This document shows positions 1-64,000 of a stretch of 64,000 nt of DNA, one piece after another; within the stretch, counting starts at the first letter, position 1, and every line of letters begins with the position of its first letter. Made by a program: the position numbers and the translations under genes. Under the pieces are notes generated by a model that was not told the origin of the DNA, did not search any database, and saw nothing but the letters and a program-made list of their open reading frames with translations. The DNA comes from Acidobacteriota bacterium (GTDB taxonomy: Bacteria > Acidobacteriota > Blastocatellia > Pyrinomonadales > Pyrinomonadaceae), in assembly GCA_019639135.1 (NCBI GenBank), contig JAHBSL010000005.1, forward strand, positions 1 to 64,000, read 5' to 3'.

Positions 1-232
1 CGTAATACTTGCCCTTGTTTTTGCATACATTATACTTTTTTGTCAAATAGGCTGACTTATTTCAATAGATACTTTGCTGGTTTACGGTATCTTTAGTTTT
101 CTTTACAATATGAACTTACGTAATTGTGAATATGCTTGACCTATTGATCAGAACAGTGGTTTGATTTGCAATATTGTCTTACTGTGTGATGCCAATAATT
201 GTCTGAGTTATGATTGACGCCGACCTCGTCAC
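1..232. other. AT-rich non-coding left edge
   Basis: This stretch is clearly AT-rich and has no convincing reading frame on either strand. It lies just past the stop of the mechanosensitive channel gene. A short direct repeat (CTCGTCACTC, twice) straddles the 3' end of that gene. No terminator hairpin with a T-run was recognised. Confidence 0.5.
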
Positions 233-2734
233 TCATCCCTCGTCACTCGTCTTCCTAATGTGTACATCTCTCTGCGGAAAGGGTATCTCGATCCCGGCAG
301 CGTTTAGCGTGTTATAGATCTCGCCGACCATTTCGCTGCGAAGGCGTACCCAGCCGTCGGGATCGATGGTCCAAAAGCGGAGTTCGAAGTCCAGCGAGCT
401 CTCTCCAAGCCCAATGAAGAGCGTTTGCGGTGAAGGCTCCGTCAAAACGCCTTCCCTGCCCGCAGCAAGCGGCGTAATAAGTTCGACAACACGCTTCGTA
501 TCGGTGCCGTAAGCGACACCGAAAGGAATATCGATCCTCCGCTTGTCGTCGGAAAGCGTCCAATTTATAACTTCTTCGGAAATAAGCTGGCTATTGGGGA
601 CAATTACGTCGGAACCGTCGATCTTGCGGACGACACTTGCCCTCAGCCCAATGCTTTTTAGCGTCCCGATGTGCTGACCTATCTGCACGGAGTCGCCGAC
701 CTTTACCGGCCGCTCGAATAAAAGGATCAGTCCGCTGACGAAGTTGTTCACGATCGTCTGCATACCGAACCCGATCCCGATACCGATCGCCCCGGCGATA
801 AAAGCGAACTGCGAGAACTCGAAACCGACAGCCAGGATCGCAAGAACAAATCCTCCGACGAGAATTAGGTAATGAAAGACGCTGGAAATGGCATACGAAA
901 CGCCGCCGCCGAGGTCCATCCGTGGGTAAACGTCTTCCTCAAGCAGAAAACGCACGAACCGCGACGCCAGAAAGGCAAGCCATATCGCGATAGCGAACGC
1001 CACAATGCTGCCAATGGTTATGTTCAACGCCCCAATGGCAAACCCGGCGTTCCAAACGGCAGATACCGCCCCGAAAACACGGTCCTGAACGGCAAGCATC
1101 CGCAGCACTGCGAGCACCCAGACGATCACGGCGGCCCAATTGACGGCCCGCATTATGTTTGCACGGATCAGGCTGCGGCTTGTCCTTACCGCATTCAGCC
1201 GGGTGAATGGCTCGACCCGCAAACCAAACGCCACAACGCTGTTGATGATCTGTGCCGAGGTGTATAACACAAGTGCAAGATAAGATGACCGCAGCACAGT
1301 CCCGCCAAGCAGGAGCGAAAGATCGACAAGACCGATGACGTTGGCGATAAGGGCTATCAACAAAATGCCGGCCGCAACCGGCAGTACGCGATCGATCTTC
1401 TGAAAGACGGCAACATCGCCCGCAGCTACCTTATTGGCGACCTTTTTCGAACGATAAAACCAGATCAGGAAGACAGCGGCTGCCAAAAGCTCGAAAGCGA
1501 AAAGCAGCCGGGTCGTAAGCGGCAAAGCATGTGCGATCTCGCGAAGGCGATCGATGAGAAAAAGGCAAAGGATCGCGTAAAGAAGAAGATCAAGCGGCGG
1601 TGCGACCAGCTTTCTCAGGACAAAAACGCCAAACCCGATCGCTGCAAAGCCAAGAAAAGCATTAAGGAGCCGTGGCGGATCCTGATAAATGAACGCGGAT
1701 ATGATAACTGAGAGAACGACCGCCGAACCGATCGGAAACTGAAAGAACGCCGCAACCCTTGCGAGCTTTGGCTCTTCTTCGACGATCGGAATGAAACGCT
1801 TCCTCGCCCAGTAGAACGCCGCCGCGAGCAGAAAGATAATAAAGGCATGGACGGCGAACAAACTGGCGTGCCCATTGGCATAACGTACAAGGCTTGACCA
1901 CTGTTCGCCGAGCGAACGGGTGATCTCGCGCGCAAAATAGCTCCATGTCATCGACTGCCAGTTCGCCGCCCAGAACGGTGGCTCATTGGCATTCAAGATG
2001 CCGCTAAAAGCGGCCTCGCGGCGGCTCTTGATCTCGGCGAGCCGCTCGTCGATCGCCCGCTGAAGGTCCGAGATCTCTGATTCCACGGTAAGGAGTTCCG
2101 CCCGCCTTTCCTCGGCATTCTTTTCTGCGGCCTCGATCGAAGCAAGCGTCTCGTCCGCACGCCGGCGAACCTCAACAGGAACGGCATCCGGATTGGCCGA
2201 AGCCGTATTGCCCGGATCTCCGGATGGGTCAAACGCCGCTATCGACCGCTGCCAAACGCTTTTCAAAGACTTTAGTTCGGCGATCTTCGCGTCAACTTCC
2301 CTGATCTTTGACTGAAGGTCGGCCTTCCATTCGCGAAGACGCGCCGCCTGGTCATTCCACTCCCGTTCAAGACTATTAAGCTCGTCGAGCGTAGGCGATC
2401 CTCTTAGGGTGTCGTTCGCTTCGGCCTGCAGCCGTGAGATCTCCGCCGGCTTTTGCGCAAGGCCCTGCCGCACCTGGCCCAAAACATTTCGGGCAGAAAC
2501 GTACGCCGTCGCATCGCGGACCGTATTCGCCGCCCTTTCTGCCTCGGCAACAATTCCGGACAGCGGAATCGGTGTAGCCGTCGGCGAAGGCGTGGCGGCA
2601 GTATTTGAGTTGCCTCCTGCATTCGATTGGGCATTAACGTAGAAACCCGCCGAAAGCAGTACGGCCGAGTGGCAGCAAAAGGCGACCAATAAAGCGATAT
2701 TTCTAGCTGATTTTCCGAGAGTAACAATCATCAA
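233..2734 (-). CDS. MscS-type mechanosensitive ion channel with long N-terminal region
   Basis: The 833-residue protein ends in a typical MscS core from about residue 640: a glycine-rich pore helix (AGAIGIGIGFGMQTIVNNF), then the beta domain (FERPVKVGDSV) and the cytoplasmic cage region (DGSDVIVPNSQLISEEVINW). Before it lie a signal-peptide-like N-terminus, a periplasmic coiled-coil stretch at about residues 80-240 and many hydrophobic segments, so the layout is that of the large MscK/MscM-like members rather than the ~290-residue MscS. The family opens in the inner membrane under hypo-osmotic tension. The gene is monocistronic-looking and co-directional with the helicase gene upstream. The N-terminal part shows no signature beyond coiled coil and membrane helices. 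Confidence 0.9.
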   Translation of the reverse strand: MMIVTLGKSARNIALLVAFCCHSAVLLSAGFYVNAQSNAGGNSNTAATPSPTATPIPLSGIVAEAERAANTVRDATAYVSARNVLGQVRQGLAQKPAEISRLQAEANDTLRGSPTLDELNSLEREWNDQAARLREWKADLQSKIREVDAKIAELKSLKSVWQRSIAAFDPSGDPGNTASANPDAVPVEVRRRADETLASIEAAEKNAEERRAELLTVESEISDLQRAIDERLAEIKSRREAAFSGILNANEPPFWAANWQSMTWSYFAREITRSLGEQWSSLVRYANGHASLFAVHAFIIFLLAAAFYWARKRFIPIVEEEPKLARVAAFFQFPIGSAVVLSVIISAFIYQDPPRLLNAFLGFAAIGFGVFVLRKLVAPPLDLLLYAILCLFLIDRLREIAHALPLTTRLLFAFELLAAAVFLIWFYRSKKVANKVAAGDVAVFQKIDRVLPVAAGILLIALIANVIGLVDLSLLLGGTVLRSSYLALVLYTSAQIINSVVAFGLRVEPFTRLNAVRTSRSLIRANIMRAVNWAAVIVWVLAVLRMLAVQDRVFGAVSAVWNAGFAIGALNITIGSIVAFAIAIWLAFLASRFVRFLLEEDVYPRMDLGGGVSYAISSVFHYLILVGGFVLAILAVGFEFSQFAFIAGAIGIGIGFGMQTIVNNFVSGLILLFERPVKVGDSVQIGQHIGTLKSIGLRASVVRKIDGSDVIVPNSQLISEEVINWTLSDDKRRIDIPFGVAYGTDTKRVVELITPLAAGREGVLTEPSPQTLFIGLGESSLDFELRFWTIDPDGWVRLRSEMVGEIYNTLNAAGIEIPFPQRDVHIRKTSDEG

Positions 2735-2886
2735 GCTATCTCTAAAGTATAGAGAATCCTGGTTTTTTCGCGAAGTTCGGTATCTATCGAGGTTCTATCT
2801 GCTTACCAAGATAAAAATTGTTCCGACCTGCGCAGGAGAAAGCACTATCGCATCTTGCTGCAAGACCAGGCACGAACGACGGCCCC

Positions 2887-4857
2887 TTATTCAGGATAAA
2901 GCATTGCCTTGATCTGCCCGGGCTCGGAGACGATCCGCATTCGGGGGAGGCTTTCGAGGAACTGGCGGCCATAGGGTTTTGTTCGCAGCCGCGGGTCGAG
3001 GATGGCGATGACGCCGCGGTCGGTTCGGCTGCGGATAAGGCGGCCGATTCCTTGCTTTAATGTGATCACCGCTTGCGGGATGCTGTAGTCGGTGAAAGAC
3101 CGGCCGCCCTGCTCGTCGATGAACCTCGACCTTGCCGCAACTATAGGGTCGCTCGGGACGGCAAAAGGCAGCTTGTCGATGATCACGCACGAAAGTTGGT
3201 CGCCCTGCACGTCGACGCCCTGCCAGAAGCTCGCGGTTGCGAAAAGTACGGCGTTCTTCGTCGTCCGAAAGCGGTCGAGCAGGCCGGCCTTTGACATCGA
3301 CCCCTGGACGAAACACGGAAAACTTACTCTTGACGATACGAGTTCGTAAAGCGCGTTCATTGAAAAATTGCTTGTGCAAAGTACGAACGCGTGGCCGTTC
3401 GTCACTTGCAGGATCTTGACGATCTCGCCGGCCGCAAGCTGAGTAAATTCATTCGAACGCGGGTCAGGCATTGCCTTTGGGAGATAAAGAACTGCTTGTC
3501 GCTCGTGATCGAAGGATGACGGAGCGGTAAAGGCGTTGGTCTTCGCGGAGTCAAGCCCGAGGCGTTCGCGAACGAAGTTAAAAGAGCCGCCGCTCGAAAG
3601 CGTTGCCGATGTCAGGACACACGTCTCGACCTTATCGAAAAGCTTCTCGCGAAGCAGTTCCGAAACATCGACCGGCGAAGCCCTCAGATAAATGCCCTTT
3701 CCGCGGCGCTCGATCCAGTAAACGAAATTACGCTCGGTCTGCGTGGCGATGAATTCAAGGTCGAACCGAGCCTGCCGCGTCCGCTTCAAGAGACTCTCGG
3801 CCTCGGGCATGTCCGCGGAAAAGCCTTCGACCTCTTTCTCGAGCAGCTTAAGGGCATCTTCGAGAGCCTCGTAAGCTTCACCGAGTGCTGTCGGCTCCGT
3901 GCCGCCGACGCTGTTCCGGTAAACAAATGCATCCGGCAGGAGCGGGTAACGCCCGTCAAATTTTGCCTGCGAAAAGCGCATCCAAAACGTCTCTGACAGT
4001 CCCGAGACCTTCGCGGCGAGTTTCGTGAGTTCGCGGGTCACAACCGGGTCGTGGATCGGCAGTCCGTCGATGTCGCGCACCAATTCGTCTATCTGAAAAT
4101 TAGAAACCTGAAAGCCGAAATAGTCCGAAGCGATGTCCTCGATCAGGTGCGCCTCGTCAAAAATAACGGCACCATAGTCCGGCAGTACCTTACCGAACTG
4201 GTTTCCTCGTACGTTGAGGTCGGCAAAAAAGAGGTGGTGGTTTACAACGACAATGTCGGCGGCCTCTGCCCGGTTCCGCATCCGCGTTATGAAACATGGC
4301 TCAAAATCGGGGCATTTCTGTCCGATGCAGATCTCACCGCGGGCGTTGATCCGGTTCCAGAATGAGAGGTTCTCGGGCAGATCGACGAGTTCGCGTCGGT
4401 CGCCCGTTTCTGTTTCCTTGACCCAACGGGCAACCTTGCGGAAATGATCTATCTGGTCGAGCCCGTCGAGCACCGGTTGATCTTCGGCTTTTGTGATCCG
4501 GTAGAGACAGGCGTAGTTTGACCGGCCCTTCATATAAGCCGCGGTGAACTTGGTCGGCAGTACCTTCTTGAGGAAAGGAATATCCTTTTCCATCAACTGT
4601 TCCTGAAGGTTCTTTGTCCCGGTCGAGATTATAACCCGCTTCTTTTGCCCGACCGCGGCGGCGATCGCCGGCACCAGATAGGCGAGCGTTTTCCCTGTGC
4701 CGGTTCCAGCCTCTACTATCAAATGCTTTCGGTCGTGGAATGCGTCCGCCACCTTCGACGCCATTTCGATCTGGCCCTCGCGGTATTCGTAGTTCTCATG
4801 GAACCGGGCGATCAGGCCGTCCGGGCCGAACACGCGTTGTATGAAGTCATCTGGCAT
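2887..4857 (-). CDS. DinG/XPD-family ATP-dependent DNA helicase
   Basis: This 656-residue superfamily 2 helicase has a Walker A motif (AGTGTGKT, residues 50-57) and a DEAH box (234-237). Between them sit four cysteines (117, 177, 182, 188) in the position of the XPD-type 4Fe-4S cluster domain. The C-terminal half carries helicase motifs V-VI (ATASFWQGVDVQG; QGIGRLIRSRTDRG). The family unwinds 5'-to-3' and acts in repair and at R-loops or replication-transcription conflicts. The length fits DinG/YoaA proteins without the exonuclease domain. The start ATG lies 190 bases from the divergent metallopeptidase start, so the shared region should hold both promoters. Confidence 0.88.
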   Translation of the reverse strand: MPDDFIQRVFGPDGLIARFHENYEYREGQIEMASKVADAFHDRKHLIVEAGTGTGKTLAYLVPAIAAAVGQKKRVIISTGTKNLQEQLMEKDIPFLKKVLPTKFTAAYMKGRSNYACLYRITKAEDQPVLDGLDQIDHFRKVARWVKETETGDRRELVDLPENLSFWNRINARGEICIGQKCPDFEPCFITRMRNRAEAADIVVVNHHLFFADLNVRGNQFGKVLPDYGAVIFDEAHLIEDIASDYFGFQVSNFQIDELVRDIDGLPIHDPVVTRELTKLAAKVSGLSETFWMRFSQAKFDGRYPLLPDAFVYRNSVGGTEPTALGEAYEALEDALKLLEKEVEGFSADMPEAESLLKRTRQARFDLEFIATQTERNFVYWIERRGKGIYLRASPVDVSELLREKLFDKVETCVLTSATLSSGGSFNFVRERLGLDSAKTNAFTAPSSFDHERQAVLYLPKAMPDPRSNEFTQLAAGEIVKILQVTNGHAFVLCTSNFSMNALYELVSSRVSFPCFVQGSMSKAGLLDRFRTTKNAVLFATASFWQGVDVQGDQLSCVIIDKLPFAVPSDPIVAARSRFIDEQGGRSFTDYSIPQAVITLKQGIGRLIRSRTDRGVIAILDPRLRTKPYGRQFLESLPRMRIVSEPGQIKAMLYPE

Positions 4858-5047
4858 CTGGAAGGGAAAATACGTTGACTATTTCGCTGCGGAGGCCGAA
4901 AATAGGAAAATTATTGACCCGCGGATGTATTGGTCCTTTCGATCATTCCGCACTCGCAGTTCGCGTATTGCTCTAAAGCGATTGTATTTCACGGTTCCGA
5001 ACTTGTCGAAGACGGGAGCTAAGACTCACTGCCGAAGGAGAAACCCG

Positions 5048-8000
5048 ATGAATGACCGTCCCAGCCTGAACCTGCACCGTCGCCTGATCTCGAACCTATT
5101 CGTTATTGCCCTGCTCGCGGCTATTCTCTCCGCGCCTGCTGCTCTGTTCGATGCCGAAGCGACCGGCGGCGCCGGGCTTCGCGAGCGGACCGAGAGCCAT
5201 GAGTCCGGGCTTCCGAACTACGATATTCGGACCGATCCGGGTGCTATTTCGACGAGGGCCGCATTTCGCGAAAGCGCCGGGCTAACGGCACCGGATGTCG
5301 CGGATATTCGCGACGGCTTTGTCCGCGGCGAGAAGTCGCTGCGATCTTCCATCGAAAACGCAAGGGTCGAATACAGCCCGGAATCGGGAACCCCCGAGGT
5401 CGTCTCAACTGACGGCGGCTTTGCTTTCACTCCGCTCGCCGGATCGGGATCGGCCAACCGGGCGGTAGCGCTGAAGCGTTTTATTGCGAGTAATTCGGAA
5501 CTTTTCGGCATCGGCGGGGCTGATGTCGCGAGCCTTGAGACAGCCGCCGATTACACAAACCCGGATGGCGTTCTCTCATTCGTCGAACTTGCGCAATCGT
5601 TCAACGGAATCCCTGTTTTTCGCGGCGAGGTGAAGGCCGCCTTCACCAAGCGGAATGAGATCGTACGGGTGATCAGCAACCTCGCTCCCGCAATTGACAA
5701 GACATCGCTATCGCTAGAGTTTGGAGACCCCAATGCAGCGATCCAATATGCGGCGAACCACATCGAAGACAAGGCTGCGATTGGTGACAATGCAGTTGTG
5801 CCAGTTTCTGACAATGTTTTCCGTTCGGGAAACGGTGATTGGGCGACGACTGCCGAGAAGATCTATTTTCCGGTCGAGCCCGGCGTTGCCGTTCCGGCTT
5901 GGCGTGTACTTTTCTGGTTTCCGGTCAATGCCTATTATGTGATCGTCGATGCGAAACGCGGCGAACTTCTCTGGCGAAAGAATATTGCCGAGGACCAGAC
6001 ACAGCCGGCGACGTTCCGTGTTTGGAACAACCCGAACGGCGCTATCAACGTTGCCGATAGCCCTTTTCCATTCACACCCGGCCCGGCCGCACCAAATGGC
6101 CAGCAGGGGCCTTCCCTACCCACCCAATTGGTCACGCTTATCGGTAACGAACCGCCCTATCAGTTCAACACGAACGGCTGGATACCGGACGGCCAGAACG
6201 AGACCGACGGGAACAACGTCGAGGCCGGACTTGACCGCGATACGACCCAGGGAGTAGATGCGATCAATGGCCGGGCCGTAGGGAACAAACGCGTTTTTGA
6301 CTTCCCGTTTTCGCCCTATGACCCGAACACCGGAACCGGCGATTCCCCGACTCCTCCCGGCGAGCCCGTTTCCAACTGTTCGCAAATTCCTCAGCCTCAT
6401 GCTTTTATCGACGCGCAGAAGGCTGCCGTCACCCAATATTTCTACATCTCCAATTGGACGCATGCAGCTTTCTATAGCTTTGGTTTCACTGAGGCCGCTC
6501 GAAATTTTCAACATCTGAATTTCGGACGCGGCGGACTTGAGGGCGACCGGCTTTCGGCCGAATCGCAGGACTGCAGCGGAACGAACGGGGCAAATTTCGC
6601 CACGCCGGCCGATGGAACGCGCCCGCGAATGCAGATGTTCATCTGGACCGGCCCGCCGGTCGATATCGACACCGCCATTGACGCCCAGATCGTAATTCAC
6701 GAATTCACGCACGGGCTTTCGAATCGCCTTCATGGAAACTCAACCGGCCTTACGACCAACATGGCAAGGGCAATGGGCGAGGGCTGGTCGGATTTTTACG
6801 CAAATGCCTTGCTTTCCGCTTCGAATGACCCCGCGACTGGCGTTTATGCCGTCGCCGGGTACTCGACCAATCTCATCTTTTCCAACTTTACAAATAATTA
6901 TTACTACGGCATTCGCCGCTATCCGAAGGCGATTTTGAGCTACACCGGCGGCGTCAACAACAAGCCGCACAACGCATTGACCTTCAGCTTTGCCAATACG
7001 AACTGCAATCCCCGGCTCTCTGAGACCGAGTTCGCATTTCCGCGAGGACTTGTCGGAACGACCACCTGCGATCAGATCCACAATATGGGCGAGATCTGGG
7101 CCGTAACGCTTTGGGAGGTCCGCTCCAGGTTCATTGAGCGGCTGGGGTTTCAGGAGGGTAATCGACGTGTACTTCAGTTCGTCACCGACGGTATGAAGAT
7201 CTCGCCGCTTGCCCCAACGTTCCTGCAAGCCCGCGATGCGATCCTTGCCGCGGCACAGGCAAGCTCTGCATCGCCGGAATCGGCGGCCGACGTTGCCGAC
7301 ATCTGGGCAGGTTTCGCGGCCCGCGGAATGGGCGTAAGCTCAAGCATTCAGAATCAGGGTACCGGTAACAACAATACGGTCGTAACCGAGGCATTTGACA
7401 CACCCGGCCTTGCTCAAACGCCCGCGATCACCATCGACGATTCCGTCGGCAACGGAAGCGGCTTCCCCGATCCCGGCGAGTCCGTTCTGATCGAACTTCC
7501 TTTGACGAACAATTCAGGCGTAACGGCAAATAACGTCAGCGTCACGCTCACCGGCGGTGGCTCCGCCGATTACGGCAACATCGGCCACACCCAGACCGTT
7601 ACGCGCTCGATCGCATACACTGTTCCGGCCGGGAGTTCTTGCGGGGCGGTGGTTCAACTCGAATTTCAGGTCACGAGCAGTCTCGGCCCGCAGACGTTCG
7701 CCCGGGCGATCACATTGGGCCAGCCGATCGTCTCGGCAACCGAGAACTTTGACGGCGTTACCGCTCCGGCGTTTCCGTCGGGCTGGACGGCACAGCCCGT
7801 GAGCAACGGAATTAATTTCGTGACCTCGACGACAACGCCTTTCAGCTCGCCAAATGCGGCGTTTGCAGTCAACCCGTCAACCATCGGCGGCGGCACCGAC
7901 CTGACGTCTCCCGTTTTTGCGATCAGTTCGCCCTCCGCGACGGTTTCATTCCGAAACAATTACGCGACCGAGGCCGGCTGGGACGGCGGCGTGCTTGAGA

Positions 8001-9109
8001 TCAGCATCGGCGAAGGCGCATTTCAGGATGTGGTCACGGCCGGCGGGGCTTTCCTTCAGAACGGCTACAATGGCGTATTGGGTGCGAACGGAGTGAATAA
8101 CCCGCTTGCCGGACGCAATGCGTGGACCGGGAATTCAGGCGGCTACGTGCATTCGGTGGTTAGGCTTCCGGCGGCATCGGCGGGACAGAACGTCCGCCTG
8201 CGATGGCGATTCGGTGCCGACAACAATACCGCGGTTCTCGGTTGGTTTATCGATAATATAGAGATCTCGGGCAGCGTTTCCTGCATAATTGCCGATGGCC
8301 GGGCTCCAGCGGATTTCGACGGCGATGGGCGAACGGACATTTCTGTCTTTCGGCCGAGCAACGGCGTTTGGTACTTGCAGCAGTCAAGTGCCGGTTTCGC
8401 GGCTTATTCGTTTGGCCTAAGCGACGATATGATCGTTCCCGGAGACTTCGACGGCGATGGAAGGGCGGACGTTGCGGTCTGGCGACCCGGAAACGGAACC
8501 TGGTATTTGCAGCGTTCGACCGAGGGCTTTACAGCATTTCAGTTCGGCATTGATGGCGACATTCCTGCCGCGGCGGACTACGACGGGGACGGAAAAGCGG
8601 ATGTGGCGGTTTTTCGGCCTTCGACCGGGGTCTGGTATGTACTGAAGAGCACGGGCGGGACGATGATCGTGCAGTTCGGACAGACCGGTGACGTCCCGAT
8701 CCGCGGTGATTTTGACGGCGACGGAATAACAGACCTTTCGGTTTTCAGAAGCGGCGAGTGGTGGATCCTGCGGAGTTCGGGCGGCGTTGTGGTAGAGAAC
8801 TTCGGGACTACGGGCGACATTGTTGTTGCCGGCGATTTCGATGGCGACGGCAAGACCGATCCGGCGGTGTTCCGTCCTTCGGATGGCATTTGGTATATTC
8901 TCCGGAGTTCGGACCGCGGCGTAACTTATAAGCAATTCGGCCTTGCGGGAGACATTCCCTCACCCGGCGATTACGATGGCGACGGAAAGACGGACGCTGC
9001 GGTTTACCGCGATGGCATCTGGTTTGTCGAAAGATCTACAGGAGGCGTTTTGATCACATCGTTTGGTGTTTCCGGTGATCGGCCGGTCCCTGCATTTGCG
9101 GCACTTTGA
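5048..9109 (+). CDS. Secreted M36 (fungalysin-type) zinc metallopeptidase with choice-of-anchor-J-like and FG-GAP-type domains
   Basis: The ATG at 5048 is chosen because a GAAGGAG ribosome binding site lies just upstream and a signal peptide follows (hydrophobic stretch LFVIALLAAILSAPAAL). The open frame extends 5' to 4841 but that part looks non-coding. The 1353-residue product has an FTP-like propeptide (about 100-330), an M36 catalytic domain with HEFTH (551-555) and a downstream glutamate in GEGWSDF (E578), a CARDB-like segment, a jelly-roll segment resembling choice-of-anchor-J domains (about 890-1080), and six DFDGDG-type calcium loops at the C-terminus. It is probably an exported protease whose repeats form a propeller. 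A close paralog follows directly. Confidence 0.9.
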   Translation: MNDRPSLNLHRRLISNLFVIALLAAILSAPAALFDAEATGGAGLRERTESHESGLPNYDIRTDPGAISTRAAFRESAGLTAPDVADIRDGFVRGEKSLRSSIENARVEYSPESGTPEVVSTDGGFAFTPLAGSGSANRAVALKRFIASNSELFGIGGADVASLETAADYTNPDGVLSFVELAQSFNGIPVFRGEVKAAFTKRNEIVRVISNLAPAIDKTSLSLEFGDPNAAIQYAANHIEDKAAIGDNAVVPVSDNVFRSGNGDWATTAEKIYFPVEPGVAVPAWRVLFWFPVNAYYVIVDAKRGELLWRKNIAEDQTQPATFRVWNNPNGAINVADSPFPFTPGPAAPNGQQGPSLPTQLVTLIGNEPPYQFNTNGWIPDGQNETDGNNVEAGLDRDTTQGVDAINGRAVGNKRVFDFPFSPYDPNTGTGDSPTPPGEPVSNCSQIPQPHAFIDAQKAAVTQYFYISNWTHAAFYSFGFTEAARNFQHLNFGRGGLEGDRLSAESQDCSGTNGANFATPADGTRPRMQMFIWTGPPVDIDTAIDAQIVIHEFTHGLSNRLHGNSTGLTTNMARAMGEGWSDFYANALLSASNDPATGVYAVAGYSTNLIFSNFTNNYYYGIRRYPKAILSYTGGVNNKPHNALTFSFANTNCNPRLSETEFAFPRGLVGTTTCDQIHNMGEIWAVTLWEVRSRFIERLGFQEGNRRVLQFVTDGMKISPLAPTFLQARDAILAAAQASSASPESAADVADIWAGFAARGMGVSSSIQNQGTGNNNTVVTEAFDTPGLAQTPAITIDDSVGNGSGFPDPGESVLIELPLTNNSGVTANNVSVTLTGGGSADYGNIGHTQTVTRSIAYTVPAGSSCGAVVQLEFQVTSSLGPQTFARAITLGQPIVSATENFDGVTAPAFPSGWTAQPVSNGINFVTSTTTPFSSPNAAFAVNPSTIGGGTDLTSPVFAISSPSATVSFRNNYATEAGWDGGVLEISIGEGAFQDVVTAGGAFLQNGYNGVLGANGVNNPLAGRNAWTGNSGGYVHSVVRLPAASAGQNVRLRWRFGADNNTAVLGWFIDNIEISGSVSCIIADGRAPADFDGDGRTDISVFRPSNGVWYLQQSSAGFAAYSFGLSDDMIVPGDFDGDGRADVAVWRPGNGTWYLQRSTEGFTAFQFGIDGDIPAAADYDGDGKADVAVFRPSTGVWYVLKSTGGTMIVQFGQTGDVPIRGDFDGDGITDLSVFRSGEWWILRSSGGVVVENFGTTGDIVVAGDFDGDGKTDPAVFRPSDGIWYILRSSDRGVTYKQFGLAGDIPSPGDYDGDGKTDAAVYRDGIWFVERSTGGVLITSFGVSGDRPVPAFAAL

Positions 9110-9447
9110 TGCGTTCCTCAGAGAACCTTTTTCTATTGATAACTCTGTCGGTCCCGACAACCCCGGAGACCAAAGTCCTTTTTGTAGTTTCGTGTTGACG
9201 AGTGAACTCTTTTCTGTTACTTTTTAGGAACTTTTTCGCTCTTTCATTTAAGTCCGAGGAAATTTTTCTGACCATTTATTTCCTCCACGTACCTTTGCCC
9301 GTCGCCTCACTCTCGACCGAAGAGTTTTCCGGCGGATCGACGTTATTTTCATATTTGCTCTGTCCTTTTACGTAAGGTAATCCAGAATATCCCTGCCGTT
9401 TCCGCGGTTGGGACACTTCATTTCTTGTAGCTTTAGGAGGGCTTTAG
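9110..9447. other. Intergenic region with possible promoter between the two M36 genes
   Basis: No credible reading frame is present. Just after the upstream stop there is a very weak hairpin (GTTC/GAAC, 9113-9126) followed by five T. A possible sigma-70 promoter is TTGACG at 9195-9200 and TACTTT at 9218-9223 with 17-base spacing; the -10 matches the consensus at only three positions. A strong AGGAGG site precedes the downstream gene. This suggests the second peptidase is transcribed separately. Confidence 0.3.
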
Positions 9448-12400
9448 ATGCAGAACAGCAGTAAGGAGACAGGGGCTCGGTGGGGTCTTCTGTTGAGTTT
9501 TGTGGTGCTGGCGTTGGTGGCGGCCATTGCGGTCGTGCCGACTCAGTTCGAGTGGCAGGTCAGCGGTCAGGGCAAAGGCTTGACCGTGAGGACTGAAAGT
9601 CACGTTGAGGGGTTGGAAAACTACGACATCCGTGAGAATCAAAAATCTCCGGAGGTCGAGGAGGCCCTTTTGAAGTATCGCGACACGGCGGGCAAGACTG
9701 CGTCGTTCGTTGCAGACGTTCGGGATGGGTTTGTCCGCGGCGAGGAATCGCTTAAGACGCGGGTTCCCTCGCTTGAGGTCGAATACAATACGGACATTCG
9801 TATCCCCGAAGTTATCGGGCCGGACGTCAAGCAGGGCGTGAACTTCCTCACGGGACCGGCGACGGGCAACCGTGTGGACATGCTCCGCAACTTCGCCAAG
9901 CAGAACAGCGAGTTGATCGGTGTCAATGACGAACAGGTCAACCAACTTAAGGTGCTGGCCGACTACACGAACCCGGACGGTGTCCTTTCGTTCGTGCATC
10001 TCGAGCAGGAGATAGACGGCGTGCCGGTATTCCGCGGAGAGATCAAGGCGGGCTTTACGAAGAACAACGAGATCATCCGCGTGATCAACAACCTGGCACC
10101 GGGAGTTGAATACAACTCGGTCTCGAAGAACTTCGGCGACCCACTCCAGGCAGTTACTCACGCCGCACGGCACATCAACGTAGATGTCTCGACACTTGAC
10201 CTGACGGTCAACGAATCGGCATCGAGAGACAACAAGACGGTCTTCGGCCGCGGCGATTGGGCGACGACCGCGGAACGGATGTACTTCCCGACCGAGCCGG
10301 GTGTGGTCGTTCCCGCACATCGCGTACTCATTTGGCAGCCGGTCAATGCCTTCTACGTTATCGTCGATGCCAACACGGGCACCATGCTCTGGCGGAAGAA
10401 CATTACGGAAGATCAGACGCAATCGGCCACCTATCAGGTCTATCGCAACTCGAATGCGATGATCGACGTTGCCGACAGCCCGGCACCGCTCACCCCGGGA
10501 CCGAATGACCCGGCACTTGGCACGCAGGGATCACTCCTGACACGAGCCAACGTTACGCGGATCGGTAACGAAGGCCCCTACACCTTCGTCAACAACGGCT
10601 GGATCACCGATGGCCAAAACATTACGGACGGTAACTTCAACGAAGCAGGTATCGACCGAGACGGAACGAACGGCGTTGACGCTCCTCAACCGGGCGACAC
10701 CGCTTGCCCGGGAGCAGGCTGCCGTGTCTTTACTTCGACCTGGAACCCGCCGCCGGGCAACCCGGCACCGGGCGATGCCCCGCTGACGGCTCAGGCACAA
10801 CGCGGTGCCGTTATCCAGATGTTCTACGCTATGAACTGGTACCAGTCGGAAATGTATCGGCTCGGCTTCACCGAGCAGGCTTTCAACTTCCAGCAGGACA
10901 ACTTCGGACGCGGCGGGGCCGCGGGTGACCGAGTCTCATCGGAAGGCCAGGATAGCTCGGGGACGAACAACGCAAACTTCGCGACACCGGCAGACGGCGG
11001 CCGCGGAAGGATGCAAATGTTCATCTTCACCGGTCCTGATCCGGACCGCGACGGCACGACGGACGTCGATGTCATCATCCACGAAGTGACGCACGGCCTT
11101 TCGAACCGGCTCCACGGCAATGCCTCGGGCCTTTCGACCAACATGGCCCGCGGAATGGGTGAGGGATGGTCCGACTTCTATGCCCACGCAATGCTCTCGG
11201 AGCCGAGTGACCCGGCAAACGGAGTTTATACGACGGGCGGCTACGTTACGTTGGCTATCACTTCCGGCTTCACCGGAAACTATTACTACGGCATCCGCCG
11301 TTACCCAAAGGCACCGCTCCAGTTCACGGGCGGCGTCAACAACAAGCCGCACAACGCGTATCGCTTCAGCGATATCAACGCGGGCTGCGCAACGCGGCTT
11401 AACAATACGAACTTCGCATTTGCTCCAGGGCCGATCGGGTCTGCGACCTGCGACCAGGTTCACAATGCGGGCGAGGTTTGGAGTTCGATCCTCTGGGAAG
11501 TTCGCCACAGGATGATTACCCGGCTCGGCTGGGCAGACGGCAACCGGAAGACGCTTCAATACATTACCGACGGTATGAAGCTCGCTCCGCTCGGCCCGAC
11601 CTTCGTTACCGAACGGAACGCGATTCTCGCAGCGGTTCAGGCCAGCGGAACGCCCGCAGACCTTGCCGACTTCTGGGCTGGCTTTGCAGCCCGCGGCCTC
11701 GGCTTTAGCGCTCAGGTGATCAGTGCCTCGCCGGCCAATGTCGTTGATGGTTTCGATCTTCCGCAGCTTGGTTCGGGCGGCAATGCACAGGTAACCTCAG
11801 GCAACAACCTGATCGAACCGAACGAGTGCAATACGCTCAACATTCCGCTGAACAACAATTCGGCAGAAGCAGCTACCGGTATTACGGCCGTGCTTTCTAC
11901 GACCACTCCGGGCGTTACCATCTCACAACCGAATTCGGCCTATCCGGACATCCCGGCAGGCGGAACGGGCGTGATGAACATTACTCCGTACCAGGTTTCG
12001 ACCGCAAATACGCTGGCGTGCTTCACTAACATTAACCTTACGCTGACGGTGACGTATTCGGGCGGCGGCGGCGGTTCGCCCGGACAGTTCCAGTACACGC
12101 TCCCGGTCGGCCAACAGGGCAATACTTATGTTGCCACTGCGGGAACCGGTACGGCTCCTGGTAACCCGGCCAACAGAACATTGGTACCGGGCACCCAGGT
12201 TGACGATTCGCCTTCGACCACGCTTCCGCTTCCGAGCGGCTGGACCTCGACCATCTATGATGTTCCGGTCACGTCGCTTAGTATCGGAGCAAACGGAATG
12301 CTGCAGGTCAATGGTTCGTCTCCGACGACGTTCACCAACACGGCTCTGCCGCATACGGTCACCCCGACCGGACCGCGTATCTTCCCGTTCTGGGACGACC

Positions 12401-13605
12401 ACATCATGACAGCCGCACGCGGTGCAAACCTCGGTGTCTATACAGAGACGATCGGGACCGCTCCTAACCGTCAGTTGATCATCGAGTGGCGTTCACAGCA
12501 CTTCAACGGTGGAATCAATGAGAATATGATGACCATCAACCATACGACGGTCCTCAACGAGGGATCATCGTCGTACTCCACCTACTACACCCTGACGGGA
12601 GCCGGAGCCCAGGCAAACGGTGTGTCTGCGACCGTCGGTATTCAGGCCACGAACTCGGGAACACAGTTCACTCAGTTCTCATTCAATCAGGCAGTCATAA
12701 TGCCCGGAATGAAGATCGACTGGACTCTTCCGGCCGGAACCTGTAATCAGGGTCCCGGACCATGCGGTGCAGTTCCGAGCGGAAGTGCCCGAGCAGACTT
12801 CGACGGCGACGGCAAGACCGACCTTTCGGTCTTCCGCGGCAGCGAAGGTAACTGGTACCTGAACCGTTCGACGGCCGGGTTCCAGGTGCTCAACTGGGGC
12901 ATCTCGACGGACACGATCGTTCCGGCGGACTTCGACGGTGACGGCAAGGCCGACACGGCCGTGTTCCGCGGAACAGCAGCCGAGGGGGCGACCGATTTCT
13001 ACATCCTGAACAGCAACGGGTTCACATTCTCGGGCTATGCCTGGGGAACCGTTGGCGATCAGCCTGTCGTGGCCGACTATGACGGCGACGGTCGTGCGGA
13101 TGTGGGCATCTATCGTCCTTCGGATGGTACCTGGTACATCATCCTCAGCTCGAACGGAGCCAATGTGATAGTCAATAATCCGGGCACGACACCTGTCCCG
13201 GCCGACTACAGCGGCGACGGACTAGCTGATGGGGTGATATTCACTAACGGCAATTGGGTCGGCACCAGCTCCACAGGTAACCCGATCAATGTCCAGTGGG
13301 GAGCTGCTGGCGACATTGCCACGCCGGGCGACTTCGATGGCGACGGCAGGGTCGATCAGGCCGTGTTCCGTCCTTCGACCGGTGTCTGGTACATTCTGCG
13401 GAGCAGCAATGGCCAGGCTGAGATCGTCCCCTTCGGAGCCAATGGCGACATCCCGGTCGTCGGTGACTACGATGGCGACGGCAAGGACGACATTGCCATC
13501 TATCGCAACGGCCAGTGGTGGATCAACCAGTCAACAGGCGGTGTGACGATCGCGAACTTCGGTATCGCGACCGACAAACCGGCTCCGGCTGCCGCTAATC
13601 CGTAA
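9448..13605 (+). CDS. Secreted M36 (fungalysin-type) metallopeptidase, paralog of the preceding gene, with FG-GAP-type repeats
   Basis: This 1385-residue protein is collinear with its upstream neighbour through the propeptide (shared RTESHVEGL.NYDIR start, VADVRDGFVRGEESL) and catalytic domain (HEVTH at 545-549, GEGWSDFYAHAM, NYYYGIRRYPKAP). The two diverge after the catalytic domain, where this one has a different beta-rich segment with a Gly run. Six calcium-loop repeats (DFDGDGKTD type; one altered to DYSGDGLAD) follow at the C-terminus. AGGAGG precedes the ATG, and an N-terminal hydrophobic segment acts as signal sequence. The tandem arrangement implies gene duplication followed by swapping or divergence of the middle domain. 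A good terminator follows the gene. Confidence 0.9.
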   Translation: MQNSSKETGARWGLLLSFVVLALVAAIAVVPTQFEWQVSGQGKGLTVRTESHVEGLENYDIRENQKSPEVEEALLKYRDTAGKTASFVADVRDGFVRGEESLKTRVPSLEVEYNTDIRIPEVIGPDVKQGVNFLTGPATGNRVDMLRNFAKQNSELIGVNDEQVNQLKVLADYTNPDGVLSFVHLEQEIDGVPVFRGEIKAGFTKNNEIIRVINNLAPGVEYNSVSKNFGDPLQAVTHAARHINVDVSTLDLTVNESASRDNKTVFGRGDWATTAERMYFPTEPGVVVPAHRVLIWQPVNAFYVIVDANTGTMLWRKNITEDQTQSATYQVYRNSNAMIDVADSPAPLTPGPNDPALGTQGSLLTRANVTRIGNEGPYTFVNNGWITDGQNITDGNFNEAGIDRDGTNGVDAPQPGDTACPGAGCRVFTSTWNPPPGNPAPGDAPLTAQAQRGAVIQMFYAMNWYQSEMYRLGFTEQAFNFQQDNFGRGGAAGDRVSSEGQDSSGTNNANFATPADGGRGRMQMFIFTGPDPDRDGTTDVDVIIHEVTHGLSNRLHGNASGLSTNMARGMGEGWSDFYAHAMLSEPSDPANGVYTTGGYVTLAITSGFTGNYYYGIRRYPKAPLQFTGGVNNKPHNAYRFSDINAGCATRLNNTNFAFAPGPIGSATCDQVHNAGEVWSSILWEVRHRMITRLGWADGNRKTLQYITDGMKLAPLGPTFVTERNAILAAVQASGTPADLADFWAGFAARGLGFSAQVISASPANVVDGFDLPQLGSGGNAQVTSGNNLIEPNECNTLNIPLNNNSAEAATGITAVLSTTTPGVTISQPNSAYPDIPAGGTGVMNITPYQVSTANTLACFTNINLTLTVTYSGGGGGSPGQFQYTLPVGQQGNTYVATAGTGTAPGNPANRTLVPGTQVDDSPSTTLPLPSGWTSTIYDVPVTSLSIGANGMLQVNGSSPTTFTNTALPHTVTPTGPRIFPFWDDHIMTAARGANLGVYTETIGTAPNRQLIIEWRSQHFNGGINENMMTINHTTVLNEGSSSYSTYYTLTGAGAQANGVSATVGIQATNSGTQFTQFSFNQAVIMPGMKIDWTLPAGTCNQGPGPCGAVPSGSARADFDGDGKTDLSVFRGSEGNWYLNRSTAGFQVLNWGISTDTIVPADFDGDGKADTAVFRGTAAEGATDFYILNSNGFTFSGYAWGTVGDQPVVADYDGDGRADVGIYRPSDGTWYIILSSNGANVIVNNPGTTPVPADYSGDGLADGVIFTNGNWVGTSSTGNPINVQWGAAGDIATPGDFDGDGRVDQAVFRPSTGVWYILRSSNGQAEIVPFGANGDIPVVGDYDGDGKDDIAIYRNGQWWINQSTGGVTIANFGIATDKPAPAAANP

Positions 13606-13647
13606 ACCAACAAGGGCGGACCCGCTCCGCCCTTCAACCTCTAGCCT

Positions 13648-13683
13648 AAACCGCCGCTCTTTTCACAGGGCGGCGGTTTTTTT
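13648..13683 (+). terminator. Rho-independent terminator after the second M36 gene
   Basis: A perfect 10-bp stem (AAACCGCCGC at 13648-13657 with GCGGCGGTTT at 13670-13679) encloses a 12-base loop and runs into seven T. A second small GC hairpin (13614-13632) lies just upstream without a T-run. Confidence 0.85.
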
Positions 13684-13787
13684 GTAGCATTTCGAGAAAA
13701 CTGCGACTACAATCAAAGTATTCTCCGACTTTCCCCCAGGCGAGTCCGTCTAAATCAGATCGTAGTTGATCACGAGGAAACCAAAAG

Positions 13788-15218
13788 ATGAACGTCTCTC
13801 GAATCCGCAAACTATCGCTTCTTCTCTTTGTCGCATTGGTCCTAGGCCTGGCTATAGTTCTTCGGTCTCTTCCGGGTAATTATGTTCGAGCATCTGCCCA
13901 GGGCCCGACGCCCGGCCACACAAATGCGCCGGGCGAAACGAATTGCACGGCTTGTCACACCGAGTTTCCGGTAAACAGCGGCACCGGAAGCGTAACCATC
14001 ACAGGCATTCCCAAGAACTATCGACCCGGCCAGCAGATACCGGTCACAGTAACGGTCAGCCAAAACGATGGTGTGATCTGGGGCTTTCAGTTGACCACGA
14101 TCGACCGAACTGGCATTCGGGTCGGGTCTTACACGCTTCCCGGCGGAACCCCGCCGGAGATGCAGATAGACAACGGTTCGATCGGCGGGCTTCAACGCCG
14201 ATACGTTTCTCATACCAGCGAAGGAACGGCATCACCGGTATTCGGGTCAAAGAATTGGACGTTCACCTGGACCGCTCCGGCAACGCGTGTAGGCAAGATC
14301 GACTTCTTTGCCGCCGGCAACGCCGCAAACAGCGATGGCGGACCGAACGGCGACCACATTTACACGACATCTGTCTCAACTTTGTCAGGATCAGGCGTCG
14401 CAAATTTTGACATGGACTATTCGACCGATCTATCGGTCTTTCGTCCTTCGGACGGGACCTGGTATGTTCTCCGTAGTTCAGACGACGGCTTTGAAGCCGC
14501 CCAGTTCGGATCCGCAGGTGATGTGATAGTTCCCGGCGACTATGACGGTGACGGAGAGTCCGACCTCGCTGTCTGGCGGCCGTCAAATGGCGTCTGGTAC
14601 ATCCAGTTGAGCGGCGGCGGCCTGACGATCGTACAGTTCGGTGCCGATGGCGACATTCCGGTCGTCGGAGATTACGACGGCGACCTCAAGAACGACCTTG
14701 CGGTCTGGCGGCCTTCGACAGGCGTTTGGTATATCTACCGGAGTTCCGATCAGGCCTATGATATTCGCCAGTTCGGTATCGCAACGGACAAGGTCGCTCA
14801 GGGCGATTTTGATGGCGATGCAAAGACGGACATCGCCGTTTATCGGCAGTCTAACGGAACCTGGTACGTCTGGCGGAGCAGCGATCAGTCCGTCTCGTTC
14901 GTCCAGTTCGGCCAGGATGGCGATCTGCCTGTCCAATCGGACTATGACGGCGACGGCCGTGTTGACAGAGCGGTTTACCGCCCCTCGAACGGTGTTTGGT
15001 ATATGCTCCGCAGTACAGAAGGCTTTGGGGCTGTTCAATTCGGCATCGCAACTGATGTCCCCGTTCCGGGCGATTATGACGGCGACGGGAGGACGGACAA
15101 TGCCGTTTATCGGGACGGTATCTGGTACATTTATCGGAGTTCCGATCAGGGCGTGGAGATCGGCTCTTTCGGGATTGCGGGAGACGACCCGATACCGGCC
15201 GGTTACATCGCTCGATAG
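13788..15218 (+). CDS. Secreted choice-of-anchor-V-like protein with one CxxCH motif and FG-GAP-type repeats
   Basis: The 476-residue protein begins with a signal peptide and then a single CTACH motif (C53, C56, H57) in the context PGETNCTACH, which is typical of the choice-of-anchor V / Reelin-like family. CxxCH can bind c-type heme, but a single motif does not prove it. A beta-sandwich of roughly residues 60-205 follows. Six repeats form the C-terminus (DYDGDGESD, DYDGDGRTD and similar; the first, DMDYSTD, is degenerate), the same cassette as in the two metallopeptidases upstream. The substrate and role are unknown. GAGGAAA upstream of the ATG fits a ribosome binding site. The gene converges on pilQ across a shared hairpin. 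Confidence 0.8.
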   Translation: MNVSRIRKLSLLLFVALVLGLAIVLRSLPGNYVRASAQGPTPGHTNAPGETNCTACHTEFPVNSGTGSVTITGIPKNYRPGQQIPVTVTVSQNDGVIWGFQLTTIDRTGIRVGSYTLPGGTPPEMQIDNGSIGGLQRRYVSHTSEGTASPVFGSKNWTFTWTAPATRVGKIDFFAAGNAANSDGGPNGDHIYTTSVSTLSGSGVANFDMDYSTDLSVFRPSDGTWYVLRSSDDGFEAAQFGSAGDVIVPGDYDGDGESDLAVWRPSNGVWYIQLSGGGLTIVQFGADGDIPVVGDYDGDLKNDLAVWRPSTGVWYIYRSSDQAYDIRQFGIATDKVAQGDFDGDAKTDIAVYRQSNGTWYVWRSSDQSVSFVQFGQDGDLPVQSDYDGDGRVDRAVYRPSNGVWYMLRSTEGFGAVQFGIATDVPVPGDYDGDGRTDNAVYRDGIWYIYRSSDQGVEIGSFGIAGDDPIPAGYIAR

Positions 15219-15233
15219 ACAATCGAAAAAAAT

Positions 15234-15272
15234 AAGAGCCCGACAGGCATTACCGTTGCCTGTCGGGCTCTT
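15234..15272. terminator. Bidirectional terminator between the CxxCH protein gene and pilQ
   Basis: A perfect 16-bp stem (15234-15249 with 15257-15272, core GAGCCCGACAGGCA) encloses a 7-base loop. The left flank carries an A-run, which gives a U-run on the minus strand, so it is strongest as the terminator of the pilus operon. It also sits 15 bases past the stop of the plus-strand gene. Confidence 0.85.
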
Positions 15273-15315
15273 GCTGCTTCGGAGGAAACACTGGGGTTTC
15301 CGCTGGCTTAGCTAA

Positions 15316-17001
15316 CTACGGACGTTCCGGAGCTGACGGTTGCGGAGCGGGCTGCTGCGTTACCGGAAGCACAGGCAATCCGTTGAGCACCGGATTGTTG
15401 GCCGGACGCTGCGGTTCCGAATTCGAGGCCGGATTGCCGAGCGGTACCGGCTGGACGACCGTTGCATTCGGATTCGTTCCCGAGGTACCGGTAACTGCCG
15501 GAAAGTCAGGACGATATATCCGGGGCGTGATGAAGAACAGTATCTCATTCGTGTTCCGCTGAACGCCCTTTCGCTTGAAGAGATTGCCGAGCAACGGTAT
15601 CCGCGAAAGACCCGGGGTTCGATCCTGGCTTTCCCGTTCGTCATCGAACAGAACTCCGCCGACAACGGTTGTACCTCCATCCGGCACAGTTACCTGGGTT
15701 TCCATCGTCTGCGTGTTGATCGCTGGCGGAGCACCGCCGACGATCGCAGCCGTAGAACTGTTCTCGGCAAGAATATCCAATACGACAGTGCCGACGTCCG
15801 TGATCTGGGGCGTGATCTCAAGCTTGAGAGGAACGTCAACATACTCAGTTGTCGCGACGATCGCACCGCCGGCAGCCGCTCCGGGCTGAATGGTCGTGAT
15901 CGGTATCTTGGTTCCGCTCTCGATCTTGGCCTTGCGATTATTGAGTGTCGTAACTCTAGGAGTTGCAATGATCTTTGCCTGTCCGGTCTGTTCGCCCGCA
16001 GAAATGAGGGCGCTGATCTGAGCGGTTCCGAAGATACCGGTGGTCAGACCAATAATAGTGTTCGGAATACTCGAAAGGAGATCGTTGTTAGGCTGCACGC
16101 CAAGTCCGGAAGGGATTCCCTGCGGTTGGGTTCCGGTCGTGTTGTTCGTGCCCGGAAGCGTCGAACCCGAACCGAGGCTTCCGCGGGCACCGGTGACAAG
16201 AGCTGCCAATTGGACGCCGATGTCTCGGCTGAAGTTGCGTGTCGCAACGACGATCCTTGCTTCGATCTCGACCTGCGGTTCGGGCTGGTCGAGAATGGCG
16301 ACCAATTGCTTTACCGCATCGATATTCTCCCGAACATCTGTAACTATCAGCGAGTTGCTTCGAGCATCGACCTCGATGGCTCCACGGCGGGAAAGCCGAC
16401 GCTTGATGATAGGCAAAAGCCCCTCACCTGCGGCACCAGCACCTGAGGAACCTGAGGATCCCGAGGAACCGCCGCTCGAGCCCGTCGTCGTTCCGCTCGT
16501 CGCCTGGCCACGTCCGATAGCACCTGCCGCACGGGCATAGTTCAACCGAATGAACTCAGTTACCAGCGGAGACGAATCCAGTTGAGTATCCATTGCCTGG
16601 CGGAGGATCTCACCTTCGGTGGCAAGCGTCTTGGCATCGGCAACCCGAAGGATCGGACCGTTGACCTGAATTCCAAGCTCCTGGGAACGAAGGATCGAAT
16701 CGAGGGCCACGTTCCAGGGAACCTCGTTCACGTTGACCGTTACCGGAACTGCCTTTACAGACTTGTCGATAACGAAGTTGATGCCATATTGCTCCGTGAT
16801 GTAACTGAGTACATCCCGGATGTCCATATTCACGATCTTGAGGCTGATCGGCTCTCCGCGGAATCCCGCATCACCGTACATTTTGCCCTGTTGACGTGAC
16901 TCGATCTTTTGTGCCGAGACGGTAATTCCCAGCACGATCATCATTGTGATTGCGGCCGCAATGCGTGTTGCTTTTCCGCTTATAGAAAGAAGAGATTTCA
17001 T
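15316..17001 (-). CDS. pilQ: Type IV pilus secretin PilQ
   Basis: The 561-residue protein has a signal peptide and an STN/secretin N-terminal domain at about 45-110 (ISLKIVNMDIRDVLSYITEQ). A second N-domain follows with a Gly/Ser-rich insert, then the C-terminal secretin beta-barrel domain (EIEARIVVATRNFSRDIGVQ; VPDGGTTVVGGVLFDDE; RIPLLGNLFKRKG). It should form the outer-membrane pore of the pilus. AMIN domains seen in proteobacterial PilQ are not evident, so the protein is short for the family. GGAGGAAAC precedes the ATG. It is the last gene of the pilMNOPQ operon, and the strong hairpin at 15234 ends the transcript. The C-terminal tail is Pro/Gln-rich and probably disordered. Confidence 0.92.
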   Translation of the reverse strand: MKSLLSISGKATRIAAAITMMIVLGITVSAQKIESRQQGKMYGDAGFRGEPISLKIVNMDIRDVLSYITEQYGINFVIDKSVKAVPVTVNVNEVPWNVALDSILRSQELGIQVNGPILRVADAKTLATEGEILRQAMDTQLDSSPLVTEFIRLNYARAAGAIGRGQATSGTTTGSSGGSSGSSGSSGAGAAGEGLLPIIKRRLSRRGAIEVDARSNSLIVTDVRENIDAVKQLVAILDQPEPQVEIEARIVVATRNFSRDIGVQLAALVTGARGSLGSGSTLPGTNNTTGTQPQGIPSGLGVQPNNDLLSSIPNTIIGLTTGIFGTAQISALISAGEQTGQAKIIATPRVTTLNNRKAKIESGTKIPITTIQPGAAAGGAIVATTEYVDVPLKLEITPQITDVGTVVLDILAENSSTAAIVGGAPPAINTQTMETQVTVPDGGTTVVGGVLFDDERESQDRTPGLSRIPLLGNLFKRKGVQRNTNEILFFITPRIYRPDFPAVTGTSGTNPNATVVQPVPLGNPASNSEPQRPANNPVLNGLPVLPVTQQPAPQPSAPERP

Positions 17002-17106
17002 GTTTCCTCCGTTGCAAATTCGGTCGAACGGCTCAAAGTGCGGGGTCGTCGACTTGATTGAAAAATCTGGTGGGTCTGCTGCGAATGCGGATCGTATCCG
17101 CAGGAT

Positions 17107-17844
17107 CTATTTCTGATTCTTTGCGGTCCGAACTCTTCGATTGCTCTTGGCGTTCGATCGCTGCGGAGCCTCGGCAGGTTGAGCCTCCATCTCATCGAGC
17201 GGAGAGACGATCGTCATCGTTGCCGACTTTCCGTCGCCCGCGGGCTGTACGACCGGTACGCTGGCCGTGGCCGTATTCGCCGGCGCCGTACCTTGTATCT
17301 GCTCAGAGTCCGAATATTGCCGCAGTAGCTTGTTCTCAACCGAGGACACGAACTTTCCGTTGCTCATCTTCGTCACACGGCGAAAGATAAGCTGGTTTTC
17401 CTCAACGGCGACCAGTTGGCCATCGAAGAACTTTTCCCCGGGATAGATCGTGTATGAGAGCTTGATCGGGGTCGCCTCGACCATTGCGGCGAGTCCTCGC
17501 GGCGTTCGAAAGATACCCGTTACGGACATCTCGCTGAGCGTCAGCACGCTCGTTACCTTCGGCAATTCCGATCCATTGGCGACGGCATTGTCCCTAAGCC
17601 GCTTGTAGTACGAGATCCTCTGCTCGATCGGCGGTGCTCCAAGATTTTCGACAGGCTTTTCGCCCGACTTTGCACTCCCGGTCGAACTTGCACCGGTCGC
17701 ACGATCACGTGTACGCGCCCAGCCGGGCTTGGCGAAAGGGTCGCGGGACTGGCCCTGAACTGACAGATCTCCGGCTAATAGCGTAAGAACGAGAACCGCA
17801 AATCCGTAGCCGACGTACTGAAGAACTCTGGGTTTGGTAATCAT
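17107..17844 (-). CDS. pilP: Pilus assembly protein PilP-like
   Basis: The product (245 residues from this start) has an N-terminal membrane or signal segment, the short motif DPFAKPGW, and a beta-domain with the features of PilP (LSEMSVTGIFRTPRGLAAMV; YPGEKFFDGQLVAVEENQ). PilP links the PilN/PilO inner-membrane complex to the secretin. No lipobox cysteine is visible, although many PilP proteins are lipoproteins. An in-frame ATG at 17889, directly after the pilO stop, would add 15 residues. The ATG at 17844 is preferred because it has a purine-rich AGAGAGAGAAAG upstream and places the signal segment at the N-terminus. The C-terminus is basic and low-complexity. Confidence 0.82.
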   Translation of the reverse strand: MITKPRVLQYVGYGFAVLVLTLLAGDLSVQGQSRDPFAKPGWARTRDRATGASSTGSAKSGEKPVENLGAPPIEQRISYYKRLRDNAVANGSELPKVTSVLTLSEMSVTGIFRTPRGLAAMVEATPIKLSYTIYPGEKFFDGQLVAVEENQLIFRRVTKMSNGKFVSSVENKLLRQYSDSEQIQGTAPANTATASVPVVQPAGDGKSATMTIVSPLDEMEAQPAEAPQRSNAKSNRRVRTAKNQK

Positions 17845-17889
17845 AGCTTTCTCTCTCTGAAAGGAAATGGTGAAAGTGGGCTTATTCAT

Positions 17890-18540
17890 CTACTTCGCTG
17901 GCGGTGCCGCCGGCTTCGCTCCGGGAGCAGCAGGCTGGCCTGGAGCTCCGGGTTTGGCGGGTGCGGCCGGTTTCGTAAGTGCATCAGGATCAGCATAGTA
18001 AGCAGTCAATAGGAACTGAGCGTGCAGGGTCTTGTCTGCTGTTTGTTTGTCGAGTTGGTTGATCTTGAAGTCAGTGATCGAAACGATACGCGGGAGTTTT
18101 GCCATCTTGTCAAAGAAGTCGCGAATATTATTGAAGTTGCTGTCCACCTCAACCTCGACCGGTTTTGCCATGATCGAATCCTGCTGCGTATCGTCACGCG
18201 GCGAGAACCGCATCACGACCAGCCGCGAATCCTTTGCGTTATCCTGAAGCCCTTGAAGGACATTCGTGATCTCACGCTGTTCCGGAAGAAGGACCTTCAG
18301 TTCCTCATACTCGGCAGATTTACTCGCATACAATGCCCGGAACTCGTTGATGCGCTGGGTGGCGACTCGAGCTGCCTCGTTCTTCGCTGTGAGCTGTGCG
18401 ATCTGCTCATTCAGAGTTGCGACCTCGGCCCTGGTCTCGCTTGTAACAAAGTACCAGACCGACATGTAGAGTACTGCCGCTATCCCGACAAGGATCATGA
18501 GCTGTACATACCACTGTAGCGACTTGAGTTTTTCAATCAT
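17890..18540 (-). CDS. pilO: Type IV pilus inner-membrane protein PilO
   Basis: This 216-residue protein has one N-terminal transmembrane helix (YVQLMILVGIAAVLYMSVWYF), a coiled coil at about 35-75 and a C-terminal ferredoxin-like domain containing LPEQREITNVLQGLQDNAK and VEVDSNFNNIRDFFDKMAKL. Those features are diagnostic of PilO, which heterodimerises with PilN to align the pilus machine. The last 25 residues are Ala/Pro/Lys-rich. It lies 56 bases after pilN and its stop abuts an alternative ATG of pilP. Confidence 0.9.
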   Translation of the reverse strand: MIEKLKSLQWYVQLMILVGIAAVLYMSVWYFVTSETRAEVATLNEQIAQLTAKNEAARVATQRINEFRALYASKSAEYEELKVLLPEQREITNVLQGLQDNAKDSRLVVMRFSPRDDTQQDSIMAKPVEVEVDSNFNNIRDFFDKMAKLPRIVSITDFKINQLDKQTADKTLHAQFLLTAYYADPDALTKPAAPAKPGAPGQPAAPGAKPAAPPAK

Positions 18541-18596
18541 TTTAGTGTCCTTCGATCTTTAGATTTCTTGGATTTCGGAACTTTCCGAAGCACGAT

Positions 18597-19307
18597 CTAA
18601 TTCTTTGCAACCTGGGCTTGGCCGGCCGGAGCATTCGTCGCTCCCGGAGCCGCCGCGGTCGTCGCTCCATTTTCACCGGTTGAAGCCTTGGACGGCGTAT
18701 AGGCAGTCTTGATCGTGAAGTTGATCACGTTCACTTTCGGTGCTTCCTGGCCTTCGCGAGCGGTGACAAGCTGGTTGACGATCTCCTGGCGTTGGGTCTC
18801 AATGTTGAGGTTCGAGAAGAGGCCGTTCGAGAACTCTAGACTGCGGCCAAACTGGGTGACGGCCGATTCGTCCGGTGAATTGCCCTTGATGACGATCTGA
18901 TCGCCGGTCTGCTCGACGCTTTGAAGGTACAGCCCCGGAACCATCGCGATGCGCTCACGCATTGCTTCCAGCACCGCACTTGGCCCACGCTGTTCGTCGC
19001 GTAGCCTCTTTATCGCCGCTATTCGTGCATCGATACTGGCGATCTTCTCTTCAAGCTCTTTCTGTTCCTTCATGACTGACTCGAGCTCGGCGGCGATCTG
19101 CTTCTGTTCCTCAAGCCTTCGCTCGGCATCAGCCTTCGCCATCTGTGAACTGATGACATCCCAGCCGATAACGGCCAGAAGGAAGAACCCGACTGCGAGG
19201 CTGAGGACCAGCAAGCGGCTGGCCGGGCTGCTGACCTTGCGGTCAACGGTTACGACCGCTCCGCCCTGACGTTCTGTGACTGAATGTAATAGGTTTACTT
19301 TGATCAT
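18597..19307 (-). CDS. pilN: Type IV pilus inner-membrane protein PilN
   Basis: The 236-residue product begins with the conserved short cytoplasmic sequence MIKVNLL, which in known systems docks into PilM. A transmembrane helix (about 30-52) and a coiled coil follow (AERRLEEQKQIAAELESVMK), then a small alpha/beta domain. The gene starts two bases after the pilM stop, implying translational coupling. The C-terminal 30 residues are Ala/Gly/Thr-rich, and a similar low-complexity tail is seen in pilO. Confidence 0.9.
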   Translation of the reverse strand: MIKVNLLHSVTERQGGAVVTVDRKVSSPASRLLVLSLAVGFFLLAVIGWDVISSQMAKADAERRLEEQKQIAAELESVMKEQKELEEKIASIDARIAAIKRLRDEQRGPSAVLEAMRERIAMVPGLYLQSVEQTGDQIVIKGNSPDESAVTQFGRSLEFSNGLFSNLNIETQRQEIVNQLVTAREGQEAPKVNVINFTIKTAYTPSKASTGENGATTAAAPGATNAPAGQAQVAKN

Positions 19308-19309
19308 CG

Positions 19310-20365
19310 TTACATCACTCCCCTCATGGCCAAACCGACGGCAACCGCCATTTCGGGCATGATCTCGCTTATGTATTCGGGGTCAAATTTTCCTGACTCG
19401 ACCTTGATATTGCGGAAGGGGTCAAGGACCTCGACCGGAATCTCAAGCCGGGCCGAAAGCTCCTGGGCAAGGCCGTTCAGCTTGGAACCGCCGCCCGAGA
19501 TAAGGATCTTTTCTACGACCGTTTCGTTATCCTCGGTCGTTGCTCGATAGAAGTCGAAGGTCTTTTGGATCTCCATCGCTACCAGTTCGGTAACGTTGCC
19601 GACGAGCGGCTCGATCGCCGTTTCTTCAACGCCCTCGGCCACACCGGCAACGCCTCGCTTGAGAGCTTCGGCCTGCTGGAAGCTGACGCCAAGATTACGC
19701 TGGATGACATCGGTAAATTGGCTCCCGCCGACGGTGATGTCGCGGCTGAAGAGCGAACGCGTGCCCTTGACGATATTCACGTTCATCGTCGAGGCACCGA
19801 TGTTGAGAAGCGTGACGACCTGATTCTCACGCGGCTGGTAGTTGTACTCGTAGCAGTTCTGCAGGGCGAAGGTATCAACGTCGATCACCTGCGGCTGCTT
19901 GCCGGCGAGTTGGATCGCCTGGCAGATATTGTCGATCCGCTCGCGTTTGCATGCAGCGATCAGCACATTGGTAGAATCGCTGTTCGATGCCGTCACCTGA
20001 TAATCGAGGCTGACGTCCGCAAGATCGTAAGGGATGTGCTCTTCGGCGTGCCAGTCGATCGATTCCTCGAGTTCGTCTGCACTCATCGGCGGAAGGACGA
20101 TGTTCTTGATAATGACCGAATGCCCGCTGACGCCGGTCACGACGCGGTCTGCCGAGGATCGGCTGTTGCTGCAAACGCTTTGGATCACGCTCGAGACCGT
20201 ATTAAGCTCCATGATCTGACCATCGATGATCGTTTCATCCGGCAGATTCTCAAAACCAAGAGCCGAGAGCGTAAGCCCTCCGGACTTATTCTCAAGCTCT
20301 ACCATTTTTACTGAACTGGAGCCGATATCGAGGCCGGCGACGCTTTTCTTTTTACCGAACAGCAT
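19310..20365 (-). CDS. pilM: Type IV pilus actin-like ATPase PilM
   Basis: The 351-residue protein has the actin-fold phosphate motif VAGLDIGSSSVKMVEL near its N-terminus, the family sequence ESIDWHAEEHIPYDL, and a second phosphate loop (VVTLLNIGASTMNVNIV). PilM is a cytoplasmic ring component that binds the PilN N-terminus. The ATG at 20365 is preferred over an upstream in-frame ATG (20419), because AGGAG lies at proper distance and the family starts with this sequence. It is the first gene of the operon, downstream of a candidate promoter. Confidence 0.92.
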   Translation of the reverse strand: MLFGKKKSVAGLDIGSSSVKMVELENKSGGLTLSALGFENLPDETIIDGQIMELNTVSSVIQSVCSNSRSSADRVVTGVSGHSVIIKNIVLPPMSADELEESIDWHAEEHIPYDLADVSLDYQVTASNSDSTNVLIAACKRERIDNICQAIQLAGKQPQVIDVDTFALQNCYEYNYQPRENQVVTLLNIGASTMNVNIVKGTRSLFSRDITVGGSQFTDVIQRNLGVSFQQAEALKRGVAGVAEGVEETAIEPLVGNVTELVAMEIQKTFDFYRATTEDNETVVEKILISGGGSKLNGLAQELSARLEIPVEVLDPFRNIKVESGKFDPEYISEIMPEMAVAVGLAMRGVM

Positions 20366-20822
20366 TGTAATTAAGCTCCTATAGGACGGGGTTACCTGTA
20401 TGGGTTCTTTGGGATTCAAAATCTTGAGGAACTAAGCGAAACGTTCTCGAGACACCGGGTTAAGAACTTTTGCCACCTTTGATTGATCTACTGCATCGGA
20501 AGGGCGATTTTCGGGACAGGCCAACTGAAGGCAGTGAATCGAGATCGTTTCGTCTTTAGTTTCTGCGACAGCTACTTAGAGCAAGCGGTCGATGTGTATT
20601 CTGTTGTAATGGTTCGCATCGGGTGGCGATGGGTGCCGGTGGATTTCTGTCCACCGAGAAATAAAGTTACAGGAAAGAAAAACGTTTGTCAACACTTTTT
20701 TGTCATGTTGAACACGCGGTGAGAGAAATATCTTCAAAATGACCGAATGAACATTTTCCGAAAGGATGGGAGATTCGCCGAAAGTCTGACGACTGGGAGG
20801 CCGTCATTCTGTTCGTCCGCTC
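20366..20822. other. Leader and promoter region of the pil operon
   Basis: About 450 bases separate pilM from the acyl-CoA dehydrogenase gene. No convincing coding frame was found; a 79-codon plus-strand frame at 20483 lacks a ribosome binding site and typical composition. The region contains a sigma-70-like promoter for pilM and an implied leader of nearly 300 bases whose folding was not assessed. Confidence 0.5.
20664..20692 (-). promoter_or_regulatory. Candidate sigma-70 promoter of the pilMNOPQ operon
   Basis: On the minus strand a perfect -35 (TTGACA, 20687-20692) is followed after 17 bases by TAACTT (20664-20669), which matches the -10 consensus at three positions. Transcription would start near 20657. 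Confidence 0.45.
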
Positions 20823-22022
20823 CTACTCTGCCTGTCTTTCCGCGATCTCTATCTTGGCGATAGATTCGAGATGGACCTCGTCCGGCCCATCGGCGAGCCG
20901 CAGCGAACGCGCGTAGATCCAGAAACCTGCGAGCGGATGATCCTGAGAAACGCCGCCGCCGCCATGGGCCTGGATCGCCCGGTCGATCACCTTTAGCGCC
21001 ATCCTCGGCACAACGGCCTTGATCATCGCGATCTCTTTGCGGGCGGCCTTGCTTCCGGCTGTGTCCATTTTCCACGCCGCATTAAGAACAAGAAGACGAG
21101 CCTGATCGATCGCACACCGGGCCTCGGCGATCCATTGCCGGACGACGCCTTGCTCAATTATCGGCTTTCCGAATGCAACACGCGCCGTTGCTCGCTCGAT
21201 CATCAATTCAAGGGAGCGCTCGGCAACACCGATGAGCCGCATACAATGGTGAACACGTCCGGGGCCGAGCCTGCCTTGCGCTATCTCGAATCCGCGGCCC
21301 TCGCCTAGCAAGATATTGGACTTTGGCACGCGGACCCCGTTGAAAGTTATCTCTCCGTGCCCGATCGGCGCGTCGTCGTATCCGAATACATTGAGCATTC
21401 GCTCGACCCGAACGCCTTCGGCATCCATCGGGACGAGGATCATCGATTGCTGCAGATGCTTCGCGGCCCGCGGGTCGGTCTTGCCCATAAAGATCGCTAG
21501 CTTGCATCGGGCATCTCCCGCACCGGTGGACCACCATTTTCGGCCGTTAAGAATATATTCATCGCCGTCCGCTTCGATCGACGCCTGAATATTTGTCGCA
21601 TCGCTCGATGCTACGTCCGGTTCTGTCATCGCAAAGCACGATCGGATCTCACCGGCGAGCAGCGGTTCGAGCCATTCTCTTTTCTGCCGTTCGGTGCCGT
21701 ATATATGCAGTATCTCCATATTGCCCGTGTCAGGAGCCGAGCAATTGAAGACCTCCGAAGCCCAGATGACGCGTCCCATCATCTCGGCAAGAGGAGCGTA
21801 CTCGAGATTCGAAAGGCCCGAGGCCTCACCGAGAAAAAGATTCCACAAACCTTCGGCCTTCGCTTTTGCTTTAAGCTCTTCGATCATACCGAGAGGCTGC
21901 CATCGATCGCCGGCATTTATCTCATCTTGGTAACGGAGTTCATTCGGATAGATGTGCTCAATCATGAACGCCGCGAGCTGATTTTGCAGTTCCGCAGATT
22001 TTGCTGAATAATTGAAGTCCAT
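20823..22022 (-). CDS. Acyl-CoA dehydrogenase (ACAD10/11-like)
   Basis: The 399-residue flavoprotein has the family signatures [16 protein letters not shown] (FAD/substrate region), [11 protein letters not shown] and the C-terminal [15 protein letters not shown] motif. It should catalyse alpha,beta-dehydrogenation of an acyl-CoA, passing electrons to ETF. The frame stays open upstream to 22244, but the ATG at 22022 ([12 protein letters not shown]) is chosen because the extra N-terminus has no family character. Its partner, a phosphotransferase-fold protein, is encoded divergently 82 bases away. In animals ACAD10/11 fuse exactly these two domains, and in many bacteria the pair is adjacent, supporting a joint role in hydroxyacyl-CoA breakdown. 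Confidence 0.88.
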
Positions 22023-22104
22023 AACAGGCCGAAAGTTCACGGAAAGATTAACATTTAAACGAAATCCACTGAATTTGTTCGCGCCCCAACTTCCCGAGCA
22101 AATT

Positions 22105-23163
22105 ATGTTTGATGAAATAGGAGAAGTTCGAGAGGGAGAAGAGCTTGACCTCGGCCGCTTGGCAGAATATCTTCGTGCCCGACTGCCTACGCCGTTTGAA
22201 AAGATCGAGTTGCTGCAGTTCAAGGCCGGAAGCTCGAATCTCACTTACCTGATAAAGCTCGGCACAAAAGAGTATGTCCTACGTCGTGCTCCTTTTGGCA
22301 ATACCGTTAAGTCGGCTCACGATATGGGGCGTGAATATCGGGTTCTGCTTCGGATCGCGAAACTCTATCCGCTTGCTCCCGAGCCCTTTCTGTTTTGCGA
22401 TGATGAGTCGGTGATCGGTTCGGACTTTTATCTTATGAAACGCCGTCGCGGCGTCATAATTCACGGTGAAGCCCCGCGGGCGATAAAGGACTCGCCGGAT
22501 CTTCAGCGGGCCGTTTGCAGATCGTTCATTGAAAATCTTGCACGACTCCATCGAGTTGACTATTCGTTTGCCGGTCTTGACGATCTCGGTACCCCCGATG
22601 GTTATTGCCGGCGGCAGGTCGAAGGATGGGCGAAGCGATACATGGCTGCAAAAACTCACGAACTGGAGTCGATAGAGAACGTCATCACCTGGCTGAATGC
22701 CAACATCCCAGCCGAATCCGGTGCAGCCCTGATCCACAACGACTACAAATTCGACAACATAATGCTGGATCCGAACGATCTTACGCGGGTGACTGCGGTA
22801 TTGGATTGGGAAATGGTGACCATCGGCGACCCGCTGATGGACCTCGGCACAACTCTCGGCTATTGGATGTCGGTCGATGCAGGCGACGAGTTGATGAATA
22901 TGCCATTTAACCCGCGGGTGCTGATGGAGAACTTCTCTCGGCAGAACCTCGCCGATATCTATTCAGAAGCATCGGGCCGCGAACTACCGAATCTGCTCTT
23001 CTACTACGTCTTCGGCACCTTCAAGATCGCCGTCATCGCCCAGCAGATCTACGCTCGGTATGTAATGGGCCTTACACAGGACAAACGCTTTGCAAGTTTT
23101 GATCGGTTCGTCAGCGCACTAGGGAGAATAGCCGGCAATTCGATTGGTAAAGGCAGCATCTGA
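22105..23163 (+). CDS. Aminoglycoside-phosphotransferase-fold protein (ACAD10/11 kinase-domain-like)
   Basis: The 352-residue product carries an APH-type kinase fold: N-lobe [16 protein letters not shown] with VLRRAPFG, Brenner-type catalytic loop [12 protein letters not shown], and metal-binding [16 protein letters not shown]. The ATG at 22105 (MFDEIGEV) is preferred to one at 22012, which would overlap the divergent gene. Homologous domains in ACAD10/11 phosphorylate 4-hydroxyacyl-CoAs before dehydrogenation, so this protein probably works with the neighbouring dehydrogenase. Drug resistance is unlikely from the context. Confidence 0.85.
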
Positions 23164-23167
23164 TCTT

Positions 23168-23201
23168 CCAATTGCCAATTGAGAATTGCCCAATTGCCAA
23201 T
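23168..23201. repeat. Intergenic CAATTG-rich repeat
   Basis: The 12-mer CCAATTGCCAAT occurs twice (23168-23179 and 23190-23201) separated by GAGAATTGC-like sequence that also matches its core. It fills the short gap between two convergent genes. It resembles the low-complexity interspersed repeats found at intergenic sites of many bacteria. Confidence 0.5.
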
Positions 23202-23212
23202 AGGAAAAAACC

Positions 23213-24457
23213 TCACGCTGCAGTACGCTCACGCCATGTTTGCGGGTTTGAGCCGTCGTCGCGACGCTCCATAGTTATCGCTCCCGGCGACGGACAGACG
23301 AGAGCACAGAGATTGCAGCCGACGCACTCTTCCTCGATCACCTTCGGATAGCGGTGGCCGTTCGATACAACAAATTCGAACGATTGATGCGCTCCGTCTT
23401 CGCACGCGACGTAACAGAGATTACAGCGAATGCAGTGCTCTTCATTGACATGGGCCTTGACGACGTAGTTGAGGTCGAGATTTCCCCAATCGGTGACGCG
23501 CGGCACCGACTTTCCGATAATGTCGTTAACTGACGCAAAGCCCTTTTCGTCGAGGTAATTGTTGAGGCCGTCGATCATGTCTTCGACGATGCGGTAGCCG
23601 TAGTGCATAACCGCAGTGCAGACCTGCACATTCCCCGCACCGAGCAGCATGAATTCGACCGCGTCACGCCATGACGAGATTCCGCCGATGCCGCTGATCG
23701 GAATAGTGAATTCCGCGTCGCGGGCAAGCTCCGAGACCATGTTTAGAGCTATCGGCTTGACCGCAGGGCCGCAGTAACCCCCGTGTGCGGCCATGCCATT
23801 GACGTTCGGATGCGGCGCCATCGTCTCCAGATCTACGCCCATTATCGAGTTGATCGTGTTGATCAGCGACACGGCGTCGGCGCCGCCCCTCATCGCGGCT
23901 TTAGCGGGCGGCAAGATGTTCGTGACGTTCGGCGTGAGCTTGACGATAACGGGAATTTCGGCGACCTCTTTCACCCACTCGGTCACCATGCATGTATATT
24001 CGGGCACCTGGCCCATCGCGGCTCCCATACCGCGTTCGCTCATGCCGTGCGGGCAGCCAAAATTGAGCTCAAGCCCGTCGCAATTCGTATCCTGCGCACG
24101 CCTGACGATCTCGTGCCACGCCTCGCGTTTAGATTCGACCATCAGCGAGACGATGAGGGCGTGATCGGGATATTTCTTCTTACACGCGGCGATCTCTCTG
24201 AGGTTCACCTCAAGCGGCCGGTCGGTGATCAGCTCGATATTATTCAACCCGATCATCCGCATCGCTCCGTGATCGATCGAGGCCAGCCGCGACGAAACGT
24301 TCACGATCGGCTCGCCCAGCGTCTTCCAAACCGCCCCGCCCCAACCCGCATCAAAAGCGCGCTCGACCATCGAACCCATATTCGTCGGCGGAGCACTCGC
24401 CAACCAAAACGGATTCGGTGACTTGATCCCGGCGAAATTTATCGATAGATCGGCCAT
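23213..24457 (-). CDS. preA: NAD-dependent dihydropyrimidine dehydrogenase subunit PreA
   Basis: The 414-residue protein is an FMN TIM-barrel with the dihydropyrimidine dehydrogenase active-site loop NFGCPHGMSERGMG (catalytic-type Cys135) and a C-terminal pair of 4Fe-4S motifs (CIRCNLCYVAC, CVGCNLCALVCP). With PreT it reduces uracil or thymine to the dihydro form using NADH. The length matches E. coli PreA (411). It starts only four bases after the DUF262 gene stop, while its usual neighbour preT is about 4.3 kb upstream in the same gene run. This separation by an AbgT gene and a toxin-antitoxin/nuclease insert is unusual. Confidence 0.93.
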   Translation of the reverse strand: MADLSINFAGIKSPNPFWLASAPPTNMGSMVERAFDAGWGGAVWKTLGEPIVNVSSRLASIDHGAMRMIGLNNIELITDRPLEVNLREIAACKKKYPDHALIVSLMVESKREAWHEIVRRAQDTNCDGLELNFGCPHGMSERGMGAAMGQVPEYTCMVTEWVKEVAEIPVIVKLTPNVTNILPPAKAAMRGGADAVSLINTINSIMGVDLETMAPHPNVNGMAAHGGYCGPAVKPIALNMVSELARDAEFTIPISGIGGISSWRDAVEFMLLGAGNVQVCTAVMHYGYRIVEDMIDGLNNYLDEKGFASVNDIIGKSVPRVTDWGNLDLNYVVKAHVNEEHCIRCNLCYVACEDGAHQSFEFVVSNGHRYPKVIEEECVGCNLCALVCPSPGAITMERRDDGSNPQTWRERTAA

Positions 24458-24461
24458 TTTC

Positions 24462-26252
24462 CTATAACTCGAAATAGTAATCTCTTATCTTCTGAGCCAT
24501 CAGTCGTCGGCGAAGATCCAGAAAATCCGGGTAATCTCCAACCTGCATCTCCAAAATCTCAAGCGGAATCGCGTTCTGCCGTAGATTTGTCAGTAATTCA
24601 TCTTCGGTCCCGATACCAGTTATTAAAGGCGTGCCTCGGGATATCTGTTCGCGAATCTCGTTGAAATAATCTCGCGGAGCCATACTTCCAACCTTGATGT
24701 TGATTTCAGACTGCATATAGACATAATTCGCAATTTGATTATACCTGCCTTTCTCAAGGCCATTCTTTTTTAAATAGTCCTTCGGAAACAGGTGATGAAT
24801 GTCGCCCCGAAGCGCGACAAGATCGGCAACGGAAACGTGCTGAGACAAAAAACCTTTATCCCCTGACTTCACTTGTGCGGCCAGAAATACGTGAAAATAT
24901 GGACTACTGAATACTGAAGAATCGAAACTCTGCGGCAACGCAGCATTCCAAAAAGCCTCAGAAAGTTCACCCTCTTCCTTCTCTTTTAAGTACTGATCAA
25001 ATGGCTTCTGGTCTATTTGTTTGATGTCGAAGTCAAAGACAGATTCCGGCGATCCAGAATATCGACCGGTTAGGATTGAATAAACTAACCATCGTCTTAC
25101 ACTTCTTTCAATCGTCACGGTGTTTTCACCACGGGATCGCAGTTTGAGATAGATGATGTACGCAAAATTTAAGGCATTCCTAGATCTGAGCAACTTCGAG
25201 TCAATAAAACCCGCTGATTTCACAATCATCAAGAATCGTTTGAAATCGGTCTCGTTGATAAAACGAAATACACCGTCCCTGAGACGTTCGAACGACTCCG
25301 CCGCAATAGATTCTTCAAAACTTCGTGTCTCAAAATTACGCCCAGACAGTAGGCTTACAAGATCAGACAATCTCCCTCGGCTAAACTGTGATGTGAAAGC
25401 AACGCGGATAAGATCGGTGTACTCGGGATCGTAAATATCGTCGTTCTCCGATTTCAACCACTTCATTATCTGAAAAAACTCACTTGCGGCAAACTCTTTG
25501 TCGTTGTCAACGATCTGCTGATAAAATTCCGGAGCAATTGCAAGGTGACAAAAATAATCAATGGCTTTACGGAGCACGTTCCCACCGTACTCGGTATTCG
25601 CTGCTATCTTGCTCATTGCAAAATCGGCCTGGCTCAGCACAACGCCCTTTGAGTTTATACGTATGAATATCTCAGTAACGGTTTCAATATCGAGATCGTG
25701 GGCGAGTTCGATTATCCCGATTTGCTTCTTTGGGATATTGACTAAATTCGTGAATGCTCGTTCGACGGTGTCCTCGCTTGCATCAGGGTTGGCTTCAAGA
25801 TAGTTCCTTACCAATTTTAGGATTCCCGTCTCACCAGCCAATACGTCTGAAACTGAAGGAACCCATGTTCTGTCCTTTAAAATCGCCGGATTTTGTACTT
25901 CGAATTTTTCCGTTAGCGGATTAAATGCGATCTTTATTTTAGTTCTTTGATACGTCTTATTGACAACATACTCGCCAAGCAAGGCAGCCGTGAGCGCGGT
26001 TATTCGTTGCTGGCCATCAATGAGGATCTTCTTGCCTTCACTAAGCGTGCCATCCTTTAATCGGACATTAGGGTTTTTCCAAGCGATCACATAACCGACC
26101 GGATAGCCTTGGTACAAACTGTCGAGAAAGTCGCGCACTTTTGAACTATCCCAAACGAACGGCCGCTGGATTTCAGGAATAGCGATTTCACCTGACTTGA
26201 CCCAAGCGAGAAGTGTCTCGATCAACTGTTGGTTTACAGAGTATTTTTGCAT
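24462..26252 (-). CDS. DUF262/DUF1524 (GmrSD-like) defence-type nuclease
   Basis: The 596-residue protein has an N-terminal DUF262 domain with [11 protein letters not shown] (25-35) and a ParB/Srx-like DGQQR motif (79-83), thought to bind and hydrolyse nucleotide. Near the C-terminus is a His-Me-finger/HNH-like DUF1524 motif ([15 protein letters not shown] about 485-499, with Asn-rich [16 protein letters not shown] after it). Such fusions include type IV restriction enzymes (GmrSD) and other anti-phage nucleases. The base composition is visibly more AT-rich than neighbouring genes, suggesting transfer. It follows brnA by 33 bases and precedes preA by four, so all are probably co-transcribed. 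The exact target (modified DNA, phosphorothioate or other) cannot be told. Confidence 0.82.
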
Positions 26253-26285
26253 CTATACGCCAATCAAATGCCAAGCGTTGGTCGG

Positions 26286-26678
26286 CTATATGGTCTCTAA
26301 CTTTTTCTTCAATGCTTTCAGAAACGTCTTGTCATTAAGCAGTTTATCCTCGACCGATTTCGATTCCGTAAATGCCCGTTCCATCACTTTCCTAAGCTCA
26401 TTATTAATCTGGGTTTGATACGGAGCCGCGTTAGGCGCATCCGAACGAGATCTGAAGTATTCGACGACATCACCGTCCAGATAGATCGTGATCTTTACCT
26501 TACCCGCTTTTTTGATCTTCTCTGCCCAAGGCGATCGGCGAACCTTGTAAGTTCCGGGTTTCATAACCTCGTCTTCGGAAAGACCGCTTGCCAGGTCCGC
26601 CTTATAGTCTTCTTCAGTAACTACGTAGTCTGGCAGCTTATCCGTTCTGTTCATTGTAGTATTTCGTTTGTTTCGCAT
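26286..26678 (-). CDS. brnA: BrnA-type antitoxin
   Basis: The product (130 residues) contains the BrnA signature: KVKITIYLDGDVVEYFRSRS followed by APYQTQINNELR, a ribbon-helix-helix DNA-binding domain. BrnA neutralises the BrnT ribonuclease and represses the operon. The ATG at 26678 is chosen, eight bases after the brnT stop and preceded by AAAGG; an ATG at 26654 is possible. It is longer than the usual ~90-110 residues, with about 30 extra at the C-terminus (KSVEDKLLNDKTFLKALKKK). It is encoded directly after the toxin, the typical brnTA order. Confidence 0.85.
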   Translation of the reverse strand: MRNKRNTTMNRTDKLPDYVVTEEDYKADLASGLSEDEVMKPGTYKVRRSPWAEKIKKAGKVKITIYLDGDVVEYFRSRSDAPNAAPYQTQINNELRKVMERAFTESKSVEDKLLNDKTFLKALKKKLETI

Positions 26679-26685
26679 TTGCCTT

Positions 26686-26901
26686 TCATGCCGTGATGAT
26701 CCGGATCCGGTCGTCGCGAACAGTATAACCAACAAACAAAAGTCGAACTTCTGAAATTCCGATCAATTGAAACCGGATCTCGTCATCCGAATTCAACTCG
26801 TCAAAGAACTCGACGGCATTCGGATCGGAGAACGCAAGAGACGCCTCGTCGAAGGTGACTCCGTGCTTTTCCACATTTTCAGCCGCTTTTGCGGATCCCA
26901 T
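26686..26901 (-). CDS. brnT: BrnT-type ribonuclease toxin, 5' end out of frame
   Basis: The frame from 26901 encodes 71 residues that match BrnT from its second half-motif on (AKAAENVEKHGVTFDEASLAF, ending IRIITA). The canonical BrnT N-terminus is present just upstream in another frame: an ATG at 26912 reads MEFEWDPQK and would join the rest as MEFEWDPQKAAEN if the A4 run at 26887-26890 (T4 on the plus strand) had one more A. So either the gene is frameshifted near its start, or there is a base-calling error, or translation starts at 26901 with a shortened N-terminus. BrnT is a RelE-fold mRNA interferase neutralised by BrnA. A strong promoter lies immediately upstream. Confidence 0.75.
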   Translation of the reverse strand: MGSAKAAENVEKHGVTFDEASLAFSDPNAVEFFDELNSDDEIRFQLIGISEVRLLFVGYTVRDDRIRIITA

Positions 26902-26916
26902 TCAAATTCCATTCTT

Positions 26917-26944
26917 ATTATACCGACATATCTGTATATATCAA
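26917..26944 (-). promoter_or_regulatory. Strong sigma-70-like promoter of brnTA, possibly leaderless
   Basis: On the minus strand TTGATA (26939-26944) and a perfect TATAAT (26917-26922) are spaced 16 bases. The ATG at 26912 begins only four bases after the -10, so transcription would start at or next to that ATG, giving a leaderless message. Confidence 0.65.
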
Positions 26945-26949
26945 GATAT
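26928..26949. promoter_or_regulatory. Inverted repeat, candidate BrnA operator
   Basis: ATATCT and AGATAT form a perfect inverted repeat with a 10-base spacer. It covers the -35 box and spacer of the brnTA promoter. BrnA proteins are known to autoregulate through inverted repeats at their promoter, so this is the natural operator candidate. Confidence 0.45.
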
Positions 26950-26986
26950 TTCTAAAATGGGCGGCCGTTGTGACCGCCCTTGGAGT

Positions 26987-28741
26987 TTAGGGATACGTGT
27001 ACGGAGCCTGAACACCGAGCGGAATGCCGAGTGCCCAATACGCAATAAGGAAAACGATCCAGAAGACCATGAAAACGACCGTGAACGGCAGCATGATCGA
27101 GATCAGCGTGCCAATGCCGGTGCCCTTAACATAACGTTGAGCAAACACAACGACCAGCGGAAAATAAGGCATCAGCGGCGTGACGATGTTAGTCGTTGAA
27201 TCGCCGATGCGATAGGCCGCCTGTGCAAGCTCCGGCGAGAGGCCAAGCTGCATTAAGAGCGGGACAAAGATCGGTGCGAGCAATGCCCATTTTGCAGAGG
27301 CGGAACCGATGACCAGGTTCAGCAGCCCGGTCAGCAAAATGATGCCGATGATGGTGACCTGCACCGGCAGGTTAAGCCATTGGAGAAAATTTGCTCCCTT
27401 TACGGCCATCAATGCTCCAAGATTTGATTGATTGAATGCCGCGATGAAAAGGGCCGCAAAGAACGCCAGCACAATGTAGTAGCCCATCGTGCTCATAGAC
27501 TTGCTCATGCCTGCAACAATGTCCCGATGGCTCTTTACAGTACCGGCTACGTAGCCATACACGACACCCGGGATCAGGAACAACAAAAAGATCAACGGCA
27601 CGATCGAAAGCATCAGCGGGGCTGAATTTGCCGTAAGTTGCGGGGCGACCGGCTCGGCATTCTGTGCGATAGCGGCGCCGTAGGTCTTGGCATTTTCTTC
27701 ACCGAGCCTGGCCTTTATTGCTGTATCGAGCGCCGCTTTTCCAAAGATCTCCTGTTCAAGGATCGGCCCAAGTTTTAGGGCGATGTCCTCGGGCATTCCC
27801 TCAGCTTTCAATTTCTCGACCGCACCGGCCGTAACTTTGAACCCTGCCGGTGAACGGAACATTGAATCCGCCGGAAGTGAAAGAGCCACAAGGATCGCGA
27901 TGCCGATCACCATCGAGACGAGCCCGGCAATAAGGCCATTTTTCTCTTTCGGCCCAAGCGTTTCCATTTGTGGCATGTCGTCCGGATCGCCATCGACCTC
28001 GGTCGTTTTCTTGAGTCGCGGTTCAACGATCTTGTCGGTCACGAACCAGCCAAGCCCGACCAGCAAGAGAGTAGATGCCGCCGTAAAATACCAATTCGAG
28101 AGCGGGTTTACGACGTAGTTCGGGTTGATGAACTGTGCTCCGGTCTGCGTCAGGCCGGCGAGCAATGGATCGAGGCTCGATGGAATAAAATTAGCGCTAA
28201 ATCCGCCCGAGACGCCGGCGAAGGCCGCTGCGATGCCGGCAAGCGGATGCCGGCCTGCGGTGTAAAAGATAACGCCGCCGAGCGGTATTACCAGTACATA
28301 TCCGGCATCGACCGCAGTGTGGCTGATAATGCCGACGAAGACAACCATCGGCGTAAGCAAGGAAGGTGCCGTGATGTTGAGCAGAGCCTTTAGCGAAGCA
28401 TTGATGAAACCGGTATGTTCCGCAACACCGACGCCGAGCAGAGCAAGCAGAACCACTCCGAGCGGCGGGAATGCCATGAAGGTCGAGACCATCGTCGAAA
28501 GAAACGTAGCGATCGCCGTACCGGTTAACAGATTGTTAACTACGATCGGCTTCTGCGAACGCGGGTCGAGCTCTGCGAACGACATTCCGGAAAAGATCGC
28601 TGAGCAGATCCAGACGACAAAAAGCAGGATCAGGAACAATGCAGCCGGATCCGGCAGTTTGTTGCCTATTCGCTCGATAAGATCCAATGCACGGTCAACA
28701 AAGCCGGTCGGCTTTGCGCTGGGTACGGTTTCATTTTCCAT
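26987..28741 (-). CDS. AbgT-family transporter
   Basis: The 584-residue integral membrane protein has the AbgT hallmarks: an N-terminal LIERIGNKLPDPAALFLIL helix, HTAVDAGYVLVIPLGGVIF, GGFSANFIPSSLDPLLAG, and the C-terminal IGDSTTNIVTPLMPYFPLVV. About 12 transmembrane segments are visible, with a periplasmic or cytoplasmic insert around 280-350. Characterised members import p-aminobenzoyl-glutamate or export sulfonamides. Here, between preT and brnTA in a pyrimidine catabolic run, it might move a pathway intermediate or a peptide, but nothing in the sequence shows its substrate. Confidence 0.9.
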   Translation of the reverse strand: MENETVPSAKPTGFVDRALDLIERIGNKLPDPAALFLILLFVVWICSAIFSGMSFAELDPRSQKPIVVNNLLTGTAIATFLSTMVSTFMAFPPLGVVLLALLGVGVAEHTGFINASLKALLNITAPSLLTPMVVFVGIISHTAVDAGYVLVIPLGGVIFYTAGRHPLAGIAAAFAGVSGGFSANFIPSSLDPLLAGLTQTGAQFINPNYVVNPLSNWYFTAASTLLLVGLGWFVTDKIVEPRLKKTTEVDGDPDDMPQMETLGPKEKNGLIAGLVSMVIGIAILVALSLPADSMFRSPAGFKVTAGAVEKLKAEGMPEDIALKLGPILEQEIFGKAALDTAIKARLGEENAKTYGAAIAQNAEPVAPQLTANSAPLMLSIVPLIFLLFLIPGVVYGYVAGTVKSHRDIVAGMSKSMSTMGYYIVLAFFAALFIAAFNQSNLGALMAVKGANFLQWLNLPVQVTIIGIILLTGLLNLVIGSASAKWALLAPIFVPLLMQLGLSPELAQAAYRIGDSTTNIVTPLMPYFPLVVVFAQRYVKGTGIGTLISIMLPFTVVFMVFWIVFLIAYWALGIPLGVQAPYTYP

Positions 28742-28799
28742 ATTTGTCCCGGTCCTTGAACGAAATTGTCTGCGTGGTTAGAAAAGCTTTTGCGAAAGT

Positions 28800-30140
28800 T
28801 TACTTCGAAACGCCCGAGCCCGCAAACGTTATTCGTTCGCCCGTGAACTCGCGGTGAATACCGATCGCGGCCAGCTTGCCCATCTGGGCCGCATCAACTG
28901 CCTCGGCTCCGCCGTTCACACAATCGCCCGCGGCAAATACTTTGGCCGCCGAGGTCCGCATTTCATCGTCAACGCGAATGCGGCCTTTTTCGTCGATCTC
29001 GACACCGAACATCTCGCTAAGCGAAGGCCCGAGCTTCGCTTGACCAATGGCCTTGATCACCTGATCGCAATCGATCACGGCCTCGCCGCCATCGGCCATT
29101 TTGCAGCGCAGCCCGGCAACTTGGCCGTCACCCAAGATCTCCACCGGCGTTGTCTGCCAGTGGAACTCGATGCCGTCCCGGCGGACAAGCTCCATCTCGT
29201 AATCATAGGCAGGCGCATCGGCTTTGGTTCGACGATAGACGAGCATCACGGACTCGGCACCAAGGCGTTTTGCCTGCGTCGCGGCATCGATGGCCGTGTT
29301 CCCTGCCCCGATAACGGCAACTCGGCGGCCAAGCGGAACCGAACTCCAATCGCGGGTCTTGATCGCTTCGATGAATGTCAATGCGTCGATGACACCGGGC
29401 AGATCCTCACCGGGAATATTGAGGCGGTTCGTTGCGCCGAGCCCGGCGGCGATGACGACCGCGTCGTGCCGCGAGCGGAGTTCGCCCGCAGTGACCGTTC
29501 CTACTGCGGCTTCGCTGCCATCGGCAACCACCGACGTTTCGGTCACGAACTTCACGCCCATTTTCCCGATCAGCCCGACCTCGGCTAATGAATCTGCCCG
29601 CGTCATCTTGTACTCGGCCATGCCATAAGTATCGAGCCCGCCTGGTTCGGCCCGCCGCTCGTAAACCGTCACCGCGTAACCGAGCCGGGCAAGATACGCC
29701 GCACACGAAAGCCCGGCCGGCCCGGAACCGACGATCCCGACCGAAAGGCCATTCAGCTCGCCGGGAGCGAAAACAGGCTCGCCATCGGTCAACGTCTTTT
29801 CTGTCGCATATCGTTGAAGTCGGCCGATCTCGATCGGCTTTTGAACGAGCGTTTTCTCAACACAAGCACCTTCGCAGAGTGCCTCGACCGGGCACACGCG
29901 GGCGCACGTCGACCCGATCGGGTTTGCGTCAAAGATGACGCGTGCCGAGCCTTTCAGATTGCCGCTCGCGATCTTTTTGATGAATGAGGGAACGTCGATG
30001 TGCGTCGGGCAAGCATGCATGCACGGCGCGTCATAGCAATAAAGACAGCGGTTCGCCTCGGCCAAAGCCTCCGCAGCCGACATCAGCGGGTGAAGCTCGG
30101 CGAAGTTCTGCTCGATCTGTTCAATTGTGATTTTGGACAT
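28800..30140 (-). CDS. preT: NAD-dependent dihydropyrimidine dehydrogenase subunit PreT
   Basis: The 446-residue protein belongs to the GltD-like family: an N-terminal cysteine-rich domain (CLYCYDAPCMHACPTHIDVP; CARVCPVEALCEGACV) for two iron-sulphur clusters, an FAD-binding GSGPAGLSCAAYLARLGY motif, and a second Rossmann motif GAGNTAIDAATQAKRLG for NAD(P)H. It supplies electrons to PreA for uracil/thymine reduction. Length and motif order fit PreT (E. coli 412 residues). It lies ten bases after ridA and precedes an AbgT transporter gene, not preA as is usual. Confidence 0.92.
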   Translation of the reverse strand: MSKITIEQIEQNFAELHPLMSAAEALAEANRCLYCYDAPCMHACPTHIDVPSFIKKIASGNLKGSARVIFDANPIGSTCARVCPVEALCEGACVEKTLVQKPIEIGRLQRYATEKTLTDGEPVFAPGELNGLSVGIVGSGPAGLSCAAYLARLGYAVTVYERRAEPGGLDTYGMAEYKMTRADSLAEVGLIGKMGVKFVTETSVVADGSEAAVGTVTAGELRSRHDAVVIAAGLGATNRLNIPGEDLPGVIDALTFIEAIKTRDWSSVPLGRRVAVIGAGNTAIDAATQAKRLGAESVMLVYRRTKADAPAYDYEMELVRRDGIEFHWQTTPVEILGDGQVAGLRCKMADGGEAVIDCDQVIKAIGQAKLGPSLSEMFGVEIDEKGRIRVDDEMRTSAAKVFAAGDCVNGGAEAVDAAQMGKLAAIGIHREFTGERITFAGSGVSK

Positions 30141-30149
30141 TGAAATCGA

Positions 30150-30536
30150 TCAAAACTCGGCGTCGGCCTCGACCTCGACCAGCATATCGGGATCGATCAG
30201 CCCCGAGACCTCGACCATCGTCGTCGCCGGCATTATCTCGCGGAAAAACTCGCCGTGTGCCCGGCCGTATTCTTCCCACCGCGAGATATCGGTCACGAAC
30301 ATCCGCGTGCGAACGACATTTTCGAGCGTCGCGTCAAAATGCTTCAACGCCCGTTCGATGTTCAAAATGCACTGCACCGTCTGCCGGTATGCATCGCCGA
30401 CACCGACGATGTTGCTGTTCTCGTCCGTCGCCGTCGTACCGGTCACATAGATCCGGTCGCCAACCCGCACGGCCCGCGAATACCCGACGATCGACTCCCA
30501 TTTTGCCCCTGAGGAATATCGTTCGCGATGCTGCAT
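30150..30536 (-). CDS. RidA-family (YjgF) enamine/imine deaminase-like protein
   Basis: The 128-residue protein has the Rid fold motifs: VRVGDRIYVTGTTATDEN at the N-terminal strand pair, a helix NIERALKHFDATLENVVRTRMFVTD, and the C-terminal PATTMVEVSGLIDPDMLVEVEADA. The canonical RidA arginine position falls in RTRMFV. Rid proteins hydrolyse reactive enamines or, in RutC-type pyrimidine pathways, assist aminoacrylate breakdown. Sitting directly between a secreted-protein gene and preT with no gap, it may serve the same pyrimidine pathway, although the reductive route does not strictly need it. Confidence 0.85.
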   Translation of the reverse strand: MQHRERYSSGAKWESIVGYSRAVRVGDRIYVTGTTATDENSNIVGVGDAYRQTVQCILNIERALKHFDATLENVVRTRMFVTDISRWEEYGRAHGEFFREIMPATTMVEVSGLIDPDMLVEVEADAEF

Positions 30537-31322
30537 CTACTTTACCTTCACGAAATGACGGCCGTTGAACCTATACGTGATAAAGTGATTGGTAACCCGG
30601 CCTTGCGGAGTATTCTCGTCCTCAACGACCACGGGAAAACGAAACTCTTTCCGCGCCTCATTGAATTCGAAGAGCTTGATCGGCCGCTCCTTCCTTTCAA
30701 CAACGGAAAAGAAATCGTAACCGAACCCGACCGAGTTGGTAAGCCCCTCGGCGGTTCGGATGAGCTTCGCATTCAGGTCAAGGTCATCGCCATTGATACG
30801 GATCACTTTGATCGACTGCCCGTGCATTGATGTCGATCCGATGAACGTCGATGTCGCGAGATAGATCGTCCCCTGCCGCGAATTCAACTGGAATACCTCA
30901 GGATAGAACGAACCCGCCGACTCGTCCTCGTCATTCTCCGCGAAGGTGATGACCTTCCCGCTCTTGCCTTTGAACTGGTAAACCGCCGCGAAATCCCGCA
31001 TCGTGCCGCCGGTCTGCTTGTCCCAGGAATAGATCCGGAGACGGCCGTCCTTTGAGGTCGCGATATACATCGCATCGCTCAGACGAGGGAAAGCGTAAGT
31101 GAGCAGATCAGCCCGCGTGCCGTATTGCATTAGCTTACGGCGAAATTCGTCATTGCCCGCGTAAAGCTTTGTCTCATCATATTCACCGCCGTAGTTTCCA
31201 TATTTGGAAATACCTTCCAGCTGGCTCAACAATTCGCTTTCGATCGTCTCAGGCGTTTGCGAAAACACAACGAAAACTAAGCAAAGCATCAAGAATGTGG
31301 CTGCCAATGGTCGCATCATCAT
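30537..31322 (-). CDS. Secreted protein of unknown function
   Basis: The 261-residue product has a signal peptide (hydrophobic segment [17 protein letters not shown]) and a soluble, beta-rich body with no motif I recognise. Repeated short segments such as [18 protein letters not shown] and [13 protein letters not shown] look propeller-like but are too few to assign. The start overlaps the stop of the upstream HepT gene by four bases-type coupling (start at 31322, HepT stop 31319-31321), and its stop abuts ridA. That tight packing suggests co-transcription with a toxin-antitoxin pair and catabolic genes. Confidence 0.7.
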
Positions 31323-31669
31323 ATTATCTCTTCAAGAGTTCCGTCCGTGTTGCCCAACGCTGCGGCAAGTTCCGGCACACGATTAACGGCCGCATCCCAG
31401 ACAATCTCGTGATCAACCCCAAAATACTCGTGAACCAGTTTGTCGCGCATTCCGGCGATAAGTCGCCACTGTATGGTCGGATGCTTTTCCCGGAATTCGG
31501 CGGGGAGTTTCTTAACCGCCTCACCGATGATCTCAATGCTTCGCACGAATGCCCGCTTGTGCACTTCATCCTGTAGGTATTGGGGTTTGGTCAACCCGTC
31601 AACTTGCGACGAAAGGAACTCAGCCTCATCGAGGGTATGGCTGATAAGATTATCAGTCGATAATGCCAT
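31319..31669 (-). CDS. HepT-type toxin (DUF86), copy 1
   Basis: This 116-residue HEPN protein carries the RX4HXY catalytic motif (R75, H80, Y82 in [11 protein letters not shown]). HepT toxins are ribonucleases, or tRNA-cleaving, and are silenced when their MntA partner adds AMP to the motif tyrosine. The gene starts inside the end of the mntA-type gene (17-base overlap) and its own stop overlaps the next start. All catalytic residues are intact. Confidence 0.88.
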
Positions 31670-31967
31670 ATTCGATCTCCTGAAGTATCTTAGGGCCGAT
31701 ATGCGGACTTAGCGATTCTTTTGTAACAGCGTCAACCCGACGACCAAACGTGTCTTCTAACAAGAACGCTGTTGTCATAAAGTTGTTAAAGTTCTTCAGC
31801 TCCGGTTCGAAGTCAAGTAGAACGTCGACATCGCTCTCATCATTTTGTTGATCCCGAACGAAAGAACCAAACAGCCCGATCCGACGCACCCCGAGTTCAC
31901 GAAGTTCACTTCGAATGCCATTGATCCGTGCAAAGACCTTTTGTCTGTTTTCAACGCGAGTTTTCAT
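31653..31967 (-). CDS. MntA-type nucleotidyltransferase antitoxin, copy 1
   Basis: The 104-residue product has the minimal nucleotidyltransferase motif [15 protein letters not shown] (G34-S35 with D46 and D48) and the family follow-up sequence [13 protein letters not shown]. It should AMPylate the adjacent HepT. The ATG at 31967 is chosen; the open frame continues upstream antisense-like into the nitrilase gene without family character. It begins 19 bases after the nitrilase stop. Confidence 0.86.
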
Positions 31968-31986
31968 TCTGTTCGGTTCCGGAAAT

Positions 31987-32856
31987 TTAGTCTTCAACGA
32001 TCGGGCCGTAGAGATCCGGACGCCGGTCGCGGAAGAATTGCCATGTGTTTCGGACCTCTCGGATCTTGTCCATGTTGAGGTCTGCGACGATGAGTTCGTC
32101 CTGGTCGCGTGAGCCTTCAGCGATGATCTGTCCGCGAGGGTCGCAGAAATACGACTGGCCGTAAAACTCGCCGATGTTCCACGGAGCTTCGGTGCCAACA
32201 CGATTGATCGCTCCAACGAAATAACCATTCGCGACTGCATGTGCCGGTTGCTCGAGCTTCCAGAGATACTCGCTGAGCCCGGCTACAGTTGCAGATGGAT
32301 TAAAAACTATCTCAGCACCGTTCAACCCGAGGCATCTTGCCCCTTCCGGAAAATGCCGGTCGTAGCAAATGTAAACACCGATCCGTCCAAAGGCTGTGTC
32401 AAAACACGGATAGCCCAAATTGCCCGGCCGAAAATAAAACTTCTCCCAAAAGCCGGGTGCAACATGCGGAATATGCGTTTTGCGATACTTGCCGAGATAC
32501 TTGCCGTCGGCATCGATCACCGCCGCGGTGTTGTAGTAAATGCCGGCCTGTTCTTCCTCATATACCGGCACGACGAGCACCATACCGTGCTCTTTGGCTA
32601 CACTCTGCATTAACTGCACGGTCGGCCCGTCCGGCACTTTCTCAACCGCCTCGTACCATCGCGTCTCTTGCTCAGCGCAGAAATACGGCGTCGTGAAGAT
32701 CTCCTGAAAACAAAGCATCTGCACGCCCTGTCGGGTGGCCTCTTCGACAATCTTCATCTGATTGTCGATGTTCGCCTTCTTGATCTCGTCGATCGAAGCG
32801 TCGACCGGTGCGACGTTATGGGCCTGTATCAGGCCGGCTTTGATTGTTCTTGGCAT
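31987..32856 (-). CDS. Nitrilase-superfamily amidohydrolase, probable beta-ureidopropionase
   Basis: The 289-residue protein shows the Glu-Lys-Cys triad of the carbon-nitrogen hydrolase fold: E52 (CFQEIFTTPYF), K126 (KYRKTHIPH) and C164 (GVYICYDRHFPEGAR). These sequences match the N-carbamoyl-beta-alanine / N-carbamoylputrescine amidohydrolase branch. With preTA, a dihydropyrimidinase and a nucleobase transporter nearby, the likely reaction is N-carbamoyl-beta-alanine to beta-alanine, CO2 and ammonia, the third step of reductive pyrimidine catabolism. N-carbamoylputrescine amidase is the main alternative. It is flanked on both sides by toxin-antitoxin genes. Confidence 0.85.
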   Translation of the reverse strand: MPRTIKAGLIQAHNVAPVDASIDEIKKANIDNQMKIVEEATRQGVQMLCFQEIFTTPYFCAEQETRWYEAVEKVPDGPTVQLMQSVAKEHGMVLVVPVYEEEQAGIYYNTAAVIDADGKYLGKYRKTHIPHVAPGFWEKFYFRPGNLGYPCFDTAFGRIGVYICYDRHFPEGARCLGLNGAEIVFNPSATVAGLSEYLWKLEQPAHAVANGYFVGAINRVGTEAPWNIGEFYGQSYFCDPRGQIIAEGSRDQDELIVADLNMDKIREVRNTWQFFRDRRPDLYGPIVED

Positions 32857-32919
32857 AATCCCATTACCGCAGAGACGTAAAGACGCAGAGAATAGCGAGC
32901 AAAACTAAAGTTCCGCGGT

Positions 32920-34417
<1,498 letters not shown>

Positions 34418-34428
<11 letters not shown>

Positions 34429-34759
34429 CCAATTGTTCGAAATGGGATCTCACGATAGTTTTGAGATGCTCTAGGTCATTTTCGATCACGGCCCAGACGA
34501 TATCGGTGTCAATACTAAAGTAGTTATGAACGAGAATATTCCTCATCCCGATGATCTTTTGCCATTCGATCTCTTCTGCTTTTGAAGTTGTTTCCGGTGA
34601 CAAAGCTCGAACGGCTTCGCCGATGATCTGAAGGTGGTGCAAAACCCAGGTTTGGATCAATTCGTCATCGTCAAAAGCCGAGCGGCCGCGAGCTGTATAC
34701 TTTTCGATCCTCTCGATGGCTTCGAGAACATCTAGCAGACGTTCGCGGTCATCTCTCAT
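34418..34759 (-). CDS. HepT-type toxin (DUF86), copy 2
   Basis: The 113-residue HEPN protein has an intact RX4HXY motif (R73, H78, Y80 in [11 protein letters not shown]). It overlaps the upstream mntA-type gene by four bases and the downstream transporter gene by 11 bases. It is only distantly similar to copy 1 (about 3 kb downstream), so the two pairs are separate lineages and not a recent duplication. Confidence 0.88.
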
Positions 34760-35043
34760 ATTGCCCGTGCCTCGCTGAGCACTCGCTCACGAATACGCGG
34801 ATTTAGGCCCTTCTCTGTAATCACATCAACCGGCCGCCCGAGAAGCTTTTGCAAGTCGATCAGCAATCCGCCAAGGTCGAGCAAACTTCGGCCCGGTTCT
34901 AGTTCAACCAAGAAATCGATATCGCTTTCGTCGTCGGCATCCCCGCGCGCAACCGATCCGAAAACACGGATATTTGTCGCCCCATGCTGTTTGGCGATCA
35001 TCTCGATCTCATTTCTTCTGCTTGCGATCTGCTCAATTCTCAT
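34756..35043 (-). CDS. MntA-type nucleotidyltransferase antitoxin, copy 2
   Basis: The 95-residue product has the motif [15 protein letters not shown] (G29-S30 with D41 and D43) and [18 protein letters not shown], typical of minimal nucleotidyltransferases. It should AMPylate the HepT encoded next to it. It is the first gene of the 14-gene minus-strand run that ends with preA, so its promoter region (35044-35230) may drive much of that run. Confidence 0.88.
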
Positions 35044-35066
35044 GTCACCGATAATTTACCATAACT

Positions 35067-35221
35067 TTATCCCGGCATCCTGATTCTTATGAATGATCCA
35101 TTGGATAGCGGGTCGTCTCGCACGAAGTCACAAATTTTATCAACCTTGCGGTCGGTAAATTTTTCACTGTTTTCTTACGCTTTGTTCAGATATTCGATCG
35201 TCTTTTCTATGTCTTTGCCCA
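35067..35221 (-). pseudogene. Remnant of a TPR-protein C-terminus
   Basis: On the minus strand one frame reads GKDIEKTIEYLNKA, a TAA, and then in the same frame ENSEKFTDRKVDKICDFVRD followed by DPLSNG to a final TAA at 35067. The arrangement (repeat helix ending in YLNKA, then DFVRDDP) mirrors the ends of the nearby TPR proteins (for example YDFLRDDPRYIELIAKIG in the kinase gene). It is best explained as an eroded copy of such a tail, directly after the intact TPR gene. It is short, so chance similarity cannot be excluded. Confidence 0.4.
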
Positions 35222-35230
35222 AGACGAACC

Positions 35231-37039
35231 TTAATCCGGCAAACCCATCCGTTTCAGCAATTCAGCGTATCGCGGATCGCCGCGGAGAGACTCAAATTGC
35301 ATATACCATCTGATGAATGCCAACTCTCCGCTTCGGGATTGGAAGTCTTTTTCCAGCCATTCAAATGCCTTGTCTTTCTCGCCTAAGCCAGCATATATTG
35401 CGGCAATGTTTCTTCCGCTTGATTCGTTTCCGGCAAATCTTTCCTCAAGTTCTTTGATGATGGCGATTGCTTCGCTTCGCTTTCCTGCCACCGCATATCC
35501 GTGTCCCAAAAACGAAAGGTTGGAACTTGCTCTGTTGCTCATTTCCGCTGACTTTTGTAAATTTGCGAGGGCTTCAGTTTCACGTCCGAGTTTTAGATAT
35601 GATTCTCCCAAAAGTTGATACGCGAAGTTATAGTCCGGATAGAGTTCAATCAACTTGAGAGCGGATTCATTCATCTTCGTAAAGTCTTTCCGAATCATAT
35701 AGGATTGGGCTGCATTGTTGCCGATAACGGAGGAAAGCGGGTCAAGTTCCTGTGCCTTCTCAATCTTCTGTGCGGCTTCGTCAAAACGTCCGAGAGATCT
35801 CAGCAGAACACAATACCAGTGATAGGAGGTCGCATAATTTGGGTTAAGTTCGATCGCCCGCTTAAACTCCTGTTCAGCTTCCGCCCATTTCCACGATTTC
35901 AAATTCACGCCTCCGAGCGAAGTATGTCCTTCTGCTAAATTTTCATCAATGGCTATTGCTCGCTCCGCATACGCCCTTGATTGCGGCATAGCTTCGCTGT
36001 TCGGAGTTCCGGCGTATTCGGGCAAAAGAAGGTAACAATCGGCGAGACCGGAGTAAGCTAACGCGTAATTAGGGTCGCGTTCAGTCGCAATTTTGAACTG
36101 TTCAATCGCTTTTTTGAGTTTCTCCGCTGTCCGCCGGTTCCAAAAATAACGACCTTTCAGATACGCTTGATAGGCTTCGGGATTTGCCGTGGAGGTTTTG
36201 GTTACTTTCGCTTCGTCCGCCCCCGAAAGTTTCGATTTGAGCTTGGTCGAAACATCTTTAGCGATCTCGCTTTGAAGGGTAACAAGGTCGGATTGTTTAC
36301 GAATGTAGCTTTCCGTCCACAGCACTTTGTCGTTTTGGACATCGACCAATTCCAACGAAAGGGTCAACTGTTCGCCACGCTGAACCACTCGACCGCTCAG
36401 GATCGCCTCGACGTTAAGCTCTTTGCCGATTGTTTTCAGGTCGGTATCTTTACCTTTGTAACGAAAGACCGTCGCACGCGGTTTGACATTCAAATTCGGC
36501 AGCTCCGACAAACTCTTGATCAGCGTTTCGGTCATCCCGTCTGAGAGATATTCGAAATCTTCATTCTTGCTCTCATTAACAAACGGCATCACGGCAATTG
36601 AATTGATCGCCCCGGACCCGCCAGTGCCAAAATATCGATAACCAAAGAACGCACCGACCAGAAGAACGACCGCCACCGCCGCCACGATCATTGGCTTCGC
36701 ACCTCGCCGAGCGGCGAAGCTCTGCTTCGCCGTCGAGCCACTTAAACTCTCTTGAGGCTCCGCCTCCGCTCCTGTGCTTAGAATGGCGGTCTTTTCCGTA
36801 GTATGTATCTGCGCACGAGTCGGAGCTTCGCCCGGAGCCGCCGTCGAGTGTAGGATCGCAGTTTGTGGCTCGTCCGATGAGACCCCTGTCGCTATCGCTC
36901 CCGGTTCTGACAGTATCGCGGTCGCCGGCTCGTCAGACTGTGCGCTCGCCGGGCCGAAGAGCAGTTCTGCTCCGTCGTCGAGACAAAAACTCATCGTATC
37001 GTCGTTGTAGTCTCTACCACATTCAGGGCAGCGTTTCAT
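35231..37039 (-). CDS. Zinc-ribbon-like TPR protein with TolB/FlgO-like domain
   Basis: From the ATG at 37039 the protein has 602 residues: a short metal-binding-like N-terminus (MKRCPECGRDY...FCLDDG), a low-complexity Ala/Thr linker, one transmembrane helix (MIVAAVAVVLLVGAFFGYRYF), a TolB/FlgO-like domain (SIAVMPFVNESKNEDFEYLS; WTESYIRKQSDLVTLQ) and about six to eight TPRs. This layout is common in acidobacterial signalling proteins and matches the C-terminal half of the kinase encoded downstream in the window. It probably mediates protein interactions at the membrane. A TTG at 37054 could extend it by five residues. Confidence 0.8.
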   Translation of the reverse strand: MKRCPECGRDYNDDTMSFCLDDGAELLFGPASAQSDEPATAILSEPGAIATGVSSDEPQTAILHSTAAPGEAPTRAQIHTTEKTAILSTGAEAEPQESLSGSTAKQSFAARRGAKPMIVAAVAVVLLVGAFFGYRYFGTGGSGAINSIAVMPFVNESKNEDFEYLSDGMTETLIKSLSELPNLNVKPRATVFRYKGKDTDLKTIGKELNVEAILSGRVVQRGEQLTLSLELVDVQNDKVLWTESYIRKQSDLVTLQSEIAKDVSTKLKSKLSGADEAKVTKTSTANPEAYQAYLKGRYFWNRRTAEKLKKAIEQFKIATERDPNYALAYSGLADCYLLLPEYAGTPNSEAMPQSRAYAERAIAIDENLAEGHTSLGGVNLKSWKWAEAEQEFKRAIELNPNYATSYHWYCVLLRSLGRFDEAAQKIEKAQELDPLSSVIGNNAAQSYMIRKDFTKMNESALKLIELYPDYNFAYQLLGESYLKLGRETEALANLQKSAEMSNRASSNLSFLGHGYAVAGKRSEAIAIIKELEERFAGNESSGRNIAAIYAGLGEKDKAFEWLEKDFQSRSGELAFIRWYMQFESLRGDPRYAELLKRMGLPD

Positions 37040-37070
37040 ATATTCCGATACCAAGGACTCAGGCCTTTAG

Positions 37071-37099
37071 TTGACAATTGCGGCAGGCCCATCTAGAGT
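37071..37099 (+). promoter_or_regulatory. Candidate sigma-70 promoter of the REPNT protein gene
   Basis: TTGACA (37071-37076) is perfect and TAGAGT (37094-37099) matches the -10 at four positions, spaced 17 bases. Transcription would start near 37106 and give a 5' leader of about 26 bases with an excellent ribosome binding site. Confidence 0.55.
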
Positions 37100-37131
37100 T
37101 AACGGCATTTAAGTGCAAAAGGAGCAACACA

Positions 37132-37302
37132 ATGAGTAATCCGCGCGAACCGAACACAATCGACGAATCTGACGAAACATCGCTACGCGAACCGAATACC
37201 CGCGAGCCGAATACCCGCGAACCCAATACTTTGGATCTAAGTTCGCGGGAGCCGAACACTCGCGAGCCGAATACCCGCGAACCGAACACAAAGGAAGAAT
37301 AA
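37132..37302 (+). CDS. 56-residue protein with seven REPNT pentapeptide repeats
   Basis: The ATG at 37132 follows AAAAGGAG with seven-base spacing and a sigma-70-like promoter 35 bases further up, so the frame looks genuinely expressed. The product starts MSNPREPNT and has seven REPNT units in three clusters (1, 3 and 3), joined by acidic/polar linkers (IDESDETSL; LDLSS), and ends KEE. It has no hydrophobic segment and is expected to be disordered and cytoplasmic. Codons vary between repeats mostly at third positions (CGC/CGG, GAA/GAG, AAC/AAT, ACA/ACC/ACT), which suggests selection on the peptide. It lies on the plus strand between two minus-strand TPR genes. No function is known to me. Confidence 0.65.
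   Translation: MSNPREPNTIDESDETSLREPNTREPNTREPNTLDLSSREPNTREPNTREPNTKEE
37144..37290 (+). repeat. 15-base direct repeats encoding REPNT
   Basis: Seven copies of a CGCGARCCGAAYACN-type 15-mer, in frame with the small protein gene. Runs of three adjacent copies occur twice. The differences among copies fall almost entirely at synonymous positions. Confidence 0.8.
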
Positions 37303-37312
37303 GTTCTGCTGC

Positions 37313-38911
37313 TCAGTCGCCGAGGCCGATCCGCTCCATGAGAGGAAGCCATCGGGGATCGTTGGTCAAGTTGCTGAACCTTGGATCCACCTTTGCGTGC
37401 GTCACACCGGCGTCGCGAGCCGCGATAGCGCGTTCGAGCCACTCGAACGCCTCGTCCGCTTCCCCGCGGAACGCATGTACCTCTGCGATCTGAAATACAT
37501 CCCCGACCGTAGCTTCCGCTTTCAATCTTTCGAGTGCCGAGTCTGAAGCGGATGTGTTTCCTTCTTTGTGTTCGATCATCGCGATCGCCCAGTCCTTCCA
37601 ATACTCATCCCGCTCGGCATTCGCAAGTTCTTTGGCCCGAACGGAATCGCCGCGATCAAGCACGACCAGCGCCAGCAAAGCGCTGGTGGCTAAGCCGCTT
37701 GTCGGCATTTCGAGCGACCGCTGAAACGCGGTCTCGGCTTCCTTCAGCATGCCTGCGGAATGACAAAGCAATCCGAGGTTGTGCCAAACGGGAGCGCTTA
37801 GCGGATCATGATCAAGCACCCGACGGCTAAGCTCAAGAGCACGGTCGAAGTTCCCAAGCTTGTAAGCCAATATGCTTGCACCGTCCAGCACCGTCGCACT
37901 TCCCGGGGCGATAGCCAAGGCACGGTCGTAGGAAGCCTCCGCAGCCTTTAGGTCCCAATCATATGCAGCTTGGACCCGTCCCAGTTGGGCGTGTGCTTCG
38001 GCCAATTCGGGGTCAAGTTCCAAAGCCTTTTCGACCGCTTTGCGAGACAAGGCAAAGGCCTCATCGGTATTGGACCAGGCCTTCCCGCCACAGACCGAAT
38101 GCGCCCGCGAAAGCTCTGCCCAACAAAGGGCGAACCCCGGATCGATCTCAAGGGCCCGCATGAAAAACTCGATCGCCGCTTCGGCATTCTCACGCGTGTA
38201 CAAACCGAGGTGGTAGCGGCCCATCAGCATCAGCCGATGAGCTTCGGGATCGGCCGTCCGTCCGCGAACGGCCTCCGCAACTTCGGACTCGACCGACAGT
38301 AACGGAATCTCCTCAGGCTCAATACCAAGCAGCAATCCACGAAGTTCCTGAACGACCGATTGTGCGATGTCGTCCTGAACCGCGAAGATATCGCTCAGCG
38401 TTCGGTCGTAGGTCTCCGACCAAAGCTGAAAGCCGTCGCTGACCTTTACCAGGCTTACCGAAATGCGGACCCGCTCGCCCGCCGAGCGGACACTCCCCTC
38501 TACCACCGTTGCTACGCCGAGGGAACGGCCGATCTCTACAACCGTTGCGGCCGCATTCTTGAAATAGAAGGCGGATGTTCGTGCCGCGACCTGCAGCCCC
38601 TCGATCTTCGAAAGTACATTCAATAGTTCTTCCGCGAGCCCGTCCGAAAAGTAATCGCCTTCTCCGCTCGAACTTAGATTCCGAAACGGCAAAACCGCTG
38701 TCGAATTGAGCGGCGGCCCGGCTGCCTCACCCAACCAGGAACGGACGGTAGGCTGGTCAGCGATGCCGGGAAACGGCATCACCGCCGTCGCCGGCTCGAC
38801 TGTGAACGATGGGTTACTCGATGGCCCTTCAAGCAGTACTGAACCGTCGTCGAGGCAGTAGCTCAGCGAATCGTCGTAGTAATCCCGCATGCATTCGGGG
38901 CATCGTTTCAT
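37313..38911 (-). CDS. Zinc-ribbon-like TPR protein with TolB/FlgO-like domain, soluble
   Basis: The 532-residue protein starts at MKRCPECMRDY (ATG 38911) and shares the CPEC...YCLDDG head, TolB/FlgO-like domain (STAVLPFRNLSSSGEGDYFS; LWSETYDRTLSDIFAVQDDI) and TPR array (about 230-500) with the gene at 35231. It lacks the transmembrane helix present there, so it is probably cytoplasmic. The C-terminus ends in the same way (SNLTNDPRWLPLMERIGLGD). It is separated from its paralog only by the REPNT gene on the other strand. The role is probably signalling or scaffold. Confidence 0.78.
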   Translation of the reverse strand: MKRCPECMRDYYDDSLSYCLDDGSVLLEGPSSNPSFTVEPATAVMPFPGIADQPTVRSWLGEAAGPPLNSTAVLPFRNLSSSGEGDYFSDGLAEELLNVLSKIEGLQVAARTSAFYFKNAAATVVEIGRSLGVATVVEGSVRSAGERVRISVSLVKVSDGFQLWSETYDRTLSDIFAVQDDIAQSVVQELRGLLLGIEPEEIPLLSVESEVAEAVRGRTADPEAHRLMLMGRYHLGLYTRENAEAAIEFFMRALEIDPGFALCWAELSRAHSVCGGKAWSNTDEAFALSRKAVEKALELDPELAEAHAQLGRVQAAYDWDLKAAEASYDRALAIAPGSATVLDGASILAYKLGNFDRALELSRRVLDHDPLSAPVWHNLGLLCHSAGMLKEAETAFQRSLEMPTSGLATSALLALVVLDRGDSVRAKELANAERDEYWKDWAIAMIEHKEGNTSASDSALERLKAEATVGDVFQIAEVHAFRGEADEAFEWLERAIAARDAGVTHAKVDPRFSNLTNDPRWLPLMERIGLGD

Positions 38912-39038
38912 AGAGTGAATTCGGCTAGTATAGCCCAGATTTTCCAATATGCTGATACCTGATCAAAGCCTGACTATATTGTTGACCTCTGAACTGAGAC
39001 CGTTGGCGATCGCTTCGGGCAATGAACTACGACGCATC

Positions 39039-41723
39039 CTACCTCGGCAGTCCGATCTTCGCGATCAGCTCAATGTATCGCGGATCATCTCTTAGGAAAT
39101 CGTAAACCTCCGAGGTGCGAATGGTAACAAGGTGCGGGTCACGTGCCTCGTAGGCCTTGTATAAGAAATCGATCGCCTTTTCTTTATTGCCGGTCGCTGC
39201 ATAGGCGTAAGCAAGACTTTCATTGTCGAAATAGATCTTTTCTTCTGCGTCATTGATGGCCTCTTGGAGCGTTATCAGGCTAGCGAGATACTCCATCCAA
39301 AACCCCTTCCAACCTCTTAGCTTGTAGGCATTCTCATATCGGCGGATCTCGTAGTTCTTTCTCCCTTCGAGCCTGAAGCCCGTCAAAAACTGTTCGATCG
39401 CCTCGGGGTACATTTCCCTCGCCGCATAAGCCTCACCGAGATTGAACCTTACCACAGGGCTTTCGGGATGAAGATCGACCGTTCGATTCAGTTGGTCGAT
39501 AGCCTCTTCATAACGGCCGGCAAACCCGAGAATGTTTCCTTTCATTCTATTGATCACCAGCGAAAACGGGTCTAGCTCCAGCGCGATCGAGATATTTTCC
39601 AGTGCTTCTTCGGTCCGGCCGCGAAAGGCGAGGTGCTCTGCATACCATTGATGAGCGGTAGCGTAACCGGGTCGCAGTCGCATGGCTGTCAGATACTCTG
39701 TCTCGGCTCGGTCCCAGTCGTAATCGTATGTCGTGGTGATATACCCGAGCGAGGCGTGAGCCTCTGCAAGGTTCCGGTCCAGCTCAAGAGCCTTCAGTGC
39801 TGCCTGCTTCGCTTTCGGGATATATTCGAGCGGCTGATAGTTTCCGTAAATGGGCATCAATGCATAAGTATCGGCAGCCCCGGCATAGGCTAGAGCATAG
39901 CCCTTGTCCTTTTCAAGAGCCTGATCGAAGTACTGTGCAGCCCTTTCGAGATCCTTGACCGTACGTTTGTTCCAATGAAAGCGTCCTTTGAGATAAAGCT
40001 GCTGGGCCTCGGAGGTGGTCGAATAATTTTGAGCGATCTTCAATTTGTCGGCCGCGGTCAAAGCGGGGCGCAACCTATCCGCAACATCGCGGGCGACAAT
40101 ACGCTGGAGCAGGACCAGCTCATCTACGCCCCGGGAATATTCCGCCGACCACAGCACGTTCTGGGTCGCTGTCTCTACCAATTCCAGATCCAGTCTCAGC
40201 CCGTCTTCGCTTTGCTCCAGCCGTCCCAATAAAACCGCTTCGACATTCAGTTCGTCTCCGACCGTAGAGGGTGCAACATCTTTGCCCTTATAGGTGAAGA
40301 CGGTACTTCGAGCCTTCACCGAAAGGCCCTGAAGGGTCGAGAGACTGCGGATCAGGTTCTCGGTCATTCCGTCCGATAGGTAATCCATCTCAGGGTCGCC
40401 GCCTTCATTTCTGAACGGGATCACGGCGATGGATCTGATCTCGTCCGAAGAGGTGAAATTCCTGTACCCGACAAACGAGCCAAGAGCAATGAGTGCCGCC
40501 ACCAAAGAACCGGCCACATACAATGATCGGCGGTTCGGCCTTGTGCCGCTGCGCCCGGGTGTCATTATCTCCCTTGTTGTACCGGCCGCCAGATCGCCGG
40601 TCGAATGGTTTGCTTCGATCTCGTTGTACTCAAGTCGCCGCTTTGCCGACCGAAGATCGCTCAGAACATCTCCGATCTGCTGGTAGCGATCAACGGGTCT
40701 TTTTTCCAGACACCTGCTTACGATCGATTCGATCGCCGCTGGAATGCCAGGGGCAGCAGCCGAAAGCGGAACCGGGTGATGATGGAGGATTGCCTCGATC
40801 GCTTCGGCCGCGTCATCGCCGGAAAATGCTCTCTTTCCGCTGAGCATTTCGTAAACGACCGCTCCGAAGCTGAAAATATCCGACCTTGGATCGACGGGGT
40901 CGCCGCTGGCCTGTTCCGTTGACATATAATTGGGAGTTCCGACAATAGAGCCGGCTATTGTTCCGCCGATAGTTGGCGGCTGCGAGGGATTGAAACGACC
41001 GTCCGGATCTTTCCTGCCGGAAAGCTCCATCAGTTTCGCAACCCCAAAATCCAGCACCTTCACTAACCCATCAGGCCGGACCATTATGTTGTCCGGCTTG
41101 ATGTCGCGGTGGACGATGCCGACCGAATGGGCTTTTTCCAAGGCAGACGCCATCTGGATCGCGACATCAAGAGCGGATGTGACCGGAAGCCGTCCGGAGG
41201 CGACCAGTTCTCGCAGCGTTTTCCCTTCAACGAACTCGGTAGATATGAAGTTCCTGCCCTCTGATTCGCCGATCTCGTGAATCGTGATTATATTCGGATG
41301 ATTGAGCCCCGAGGCCGATCTTGCTTCGAGGATAAATCGCTCCAGACGGCCGCGGTCCCCCGAAAACACATCGGGAAGCAGCTTCAGTGCAACCCGTCGA
41401 TCAAGCCGGGCGTCTTCGGCCAGATAGACCTCGCCCATTCCGCCAATGCCAAGTAATTGAACTATCTTGTAATGAAGAATGGTCTTGCCGACGAGCTTCT
41501 TCGGCCCACTTTGCTCCGCGAGCATCTCCGCCGCTAGAGCGGTTGGAGCCCCGTCCAGAAAATGATCGGCCGTTGATTCAAACTCAAGAAGGGACTCGAC
41601 CTCTCGGCGAAGCTGCTTGTCATCGCCGCACGCTGCTTCCAGGTACGAATTTTGCTCGTCGGCCGCCATCTCCACCGCGGCATGAAAGATCTCTTCGATT
41701 CTACCTAGATTGTCCGAGTCCAT
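39039..41723 (-). CDS. Membrane Ser/Thr protein kinase with TolB-like and TPR domains
   Basis: The 894-residue protein has a Hanks-type kinase domain: glycine loop GIGGMGEVY (92-100), Lys114 in VALKLLP, HRDIKPDN from 205 and DFG at 225-227. A transmembrane helix near residue 400 (SLYVAGSLVAALIALGSFVGY) leads to a TolB/FlgO-like domain and about eight TPRs, ending DFLRDDPRYIELIAKIGLPR. The short N-terminal segment resembles the helical piece that often precedes acidobacterial kinases. Its gene starts seven bases after the ECF sigma factor stop, so the two are co-expressed and the kinase probably signals to that factor or its regulon. The ATG at 41723 is preferred to one at 41756 inside the sigma gene. 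Confidence 0.92.
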   Translation of the reverse strand: MDSDNLGRIEEIFHAAVEMAADEQNSYLEAACGDDKQLRREVESLLEFESTADHFLDGAPTALAAEMLAEQSGPKKLVGKTILHYKIVQLLGIGGMGEVYLAEDARLDRRVALKLLPDVFSGDRGRLERFILEARSASGLNHPNIITIHEIGESEGRNFISTEFVEGKTLRELVASGRLPVTSALDVAIQMASALEKAHSVGIVHRDIKPDNIMVRPDGLVKVLDFGVAKLMELSGRKDPDGRFNPSQPPTIGGTIAGSIVGTPNYMSTEQASGDPVDPRSDIFSFGAVVYEMLSGKRAFSGDDAAEAIEAILHHHPVPLSAAAPGIPAAIESIVSRCLEKRPVDRYQQIGDVLSDLRSAKRRLEYNEIEANHSTGDLAAGTTREIMTPGRSGTRPNRRSLYVAGSLVAALIALGSFVGYRNFTSSDEIRSIAVIPFRNEGGDPEMDYLSDGMTENLIRSLSTLQGLSVKARSTVFTYKGKDVAPSTVGDELNVEAVLLGRLEQSEDGLRLDLELVETATQNVLWSAEYSRGVDELVLLQRIVARDVADRLRPALTAADKLKIAQNYSTTSEAQQLYLKGRFHWNKRTVKDLERAAQYFDQALEKDKGYALAYAGAADTYALMPIYGNYQPLEYIPKAKQAALKALELDRNLAEAHASLGYITTTYDYDWDRAETEYLTAMRLRPGYATAHQWYAEHLAFRGRTEEALENISIALELDPFSLVINRMKGNILGFAGRYEEAIDQLNRTVDLHPESPVVRFNLGEAYAAREMYPEAIEQFLTGFRLEGRKNYEIRRYENAYKLRGWKGFWMEYLASLITLQEAINDAEEKIYFDNESLAYAYAATGNKEKAIDFLYKAYEARDPHLVTIRTSEVYDFLRDDPRYIELIAKIGLPR

Positions 41724-41730
41724 TCTCGTT

Positions 41731-42306
41731 TCAAGATTTCTCGACGCCAAGCTCACGAAGCAGCCATGTCCGGGCGAATCGCCATTCCCGCTTTACCGTT
41801 TCGGGCGAAACCTGCAGCACTTCGGCGATCTGTTCATTTGTGATGCCTGCGAAATATTTCATTTCAACGATGCGGCTCTTCCGCTCGTCCAGTTTAGCGA
41901 GACCTCTCAAGGCATCGTCCAGAGCAATGATCTCTTTCGCCTGTTCTCCGGCGGACGCGAAGTTGTCGTTCAGCGTTACCCTTTCCTGCCAGCCGCCGCG
42001 CTTCTGGCTCTGCTTTGAGCGGGCATAGTCCACCAGAATGTGCCGCATCGCCGTAGAGGCGACGGCAAAGAAATGATCTCGATTCCGCCAGCCGGGGCCT
42101 TCGCGGTTTGCCAGCTTAAGATAAGCCTCATGGATCAGGTCGGTGGTCTGGAGCGTGTGTCCGGCCGGCTGGCGCCGCATATGGTGACGGGCCATTTTCC
42201 TCAGTTCGTCGTAAACGAGCGGCATCAATTGCTCAAGCGCGGTCCTGTTCCCATCGCCCCACTCGGAAAGAAGGACACTGATCTGCTGCGAACTGCCTTG
42301 AAGCAT
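41731..42306 (-). CDS. ECF-family RNA polymerase sigma factor (TIGR02999-like)
   Basis: The 191-residue protein has a sigma region 2 with PLVYDELRKMARHHMRRQ and TLQTTDLIHEAYLKLA, and a region 4 helix-turn-helix (NEQIAEVLQVSPETVKREWR). These match the ECF subgroup common in Acidobacteria and Planctomycetes that is genetically linked to Ser/Thr kinases rather than to an anti-sigma factor. No anti-sigma gene is present here. It is the first gene of the sigma-kinase pair and is divergent from a secreted-protein gene 261 bases away. Confidence 0.92.
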   Translation of the reverse strand: MLQGSSQQISVLLSEWGDGNRTALEQLMPLVYDELRKMARHHMRRQPAGHTLQTTDLIHEAYLKLANREGPGWRNRDHFFAVASTAMRHILVDYARSKQSQKRGGWQERVTLNDNFASAGEQAKEIIALDDALRGLAKLDERKSRIVEMKYFAGITNEQIAEVLQVSPETVKREWRFARTWLLRELGVEKS

Positions 42307-42567
42307 AGATTTTACGATCTGAAGAGTGAAGTCAGTATAGAACTAAACCCAGGAAAAAAAAACTCCCGCTCATTACACTTTTGGCTCCTCTTTCTCGTTT
42401 GTATCAGCAGAGAATCAAATCGGGCCGCACCTGCCGTTTCATCCGTTATGGCTCGACTTGCCTGAAGGCGGCGATCCTATTGCATTGCAATACTCGACCT
42501 CGGGTTAAGCAAAAGCGACCGGCCAGGATAACAACAGCTTAACCGTTCAAAACAAAGGAGATACGAT

Positions 42568-43194
42568 ATGAAAGGACTAATAACACGCACTCTCGCCATC
42601 GGCCTGGTCGCCCTGGTATTCGGTGCTGCGGAGTTTTCAGCTCAACGCTCGGAACACACGTTCATCGTTGTCAATAAAACCAATGTTGTCATCAACGCTC
42701 TCTATGTTACGCCGCATAGCGCAAAGGACTGGGGCGACGACATTCTTGGCGCGGACGTGCTGGAGATCAACGACGATATCGGGATCGTTCTTGCCCGCAG
42801 AGAATCGGCCCGTCTTTGGGATCTTAGGATCGAGGACAGTGACGGTAACTCGATCGAATGGGATCGGCTAAATCTACGTGAGATCTATTCCGTCTCGCTC
42901 TATTACAAGAACGGCAAAGCCACCGCCATCTTCGATGAGTTCGTGGCAGACGTCGAGGGGATCTGGGACGGCTATTACGATGATGGTACGCGATCGCCTT
43001 ACGTCTGGTCCATCAGCCAGAACGGGGCGAACCTGACGATCACCGATGCCCGCCGCGGCGGAACGACCCGATCGCGGGGAACCATCAAAGGCAGCAACGT
43101 CCGAGCCCTTGATTTCGCAACCCAGAATGGAAAGCTTTCGGCTGATGGGTCACGCATCGTTTGGTCCGACGGCGTGGTTTGGGTCCGCCGTTAA
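42568..43194 (+). CDS. Secreted protein of an unnamed VTPHS/WGDDILG family
   Basis: The 208-residue product has a signal peptide and a beta-rich domain with the motifs FIVVNKTNVVINALYVTPHS, DWGDDILGADVLE and RLWDLRIEDSDGNSIEWDRL. A second, C-terminal domain of about 85 residues (EGIWDGYYDDGTRSPYVWSI ... IVWSDGVVWVRR) is absent from the neighbour that shares the first domain. AAAGGAG precedes the ATG. The function is unknown to me. The gene is divergent from the ECF sigma gene and could be in its regulon. Confidence 0.75.
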   Translation: MKGLITRTLAIGLVALVFGAAEFSAQRSEHTFIVVNKTNVVINALYVTPHSAKDWGDDILGADVLEINDDIGIVLARRESARLWDLRIEDSDGNSIEWDRLNLREIYSVSLYYKNGKATAIFDEFVADVEGIWDGYYDDGTRSPYVWSISQNGANLTITDARRGGTTRSRGTIKGSNVRALDFATQNGKLSADGSRIVWSDGVVWVRR

Positions 43195-43249
43195 CATACG
43201 CGGCCTGCATTTGCCTAAATGAAATACTACATCAAGAGAGGAAAAAAGA

Positions 43250-43633
43250 ATGAAGAAAATAATTAAAGCAGCGATCTTCGCTTTGTTGGTTATCGGGTTC
43301 ATGTGCCTTCCCGGCATCGGTGCCTCGGAAGTTTCCGCACAGGGACGCCAGGATTTCACTCTTGTGAATCGGACCGGCGTCGAGATATATGCATTTTATG
43401 TCTCGCCGCATAGTTCCAACGAATGGGGCGAGGACATCCTCGGAGCCGATACGCTGCTTTCCGGCGAAGAGCTCGATGTCTTTTTCTCGCCGAAAGAACG
43501 CGCGAAATATTGGGACATAAGGATCGAGGACGAGGACGGCAACTACATCGTCTGGGACCGTTTGAACCTTCTTGAGATCTCAAAGGTAACGCTCTACTAC
43601 CGCAACAAGAAACCCACGGCCGTTGTTGAATAG
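43250..43633 (+). CDS. Secreted protein, tandem paralog of the preceding gene (one domain)
   Basis: The 127-residue product has a signal peptide (cleavage likely after EVSAQG) and then the same domain as its neighbour: FTLVNRTGVEIYAFYVSPHS, EWGEDILGADTLL, KYWDIRIEDEDGNYIVWDRL. It lacks the second domain. GAGAGGAAAAAAG lies before the ATG and it follows the previous stop by 55 bases. Function unknown; the duplication implies a paired or dosage role. Confidence 0.75.
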   Translation: MKKIIKAAIFALLVIGFMCLPGIGASEVSAQGRQDFTLVNRTGVEIYAFYVSPHSSNEWGEDILGADTLLSGEELDVFFSPKERAKYWDIRIEDEDGNYIVWDRLNLLEISKVTLYYRNKKPTAVVE

Positions 43634-43663
43634 CCCCAGTGCGGAAATTTCACAGGAGAAAAA

Positions 43664-44374
43664 ATGAAAACCAGACTAATAACTTCCGTCGCCATTGCGA
43701 CATTCGGGACAATGATGATCGGCTGCTCGTTCTCGGTCGGCACAGGCGATCAGGCCAATGGTAACGCCAATAAGCCCGCCAACGCCGCGAAGCCCGCGGC
43801 CACAAACACGAACAGCGGCAATACCGCGAAGTCGGATAGTTCAGCAAAGCCGAAACTAAAAGGCGAAGCCAAGCCTACGGACGGAACCGCGAAGTCCGCA
43901 AAGAAGAACAACCCGGTCCCATCGGATTGGATCTATGTATATGACGATACAAAGGGCTACGGCTTCTCGCTGCCGGAAGGCTCCGAGGGGGCAAGCGAGA
44001 CGGTCGAGGGCATAGACGTTTTTGCAGCCACGACGCCCGCACCTTCCGAGATCGACATCTTCGTTCTTGCCTACAAGGACAAAACACGTTCGAAAGAGGA
44101 CCTGCTCAATGATGCGGTCGAGTTTCTTGAGGCGCTTGGGCAGCAGGTGACGCCCGGAGACCTGAAGGCCGAAGGCGGCGACTACGCCGTGGCAGATGCA
44201 ACGACCGTGCATCCCTCGCGAGGAAAAGGCAAGCTGCGAATTCTCGTTGGCACCGACATCACGGACAATTACGTAATGATCCTCGGCACTGAAGAAGCCC
44301 GCTTCGCCGCCAATGAAAGCATCATAGATGCGATCTGGGGCAGCTTTGAAATGTGGAGCGATACGGGAGAATAA
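43664..44374 (+). CDS. Lipoprotein of unknown function with Asn/Ala/Lys-rich linker
   Basis: The 236-residue protein has a signal sequence ending in MIGC (Cys21), a good candidate lipidation site. A disordered Asn/Ala/Lys/Thr-rich stretch of about 65 residues follows, then a compact alpha/beta domain (DDTKGYGFSLPEGSEGASET; ILVGTDITDNYVMILGTEEA) resembling small PsbP/Mog1-like folds that also begin with a GYGFSLP-type strand. This fold guess is weak. It follows the paralog pair by 30 bases with CAGGAG as ribosome binding site, so the three genes are probably one operon. Confidence 0.7.
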   Translation: MKTRLITSVAIATFGTMMIGCSFSVGTGDQANGNANKPANAAKPAATNTNSGNTAKSDSSAKPKLKGEAKPTDGTAKSAKKNNPVPSDWIYVYDDTKGYGFSLPEGSEGASETVEGIDVFAATTPAPSEIDIFVLAYKDKTRSKEDLLNDAVEFLEALGQQVTPGDLKAEGGDYAVADATTVHPSRGKGKLRILVGTDITDNYVMILGTEEARFAANESIIDAIWGSFEMWSDTGE

Positions 44375-44591
44375 CTTGCTTCGAGCGAAACGGCGAGGCA
44401 ATTATGGCTTGGCTTGGCTTATCTTGTCCGTTCCGCTCTTAGGTTTTCTCGACTTTAAAAGCAACTGGCTTTGAGACCCGCGCGGTTGCCGCGGGCGTTC
44501 TGAAGAGTTTAGGCGGCGTTTGCTTTTTTGATGCGGTTAACGCCTACCCACGCCACCGGTCAGAGCATCTTCTAGGATCACGAGGAACATA

Positions 44592-45059
44592 ATGAAAAAC
44601 ATTCTGAAACACAATCGAATAGCGGCCGGCCTAGTTGTCGTTCTTTTAATGACCTTGAGCGTCGTGGTTTACACGCAGGTCAATCGACCGTACCGCAATG
44701 GCTCGGTTTGGAACGTTGCCTTTATCAAGATGAAGCCGGGCATGGAAACAGCCTATTTGACCTATATCGCCGACGGCTGGAAACGTGGACAGGAAGCAGC
44801 AAAGAAAGAAGGGCTGATCCTCTCATACAAGGTACTGACCACCGAAACACACGGCTCAACCGATTGGAACATTATGCTCATGACCGAATACAAGGATCTG
44901 GCGACGATGGAAGCCAACGAAGCGAAAGCAGACAATCTGTCCCAAGTGGTTGTCGGTAATGACGAAAAACAAATGCAGGGTTACCGCGACCGCCTGCAGA
45001 TCCGTGAAGTTATGGGAGATCGTCTCGCTCGAGAGATTATTCTGGAGCCTCGACGTTAG
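44592..45059 (+). CDS. Membrane-anchored or secreted alpha/beta-barrel-like protein
   Basis: The 155-residue product has an N-terminal hydrophobic segment (IAAGLVVVLLMTLSVVVYTQ) and a body with NVAFIKMKPGMETAYLTYIADGW, which resembles dimeric alpha/beta-barrel (Dabb/NIPSNAP-like) proteins. CGAGGAAC precedes the ATG. It stands alone 217 bases after the lipoprotein gene. No catalytic residue can be assigned, and the function is unknown. Confidence 0.7.
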   Translation: MKNILKHNRIAAGLVVVLLMTLSVVVYTQVNRPYRNGSVWNVAFIKMKPGMETAYLTYIADGWKRGQEAAKKEGLILSYKVLTTETHGSTDWNIMLMTEYKDLATMEANEAKADNLSQVVVGNDEKQMQGYRDRLQIREVMGDRLAREIILEPRR

Positions 45060-45074
45060 GCAAATGAACGAACC

Positions 45075-45123
45075 GCGGAAACACGCAACACCTTACGAAA
45101 ATCTGAGTTAACCGTGTTTCCGC
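45075..45123. repeat. Perfect 11-bp inverted repeat, long loop
   Basis: GCGGAAACACG (45075-45085) and CGTGTTTCCGC (45113-45123) pair perfectly across a 27-base loop; an A-run follows. It may be an interspersed intergenic repeat of the same class as those at 32866 and 51139, or a weak terminator for the gene just upstream. The rest of 45060-45335 shows no clear coding frame. Confidence 0.45.
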
Positions 45124-45335
45124 AGTCAAAAAAGTCTTAGCTACTTTGCTGTAGTAAAACAACCACCAAGCATGCCGGCGGCGGAGATGCCGAAAACATC
45201 TCCCGACGTCACCAACTACTCGCTCCGATTCAAATCTTCACACACCCGCCCCCCATAATGAAAAAGCTGTCACTGTGCTCGCCCGACTGGATGAAGACGC
45301 ACACGGGGTGAACCAAAGGACACCTGATATATTGT

Positions 45336-45869
45336 TCACGGCAACAACATCGGCCCGACAAATAACCAAACAACGAGTCCAGAAGCAACCCCCAAAATCG
45401 ATGCGGTAAGCTCAAGTGTCTTACCTTTTCCCCAAACGACGCGGCCAAAATAAGCAAGAGCGATTACTACCGCGATCGCGGTCGGGATCGCAACGAAGAG
45501 AGGGTCGATCCCGATCGCTTTCGCAAAATTGAACTCATCGAAATTTGGATTCGGCTGATATCCGACGGCTCGCAAATAGATATAAACGAAATTAACTATT
45601 CGCCCGAGCGGGACGGCCAGGCCTAGGATCACTAGAAACGGAAGATACTTGTATTTGATCAGAACCCCGGCAGCAATTAGCGATACGTATGTAATTACAG
45701 GTCCGATTGCCGTTGCGAACGCGACCTGTCCGCTCGTCAACGCGGACCTATCGGCCGAAACCGACGCCGAACGCAAGACCACACCTTCTACCCCAAAACC
45801 GATGTAGGCCAAATAATGACCCAACTCATGCGAAACGATAGAAAACGGCACGACGAAAATGCCAATCAT
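45336..45869 (-). CDS. Small M50-like membrane protein with HELGH motif
   Basis: The 177-residue product is almost wholly hydrophobic with about five transmembrane segments. HELGH (H14, E15, H18) lies inside the first, as in site-2-protease (M50) metalloproteases. The usual third ligand motif (LDG/NxxPxxxxDG) is not obvious; LGLAVPLGRIVNFVY is the nearest hydrophilic-in-membrane candidate. It may be an intramembrane protease or an M50B-like relative without activity. The start is uncertain because an in-frame upstream extension ends quickly. Confidence 0.65.
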   Translation of the reverse strand: MIGIFVVPFSIVSHELGHYLAYIGFGVEGVVLRSASVSADRSALTSGQVAFATAIGPVITYVSLIAAGVLIKYKYLPFLVILGLAVPLGRIVNFVYIYLRAVGYQPNPNFDEFNFAKAIGIDPLFVAIPTAIAVVIALAYFGRVVWGKGKTLELTASILGVASGLVVWLFVGPMLLP

Positions 45870-45940
45870 CGCATACCAGCCGATTCTTGAGATCGTTTTT
45901 TTTAATGAAGTTTGTGTCGGCTACGCGTCTCGCCTTTCGG

Positions 45941-47320
45941 TCATATCTTTACGCACTCGCCGCGTTTGATGAACTGCCCGTCGCCGGCATTTCCCTTGTG
46001 CTCGCCGTTCTCGATAATGACGCGGCCGCGGGAAAGGACCGTCTCGACCTTGCCTTTTACTTTCCAGCCTTCGTAGGTCGAGTAATCGACGTTCATGTGT
46101 TCGCTCTCAACTCCGAAAGTGTGTTCCTTTTCGGGGTCGAAGATCACGATGTCGGCATCCGAGCCGACGGCGATCGTGCCCTTCTTCGGGAACATCCCGA
46201 ACATCTTCGCCGCGGCGGTCGAGGTCAGCTCGACAAAGCGGTTCAGCGAAATTCGGTTCTCGACCACACCGCCGTTATAGATCAGCGACATCCGGTTCTC
46301 CACGCCCGGGGCACCATTCGGGATCTTGTCGAAGCTCTCGCGGCCGAGTTCCTTTTGTTCCTTCATACAGAACGGGCAATGGTCGGTCGAGATGACCTGT
46401 AGGTCGTCCATCTTCAGCCCCTTCCAAAGCTCGCCGCAATTGTGCTTTTCCCTTAGCGGCGGCGTGAAGACATACTTTGCACCGTCCCAACCATCGCCGT
46501 AATCGTCGATCGAACGGAAAAGATATTGCGGGCAGGTCTCGGCAAAGGCCGGAATTCCGCGGTCGCGAGCCTCGCGGACCTTGTTCAGAGCATCGGCGCT
46601 CGAAAGGTGCACGATGTAAACCGGCGACTCTGCCATCTCGGCGATAGCGATCGCCCGATGTACGCCCTCGGCTTCGGCGATCGTCGGCCGCGAAAGGGCA
46701 TGATACTTCGGAGCCGTGCGGCCGTCGGCAATAAAGCGCTTGATGATCTCGTTTATGACGATGCCGTTCTCCGCGTGCATACAGATCAATCCGCCTCGCT
46801 GCCCCGCCGCCGACATCGCCCGGAAGATCGTCGCATCATCGACCAGGAAAACGCCCGGATACGCCATAAAGAGCTTGAATGAAGTTATGCCCTCGTCCAT
46901 CACCGTGTACATCTGTTCGGTGTGGTGGTCTTCGAAATCGGTCGTGATCAGGTGAAAGCCGTAGTCGATCGCACATTTCCCTTCCGCTTTGGCGTGCCAG
47001 TTATCGACCGCCTCGATCATCGACTCGCCCTTATACTGCACCGCAAAGTCGATTATCGTCGTCGTGCCGCCAAAGGCCGCCGCTCGCGTTCCGGTAAAGA
47101 AATCGTCCGAAGACTGCGTGCCGCCAAAGGGCAGCTCCATATGCGTGTGCGGATCAATCCCGCCGGGAATGACAATCTTACCCGACGCGTCAATGACGAC
47201 ATCCGCCTCCGCATCCAGCATCTTACCGATAGTCGTCACCGTCTCGCCGTCAATAAAAATATCGGCGATGTAGTCGTCAACAGCGGTTACGACCCGCCCG
47301 TTCCTGATCAGTGTTTTCAT
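45941..47320 (-). CDS. hydA: Dihydropyrimidinase (D-hydantoinase)
   Basis: The 459-residue amidohydrolase has the metal-binding HTH (H58, H60 in GGIDPHTHMELPF), the carboxylated lysine K149 (TSFKLFMAYPG), HAENG, HLSSADALNKV and STDHCPF. It opens dihydrouracil or dihydrothymine to N-carbamoyl-beta-amino acids, the second step of reductive pyrimidine catabolism. The other enzymes (preTA and the nitrilase) are encoded at 23-33 kb. An inverted repeat that overlaps its promoter suggests specific regulation. The length is typical. Confidence 0.93.
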   Translation of the reverse strand: MKTLIRNGRVVTAVDDYIADIFIDGETVTTIGKMLDAEADVVIDASGKIVIPGGIDPHTHMELPFGGTQSSDDFFTGTRAAAFGGTTTIIDFAVQYKGESMIEAVDNWHAKAEGKCAIDYGFHLITTDFEDHHTEQMYTVMDEGITSFKLFMAYPGVFLVDDATIFRAMSAAGQRGGLICMHAENGIVINEIIKRFIADGRTAPKYHALSRPTIAEAEGVHRAIAIAEMAESPVYIVHLSSADALNKVREARDRGIPAFAETCPQYLFRSIDDYGDGWDGAKYVFTPPLREKHNCGELWKGLKMDDLQVISTDHCPFCMKEQKELGRESFDKIPNGAPGVENRMSLIYNGGVVENRISLNRFVELTSTAAAKMFGMFPKKGTIAVGSDADIVIFDPEKEHTFGVESEHMNVDYSTYEGWKVKGKVETVLSRGRVIIENGEHKGNAGDGQFIKRGECVKI

Positions 47321-47413
47321 CGTCTTAATGCCTTTCTTTTAGCGTTAGTGAAATGCGGTTGCCATAACCACGCGTAGAGCGAAGGTTTACTTTTTACGAT
47401 CCCATTTCCTTCA

Positions 47414-47444
47414 AATATGGACTTGACCAATGATATGGTCAAGT
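47414..47444 (-). promoter_or_regulatory. Promoter with overlapping operator-like palindrome upstream of hydA
   Basis: On the minus strand TTGACC (47437-47442) and CATATT (47414-47419) are spaced 17 bases. The perfect 9-bp inverted repeat ACTTGACCA/TGGTCAAGT (47421-47429 and 47436-47444, 6-base spacer) covers the -35 and most of the spacer, as expected for a repressor site; the half-sites look like those of GntR-type regulators. The regulator is not in the window. Confidence 0.5.
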
Positions 47445-47529
47445 AAACTGGACACGAGCCTCACGCCGTGGGTTTTTGTATTTGAAGCAAATGGCTTTTC
47501 TTTTTTGCGATTTCGATTCGTTTTTCTAA

Positions 47530-47903
47530 TTAGTCGGGGCAGAGGCAGCCAGTGGCGGAGTGGCGGCGGAGAATGAGGTTTGCTATGCGGTGAAACGTCC
47601 CGCCCCAAACGCGATGGACGTTTTGTGAGCCCGTCAGTGCCTCGACACGGCGGAGCATCTCACGCGACGCCCGGTTCGTAAAGGTCGCAAGAAATATCCG
47701 CTGCGGGGAAACGCCCTGCTCAAGCAAATACGCCACGCGATAAGTTATCGCCCGCGTCTTGCCCGTCCGGCCCCGCAACCACCAGCGTCCGCCCTTGGCT
47801 GAGCGGTCACCACCGCGAACTGCTCCTCATTCACCTCGCTCTTATATCGGGTCAACCGCTCCGGCAGGTCGCTCGCGTCCCGCTTAATAACATAGCGTGC
47901 CAT
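47530..47903 (-). pseudogene. Frameshifted 5' fragment of a UvrD/PcrA-type helicase gene
   Basis: Starting from an ATG at 47903 the minus strand reads MARYVIKRDASDLPERLTRY, then after one frameshift GRTLVVAG, and after a second, at the position of the Walker A motif, [20 protein letters not shown] and [20 protein letters not shown]. The frame ends shortly after [13 protein letters not shown], where an intact protein would continue for 600 residues. This is the N-terminal piece of a superfamily 1 helicase that has decayed. No remainder of the gene lies in the window. Confidence 0.75.
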
Positions 47904-47946
47904 AAACCTCGTTTCATTTATAGCACGCTATGCCGAGAATTAGAAA

Positions 47947-49632
47947 CTAATTTGTTTCGTCTTCGGTGGAGGGTGGGCTAGACGGTGTCTCAGGTTCCGC
48001 TCCTCGATCGAAGTTCTGTATTGAAATCAGCAGTTCGGCGACCAGCTTGACCTCTTTCTTCTCGATTCGGCCTACAAAGTCCGATGCACCATTGTTGTCT
48101 GATTTCACGTAATTCACGAGCATCGGGAGAAGATTCCAGTTTACGATCATCAATCCCGCTACGTGTTTCTTGAAATTCTCCGTTTCCGGCTTATCTTCGA
48201 CGTTTAATGTGGGAATCATGTTTATTGAACGGGCAGCCAGCGCGTTCACCTCGTAAACGCCCGTCGGGTCGATCTTTTGTGAAATCGGGATCAGCTTGAT
48301 GTAAAACGAGGCCCGCCGCGGAAGTGACTCGATCTTTGCGATTGTTTTTTGGGCATTGATCGAAACCTCTCGTGCTCTATCGAGCCTTTGGTTCTCGACG
48401 TAGTAATTTGCGATGCTTAATTCGCCCTCCGCTTTTCGCTCATCTTCCATTTGGCGTTCGACGGCGTAAATTGCCGAAACATCATCGCCAACCTTCAGCG
48501 CTGTTTCTGCGATCCTTTCAAGTAGTTGGCCAACGATCGCTTTCTGGACATTAGCGAGGATGGATACGGTGCTTAAATCCACTTTGCCGAGATCCAAGGC
48601 AAGATCGGCGGCTTTCCTAAAGAGACCTTGGTCAAGCGCGAGTCCCACCGCACGTTGATAAAGTTCGTATTTGACGATCGGGTCATCAACGTTTTCAGCC
48701 TCTTCGATCAAGGCTCCGAGCGGGTCAATGCTGTTTCGTATCCTTTCGTTGCGTTCACGCTCGGCCCGCGATTTTTGTGAGATTCGTGAAGCAAGAACCG
48801 CCCGCAAGACCTCGACCTCTGGAACTCGGTCACTCAACCGTCGGGTGATCAGCGAAGAGTTCCTATTCAACAGATCGAGCCACGCATCGAAATCGGCAAA
48901 GGGAAGCTGGGAAGCGATTTGGGTTCGTCTAAGTACTATTCTGCCGAAGCGAGCGGCCGAACCTGATTGAATATTAACGTCATCGTAGTAAGGCGAAACC
49001 AAGACCAACGTGTTGAGTTCAAGCCTTCCCGGATTCCTTTCTTCGACGGCAATCAAAGTGTCAAGGAGCCTGAAAAGCTCGGGTGAATTTCTTTGTTTCA
49101 ATCGAAGAAGTATAACCGGCAAATTCGTGTCCGTTGCTGAAATAGAGTAAAGTGCCCTGATCGTCGCATCAACCGCGGCTTTTTCACCGCCCGGCTGGTT
49201 GAGTAAATGATACTGAATTGAATCCTCCTGATACTCGTCGACTTTGTGTTTGGCTTTCAGACGTTGAGAGGTTTCAGGTGAATAGCGGTCGAGCAAAGCA
49301 AAAAGTTGGGACGAAAGTGTTGAGAAATAGGGGGACGGAACTTCAACCCGGTTCTTATAAAGATCTTCGATCGCGGCGACTGCAAAATCCTCGGCTCGTT
49401 CAATGTCGTCCTCTTTGTCGCTCCATAGCCACTCGGCAGCCCGATATCGAGCCAACACCCGCGGCGCAGCCAATGCTACCTCACGAACGCGGTTCTCCAG
49501 ATCATTTACAAGCATGATCTTCTGAACTCGTCGTTGAGCCTCTCGTTCGTCCGAGCTTAGGGCCGATTGAGCGATACAATTCGCAACAAAAAAAATAAAC
49601 AACGCGACAAAAACTACTGTACGTGCAAGCAT
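47947..49632 (-). CDS. Large secreted helical protein of unknown function
   Basis: The 561-residue product has a signal peptide (cleaved about residue 21, NCIAQ) and a largely alpha-helical body rich in charged residues, without recognised motifs. Repeated helix pairs such as YELYQRAVGLALDQGLFRKA and RASFYIKLIPISQ suggest a TPR- or HEAT-like solenoid. The C-terminus is Pro/Ser/Glu-rich. It follows the thioredoxin-like gene by 56 bases and that follows the Cys-rich peptide gene, so the three may form one unit. The function cannot be told. Confidence 0.65.
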   Translation of the reverse strand: MLARTVVFVALFIFFVANCIAQSALSSDEREAQRRVQKIMLVNDLENRVREVALAAPRVLARYRAAEWLWSDKEDDIERAEDFAVAAIEDLYKNRVEVPSPYFSTLSSQLFALLDRYSPETSQRLKAKHKVDEYQEDSIQYHLLNQPGGEKAAVDATIRALYSISATDTNLPVILLRLKQRNSPELFRLLDTLIAVEERNPGRLELNTLVLVSPYYDDVNIQSGSAARFGRIVLRRTQIASQLPFADFDAWLDLLNRNSSLITRRLSDRVPEVEVLRAVLASRISQKSRAERERNERIRNSIDPLGALIEEAENVDDPIVKYELYQRAVGLALDQGLFRKAADLALDLGKVDLSTVSILANVQKAIVGQLLERIAETALKVGDDVSAIYAVERQMEDERKAEGELSIANYYVENQRLDRAREVSINAQKTIAKIESLPRRASFYIKLIPISQKIDPTGVYEVNALAARSINMIPTLNVEDKPETENFKKHVAGLMIVNWNLLPMLVNYVKSDNNGASDFVGRIEKKEVKLVAELLISIQNFDRGAEPETPSSPPSTEDETN

Positions 49633-49688
49633 TGTAATTACCTCCGTTGACTGCTTTCACGAATCAGGTTCATAAATGTTCCCGAGAA

Positions 49689-50228
49689 TCACTTGCCAAA
49701 CTCAAAATCCTTCGTCCATAGCCCAGGATAAACTTTGGTTGCTACGCCATCAGCATCGGTTTCAATGGTCATTGGCGTAAACCCAATGCGCGCTTTGGCC
49801 ACTTCCTCAGTCGGAACAACCCGAACATCAACATCCATTAGTCCGTTTTCGCTGAGATGTTCACGTATCAGTTCGACGTCGGTTTGAGATGTAATTGCGT
49901 AAACCTTCCAATGATTGCGGTCGATAGAGCTTAACAGTTTTTTCCAACCCGCATACTGTTGAACACAATACTCGCAGTTCGTGTTGAAAACGAAAAGAAT
50001 CGTTCGCTTTCCGTCCTGCCCAAAAACCATCGGAGATTGCTCGCCGTTCAGATTCGTGGCTGGAATTTGCGAAAACCGATATCCAACGTCCGTTACGAGT
50101 CGTTTCGCACTTTCTAGACTGCTTCTAAGTTGCAGGTTCTGGTAAATTAGTAACGCATTCGAAATAAGAAGAATGAGCGTCACCAATACTAGGTACAAGC
50201 CACTTCGGTCTTTAAGGGAGTATTTCAT
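49689..50228 (-). CDS. Membrane-anchored thioredoxin-like protein (TlpA/redoxin type)
   Basis: The 179-residue protein has one N-terminal transmembrane helix (LYLVLVTLILLISNALLIYQ) and an extracytoplasmic thioredoxin fold with the active-site CEYC (C85, C88 in FVFNTNCEYCVQQYAGWKKL). A cis-proline-like position is seen in IGFTPMTIE. It should handle disulfides in the periplasm. The neighbouring gene encodes a secreted peptide with ten cysteines, an obvious candidate substrate. Confidence 0.8.
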   Translation of the reverse strand: MKYSLKDRSGLYLVLVTLILLISNALLIYQNLQLRSSLESAKRLVTDVGYRFSQIPATNLNGEQSPMVFGQDGKRTILFVFNTNCEYCVQQYAGWKKLLSSIDRNHWKVYAITSQTDVELIREHLSENGLMDVDVRVVPTEEVAKARIGFTPMTIETDADGVATKVYPGLWTKDFEFGK

Positions 50229-50359
50229 TGTCTTTCGTTATGGGGTTGGTTTTTTGAATTCGATTTTAAGGGCTTATTTAGGCAGACGGTTCCTCGAAAG
50301 TTGAGTCTTTTCACACAACACCCGAAGAACCGTCCACATGAAGCACATTCAAAATCGAC

Positions 50360-50614
50360 CTACGAGCATGTTCCGCCGCAACATGCGGGTTCCATCGCAG
50401 GCTGATCCGCACAGTTGCACTGTACGAAATTTGCCCCCTGAACACATGCTCCCTGGCCCGGGCAACTACATGAAATCTCACCGCCTCCGGGACACACAAC
50501 TGTTGCACTGCAGGCTGCAAAAACCGGGACAGCAAAAACTACGATTAACGCAAATGACGCGCAAACGAGACCCGCCATTGCTAGAAGAACCCTTAACTTA
50601 GCTCCAATGGTCAT
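50360..50614 (-). CDS. Small secreted cysteine-rich peptide
   Basis: The 84-residue product has a signal segment (LRVLLAMAGLVCASFALIVV ... FA) and a mature part of about 51 residues with ten cysteines (pattern C-x5-C-x7-C-x-C-x4-C-x6-C-x-C-x8-CC-x3-C), an even number that fits five disulfides. AGGAG lies seven bases before the ATG and a sigma-70-like promoter lies upstream, so it is a real gene. I recognise no family. It is followed by a CxxC thioredoxin-like gene and a large secreted protein on the same strand. It could be a secreted structural, bacteriocin-like or metal-binding peptide. Confidence 0.65.
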   Translation of the reverse strand: MTIGAKLRVLLAMAGLVCASFALIVVFAVPVFAACSATVVCPGGGEISCSCPGQGACVQGANFVQCNCADQPAMEPACCGGTCS

Positions 50615-50684
50615 ACTACACTCCTATGGTTTTTAACGGGCTAATGGGAAATCAAATCGCGCTGATTTGAACTAGAGGGTTAGA

Positions 50685-50714
50685 ATAACAGCGCCATTCG
50701 ACTTTTCCCGTCAA
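50685..50714 (-). promoter_or_regulatory. Candidate promoter of the Cys-rich peptide gene
   Basis: On the minus strand TTGACG (50709-50714) and TGTTAT (50685-50690) are spaced 18 bases; the start of transcription would be about 65 bases before the ATG at 50614. The -10 matches at four positions. Confidence 0.4.
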
Positions 50715-50816
50715 CTTTTTTTTGTACGTTTGCAGCGTGCCGAGGTGTTTGCAAATGCGGACCTCGGCGGTTACGATTGCGGATAACGAATTTCTTTATA
50801 AAAGGACGTAAAAGCG

Positions 50817-51122
50817 ATGAAATTTCCGGGTGGAATGGACCTAAATTCGATGATGAAGCAGGCTCAGCAAATGCAGGAAGAGATGAGCCGGCAGATGAAG
50901 GAAACGGTCGTCGAGGCCTCGGCCGGCGGCGGTGCGGTCGCGGTAAAGATGCGCGGCGATTTTCAGGTCGTTGAGATGACGATATCGCCCGATCTGGTTA
51001 AAGACGGCGACGTGGAGATGCTCCAGGATCTCGCCGTTGCCGCTCTCGGCGAAGCCCACCGCAAGGTCGAAGAATCGCTCAAGGGCAAGCTCGGCGGCAT
51101 GCTCCCGCCGGGGTTGATGTAG
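50817..51122 (+). CDS. ybaB: YbaB/EbfC nucleoid-associated protein
   Basis: The 101-residue product has the YbaB form: a Met/Gln-rich N-terminal helix (LNSMMKQAQQMQEEMSRQMK), then VEASAGGGAVAVKMRGDFQV and the C-terminal helix VAALGEAHRKVEESLKGKLG with the PPGL tail. It binds DNA as a dimer. In most bacteria ybaB is directly upstream of recR, as here, with only a large hairpin repeat in the gap. Confidence 0.93.
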   Translation: MKFPGGMDLNSMMKQAQQMQEEMSRQMKETVVEASAGGGAVAVKMRGDFQVVEMTISPDLVKDGDVEMLQDLAVAALGEAHRKVEESLKGKLGGMLPPGLM

Positions 51123-51138
51123 GGCAGAACGCGGTTCA

Positions 51139-51197
51139 AACAGGATGCACAGGATGAAAAGGATCGGAAATATCCTCGTCATCCTGTCCATCCTGTT
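51139..51197. repeat. Large hairpin repeat, ACAGGATG type
   Basis: 26-base arms 51139-51164 and 51172-51197 (AACAGGATGCACAGGATG... against its complement) pair with three mismatches around a 7-base loop. Each arm contains internal CAGGATG repetition. It fills the ybaB-recR gap and could attenuate or protect the shared transcript. Similar sequences are scattered in intergenic regions of many bacteria. Confidence 0.7.
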
Positions 51198-51210
51198 ATT
51201 ATCTTTGTAA

Positions 51211-51825
51211 ATGTTAGACTACTCAGAGCCGGTCGCTCGGTTGATCGACGAATTCAAACGCCTGCCGGGCATCGGCGGGAAGTCGGCGCAGCGGCTTGCG
51301 TTTTATATTCTCCGCCGTCCGCAGAGCGAGGTCGATAATTTCATCGAAGCCCTCCGCGAGGTGAAGGAGAAGATCGTCTTTTGCTCCATCTGCAACAACC
51401 TTACGGACGTCGATCCGTGCCTTTATTGTGCCAACCCGAAGCGCGACCGCTCCGTCATCTGCGTTGTTGAAGAGCCGTATAACCTGCTTGCGGTCGAAAA
51501 GACCCGGTCATTCAAAGGACTTTACCATGTGCTCCACGGCTCGCTTTCGCCGATCCGCAGCGTCGGCCCGGATGAGCTTATGATCGCAAATCTGCTTCCG
51601 CGGCTTCTGCCGGCAAATAACGACGGTGTCGAGGTCGCCGAGGTGATCCTCGCAACGAACCCGACGACCGAGGGCGAAGCGACGGCAAACTACATCGCCC
51701 GCTTGCTCAAGCCGCTCGGCGTCCGCGTTACCCGCATCGCGATGGGAATGCCGGTCGGCAGCGACCTCGAATACGTTGACGAGGTGACGATGGACAAGGC
51801 ACTCTCGAACCGCCACGAGATCTAG
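51211..51825 (+). CDS. recR: Recombination mediator protein RecR
   Basis: The 204-residue protein has the helix-hairpin-helix start ([20 protein letters not shown]), a C4 zinc finger (C58, C61, C70, C73) and a Toprim domain ([17 protein letters not shown]). With RecF or RecO it loads RecA at gaps. The length is normal. It begins 88 bases after ybaB and ends 32 bases before the acyltransferase start. Confidence 0.96.
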
Positions 51826-51857
51826 CCGCATTGCCCCGCGGCCGCGAGTTTTCTCCG

Positions 51858-53249
51858 ATGTCCGACCGAGCAAAAGAGCTGACCTTTCGGGAGGTCGTCC
51901 TGAACCGTCGCGGAAGCGTTCTTTACCGCATTCTTCTTGCTATCTTTGGCGGCGCACTCCATCTCTTCTTCCGCCGCATCGCGACCGTCAACGCCGAACG
52001 CGTTCCCGCGGGCACGGGCGTCATCTTCGTCCTCAATCACCCGAACGGCCTCATCGATCCCGCACTTGTTTTCGTTGCCCTTCCGCGGCGGATCGCCTTC
52101 CTGGCAAAGTCCACTTTGTTTCGGATGCCGGTCATCTCGTTCCTTCTCAAGACGGTCGAGGCACTGCCGGTCTATCGCCGCATCGACCCCGGCGAGGATG
52201 TTTCGAAGAACTTCGACACGTTCGAGGCGGCTCATCGCCGGCTCCGCGAGGGTGGATCGATCGCCCTTTTCCCCGAGGGCGTCTCTCACAATTCGCCCAA
52301 GCTCTTGCCGATCAAGACCGGCGCAGCACGCATCGCTCTCGGTGCGGTTGCGGCGGGCGAGGGAAAAGAGCCGATAACGCTCCGCATCGTTCCGGTCGGG
52401 CTTTACTACACGAACAAAACGACCTTCAGAAGCGAGGCACTGCTTCATTTTGGCGAGTCTTTTGAGGTCGCTCCGGCCGAACCGGACGCCGACGGCCAGC
52501 CTTCCCGCGAGGCCGTCCGCGAACTCACCGAACGGATAGAAAACGCGCTCCGCGAGGTAACGCTGAATGCTGAGAACGACGCCGAGCTTGCGACCGCGAC
52601 CCTTGCCGAACGCATTTTCCGCACAACGCTCGAGAAGGACGACCTCCGCTCGCGACTGACATTCAAGCAGAAATATCTTGAGGCTGATGAGACCGATGGC
52701 GGCTCTAAGGCCGGTTCGCGTCTCGAACGCCGGCTTAACAGCTTTGCCGCAAAGCTCCGCGAGGCCGGCCTTGAACCCGAGCATCTTTCGCTCGCGAATC
52801 TGACGCGCCGTTTTGTCATCCGCCGTGCTTTGCTCGGAACGTGGTATCTGCTAATGCTGTCGCCGGTAGCGATCATTGGGACGGTACTGCATTTTCCTGC
52901 CTATCAGCTCTCGAAGCTCCTTTCGCATCTCATCACCCGCCACGGAGCCGACGACATCGCCTCGACCGTAAAAGTGCTCGCGGGCATCGTCTTTATGCCG
53001 CTGACGTGGCTGATAACAGCCAGCTTTGTTTATTACTTTTTCGGATGGGAATGGGCTTTGGTCAGCCTTCCGCTGGCGTTCCTGAGCGGCTACATCGCTC
53101 TCCTCTCTCTTGAAAACCTCGTCGAACTCGGCGGCTGGGGCCGGGCGATACTTCGTTTCTTTTTTGACCGTGACCGCTTCCTGCGGCTTTATGTAGAAAG
53201 GCGTGAAATTCAGCAGGAGCTCGGAAGTATTAACCGGGATACGAAATAG
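51858..53249 (+). CDS. PlsC-family glycerophospholipid acyltransferase (Gat/Sct1-like)
   Basis: The 463-residue protein has the acyltransferase motifs FVLNHPNGLIDP (block I, with the histidine and aspartate five residues apart) and ALFPEGVSHNSPKLLPIKTG (block III), which match the glycerol-3-phosphate/dihydroxyacetone-phosphate acyltransferase subgroup rather than classic PlsC. Two or three C-terminal hydrophobic segments (about 330-440) anchor it. The ATG at 51858 is chosen; a TTG at 51831 would add nine residues. It acts in membrane lipid synthesis. It converges on the phosphoribosyltransferase gene. Confidence 0.85.
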   Translation: MSDRAKELTFREVVLNRRGSVLYRILLAIFGGALHLFFRRIATVNAERVPAGTGVIFVLNHPNGLIDPALVFVALPRRIAFLAKSTLFRMPVISFLLKTVEALPVYRRIDPGEDVSKNFDTFEAAHRRLREGGSIALFPEGVSHNSPKLLPIKTGAARIALGAVAAGEGKEPITLRIVPVGLYYTNKTTFRSEALLHFGESFEVAPAEPDADGQPSREAVRELTERIENALREVTLNAENDAELATATLAERIFRTTLEKDDLRSRLTFKQKYLEADETDGGSKAGSRLERRLNSFAAKLREAGLEPEHLSLANLTRRFVIRRALLGTWYLLMLSPVAIIGTVLHFPAYQLSKLLSHLITRHGADDIASTVKVLAGIVFMPLTWLITASFVYYFFGWEWALVSLPLAFLSGYIALLSLENLVELGGWGRAILRFFFDRDRFLRLYVERREIQQELGSINRDTK

Positions 53250-53279
53250 GACGGCGTAGATATTCGCGGCCGTCCTATT
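53245..53279. terminator. Hairpin between convergent genes, possible terminator
   Basis: A perfect 11-bp stem (AATAGGACGGC, 53245-53255, with GCCGTCCTATT, 53269-53279) covers the stop codon of the acyltransferase gene. The nearest T-run (TTTTT) is 15 bases after the stem, so it is not a textbook terminator. Confidence 0.4.
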
Positions 53280-53305
53280 CCGATTTCCGATACTTTTTGA
53301 CGGTC

Positions 53306-53920
53306 TTAAGCCCTGACCCGCTCTTCCGGCGAATCCGAAGCGCTCCGCGAAACTCGCCATTCGTCTTCGGTTTCATAGAAATTGACGTCAAAACTCAAAA
53401 GCGATTTGAGCGGTATGCCGTCAAAGTCGTTCGGCGAATCCTCGAACCGGACGATCGCTCCGATGCCGATCACTTCCGACCCGACCTCTTTCACAAGATC
53501 GATCGTTTCCCTGATCGCCCGGCCAGAGCGGACGATGTCGTCAACGATGATCGCCGGGTAAACGTCGCCCTCGCCAATGTATTGGCGAAACTGCCGTTTG
53601 CACTCTTCCATTTCGGCCCAGTAGATCTGGTCGGCTCCGAGCGCTTCACGGACGCCGAATGAGACCATAATGCCGCCCGGACTCGGGCTGATGACCGAAA
53701 CCCTCGGCAAACGGCTCGAGATGGCCTTTTCCATACGGAAGAGCCGGCTCAGGCCAACGGAAAGTACGCGGGCGTTGTCGTAGTAGCGAAACGCCAGCGG
53801 CATCTGAAAATAATGCGAGGCGTGTTTGCCGCTCGGGTAAACGAAGTGCCCCCGGCGGTATGCACCGGTTTCCTTTAGGATCTGCATCACAGATTCCGGC
53901 GAAGGTACGAGATCAACCAT
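53306..53920 (-). CDS. Orotate phosphoribosyltransferase-like protein
   Basis: The 204-residue protein has a type I phosphoribosyltransferase fold with the PRPP-binding motif AIIVDDIVRSGRAI (about 125-138) and an N-terminal YPSGKHASHYFQMPLAFRYY that resembles OMP synthase (FSSGKHS-type). It may be PyrE or a divergent PRTase that uses another base. It is followed upstream by a Nudix gene on the same strand, 69 bases away. Confidence 0.75.
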   Translation of the reverse strand: MVDLVPSPESVMQILKETGAYRRGHFVYPSGKHASHYFQMPLAFRYYDNARVLSVGLSRLFRMEKAISSRLPRVSVISPSPGGIMVSFGVREALGADQIYWAEMEECKRQFRQYIGEGDVYPAIIVDDIVRSGRAIRETIDLVKEVGSEVIGIGAIVRFEDSPNDFDGIPLKSLLSFDVNFYETEDEWRVSRSASDSPEERVRA

Positions 53921-53989
53921 TCTTATCTCCTTTATCTTGGATAATTGCGAGAATCAAAACCATTATTTTAGACAGACCCGGACCTCGAA

Positions 53990-54445
53990 TCAATGTCCGT
54001 TTGAAAGAACCTGCTCAAGAATGCGGCGTTCGCGGCATGTCAGCCCCTCGGGAACCTCGTCCGCCGCGAACCAGCGAAGGTCGAGTATCTCGCCGCTCAA
54101 AATCTCGCCCGGCCCCTCGCCTCGGGCACTGTAAATGAACTCCAGATGCCTATCCACGGTCCGGACCTCGACCAGCCGGACGTCCGTTATCTCAATGCCG
54201 GTTTCCTCGCGAACCTCGCGGATTACTGCCGCTTCCGGCGTCTCGCCGCGATCGATAAAGCCGCCGGGAAAGCCCCAGCCCGAATACGGGCGCAAGAGGT
54301 GCTCAAGCAGCAGCACCCTTCGCTCCGGGCTGACGACGACCGCCGCGGCCGAGGCCGTGAACCGAGGCTGGGTCGCCCGGACGATCCGCTTGCGTGCCGC
54401 CGGCGGCAGCAATTTCCAGGATCTTTTTATCAGCTTTCGTATCAA
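53990..54445 (-). CDS. Nudix hydrolase
   Basis: The 151-residue product carries an intact Nudix box (GFIDRGETPEAAVIREVREETGI: the G-x5-E-x7-REVREE-x-G pattern) after GWGFPGG. The family hydrolyses nucleoside diphosphates linked to another moiety. A basic N-terminal extension of about 30 residues (LIKRSWKLLPPAARKRIVRA) precedes the domain. The substrate is unknown. Confidence 0.9.
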   Translation of the reverse strand: MIRKLIKRSWKLLPPAARKRIVRATQPRFTASAAAVVVSPERRVLLLEHLLRPYSGWGFPGGFIDRGETPEAAVIREVREETGIEITDVRLVEVRTVDRHLEFIYSARGEGPGEILSGEILDLRWFAADEVPEGLTCRERRILEQVLSNGH

Positions 54446-54598
54446 GTGTCGGTCAAATAGCTCTGTTGTATGGGTTTAACGATATCAGAAATCCGTGGAA
54501 ACGTTAGGGTCTTCGCCGTTTTTTTATATTGAGCGCAAATTTCCCTTTTTCGCTCTCCCACATTGTCCACTCAATACCGAAAAAGAGGCCTTACCAAA

Positions 54599-56584
54599 AT
54601 GAAGTTTAACCGAAGTGTTCTTTCCCGCCTTTTTGCGGGTGCCATCCTCGCTTTCGCCTGCACAGCGGTTGTTGCCCAGGAATCATCCATCAAACGCGAC
54701 CTCGAGTCGGCGTTCGAGCGTTACGAACTGACTGAGGTCCGGCTGCCGGAATCGGCGGTCGAAAGCGGCTCGCTCACCCTTCGCCTTCCCGCTGGCGGAC
54801 GCACAGAGACTCTCCGGCTTGTTCGGCATGATCTGCGCGCCGAAGACTTCACTGCCGAAGATACCGGCCCGGTGGGCAGGACGCCGCTCAACATGGGCGC
54901 CGTCAATACCTTCAAAGGCTCGGTCGAAGGCGTAACAGGTTCCGAGGTCCGGCTGACGCTCGGCCGAAACGGAGTTGAAGGATTCTTTGAGACGCGCTTG
55001 GGCCGATATTTTATCGAGCCCGCCTCCAAATACAGCACCGCTGCCGGGCCGGGCCTCGCCGTTATCTATCGGGCAGAGGATTCGAAGAACGGCTCGGACT
55101 TCTGGTGCGAATCGGACATCCCGAGCAAGATCGAGTATGGCACATCGCTCGCGGTGGGCAGTTCGGCCGAGGCCGTTCAGACGCTGCGGCGGATCGATCT
55201 AGCGACGGATGCCGACCAGGCTTATGTGAACATCTTTGGAAGTGCGGCAAATGCGAACGCCGAGATCCTGAGCATCCTGAACATGGTCGAGGGCACCTTT
55301 GCCTCGGAACTGAACCTGACCATCCGCGTCACCTTTATGCACACGTGGACCACCCCCGATCCGTTTACCGGAGCTAACACATCGCAGATGCTCGACGCCT
55401 TTCGCCTGCACTGGAACGCGAACTATCCGGTCTTAAATTACCCGCGGACGGCGGCACATCTTTTCTCGGGTAAAAGCACGGCACAGTCGCAGGGCATTGC
55501 TTACCTTGGCGTGATGTGCTCGAACAGTTCATACGCCTACGGCATCAGCGGATACATTAGCTGGGCACCCGGCAAGTACCTGATCCCGGCACACGAACTC
55601 GGCCATAACCTCGGAGCAAACCATGCCGAGGCGGCCCAGGGCTGCGGCAATACGCTGATGAACGCGACGCTGAGCGGTTCAACGCCCGTCAGCTTTTGCC
55701 CCTATTCAAGAAATGAGATCACCGGCTACGTTTCGTCGTGGGGACAATGCATGGCGGTAGTCGCAAATCCGCGATTCGATTTTGACGGCGATCGGCGAGC
55801 CGACATCGCTCTTTTCCGGCCCGAAACCGGTGCGTGGTATCTGAGCCGCAGCCAGGCGGGGTTTAGTGCTTTCACGTTCGGCACCGCTGGCGACAAAGTG
55901 GTCGCAGAGGATTACGACGGCGACGGCAAGGCTGATCCCGCGATCTTCCGCGAAGGCCAATGGTGGATGATCCGGAGCAGCACAAATACAGTAGATGTCC
56001 GCAGCTTTGGAACCACCGGCGATGTCCCGGTTCCGGCGGATTTCGACGGCGACGGCAAGGCCGATCTTGCGGTCTTCCGGCCCTCGACCGGTTATTGGTA
56101 TCGTCTTTTCAGTTCGAACGGCAGCTTTACCGGGGCACCATTCGGGCAGGCAGGCGACATTCCGATGCCCGGCGATTACGGCGGCGACGGCAAGGCGGAC
56201 CTCTCGGTCTTCCGGCCCGAGGGCGGCATCTGGTTTAGGCTCAACAGCGGAAACGGCAACGTTGTAATTACGCAGTTCGGAATGTTGGGTGACAAGCCCG
56301 TCTCGGGCGATTTCGATGGCGACGGCCGGCTTGACCTCGCCGTTTGGCGACCGGCGTCGGGTGCCTGGTATGTGCTCCGCAGCAGCAACGGCTCGTTCTA
56401 TGCGGCAACATTTGGTATTAACGGCGACATACCGGCACCCGCTGATTTTGATGGCGACGGCAAGACCGACATCGCCGTTTACCGCCCGGCGGACGGCATC
56501 TGGCACCGGCTCAATAGCTCTAACGGCTCATATAACGCCGTCCGGTTCGGGCTGCCGTCGGACGTTCCGGTTCAGGCAAGATAG
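54599..56584 (+). CDS. Secreted M12B (reprolysin-like) zinc metallopeptidase with FG-GAP-type repeats
   Basis: The 661-residue protein has a signal peptide, a propeptide (about 30-190) and a metzincin catalytic domain with the full zinc motif HELGHNLGANH (332-342). It lacks a clear Met-turn except GNTLMNA. Six calcium-loop repeats (DFDGDRRAD to DFDGDGKTD; the fourth is DYGGDG) form the C-terminus, the same cassette as in the M36 proteins at 5-14 kb. The ATG at 54599 is chosen because it starts the signal peptide; a TTG at 54563 is also in frame. It should be an exported protease. A terminator follows. Confidence 0.9.
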   Translation: MKFNRSVLSRLFAGAILAFACTAVVAQESSIKRDLESAFERYELTEVRLPESAVESGSLTLRLPAGGRTETLRLVRHDLRAEDFTAEDTGPVGRTPLNMGAVNTFKGSVEGVTGSEVRLTLGRNGVEGFFETRLGRYFIEPASKYSTAAGPGLAVIYRAEDSKNGSDFWCESDIPSKIEYGTSLAVGSSAEAVQTLRRIDLATDADQAYVNIFGSAANANAEILSILNMVEGTFASELNLTIRVTFMHTWTTPDPFTGANTSQMLDAFRLHWNANYPVLNYPRTAAHLFSGKSTAQSQGIAYLGVMCSNSSYAYGISGYISWAPGKYLIPAHELGHNLGANHAEAAQGCGNTLMNATLSGSTPVSFCPYSRNEITGYVSSWGQCMAVVANPRFDFDGDRRADIALFRPETGAWYLSRSQAGFSAFTFGTAGDKVVAEDYDGDGKADPAIFREGQWWMIRSSTNTVDVRSFGTTGDVPVPADFDGDGKADLAVFRPSTGYWYRLFSSNGSFTGAPFGQAGDIPMPGDYGGDGKADLSVFRPEGGIWFRLNSGNGNVVITQFGMLGDKPVSGDFDGDGRLDLAVWRPASGAWYVLRSSNGSFYAATFGINGDIPAPADFDGDGKTDIAVYRPADGIWHRLNSSNGSYNAVRFGLPSDVPVQAR

Positions 56585-56609
56585 ATCTCTCATCCTCCAA
56601 TGGAAACTC

Positions 56610-56635
56610 GGGCGGCCCGAAAAGCCGCCCTTTTT
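56610..56635 (+). terminator. Rho-independent terminator of the M12B gene
   Basis: A perfect 7-bp GC stem (GGGCGGC, 56610-56616, with GCCGCCC, 56624-56630), a 7-base loop and five T. It ends at the stop codon of the convergent regulator gene. Confidence 0.85.
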
Positions 56636-58875
56636 CATTTCCCGGGGCTTAGAACGACGATGTCGCTGGTGTTCTGCGTGGTCGAGATCAGAAGTTCGTC
56701 GCCGCCGGGTGACCAGTCGAACCACGTTCCAGTTCCGGTCCCGAGGCCTAGAACCTCCTTTGCGGGGCCGCCATCCACCGGCAGCAGCAGAAGGCCGATC
56801 CGGGACCCGTCCGAAAAGAGCTGGCCGATGAAATTCCCTTTCGGGTGCCAAGCCATTCGCCGGCTCTCGACCGAGCGTGGAAACTCGATCTTACGTTCGA
56901 GTTCGCCTCCGCCGCTCGGCACAAGCCCGATCTTCCATAGCCCGTCCGCGGCTGCATCCATGAAATAGAAAGCGACCGTTTCGCCATCGGGCGAGACGAT
57001 CGGAAACTTCGCATAGCCCGGGTAAAGCTCCGTAGTCGTTCGCCCCGCAAAAGAAAAACGCATCGCCTTCAGTACGCGATCGTTAAGCCCGTTTTGAAAA
57101 TAGACGTGCTCGCCGTCCGGCGAAAAGCGCGGAAACAACTCGTCATCGGCTTCGGTCAGGTTGCGCATATTCTTGCCGTCGGCGTCCGTTACCCGAAGCC
57201 GATAACGGCCCTGCTCGGAGGCGCCAAAGACGATCGACCCGTCCCGCGGCGAGACCGAAATTCCGAAGGCAAGGTTTGCCCCTGCGGTCAGTTGCTTCCG
57301 CTCTGAGCCGTCGCGGTCCATCCGCCAGATCTCACGCTTTCCGCTCGAGCTCGAGCTGTAGATGATCCGGCCGTCGCTGGTATAAGCGACTGTGTCGATG
57401 TAGCCGGTTTCTTTGAGCAACTGCCTTGGTGCAAGCCTGTCGGCATTCGCTTCGAACCCCGCAACGGCTATTTCCGAGATCGGATTCCGCTGAACGCTGA
57501 CCACCTTTCCGCCGCCGGCTGCTAGCCATGAATACGAACTCAGGTCGTTCGTCAGGCGGGCGGTTCGTCCCGTGGCGGTCGAGATGGACCAGATCTGCCC
57601 GGCGTAAGGCTCAAGGGTATAAGCAACAAACGCGACGGTTCCGTTATCGAGCCAGGTGACGTGGTCGATCATGTCCCAACCGCCGCCCGGAAGCCTCCGC
57701 TCGCTGCCGTTGACGGGGTCGATGATGACTATGAAACTCTCGGCACGCTCGCGTTTTTCAACGACCGCGGCGGCGATCGTGTTTCCATCGGGCGAGAAAG
57801 CCACAGGGTTCACGCTGAAGTTCGGGAATGACCGTTCGCCGTCGTTTCCGGCGGAGACCAGCCGCTTGTCCGAGCCGTCGGGGCTAGAGACGTAAAGGTG
57901 CGTTTGTCGGAGCGACGAGCGGGACTCCGTGAAGGCGATCCTGTCGCCTGTCGGAGAAAAGCTCACGGCGCCGCCGGTCGCTATATTTCCGATCTCCTCT
58001 TCAGCCCCGCCAAGCAGCGGAAGCCGGATCAGCCTCGGGTTAACTCGATTTTCCGCAAATGTCGTTGCGTAGATATACCGCCCGTCGGGCGAGACTGCGA
58101 GTCCGATGAAGTTAATATCATCTGGCTGCCGGATCATCTGTTGACCGCCGGTTTCGATGTCGCGAAGCCAGAGGCTCTCGCCGCCCGGTTCAAGCCGGCT
58201 GAAGACCGCCAACTTTCCATCCGGCGTGATCGTCACAACGCCGACGTCCGAGAACGTCGTCAGCCGCTGGAGCCTGAACTCCTGTTGCTCGCCGGAACTG
58301 ATCCAGCCGAAACGCTCGGCAACAAGCATCGCGCCGATGCTCGTGATAAGCAGAACCGCGGTTGCGATCGCCGCGATCGGCCCCCAGCGATAGCCCCACC
58401 CTAAGCTCGCTTCTATCGGAGCCGCCGGCAATGCCGATCGCACTCCCAAAACGTTCGGATCCTCGTCCTCGACTATCTCCTCAACGGTCTCTTCGTGGCG
58501 GACGATCCGCGTGACCTCCTTTCGTTCGATCACGATCTCGGGAATTCCGATCTCGATCACATCGGCAAGAAACGTGTAGCCCTTTCCGGGAATGGTGGCG
58601 ATAAATCGCGGGTTGGCCGTTGAGTCGCCGAGCGCGCGGCGGAGTGCCGAGATCTGTACCGTCAGGTTGTTCTCTTCGACGAACTGATCCGGCCAGACGA
58701 GGTCAAGAAGTTCGTTCTTCGTGAGAACCTTGCCGCGGTTTGCGACAAGGATGGAAAGCAGATCAAAGGACTTTGCCTTGAGATCAATGGCATTGCCCTC
58801 CCGAGTCAGCGACCGCCGGGCGCAGTCGAGCTCAAATTCACCGAAACGAAATCGTTTGTCCCCAAGCGGTTCCAT
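56635..58875 (-). CDS. Membrane-bound winged-helix regulator with PD40 (TolB-like) propeller
   Basis: The 746-residue protein has an N-terminal OmpR/PhoB-type winged helix (about 8-105: FRFGEFELDC; LTKNELLDLVWPDQFVEENN; GKGYTFLADV), a transmembrane helix near 165-190 (IAAIATAVLLITSIGAMLVA) and a PD40/WD40-like beta-propeller (SPDGRYIYAT, SPTGDRIAFT, SPDGETVAFY). It is a CadC/ToxR-like one-component regulator, a style very expanded in Acidobacteriota. It probably senses a periplasmic cue with the propeller and acts on nearby genes. It converges on the M12B peptidase gene. Confidence 0.9.
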   Translation of the reverse strand: MEPLGDKRFRFGEFELDCARRSLTREGNAIDLKAKSFDLLSILVANRGKVLTKNELLDLVWPDQFVEENNLTVQISALRRALGDSTANPRFIATIPGKGYTFLADVIEIGIPEIVIERKEVTRIVRHEETVEEIVEDEDPNVLGVRSALPAAPIEASLGWGYRWGPIAAIATAVLLITSIGAMLVAERFGWISSGEQQEFRLQRLTTFSDVGVVTITPDGKLAVFSRLEPGGESLWLRDIETGGQQMIRQPDDINFIGLAVSPDGRYIYATTFAENRVNPRLIRLPLLGGAEEEIGNIATGGAVSFSPTGDRIAFTESRSSLRQTHLYVSSPDGSDKRLVSAGNDGERSFPNFSVNPVAFSPDGNTIAAAVVEKRERAESFIVIIDPVNGSERRLPGGGWDMIDHVTWLDNGTVAFVAYTLEPYAGQIWSISTATGRTARLTNDLSSYSWLAAGGGKVVSVQRNPISEIAVAGFEANADRLAPRQLLKETGYIDTVAYTSDGRIIYSSSSSGKREIWRMDRDGSERKQLTAGANLAFGISVSPRDGSIVFGASEQGRYRLRVTDADGKNMRNLTEADDELFPRFSPDGEHVYFQNGLNDRVLKAMRFSFAGRTTTELYPGYAKFPIVSPDGETVAFYFMDAAADGLWKIGLVPSGGGELERKIEFPRSVESRRMAWHPKGNFIGQLFSDGSRIGLLLLPVDGGPAKEVLGLGTGTGTWFDWSPGGDELLISTTQNTSDIVVLSPGK

Positions 58876-59099
58876 GCCGTTTAGCCAGATTTAGGAAAAT
58901 TTAGCCGAGAATTTAAGGACGCAGGCTCTCCCCAACGCTAATAATTGCCCCCACGTCGGCAGCTATCGCGTCGCGAGGCCCAACTCTTCAAGCCCGCGAA
59001 AGAATAGCAGAAAATACCGGGCCGAGACAACAGATTTGCATTCCGGCAGTCGGTGAAATGCGAGCCCCCTAAGCGGGGAAAACAATTGCAGGGAGAAAT

Positions 59100-61190
59100 A
59101 TGAAATACGGAGCAAGAGCATTTTTGATAATTACTTTGCTGGCAGGTGCGACCGCATTCGGCCAGACGACCGAATTCACCTATCAGGGCCGGATAAGCGA
59201 CAACGGGTCACCGGCGAATGGACTCTACGATATCCGGTTTAGGCTTTTCGCCACATCGACCCCGGCCGGCATTCCGCTCGGGAACAACGAGCGGACCAAC
59301 GTCGCCGTAGTTGACGGCGTTTTTACCGTAACGCTCGATTTCGGCCCGAATGCCTTCAACGGCAACGATCGCTATCTTGAGATCGGCATCCGGCCGGCCG
59401 GCGGCACGACCTACACCGTGCTCTCACCGCTGCCGAAGATCACATCGGTACCCTATGCCCTCAGAAGCCAGAATGCCGCGACAGCGTCCGACGCCTCGCA
59501 GCTCGGCGGTGTCGCAGCGAACCAATACGTGCAGACGACCGATCCGCGGCTTTCCGATGACCGCAACCCGACGCCGAACAGCCCGAACTATATCCGCAAC
59601 TCGCAGACCCAGCAGACAAACTCGAATTTCTCGATTAGCGGCACCGGCAGCATAGGCGGAGCGGCGAACGTCGGCGGCAATCTGAATGTGAACGGCAACG
59701 GGCTTTTTCTCGGTGACGTGACCGTCCTCGGAGCTTTGAACACCAACGGCGGCGATGCGAGCTACGTCCAGAACCGTACGACGCTGCAACCCGGTACGAC
59801 GAATTTCAACATCAACGGAAACGGCATTCTCGGCGGAAACCTGCGGGCAGCAAATGTGAATGCGACCTCAGCGTTCCAACTCAATAGCACTCGAGTTTTC
59901 CACGCGACCGGAGCCGGGAACCTCTTCGCGGGATACGGTGCCGGCGACAACAACACCGCAAGCAACAATACGTTTCTTGGCACATTTTCGGGTGTTGCGA
60001 ACACCTCCGGAACCGACAATACGTTCATCGGGTTCCGGGCAGGGAATCTGAACACTACCGGCGCCGATAATGTCTTCGTTGGCCAAGATTCCGGCTTGTC
60101 GAACACGTCGGGTCGCGATAATTCATTCTTTGGCAGAAATGCAGGCAGGGCAAACACCAACGGGACCGGAAATTCCTTTTTCGGTTCTGACGCCGGACTT
60201 GTGAACTCCGGCGGAAGTTTTAACTCATTCTTTGGTTATCAGGCCGGCGCCCAGAACACTAGCTCCTCAAACGCATTCTTCGGCTCCGGCGCCGGGGCTG
60301 TTAACAACGGCATAGGCAACGCTTTTTTTGGTGCAAATGCCGGGCGTGATAGCACCGGCAATTACAACGCCTATTTCGGCCATAATGCCGGTATAAATTC
60401 AGGGGCCGGAGAGTTCAACGCATTCTTCGGACAAGCGGCCGGAAGGGCAAACAGCAGCGGATCGAATAACGTGTTCATCGGAGCCGTTGCCGGCGAGGAC
60501 AACACGACGGGATCCATGAACACATTCATAGGGTTCACAGCGGGAGAAAGCAATCTCAGTGGCACTTCCAATACCGCCATTGGTGGACGGGCAGGTGCAA
60601 ACAGCACAACCGGAGGCGAAAACACCTATCTTGGCGTCTCGGCCGGGTCACAGGCGACGGGTTCCCGAAACGTATTTCTCGGCGCGGACTCTGGGTTAAA
60701 CGTGTCCTCGGGCGATAACAATATATTCATTGGCTACGCCTCGGGTAATTTCTCGACTGGCAACAACAATATTGTGATTGGCGAACGAGCCCGAATGATC
60801 GGAAGCTCGGAAAGCATCGCGATCGGAAAATTTGCCGCAACCGGATTCCCGCAAACGGATGGCTGCGACTCCTGTATTGCGATCGGGCACGACGCAAAAG
60901 CAGAGGGGACGTTTATGTCTGTTGCCATCGGCCCGTTTGCAAGGGCAATGCGCGATTTTGAGTTCGTACTTGGCGATTATCGGAACACGGTGATTATTCC
61001 CGGCAATCTGACCGTCGAGGGCACGATCACAAATCTATCCGGAATCTCGAGATCGTTGATCGAGGAACAGAGCAGAGAGATCGAAAGCCTTCGCGAACAG
61101 GTCCGGGCACAGCGGGCCGAACTTGCGGCGCTGAAGGCGCTCGTTTGTGCCGCGAACCCGGGAGCCGCGGCCTGCAAGGAGGAGAAATGA
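59100..61190 (+). CDS. Secreted YadA-head-like repeat protein with C-terminal coiled coil
   Basis: The 696-residue protein has a signal peptide, a tail-fibre/collagen-binding-like N-terminal domain (FTYQGRISDNGSPANGLYDI; LPKITSVPYALRSQN), and then about 20 tandem repeats of 19-20 residues of the form NTFIGFRAGNLNTTGAD (residues about 275-620). They end with SIAIG and AIGPFA units as in YadA heads. A short coiled coil (SREIESLREQVRAQRAELAAL) closes the protein, but no beta-barrel anchor or S74 chaperone is present. It is probably a trimeric, secreted fibre with unknown anchoring. The next gene overlaps its stop. Confidence 0.8.
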   Translation: MKYGARAFLIITLLAGATAFGQTTEFTYQGRISDNGSPANGLYDIRFRLFATSTPAGIPLGNNERTNVAVVDGVFTVTLDFGPNAFNGNDRYLEIGIRPAGGTTYTVLSPLPKITSVPYALRSQNAATASDASQLGGVAANQYVQTTDPRLSDDRNPTPNSPNYIRNSQTQQTNSNFSISGTGSIGGAANVGGNLNVNGNGLFLGDVTVLGALNTNGGDASYVQNRTTLQPGTTNFNINGNGILGGNLRAANVNATSAFQLNSTRVFHATGAGNLFAGYGAGDNNTASNNTFLGTFSGVANTSGTDNTFIGFRAGNLNTTGADNVFVGQDSGLSNTSGRDNSFFGRNAGRANTNGTGNSFFGSDAGLVNSGGSFNSFFGYQAGAQNTSSSNAFFGSGAGAVNNGIGNAFFGANAGRDSTGNYNAYFGHNAGINSGAGEFNAFFGQAAGRANSSGSNNVFIGAVAGEDNTTGSMNTFIGFTAGESNLSGTSNTAIGGRAGANSTTGGENTYLGVSAGSQATGSRNVFLGADSGLNVSSGDNNIFIGYASGNFSTGNNNIVIGERARMIGSSESIAIGKFAATGFPQTDGCDSCIAIGHDAKAEGTFMSVAIGPFARAMRDFEFVLGDYRNTVIIPGNLTVEGTITNLSGISRSLIEEQSREIESLREQVRAQRAELAALKALVCAANPGAAACKEEK

Positions 61191-61693
61191 GGGTCGCATT
61201 TCATCGCTTTGCCGCGGCCGTCTTGTTCGCGTCGGTCGCTACAGCTCAATCCGGCGGCCCGTATCAGGTTGAAAAGCTGACCATTTCCAGCGGCGGCGGC
61301 ACACAGGGCGGCGGCAATTTTGTCGTTCAGGGAACCGCCGGACAGCCGGGCGTCGGCCAAAGGGCATACGGCGGGAGTTACGGTTTCTCTGGCGGCTTTT
61401 GGGCGAACCTGATCGCACCGACATCCGCTTCGGTCCGGATCTCGGGCCGTGTGCGGTCGGCCGACGGCAGCGGCATAAGCAACGTCAGCGTAACGCTTTC
61501 GGACCTCGGCGGAACGACGCTCCGAACGGCATCCTCAAGCTTCGGCTATTTTAGTTTCGAGGGCGTTTCGGCGGGCGAGGCGTACGTTATCACGGTCGCG
61601 AGCCGTAAGTTCAACTTCGTAGAATCGAGCCGAGTCGTGGTTGCGAACGAAGACCTGACCGACATCGATTTTACGGCCGAGCCGGAGTTGTAG
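61187..61693 (+). CDS. Secreted protein with carboxypeptidase-regulatory-like domain
   Basis: The 168-residue product overlaps the stop of the YadA-like gene by an ATGA junction, so translation is coupled. It has a signal peptide, a Gly-rich segment (ISSGGGTQGGGNFVVQGTAG) common in secreted proteins with FSGGFW-type ends, and a Ig-like CarboxypepD_reg domain (SVRISGRVRSADGSGISNVS; YFSFEGVSAGEAYVI). It may be an accessory or anchor of the fibre. Confidence 0.75.
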   Translation: MRVAFHRFAAAVLFASVATAQSGGPYQVEKLTISSGGGTQGGGNFVVQGTAGQPGVGQRAYGGSYGFSGGFWANLIAPTSASVRISGRVRSADGSGISNVSVTLSDLGGTTLRTASSSFGYFSFEGVSAGEAYVITVASRKFNFVESSRVVVANEDLTDIDFTAEPEL

Positions 61694-61729
61694 CGGCTTG
61701 ACCATTCCGCCCGAAGGAGCAGATCAACA

Positions 61730-62101
61730 TTGCGAACTGTAATCAAACGCCGATCGGTGATTGTGATCACATCGGAGGTGACCACAACCATCGCCCATCG
61801 AGGGTCGGAAGCGGCCGAACTACGCGAACCTGAGTCCGGCACGATCGAAGCCGAGTCCGAAAGGCTGCTTCTGACGGCCGGTACTTTCGAGGCGTCCGCC
61901 GATACCACTGATGAGAACGGCGACTGACGATCGGTTTGGTTCTCATTTTCAAGAGGTGCCAGCCTGAATTCCGTGCAGACGGCCTCGGTTACGGTTGAGA
62001 ACGCAATAGGCACGGTTCTGTCTTGGGCTGAGGTCGAGCGGGTGCATCGCATGCGGAGCGGTTTCTATATAGAATACGTGCGGATCGGGAAACTGAGCTG
62101 A
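61730..62101 (+). pseudogene. Small gene interrupted by an in-frame TGA
   Basis: A TTG at 61730, preceded by GAAGGAG, opens a 65-codon frame (start reads RTVIKRRSVIVITSEVTTTI) ending in TGA at 61925-61927. The same frame then stays open to a second TGA at 62099 with coding-like composition (SLNSVQTASVTVENAIGTVL; ERVHRMRSGFYIEYVRIGKL). The frame reads through 124 codons with one stop. The arrangement suggests a single gene of about 123 residues with a premature stop, or two overlapping short genes. No known family is recognised. The rest of 61694-62164 is otherwise empty. Confidence 0.35.
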
Positions 62102-62164
62102 CACAGATCGGCAAAAGAGCGTGGCCGTTCTCGTCCCGTTTTATAATGTTTCGGAGGCAATACA

Positions 62165-62743
62165 ATGTTTAAGTTCGCACTTGTTGGATTTGCATTTTTC
62201 TCGGTGCTCATTCTCTGTTCCGAGGCCAGTGCCCAGATGGGGGCGATCGCCGCTGTTGATGAGCCCGCAGAACGGCCAAAGCCGGCTGAAGGCGGCGGAG
62301 CATCGGTTGGCGGGCGAGCCGGCGGAAGCACGGCAAGCACCTCATCGCGCGGGAGACGCGGCTCTCGCACGGCCGGCAAACAGACGGCAACGGCCCCAAA
62401 GAAACCCGCTGCCCCGATAAAGCCCGTTGACCCGGCCAAGTATGACGGATTCGTCGTCGGTGATAAATATACGTTCCTTAATTTCGAGGTCGTTTCGGCC
62501 GAAAAGCCATATCACACTCGGGCAGCGAAAGCGTCCGGAGCGAAGGGCCTTGTACAGGTCGAGGTGCTGATCAATGTCGATGGCTCCGTGTTGACGGCAA
62601 AGGGCCGGACAGGCAATAAGGAGCTCTGGCCCGAGGCCGAACGTGCCGCACTCGCTTCCAAATTTAATCGTCCGACATTCGGCGGAAAGCCGGCCCGTGC
62701 GATAGGGTTTCTGGTTTACCGTTTCGGCCCCGCCGATGACTAA
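62165..62743 (+). CDS. Secreted TonB-C-terminal-domain protein
   Basis: The 192-residue protein has a signal peptide, a Gly/Ala/Lys-rich linker (about 35-95) and a C-terminal TonB_C-type fold (GLVQVEVLINVDGSVLTAKG; FNRPTFGGKPARAIGFLVYRF). It lacks the N-terminal membrane anchor and a long proline-rich spacer of true TonB, so it is a stand-alone TonB-C protein common in Acidobacteriota, with unknown partner. CGGAGG precedes the ATG. Confidence 0.8.
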   Translation: MFKFALVGFAFFSVLILCSEASAQMGAIAAVDEPAERPKPAEGGGASVGGRAGGSTASTSSRGRRGSRTAGKQTATAPKKPAAPIKPVDPAKYDGFVVGDKYTFLNFEVVSAEKPYHTRAAKASGAKGLVQVEVLINVDGSVLTAKGRTGNKELWPEAERAALASKFNRPTFGGKPARAIGFLVYRFGPADD

Positions 62744-62799
62744 GGCCTGTTTACCGAGATTGCCGATAGATCAGCGTAGAGCACCGAGAAGATAGACAT

Positions 62800-63594
62800 A
62801 TGACCCGCATCATCTTATTTGTTTCGGTCGGGCTGCTGACCGGCGGACCGCTTTCGGCACAGGAACCGATCATCCCGATCGTCCAGGGAAACTACCTGGT
62901 TGGCGGAACACAAGGCGGAAAATGGCTGAAGCCTGCTCGAGTGCCGCTCGGGGCATCGCCAAAGTTTCGCTCCGTTCGAAATGACTCCGATGACACGACG
63001 ATCCTCATCGGCCAAACCGACGAGAAATGGGATGCGTGCAATGAAAACAGGATCGTTCGGTTCCGCAGCCGCGACGACGACGACGATCAACTTCCCGGGC
63101 TCTTCATCGGTGAAAAGGCCAGTTGGAACTTAGTCCCTCTCCAGCCCGCTGTATTGGATACGGGCGATGCCGCCATCACCGATGCGATCACGACATTTTT
63201 GCGTTCGAAAGGTATCAGGCGTTCGCCGACAAGGATCAAAGAAGCCATCTCTATCGACCTTGACGGCGACGGTATCGCAGAATCGATCATTACCGGGCAC
63301 TACTATCGGCGTTGGGATGAATTCGAGCTTTCCGCGGGCGATTATTCGTTCGCACTGCTGCGCGTCGGCTCGGGCCGGGCAGCGAGGAATGTACTTTTGG
63401 ACGGCCAGTTTCTTGATGAACGCATCGATGCAGATTATGCCGAGCATTCCATTGTCGCGGTCGCGGACCTGAACGGCGACGGACTGATGGAGATCGCTCT
63501 CCGATCCATTCATTCAGAGAGCGATCGCCAGATGCTCTTTGAGTTTAAAAAGGGCAAGGCCGTAATGCTCTTTGACGAGTCGTGCGGTGGTTAA
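62800..63594 (+). CDS. Secreted protein with two calcium-loop (FG-GAP-like) motifs
   Basis: The 264-residue product has a signal peptide and a soluble domain with LDGDGIAES and LNGDGLMEI loops, each in the EF-hand-like spacing used by FG-GAP/VCBS repeats but much more degenerate than in the large secreted proteins. No enzyme motif is seen. It is followed after eight bases by the GerMN gene, suggesting one operon. Confidence 0.7.
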   Translation: MTRIILFVSVGLLTGGPLSAQEPIIPIVQGNYLVGGTQGGKWLKPARVPLGASPKFRSVRNDSDDTTILIGQTDEKWDACNENRIVRFRSRDDDDDQLPGLFIGEKASWNLVPLQPAVLDTGDAAITDAITTFLRSKGIRRSPTRIKEAISIDLDGDGIAESIITGHYYRRWDEFELSAGDYSFALLRVGSGRAARNVLLDGQFLDERIDADYAEHSIVAVADLNGDGLMEIALRSIHSESDRQMLFEFKKGKAVMLFDESCGG

Positions 63595-63602
63595 TCATTT
63601 TT

Positions 63603-64000
63603 ATGAGGGCTCAGCTATTCCATCTTCTCTGCGTCCTGCCGCTGGTTCTTCTTTTGCTGCCGCTCGGCATCGCCGGCCAGACGCGTGAGGTGACCGTCTA
63701 TTTCTGGGAGTTTAACCGCGACGAACCGGGCGATGATATGATCCCGTTCAAGCGCGTCGTTAATGCCAAGTCGCCGCTTCGCCCGACGATCGAGGCTCTG
63801 ATCGCCGGGCCGACCGAAGCCGAGAGCACCGACAAATATGCCAGCGTTGCTTACGGCGATATGAAGCTAAGCGATGTCCGGGTAAAGGGCACGACCGCCC
63901 GAATCGATTTTGTTCGTGGGATCCGAGAGGACTACAACCCCGGCGACCTTCAGACGCTCCGGTTCGAAGCCGCCGTCATCCGCACGGCGAAACAGTTTCC
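63603..64000 (+). CDS. GerMN-domain secreted protein, cut by the window end
   Basis: The frame starts at an ATG at 63603, eight bases after the previous stop, and is open to the end of the window (132 codons seen). A signal peptide (LLCVLPLVLLLLPLGIAGQ) is followed by a GerMN-like domain (REVTVYFWEF; LRPTIEALIAGPTEAEST; ARIDFVRGIREDYNPGD). GerMN domains occur in exported proteins across bacteria; the function here is unknown. The 3' part lies outside the window. Confidence 0.75.
   Translation, partial: MRAQLFHLLCVLPLVLLLLPLGIAGQTREVTVYFWEFNRDEPGDDMIPFKRVVNAKSPLRPTIEALIAGPTEAESTDKYASVAYGDMKLSDVRVKGTTARIDFVRGIREDYNPGDLQTLRFEAAVIRTAKQF

Follow-up and report, generated by a model that had tools for sequence, protein, structure and literature searches.

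A probable gene-linked module for an exported disulfide-rich peptide with its own thioredoxin-fold catalyst in Acidobacteriota

We identified three adjacent genes in a 64,000-nucleotide stretch of acidobacterial DNA (the whole of which we call the window) that probably form a gene-linked module making an extracytoplasmic disulfide-rich peptide with its own thiol-disulfide catalyst of the ResA/TlpA fold. The genes encode a small Cys-rich peptide precursor (PEP), a thioredoxin-like protein (TRX) and an exported helical protein (SOL). Chance does not account for their arrangement, which is kept in other genomes, and the linkage between peptide and TRX genes is strongly enriched over controls. For the phylum as a whole, we see about an even chance that Acidobacteriota hold an undescribed class of highly diverse Sec-exported disulfide peptides, each with its own ResA/TlpA-like catalyst and an interchangeable delivery or binding partner, namely an alpha-solenoid, an ADOP permease or a 6-bladed propeller.

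The three-gene locus and its conservation in the order

All three open reading frames of the trio proposed in the initial annotation were recovered on one strand (Table 1). The gap between PEP and TRX is 131 bp and that between TRX and SOL 56 bp, with good ribosome-binding sites upstream of PEP (aggag) and SOL (ggagg). A forward pair of ybaB-like and recR-like genes diverges from PEP. The promoter that had been placed before the first gene is without support from our scan, which dealt with sigma-70-type promoters (other types lie outside its scope) and gave three matches in the region against 2.8 expected, none of them upstream of PEP. Using Pfam and NCBIfam, we recognised no immunity gene or dedicated transporter in the window operon, in agreement with the earlier reading that no transporter stands next to the trio. 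Just downstream of SOL, the minus strand carries the N-terminal piece of a helicase of the UvrD type (47530-47903; Pfam E 5e-21, about 70 of 271 positions covered), apparently split over two frames and probably the remnant of a rearrangement.

Table 1. Coordinates of the trio and its features in the window
Feature	Position	Strand	Basis
PEP, 84-aa secreted Cys-rich peptide precursor	50360..50614	-	ORF; homologous peptides in six other genomes
PEP predicted mature part, 51 residues, 10 Cys	50363..50515	-	cut after VFA inferred from sequence; Cys framework conserved
TRX, 179-aa membrane-anchored thioredoxin-fold protein (ResA/TlpA-like)	49689..50228	-	ORF, profile matches
CEYC active-site motif of TRX, residues 85-88	49965..49976	-	conservation, 40 relatives
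Pro152 of TRX (in TP), at the cis-Pro position of the thioredoxin fold	49773..49775	-	>=90% conserved, 40 relatives
SOL, 561 aa, exported, predicted all-helical solenoid; no Cys in the mature protein	47947..49632	-	ORF, AlphaFold2
Divergent intergenic region, PEP versus forward ybaB-like/recR-like genes	50615..50816	.	presumed operon promoter site

A homolog search with synteny, which had been put forward as a check, found the PEP family in 7 of the 119 genomes of the order by profile search, and the PEP and SOL searches of the order converged on the same few loci. All TRX matches better than E 1e-66 came from six of the seven, where they stood beside PEP and SOL; in the seventh, the set is split by contig breaks. 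Gene order varies, from PEP-TRX-SOL (G084, G069) and PEP-PEP-TRX-SOL with two peptides (G080) to SOL-PEP-TRX (G030) and PEP-SOL-TRX (G097). G095 carries three peptides followed by a SOL gene cut by the contig end, with the end of a SOL gene, and a TRX gene, on another contig. The genes flanking the trio differ in every genome that carries it, and its G+C content is 48.4% compared to a window mean of 55.2%, a value matched or undercut for the trio by 4 of 122 sliding windows. Together, the low G+C and the changing neighbours suggest horizontal movement or repeated loss.

The peptide, the thioredoxin-like protein and the predicted solenoid

The hydrophobic signal segment of PEP ends in VFA, with the signal at about residues 1-33 and the mature part at about residues 34-84. 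If the precursor is cut after VFA, PEP matches the previously described mature peptide of 51 residues with ten Cys, CC and CxC included. Among 13 relatives, four Cys are invariant and one is nearly so. Within the PEP group, conservation is 25-49% for the mature peptide, 23-46% for TRX, 23-38% for SOL and 16-48% for the signal peptide, which is less conserved than the mature part in most pairs. Conservation of the mature part at roughly the level of its two partners, and mostly weaker conservation of the signal, argue for a translated and selected peptide.

PEP has no Pfam, NCBIfam or PDB profile relative, including any defensin-like family. Its model contains four short strands (mean pLDDT 74), and a fold search of this model in the PDB returned no structural relative (best E 2.8). 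No accepted Pfam or NCBIfam family recurred among the 13 homologous peptides or among 39 peptides of other TRX loci; the two sets gave isolated weak matches only, two of them, for example, to a plant defensin-like model and below its threshold. A lipoprotein reading of PEP was set aside, the lipobox being shifting and poor owing to its varying distance and a Phe at -3. Outside the Cys core, the peptides of L036 and L055 and those of L049 share a conserved acidic C-terminal tail (GGEFEIELPPEY, GDEFEIEEGPAN; KDEFD/ADEFD).

TRX has one N-terminal hydrophobic anchor and retains both CEYC and Pro152, which bears out its earlier description as a membrane-anchored thioredoxin-like protein. Among proteins of solved structure, ResA, StoA and TlpA come nearest to it, with a profile search of the PDB matching ResA at E 1e-12. 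NCBIfam models for ResA, StoA and MauD match relatives of TRX; the window protein itself is below all Pfam cut-offs and has no NCBIfam match at E 0.001. Across 40 TRX relatives the first Cys of CxxC is invariant and the second nearly invariant, and nearly all members keep CxxC and the Pro. Since the known activity of ResA and TlpA is mainly that of reductases, the direction of TRX action can only be inferred. The earlier proposal of a dedicated oxidase or isomerase stands as far as the pairing of TRX with the peptide goes, either activity being putative with kin of the ResA/StoA/TlpA type. The window genome has 25 redoxin matches and encodes a VKOR oxidant and two reductants of the DsbD/CcdA type, so that oxidising and reducing periplasmic routes probably both exist.

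Several TRX proteins depart from the common form. In four of them Ser or Thr takes the place of the second active-site Cys (CPYT, CVFS, CPFS, CSYS): those of the ADOP permease loci L075, L115 and L123 and that of the SOL locus L057, so that three of the four sit in ADOP-type loci. Second TRX copies that have no active-site Cys, or that align in part, occur beside intact ones in L113 (7438-7791), L143 (3574-4119) and L147 (1471-2058). The window genome also encodes a second TRX of the same type, with a CRYC motif (L140, G000:C34, 2459-5013, plus strand), which, instead of a small peptide, adjoins an ankyrin protein and a Cys-rich open frame of 388 aa with repeated DxDNDCDG-like stretches.

The signal segment of SOL holds the protein's single Cys. 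SOL had been described as a 561-residue secreted protein of unknown fold; length and signal segment hold, and a fold can now be predicted, as the AlphaFold2 model is a long all-helical solenoid (mean pLDDT 85.6). Structure comparison retrieved solenoids like those of TPR proteins, SNAP, 14-3-3 and VPS35 with Z up to 10.5, which is below kinship level for helical repeats. The similar shapes include retromer VPS35, SNAPs, 14-3-3 proteins and a Rap regulator, none of which stands out. Consensus TPR proteins gave patchy profile matches, and no Pfam or NCBIfam family matched SOL above cut-off.

Distant SOL relatives in L119, L126 and L139 also adjoin TRX, as does SOL-B, a second exported family whose sequence looks helical, in five loci. 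In one genome (G110) a SOL stands with no PEP or TRX detected on its short contig. SOL relatives thus exist without PEP and TRX, and SOL is therefore not exclusive to the module. The SOL and SOL-B families also pair by themselves: in L051 (G074, 8819-12734) directly after a SOL relative come a gene of the SOL-B type and another frame with a similar beginning, with no TRX or peptide near.

Peptide linkage and third partners across the phylum

A TRX profile matched 72 of 396 Acidobacteriota genomes. TRX loci repeatedly had a gene for a small exported Cys-rich peptide alongside, often in tandem; the peptide sequences are unlike PEP and mostly unlike each other. We surveyed the 40 TRX loci that had been left out of profile building and used 30 redoxin (PF08534) loci as controls. 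Peptides were called by open reading frame and hydrophobicity rules instead of a gene finder, the detector taking frames within 1.5 kb with a hydrophobic N-terminus, a mature part of 22-100 aa and at least four Cys. A same-strand peptide was present at 26 of the 40 TRX loci, whereas the 30 controls had no peptide on either strand (Fisher p=4e-9); opposite-strand peptides occurred at 3 of 40 TRX loci. Counted singly, 37 peptides near TRX were on the same strand and 4 on the opposite strand (p=1e-7). The detector found no same-strand peptide at 14 of the 40 loci. Random genes from the same contigs numbered just 4, too few to serve as a control, and we compared densities instead: 0.28 peptides per kb near TRX, 0.03 per kb elsewhere on the same contigs and none in 100 kb of control sequence. 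Further TRX loci of the order gave the same peptide pattern.

The initial annotation would have been refuted by a peptide not conserved near thioredoxin genes. We found conservation there at two scales, locally as homologous peptides and phylum-wide as unrelated ones. The number of Cys after the hydrophobic segment was even in 43 of 52 peptides (p=2e-6 against one half, an optimistic value because tandem paralogs are not independent). Even counts are the expected mark of paired disulfides.

The third position of TRX loci is variable. An ADOP permease (MacB_PCD plus FtsX; TIGR03434) accompanies 9 of the 40 other TRX loci and none of the 30 controls, and TIGR03434 was matched by 10 of the 26 partner genes that we scanned at other TRX loci, the domains matched being those of the permease only (MacB_PCD, FtsX). 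A 6-bladed propeller is found in three TRX loci and in no control locus. Altogether, a solenoid, ADOP permease or propeller stands beside 19 of 40 TRX genes compared to 0 of 30 controls; the partner profiles were built from the same loci in which they were then counted, so the partner counts describe rather than test. A MacB/FtsX permease is absent from the window locus, where SOL holds the third position.

Proposed mechanism, alternatives and known systems

In the mechanism that we favour, PEP would be exported via Sec and its signal removed, as its sequence suggests, and its ten Cys would pair as disulfides in the periplasm, in keeping with the even Cys counts across the peptides. The earlier proposal of Sec export followed by periplasmic disulfide folding gains support here, in so far as peptide genes are conserved near thioredoxin genes. 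TRX would sit in the inner membrane by its anchor and expose the thioredoxin domain to the periplasm. Gene linkage and the intact CxxC and Pro point to TRX as a dedicated catalyst for the linked peptide, either an oxidase or, more likely, an isomerase or shuffler. A single nucleophilic Cys would suit shuffling or holding of a substrate better than net oxidation, and we therefore lean towards isomerase-like action. SOL, exported, Cys-free in its mature part and predicted to be a TPR-like alpha-solenoid, would probably bind the peptide, whether as a hand-off chaperone, a retention or immunity factor, or a receptor. Elsewhere SOL gives way to a MacB-like ADOP permease or a 6-bladed propeller, which would be in keeping with a function downstream of folding, for example in delivery to or across the outer membrane. 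The mature peptide itself may serve an interbacterial, signalling or structural role; our data speak neither for nor against the toxin idea of the initial annotation. Several observations speak against this mechanism: Ser or Thr in place of the second Cys fits oxidase action poorly, the closest kin of TRX are mostly known as reductases, some TRX loci (14 of 40) have no same-strand peptide, and SOL relatives also occur with no PEP or TRX nearby.

The kinship with ResA, StoA and TlpA, the DsbD/CcdA-type electron donors in the genome and the loss of the second active-site Cys in a few members would also suit a TRX that acts as a reductase, keeping the Cys of a metal-binding or redox-active periplasmic peptide reduced. 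We consider this unlikely, since the even Cys bias fits paired disulfides and not metal clusters, Cys spacing varies widely among the peptides, unlike a metal motif, and no metal-related gene is linked. Chance neighbourhood, with TRX serving cytochrome c maturation or general redox duty and a peptide of unrelated function, draws on the ResA-like fold and on how common thioredoxin-fold genes are, as the redoxin matches of the window genome illustrate. It is hardly credible given the linkage statistics against redoxin controls and the opposite strand, and given that PEP co-occurs with the closest TRX in the order.

Two further readings concern the fate of the peptide. The first Cys after VFA could be lipidated or crosslinked into an envelope layer, making PEP a surface or lipid-anchored structural peptide with SOL as its scaffold. 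Many members do have their first Cys near the predicted signal cut, and the partners are exported repeat proteins; however, members differ in how far the first Cys lies from the A-x-A-like end, and Cys counts are even although lipidation would consume one Cys, which together make this quite unlikely. Small Cys-rich precursors, often in tandem and adjoining a redox protein, might instead be precursors of a modified natural product with thioether or other Cys crosslinks, TRX only readying the Cys for an enzyme encoded elsewhere. This we regard as very unlikely, as PEP bears a Sec-type signal and not a leader for a cytoplasmic enzyme, and no modification enzyme was recognised by the trio or recurred among the sampled neighbours.

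Under the favoured reading of a dedicated disulfide catalyst, the closest parallels are PedC/pediocin, BdbA-BdbB/sublancin and BlpGst/thermophilin, in which a thioredoxin-fold CxxC protein is likewise linked to a small Cys peptide. Co-expression of PedC, which is thought to set the disulfides of pediocin, raises pediocin potency (PMC4919988). These systems belong to Firmicutes, their peptides having one or a few disulfides and often leader/ABC export with an immunity gene, whereas in the window system, which is Gram-negative, a peptide of up to five disulfides has a Sec-type signal and is accompanied by a protein with a ResA/TlpA-type anchor and by an alpha-solenoid. In E. coli, STII is exported via Sec, receives its disulfides in the periplasm through DsbA and passes the outer membrane by MacAB-TolC (PMC5985334). 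The MacB-like ADOP permease that partners TRX in several Acidobacteriota loci resembles this route; STII, however, uses the general Dsb system, and the window system has a gene-linked catalyst and no permease. By analogy, the window system would work like PedC/pediocin or Dsb/STII while being a member of neither family.

TRX shares with ResA, StoA, TlpA and MauD an N-terminal anchor, a thioredoxin domain predicted to be extracytoplasmic and CxxC, but is linked to a Cys-rich peptide and not to genes for cytochrome c or methylamine dehydrogenase. The defensin-like bacteriocins actifensin and laterosporulin are also small, Cys-rich secreted peptides with divergent sequences and conserved Cys (PMC6989792); unlike PEP, they have an ABC-type leader and transporter-rich operons. 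In the literature covered, which includes few subscription papers, we found no description of the arrangement of peptide and TRX. Pairing a Cys peptide with a redox enzyme is a known principle; the phylum-wide scale, the diversity of the peptides and the swappable third partner appear to be new. If this reading is true, the TRX gene offers a way to find bacterial disulfide peptides, a large set so far unseen whose members are candidate antimicrobials, signals or adhesins, in a phylum that is among the most abundant in soil. Orphan ADOP permeases, for which we know of no assigned substrate, would gain a testable candidate substrate class.

Outside Acidobacteriota, searches were confined to plasmid records, in which we found no TRX homologs; a related TRX from another genome retrieved ResA/TlpA genes only. 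Two Bacteroidota neighbourhoods that we examined contained no annotated peptide. The A+T-rich acidobacterial loci L122 and L141 combine peptides and TRX with 6-bladed propeller proteins (PF17170), a propeller type also known from Bacteroidota, where NVEALA peptides beside 6-bladed propellers may offer a likeness.
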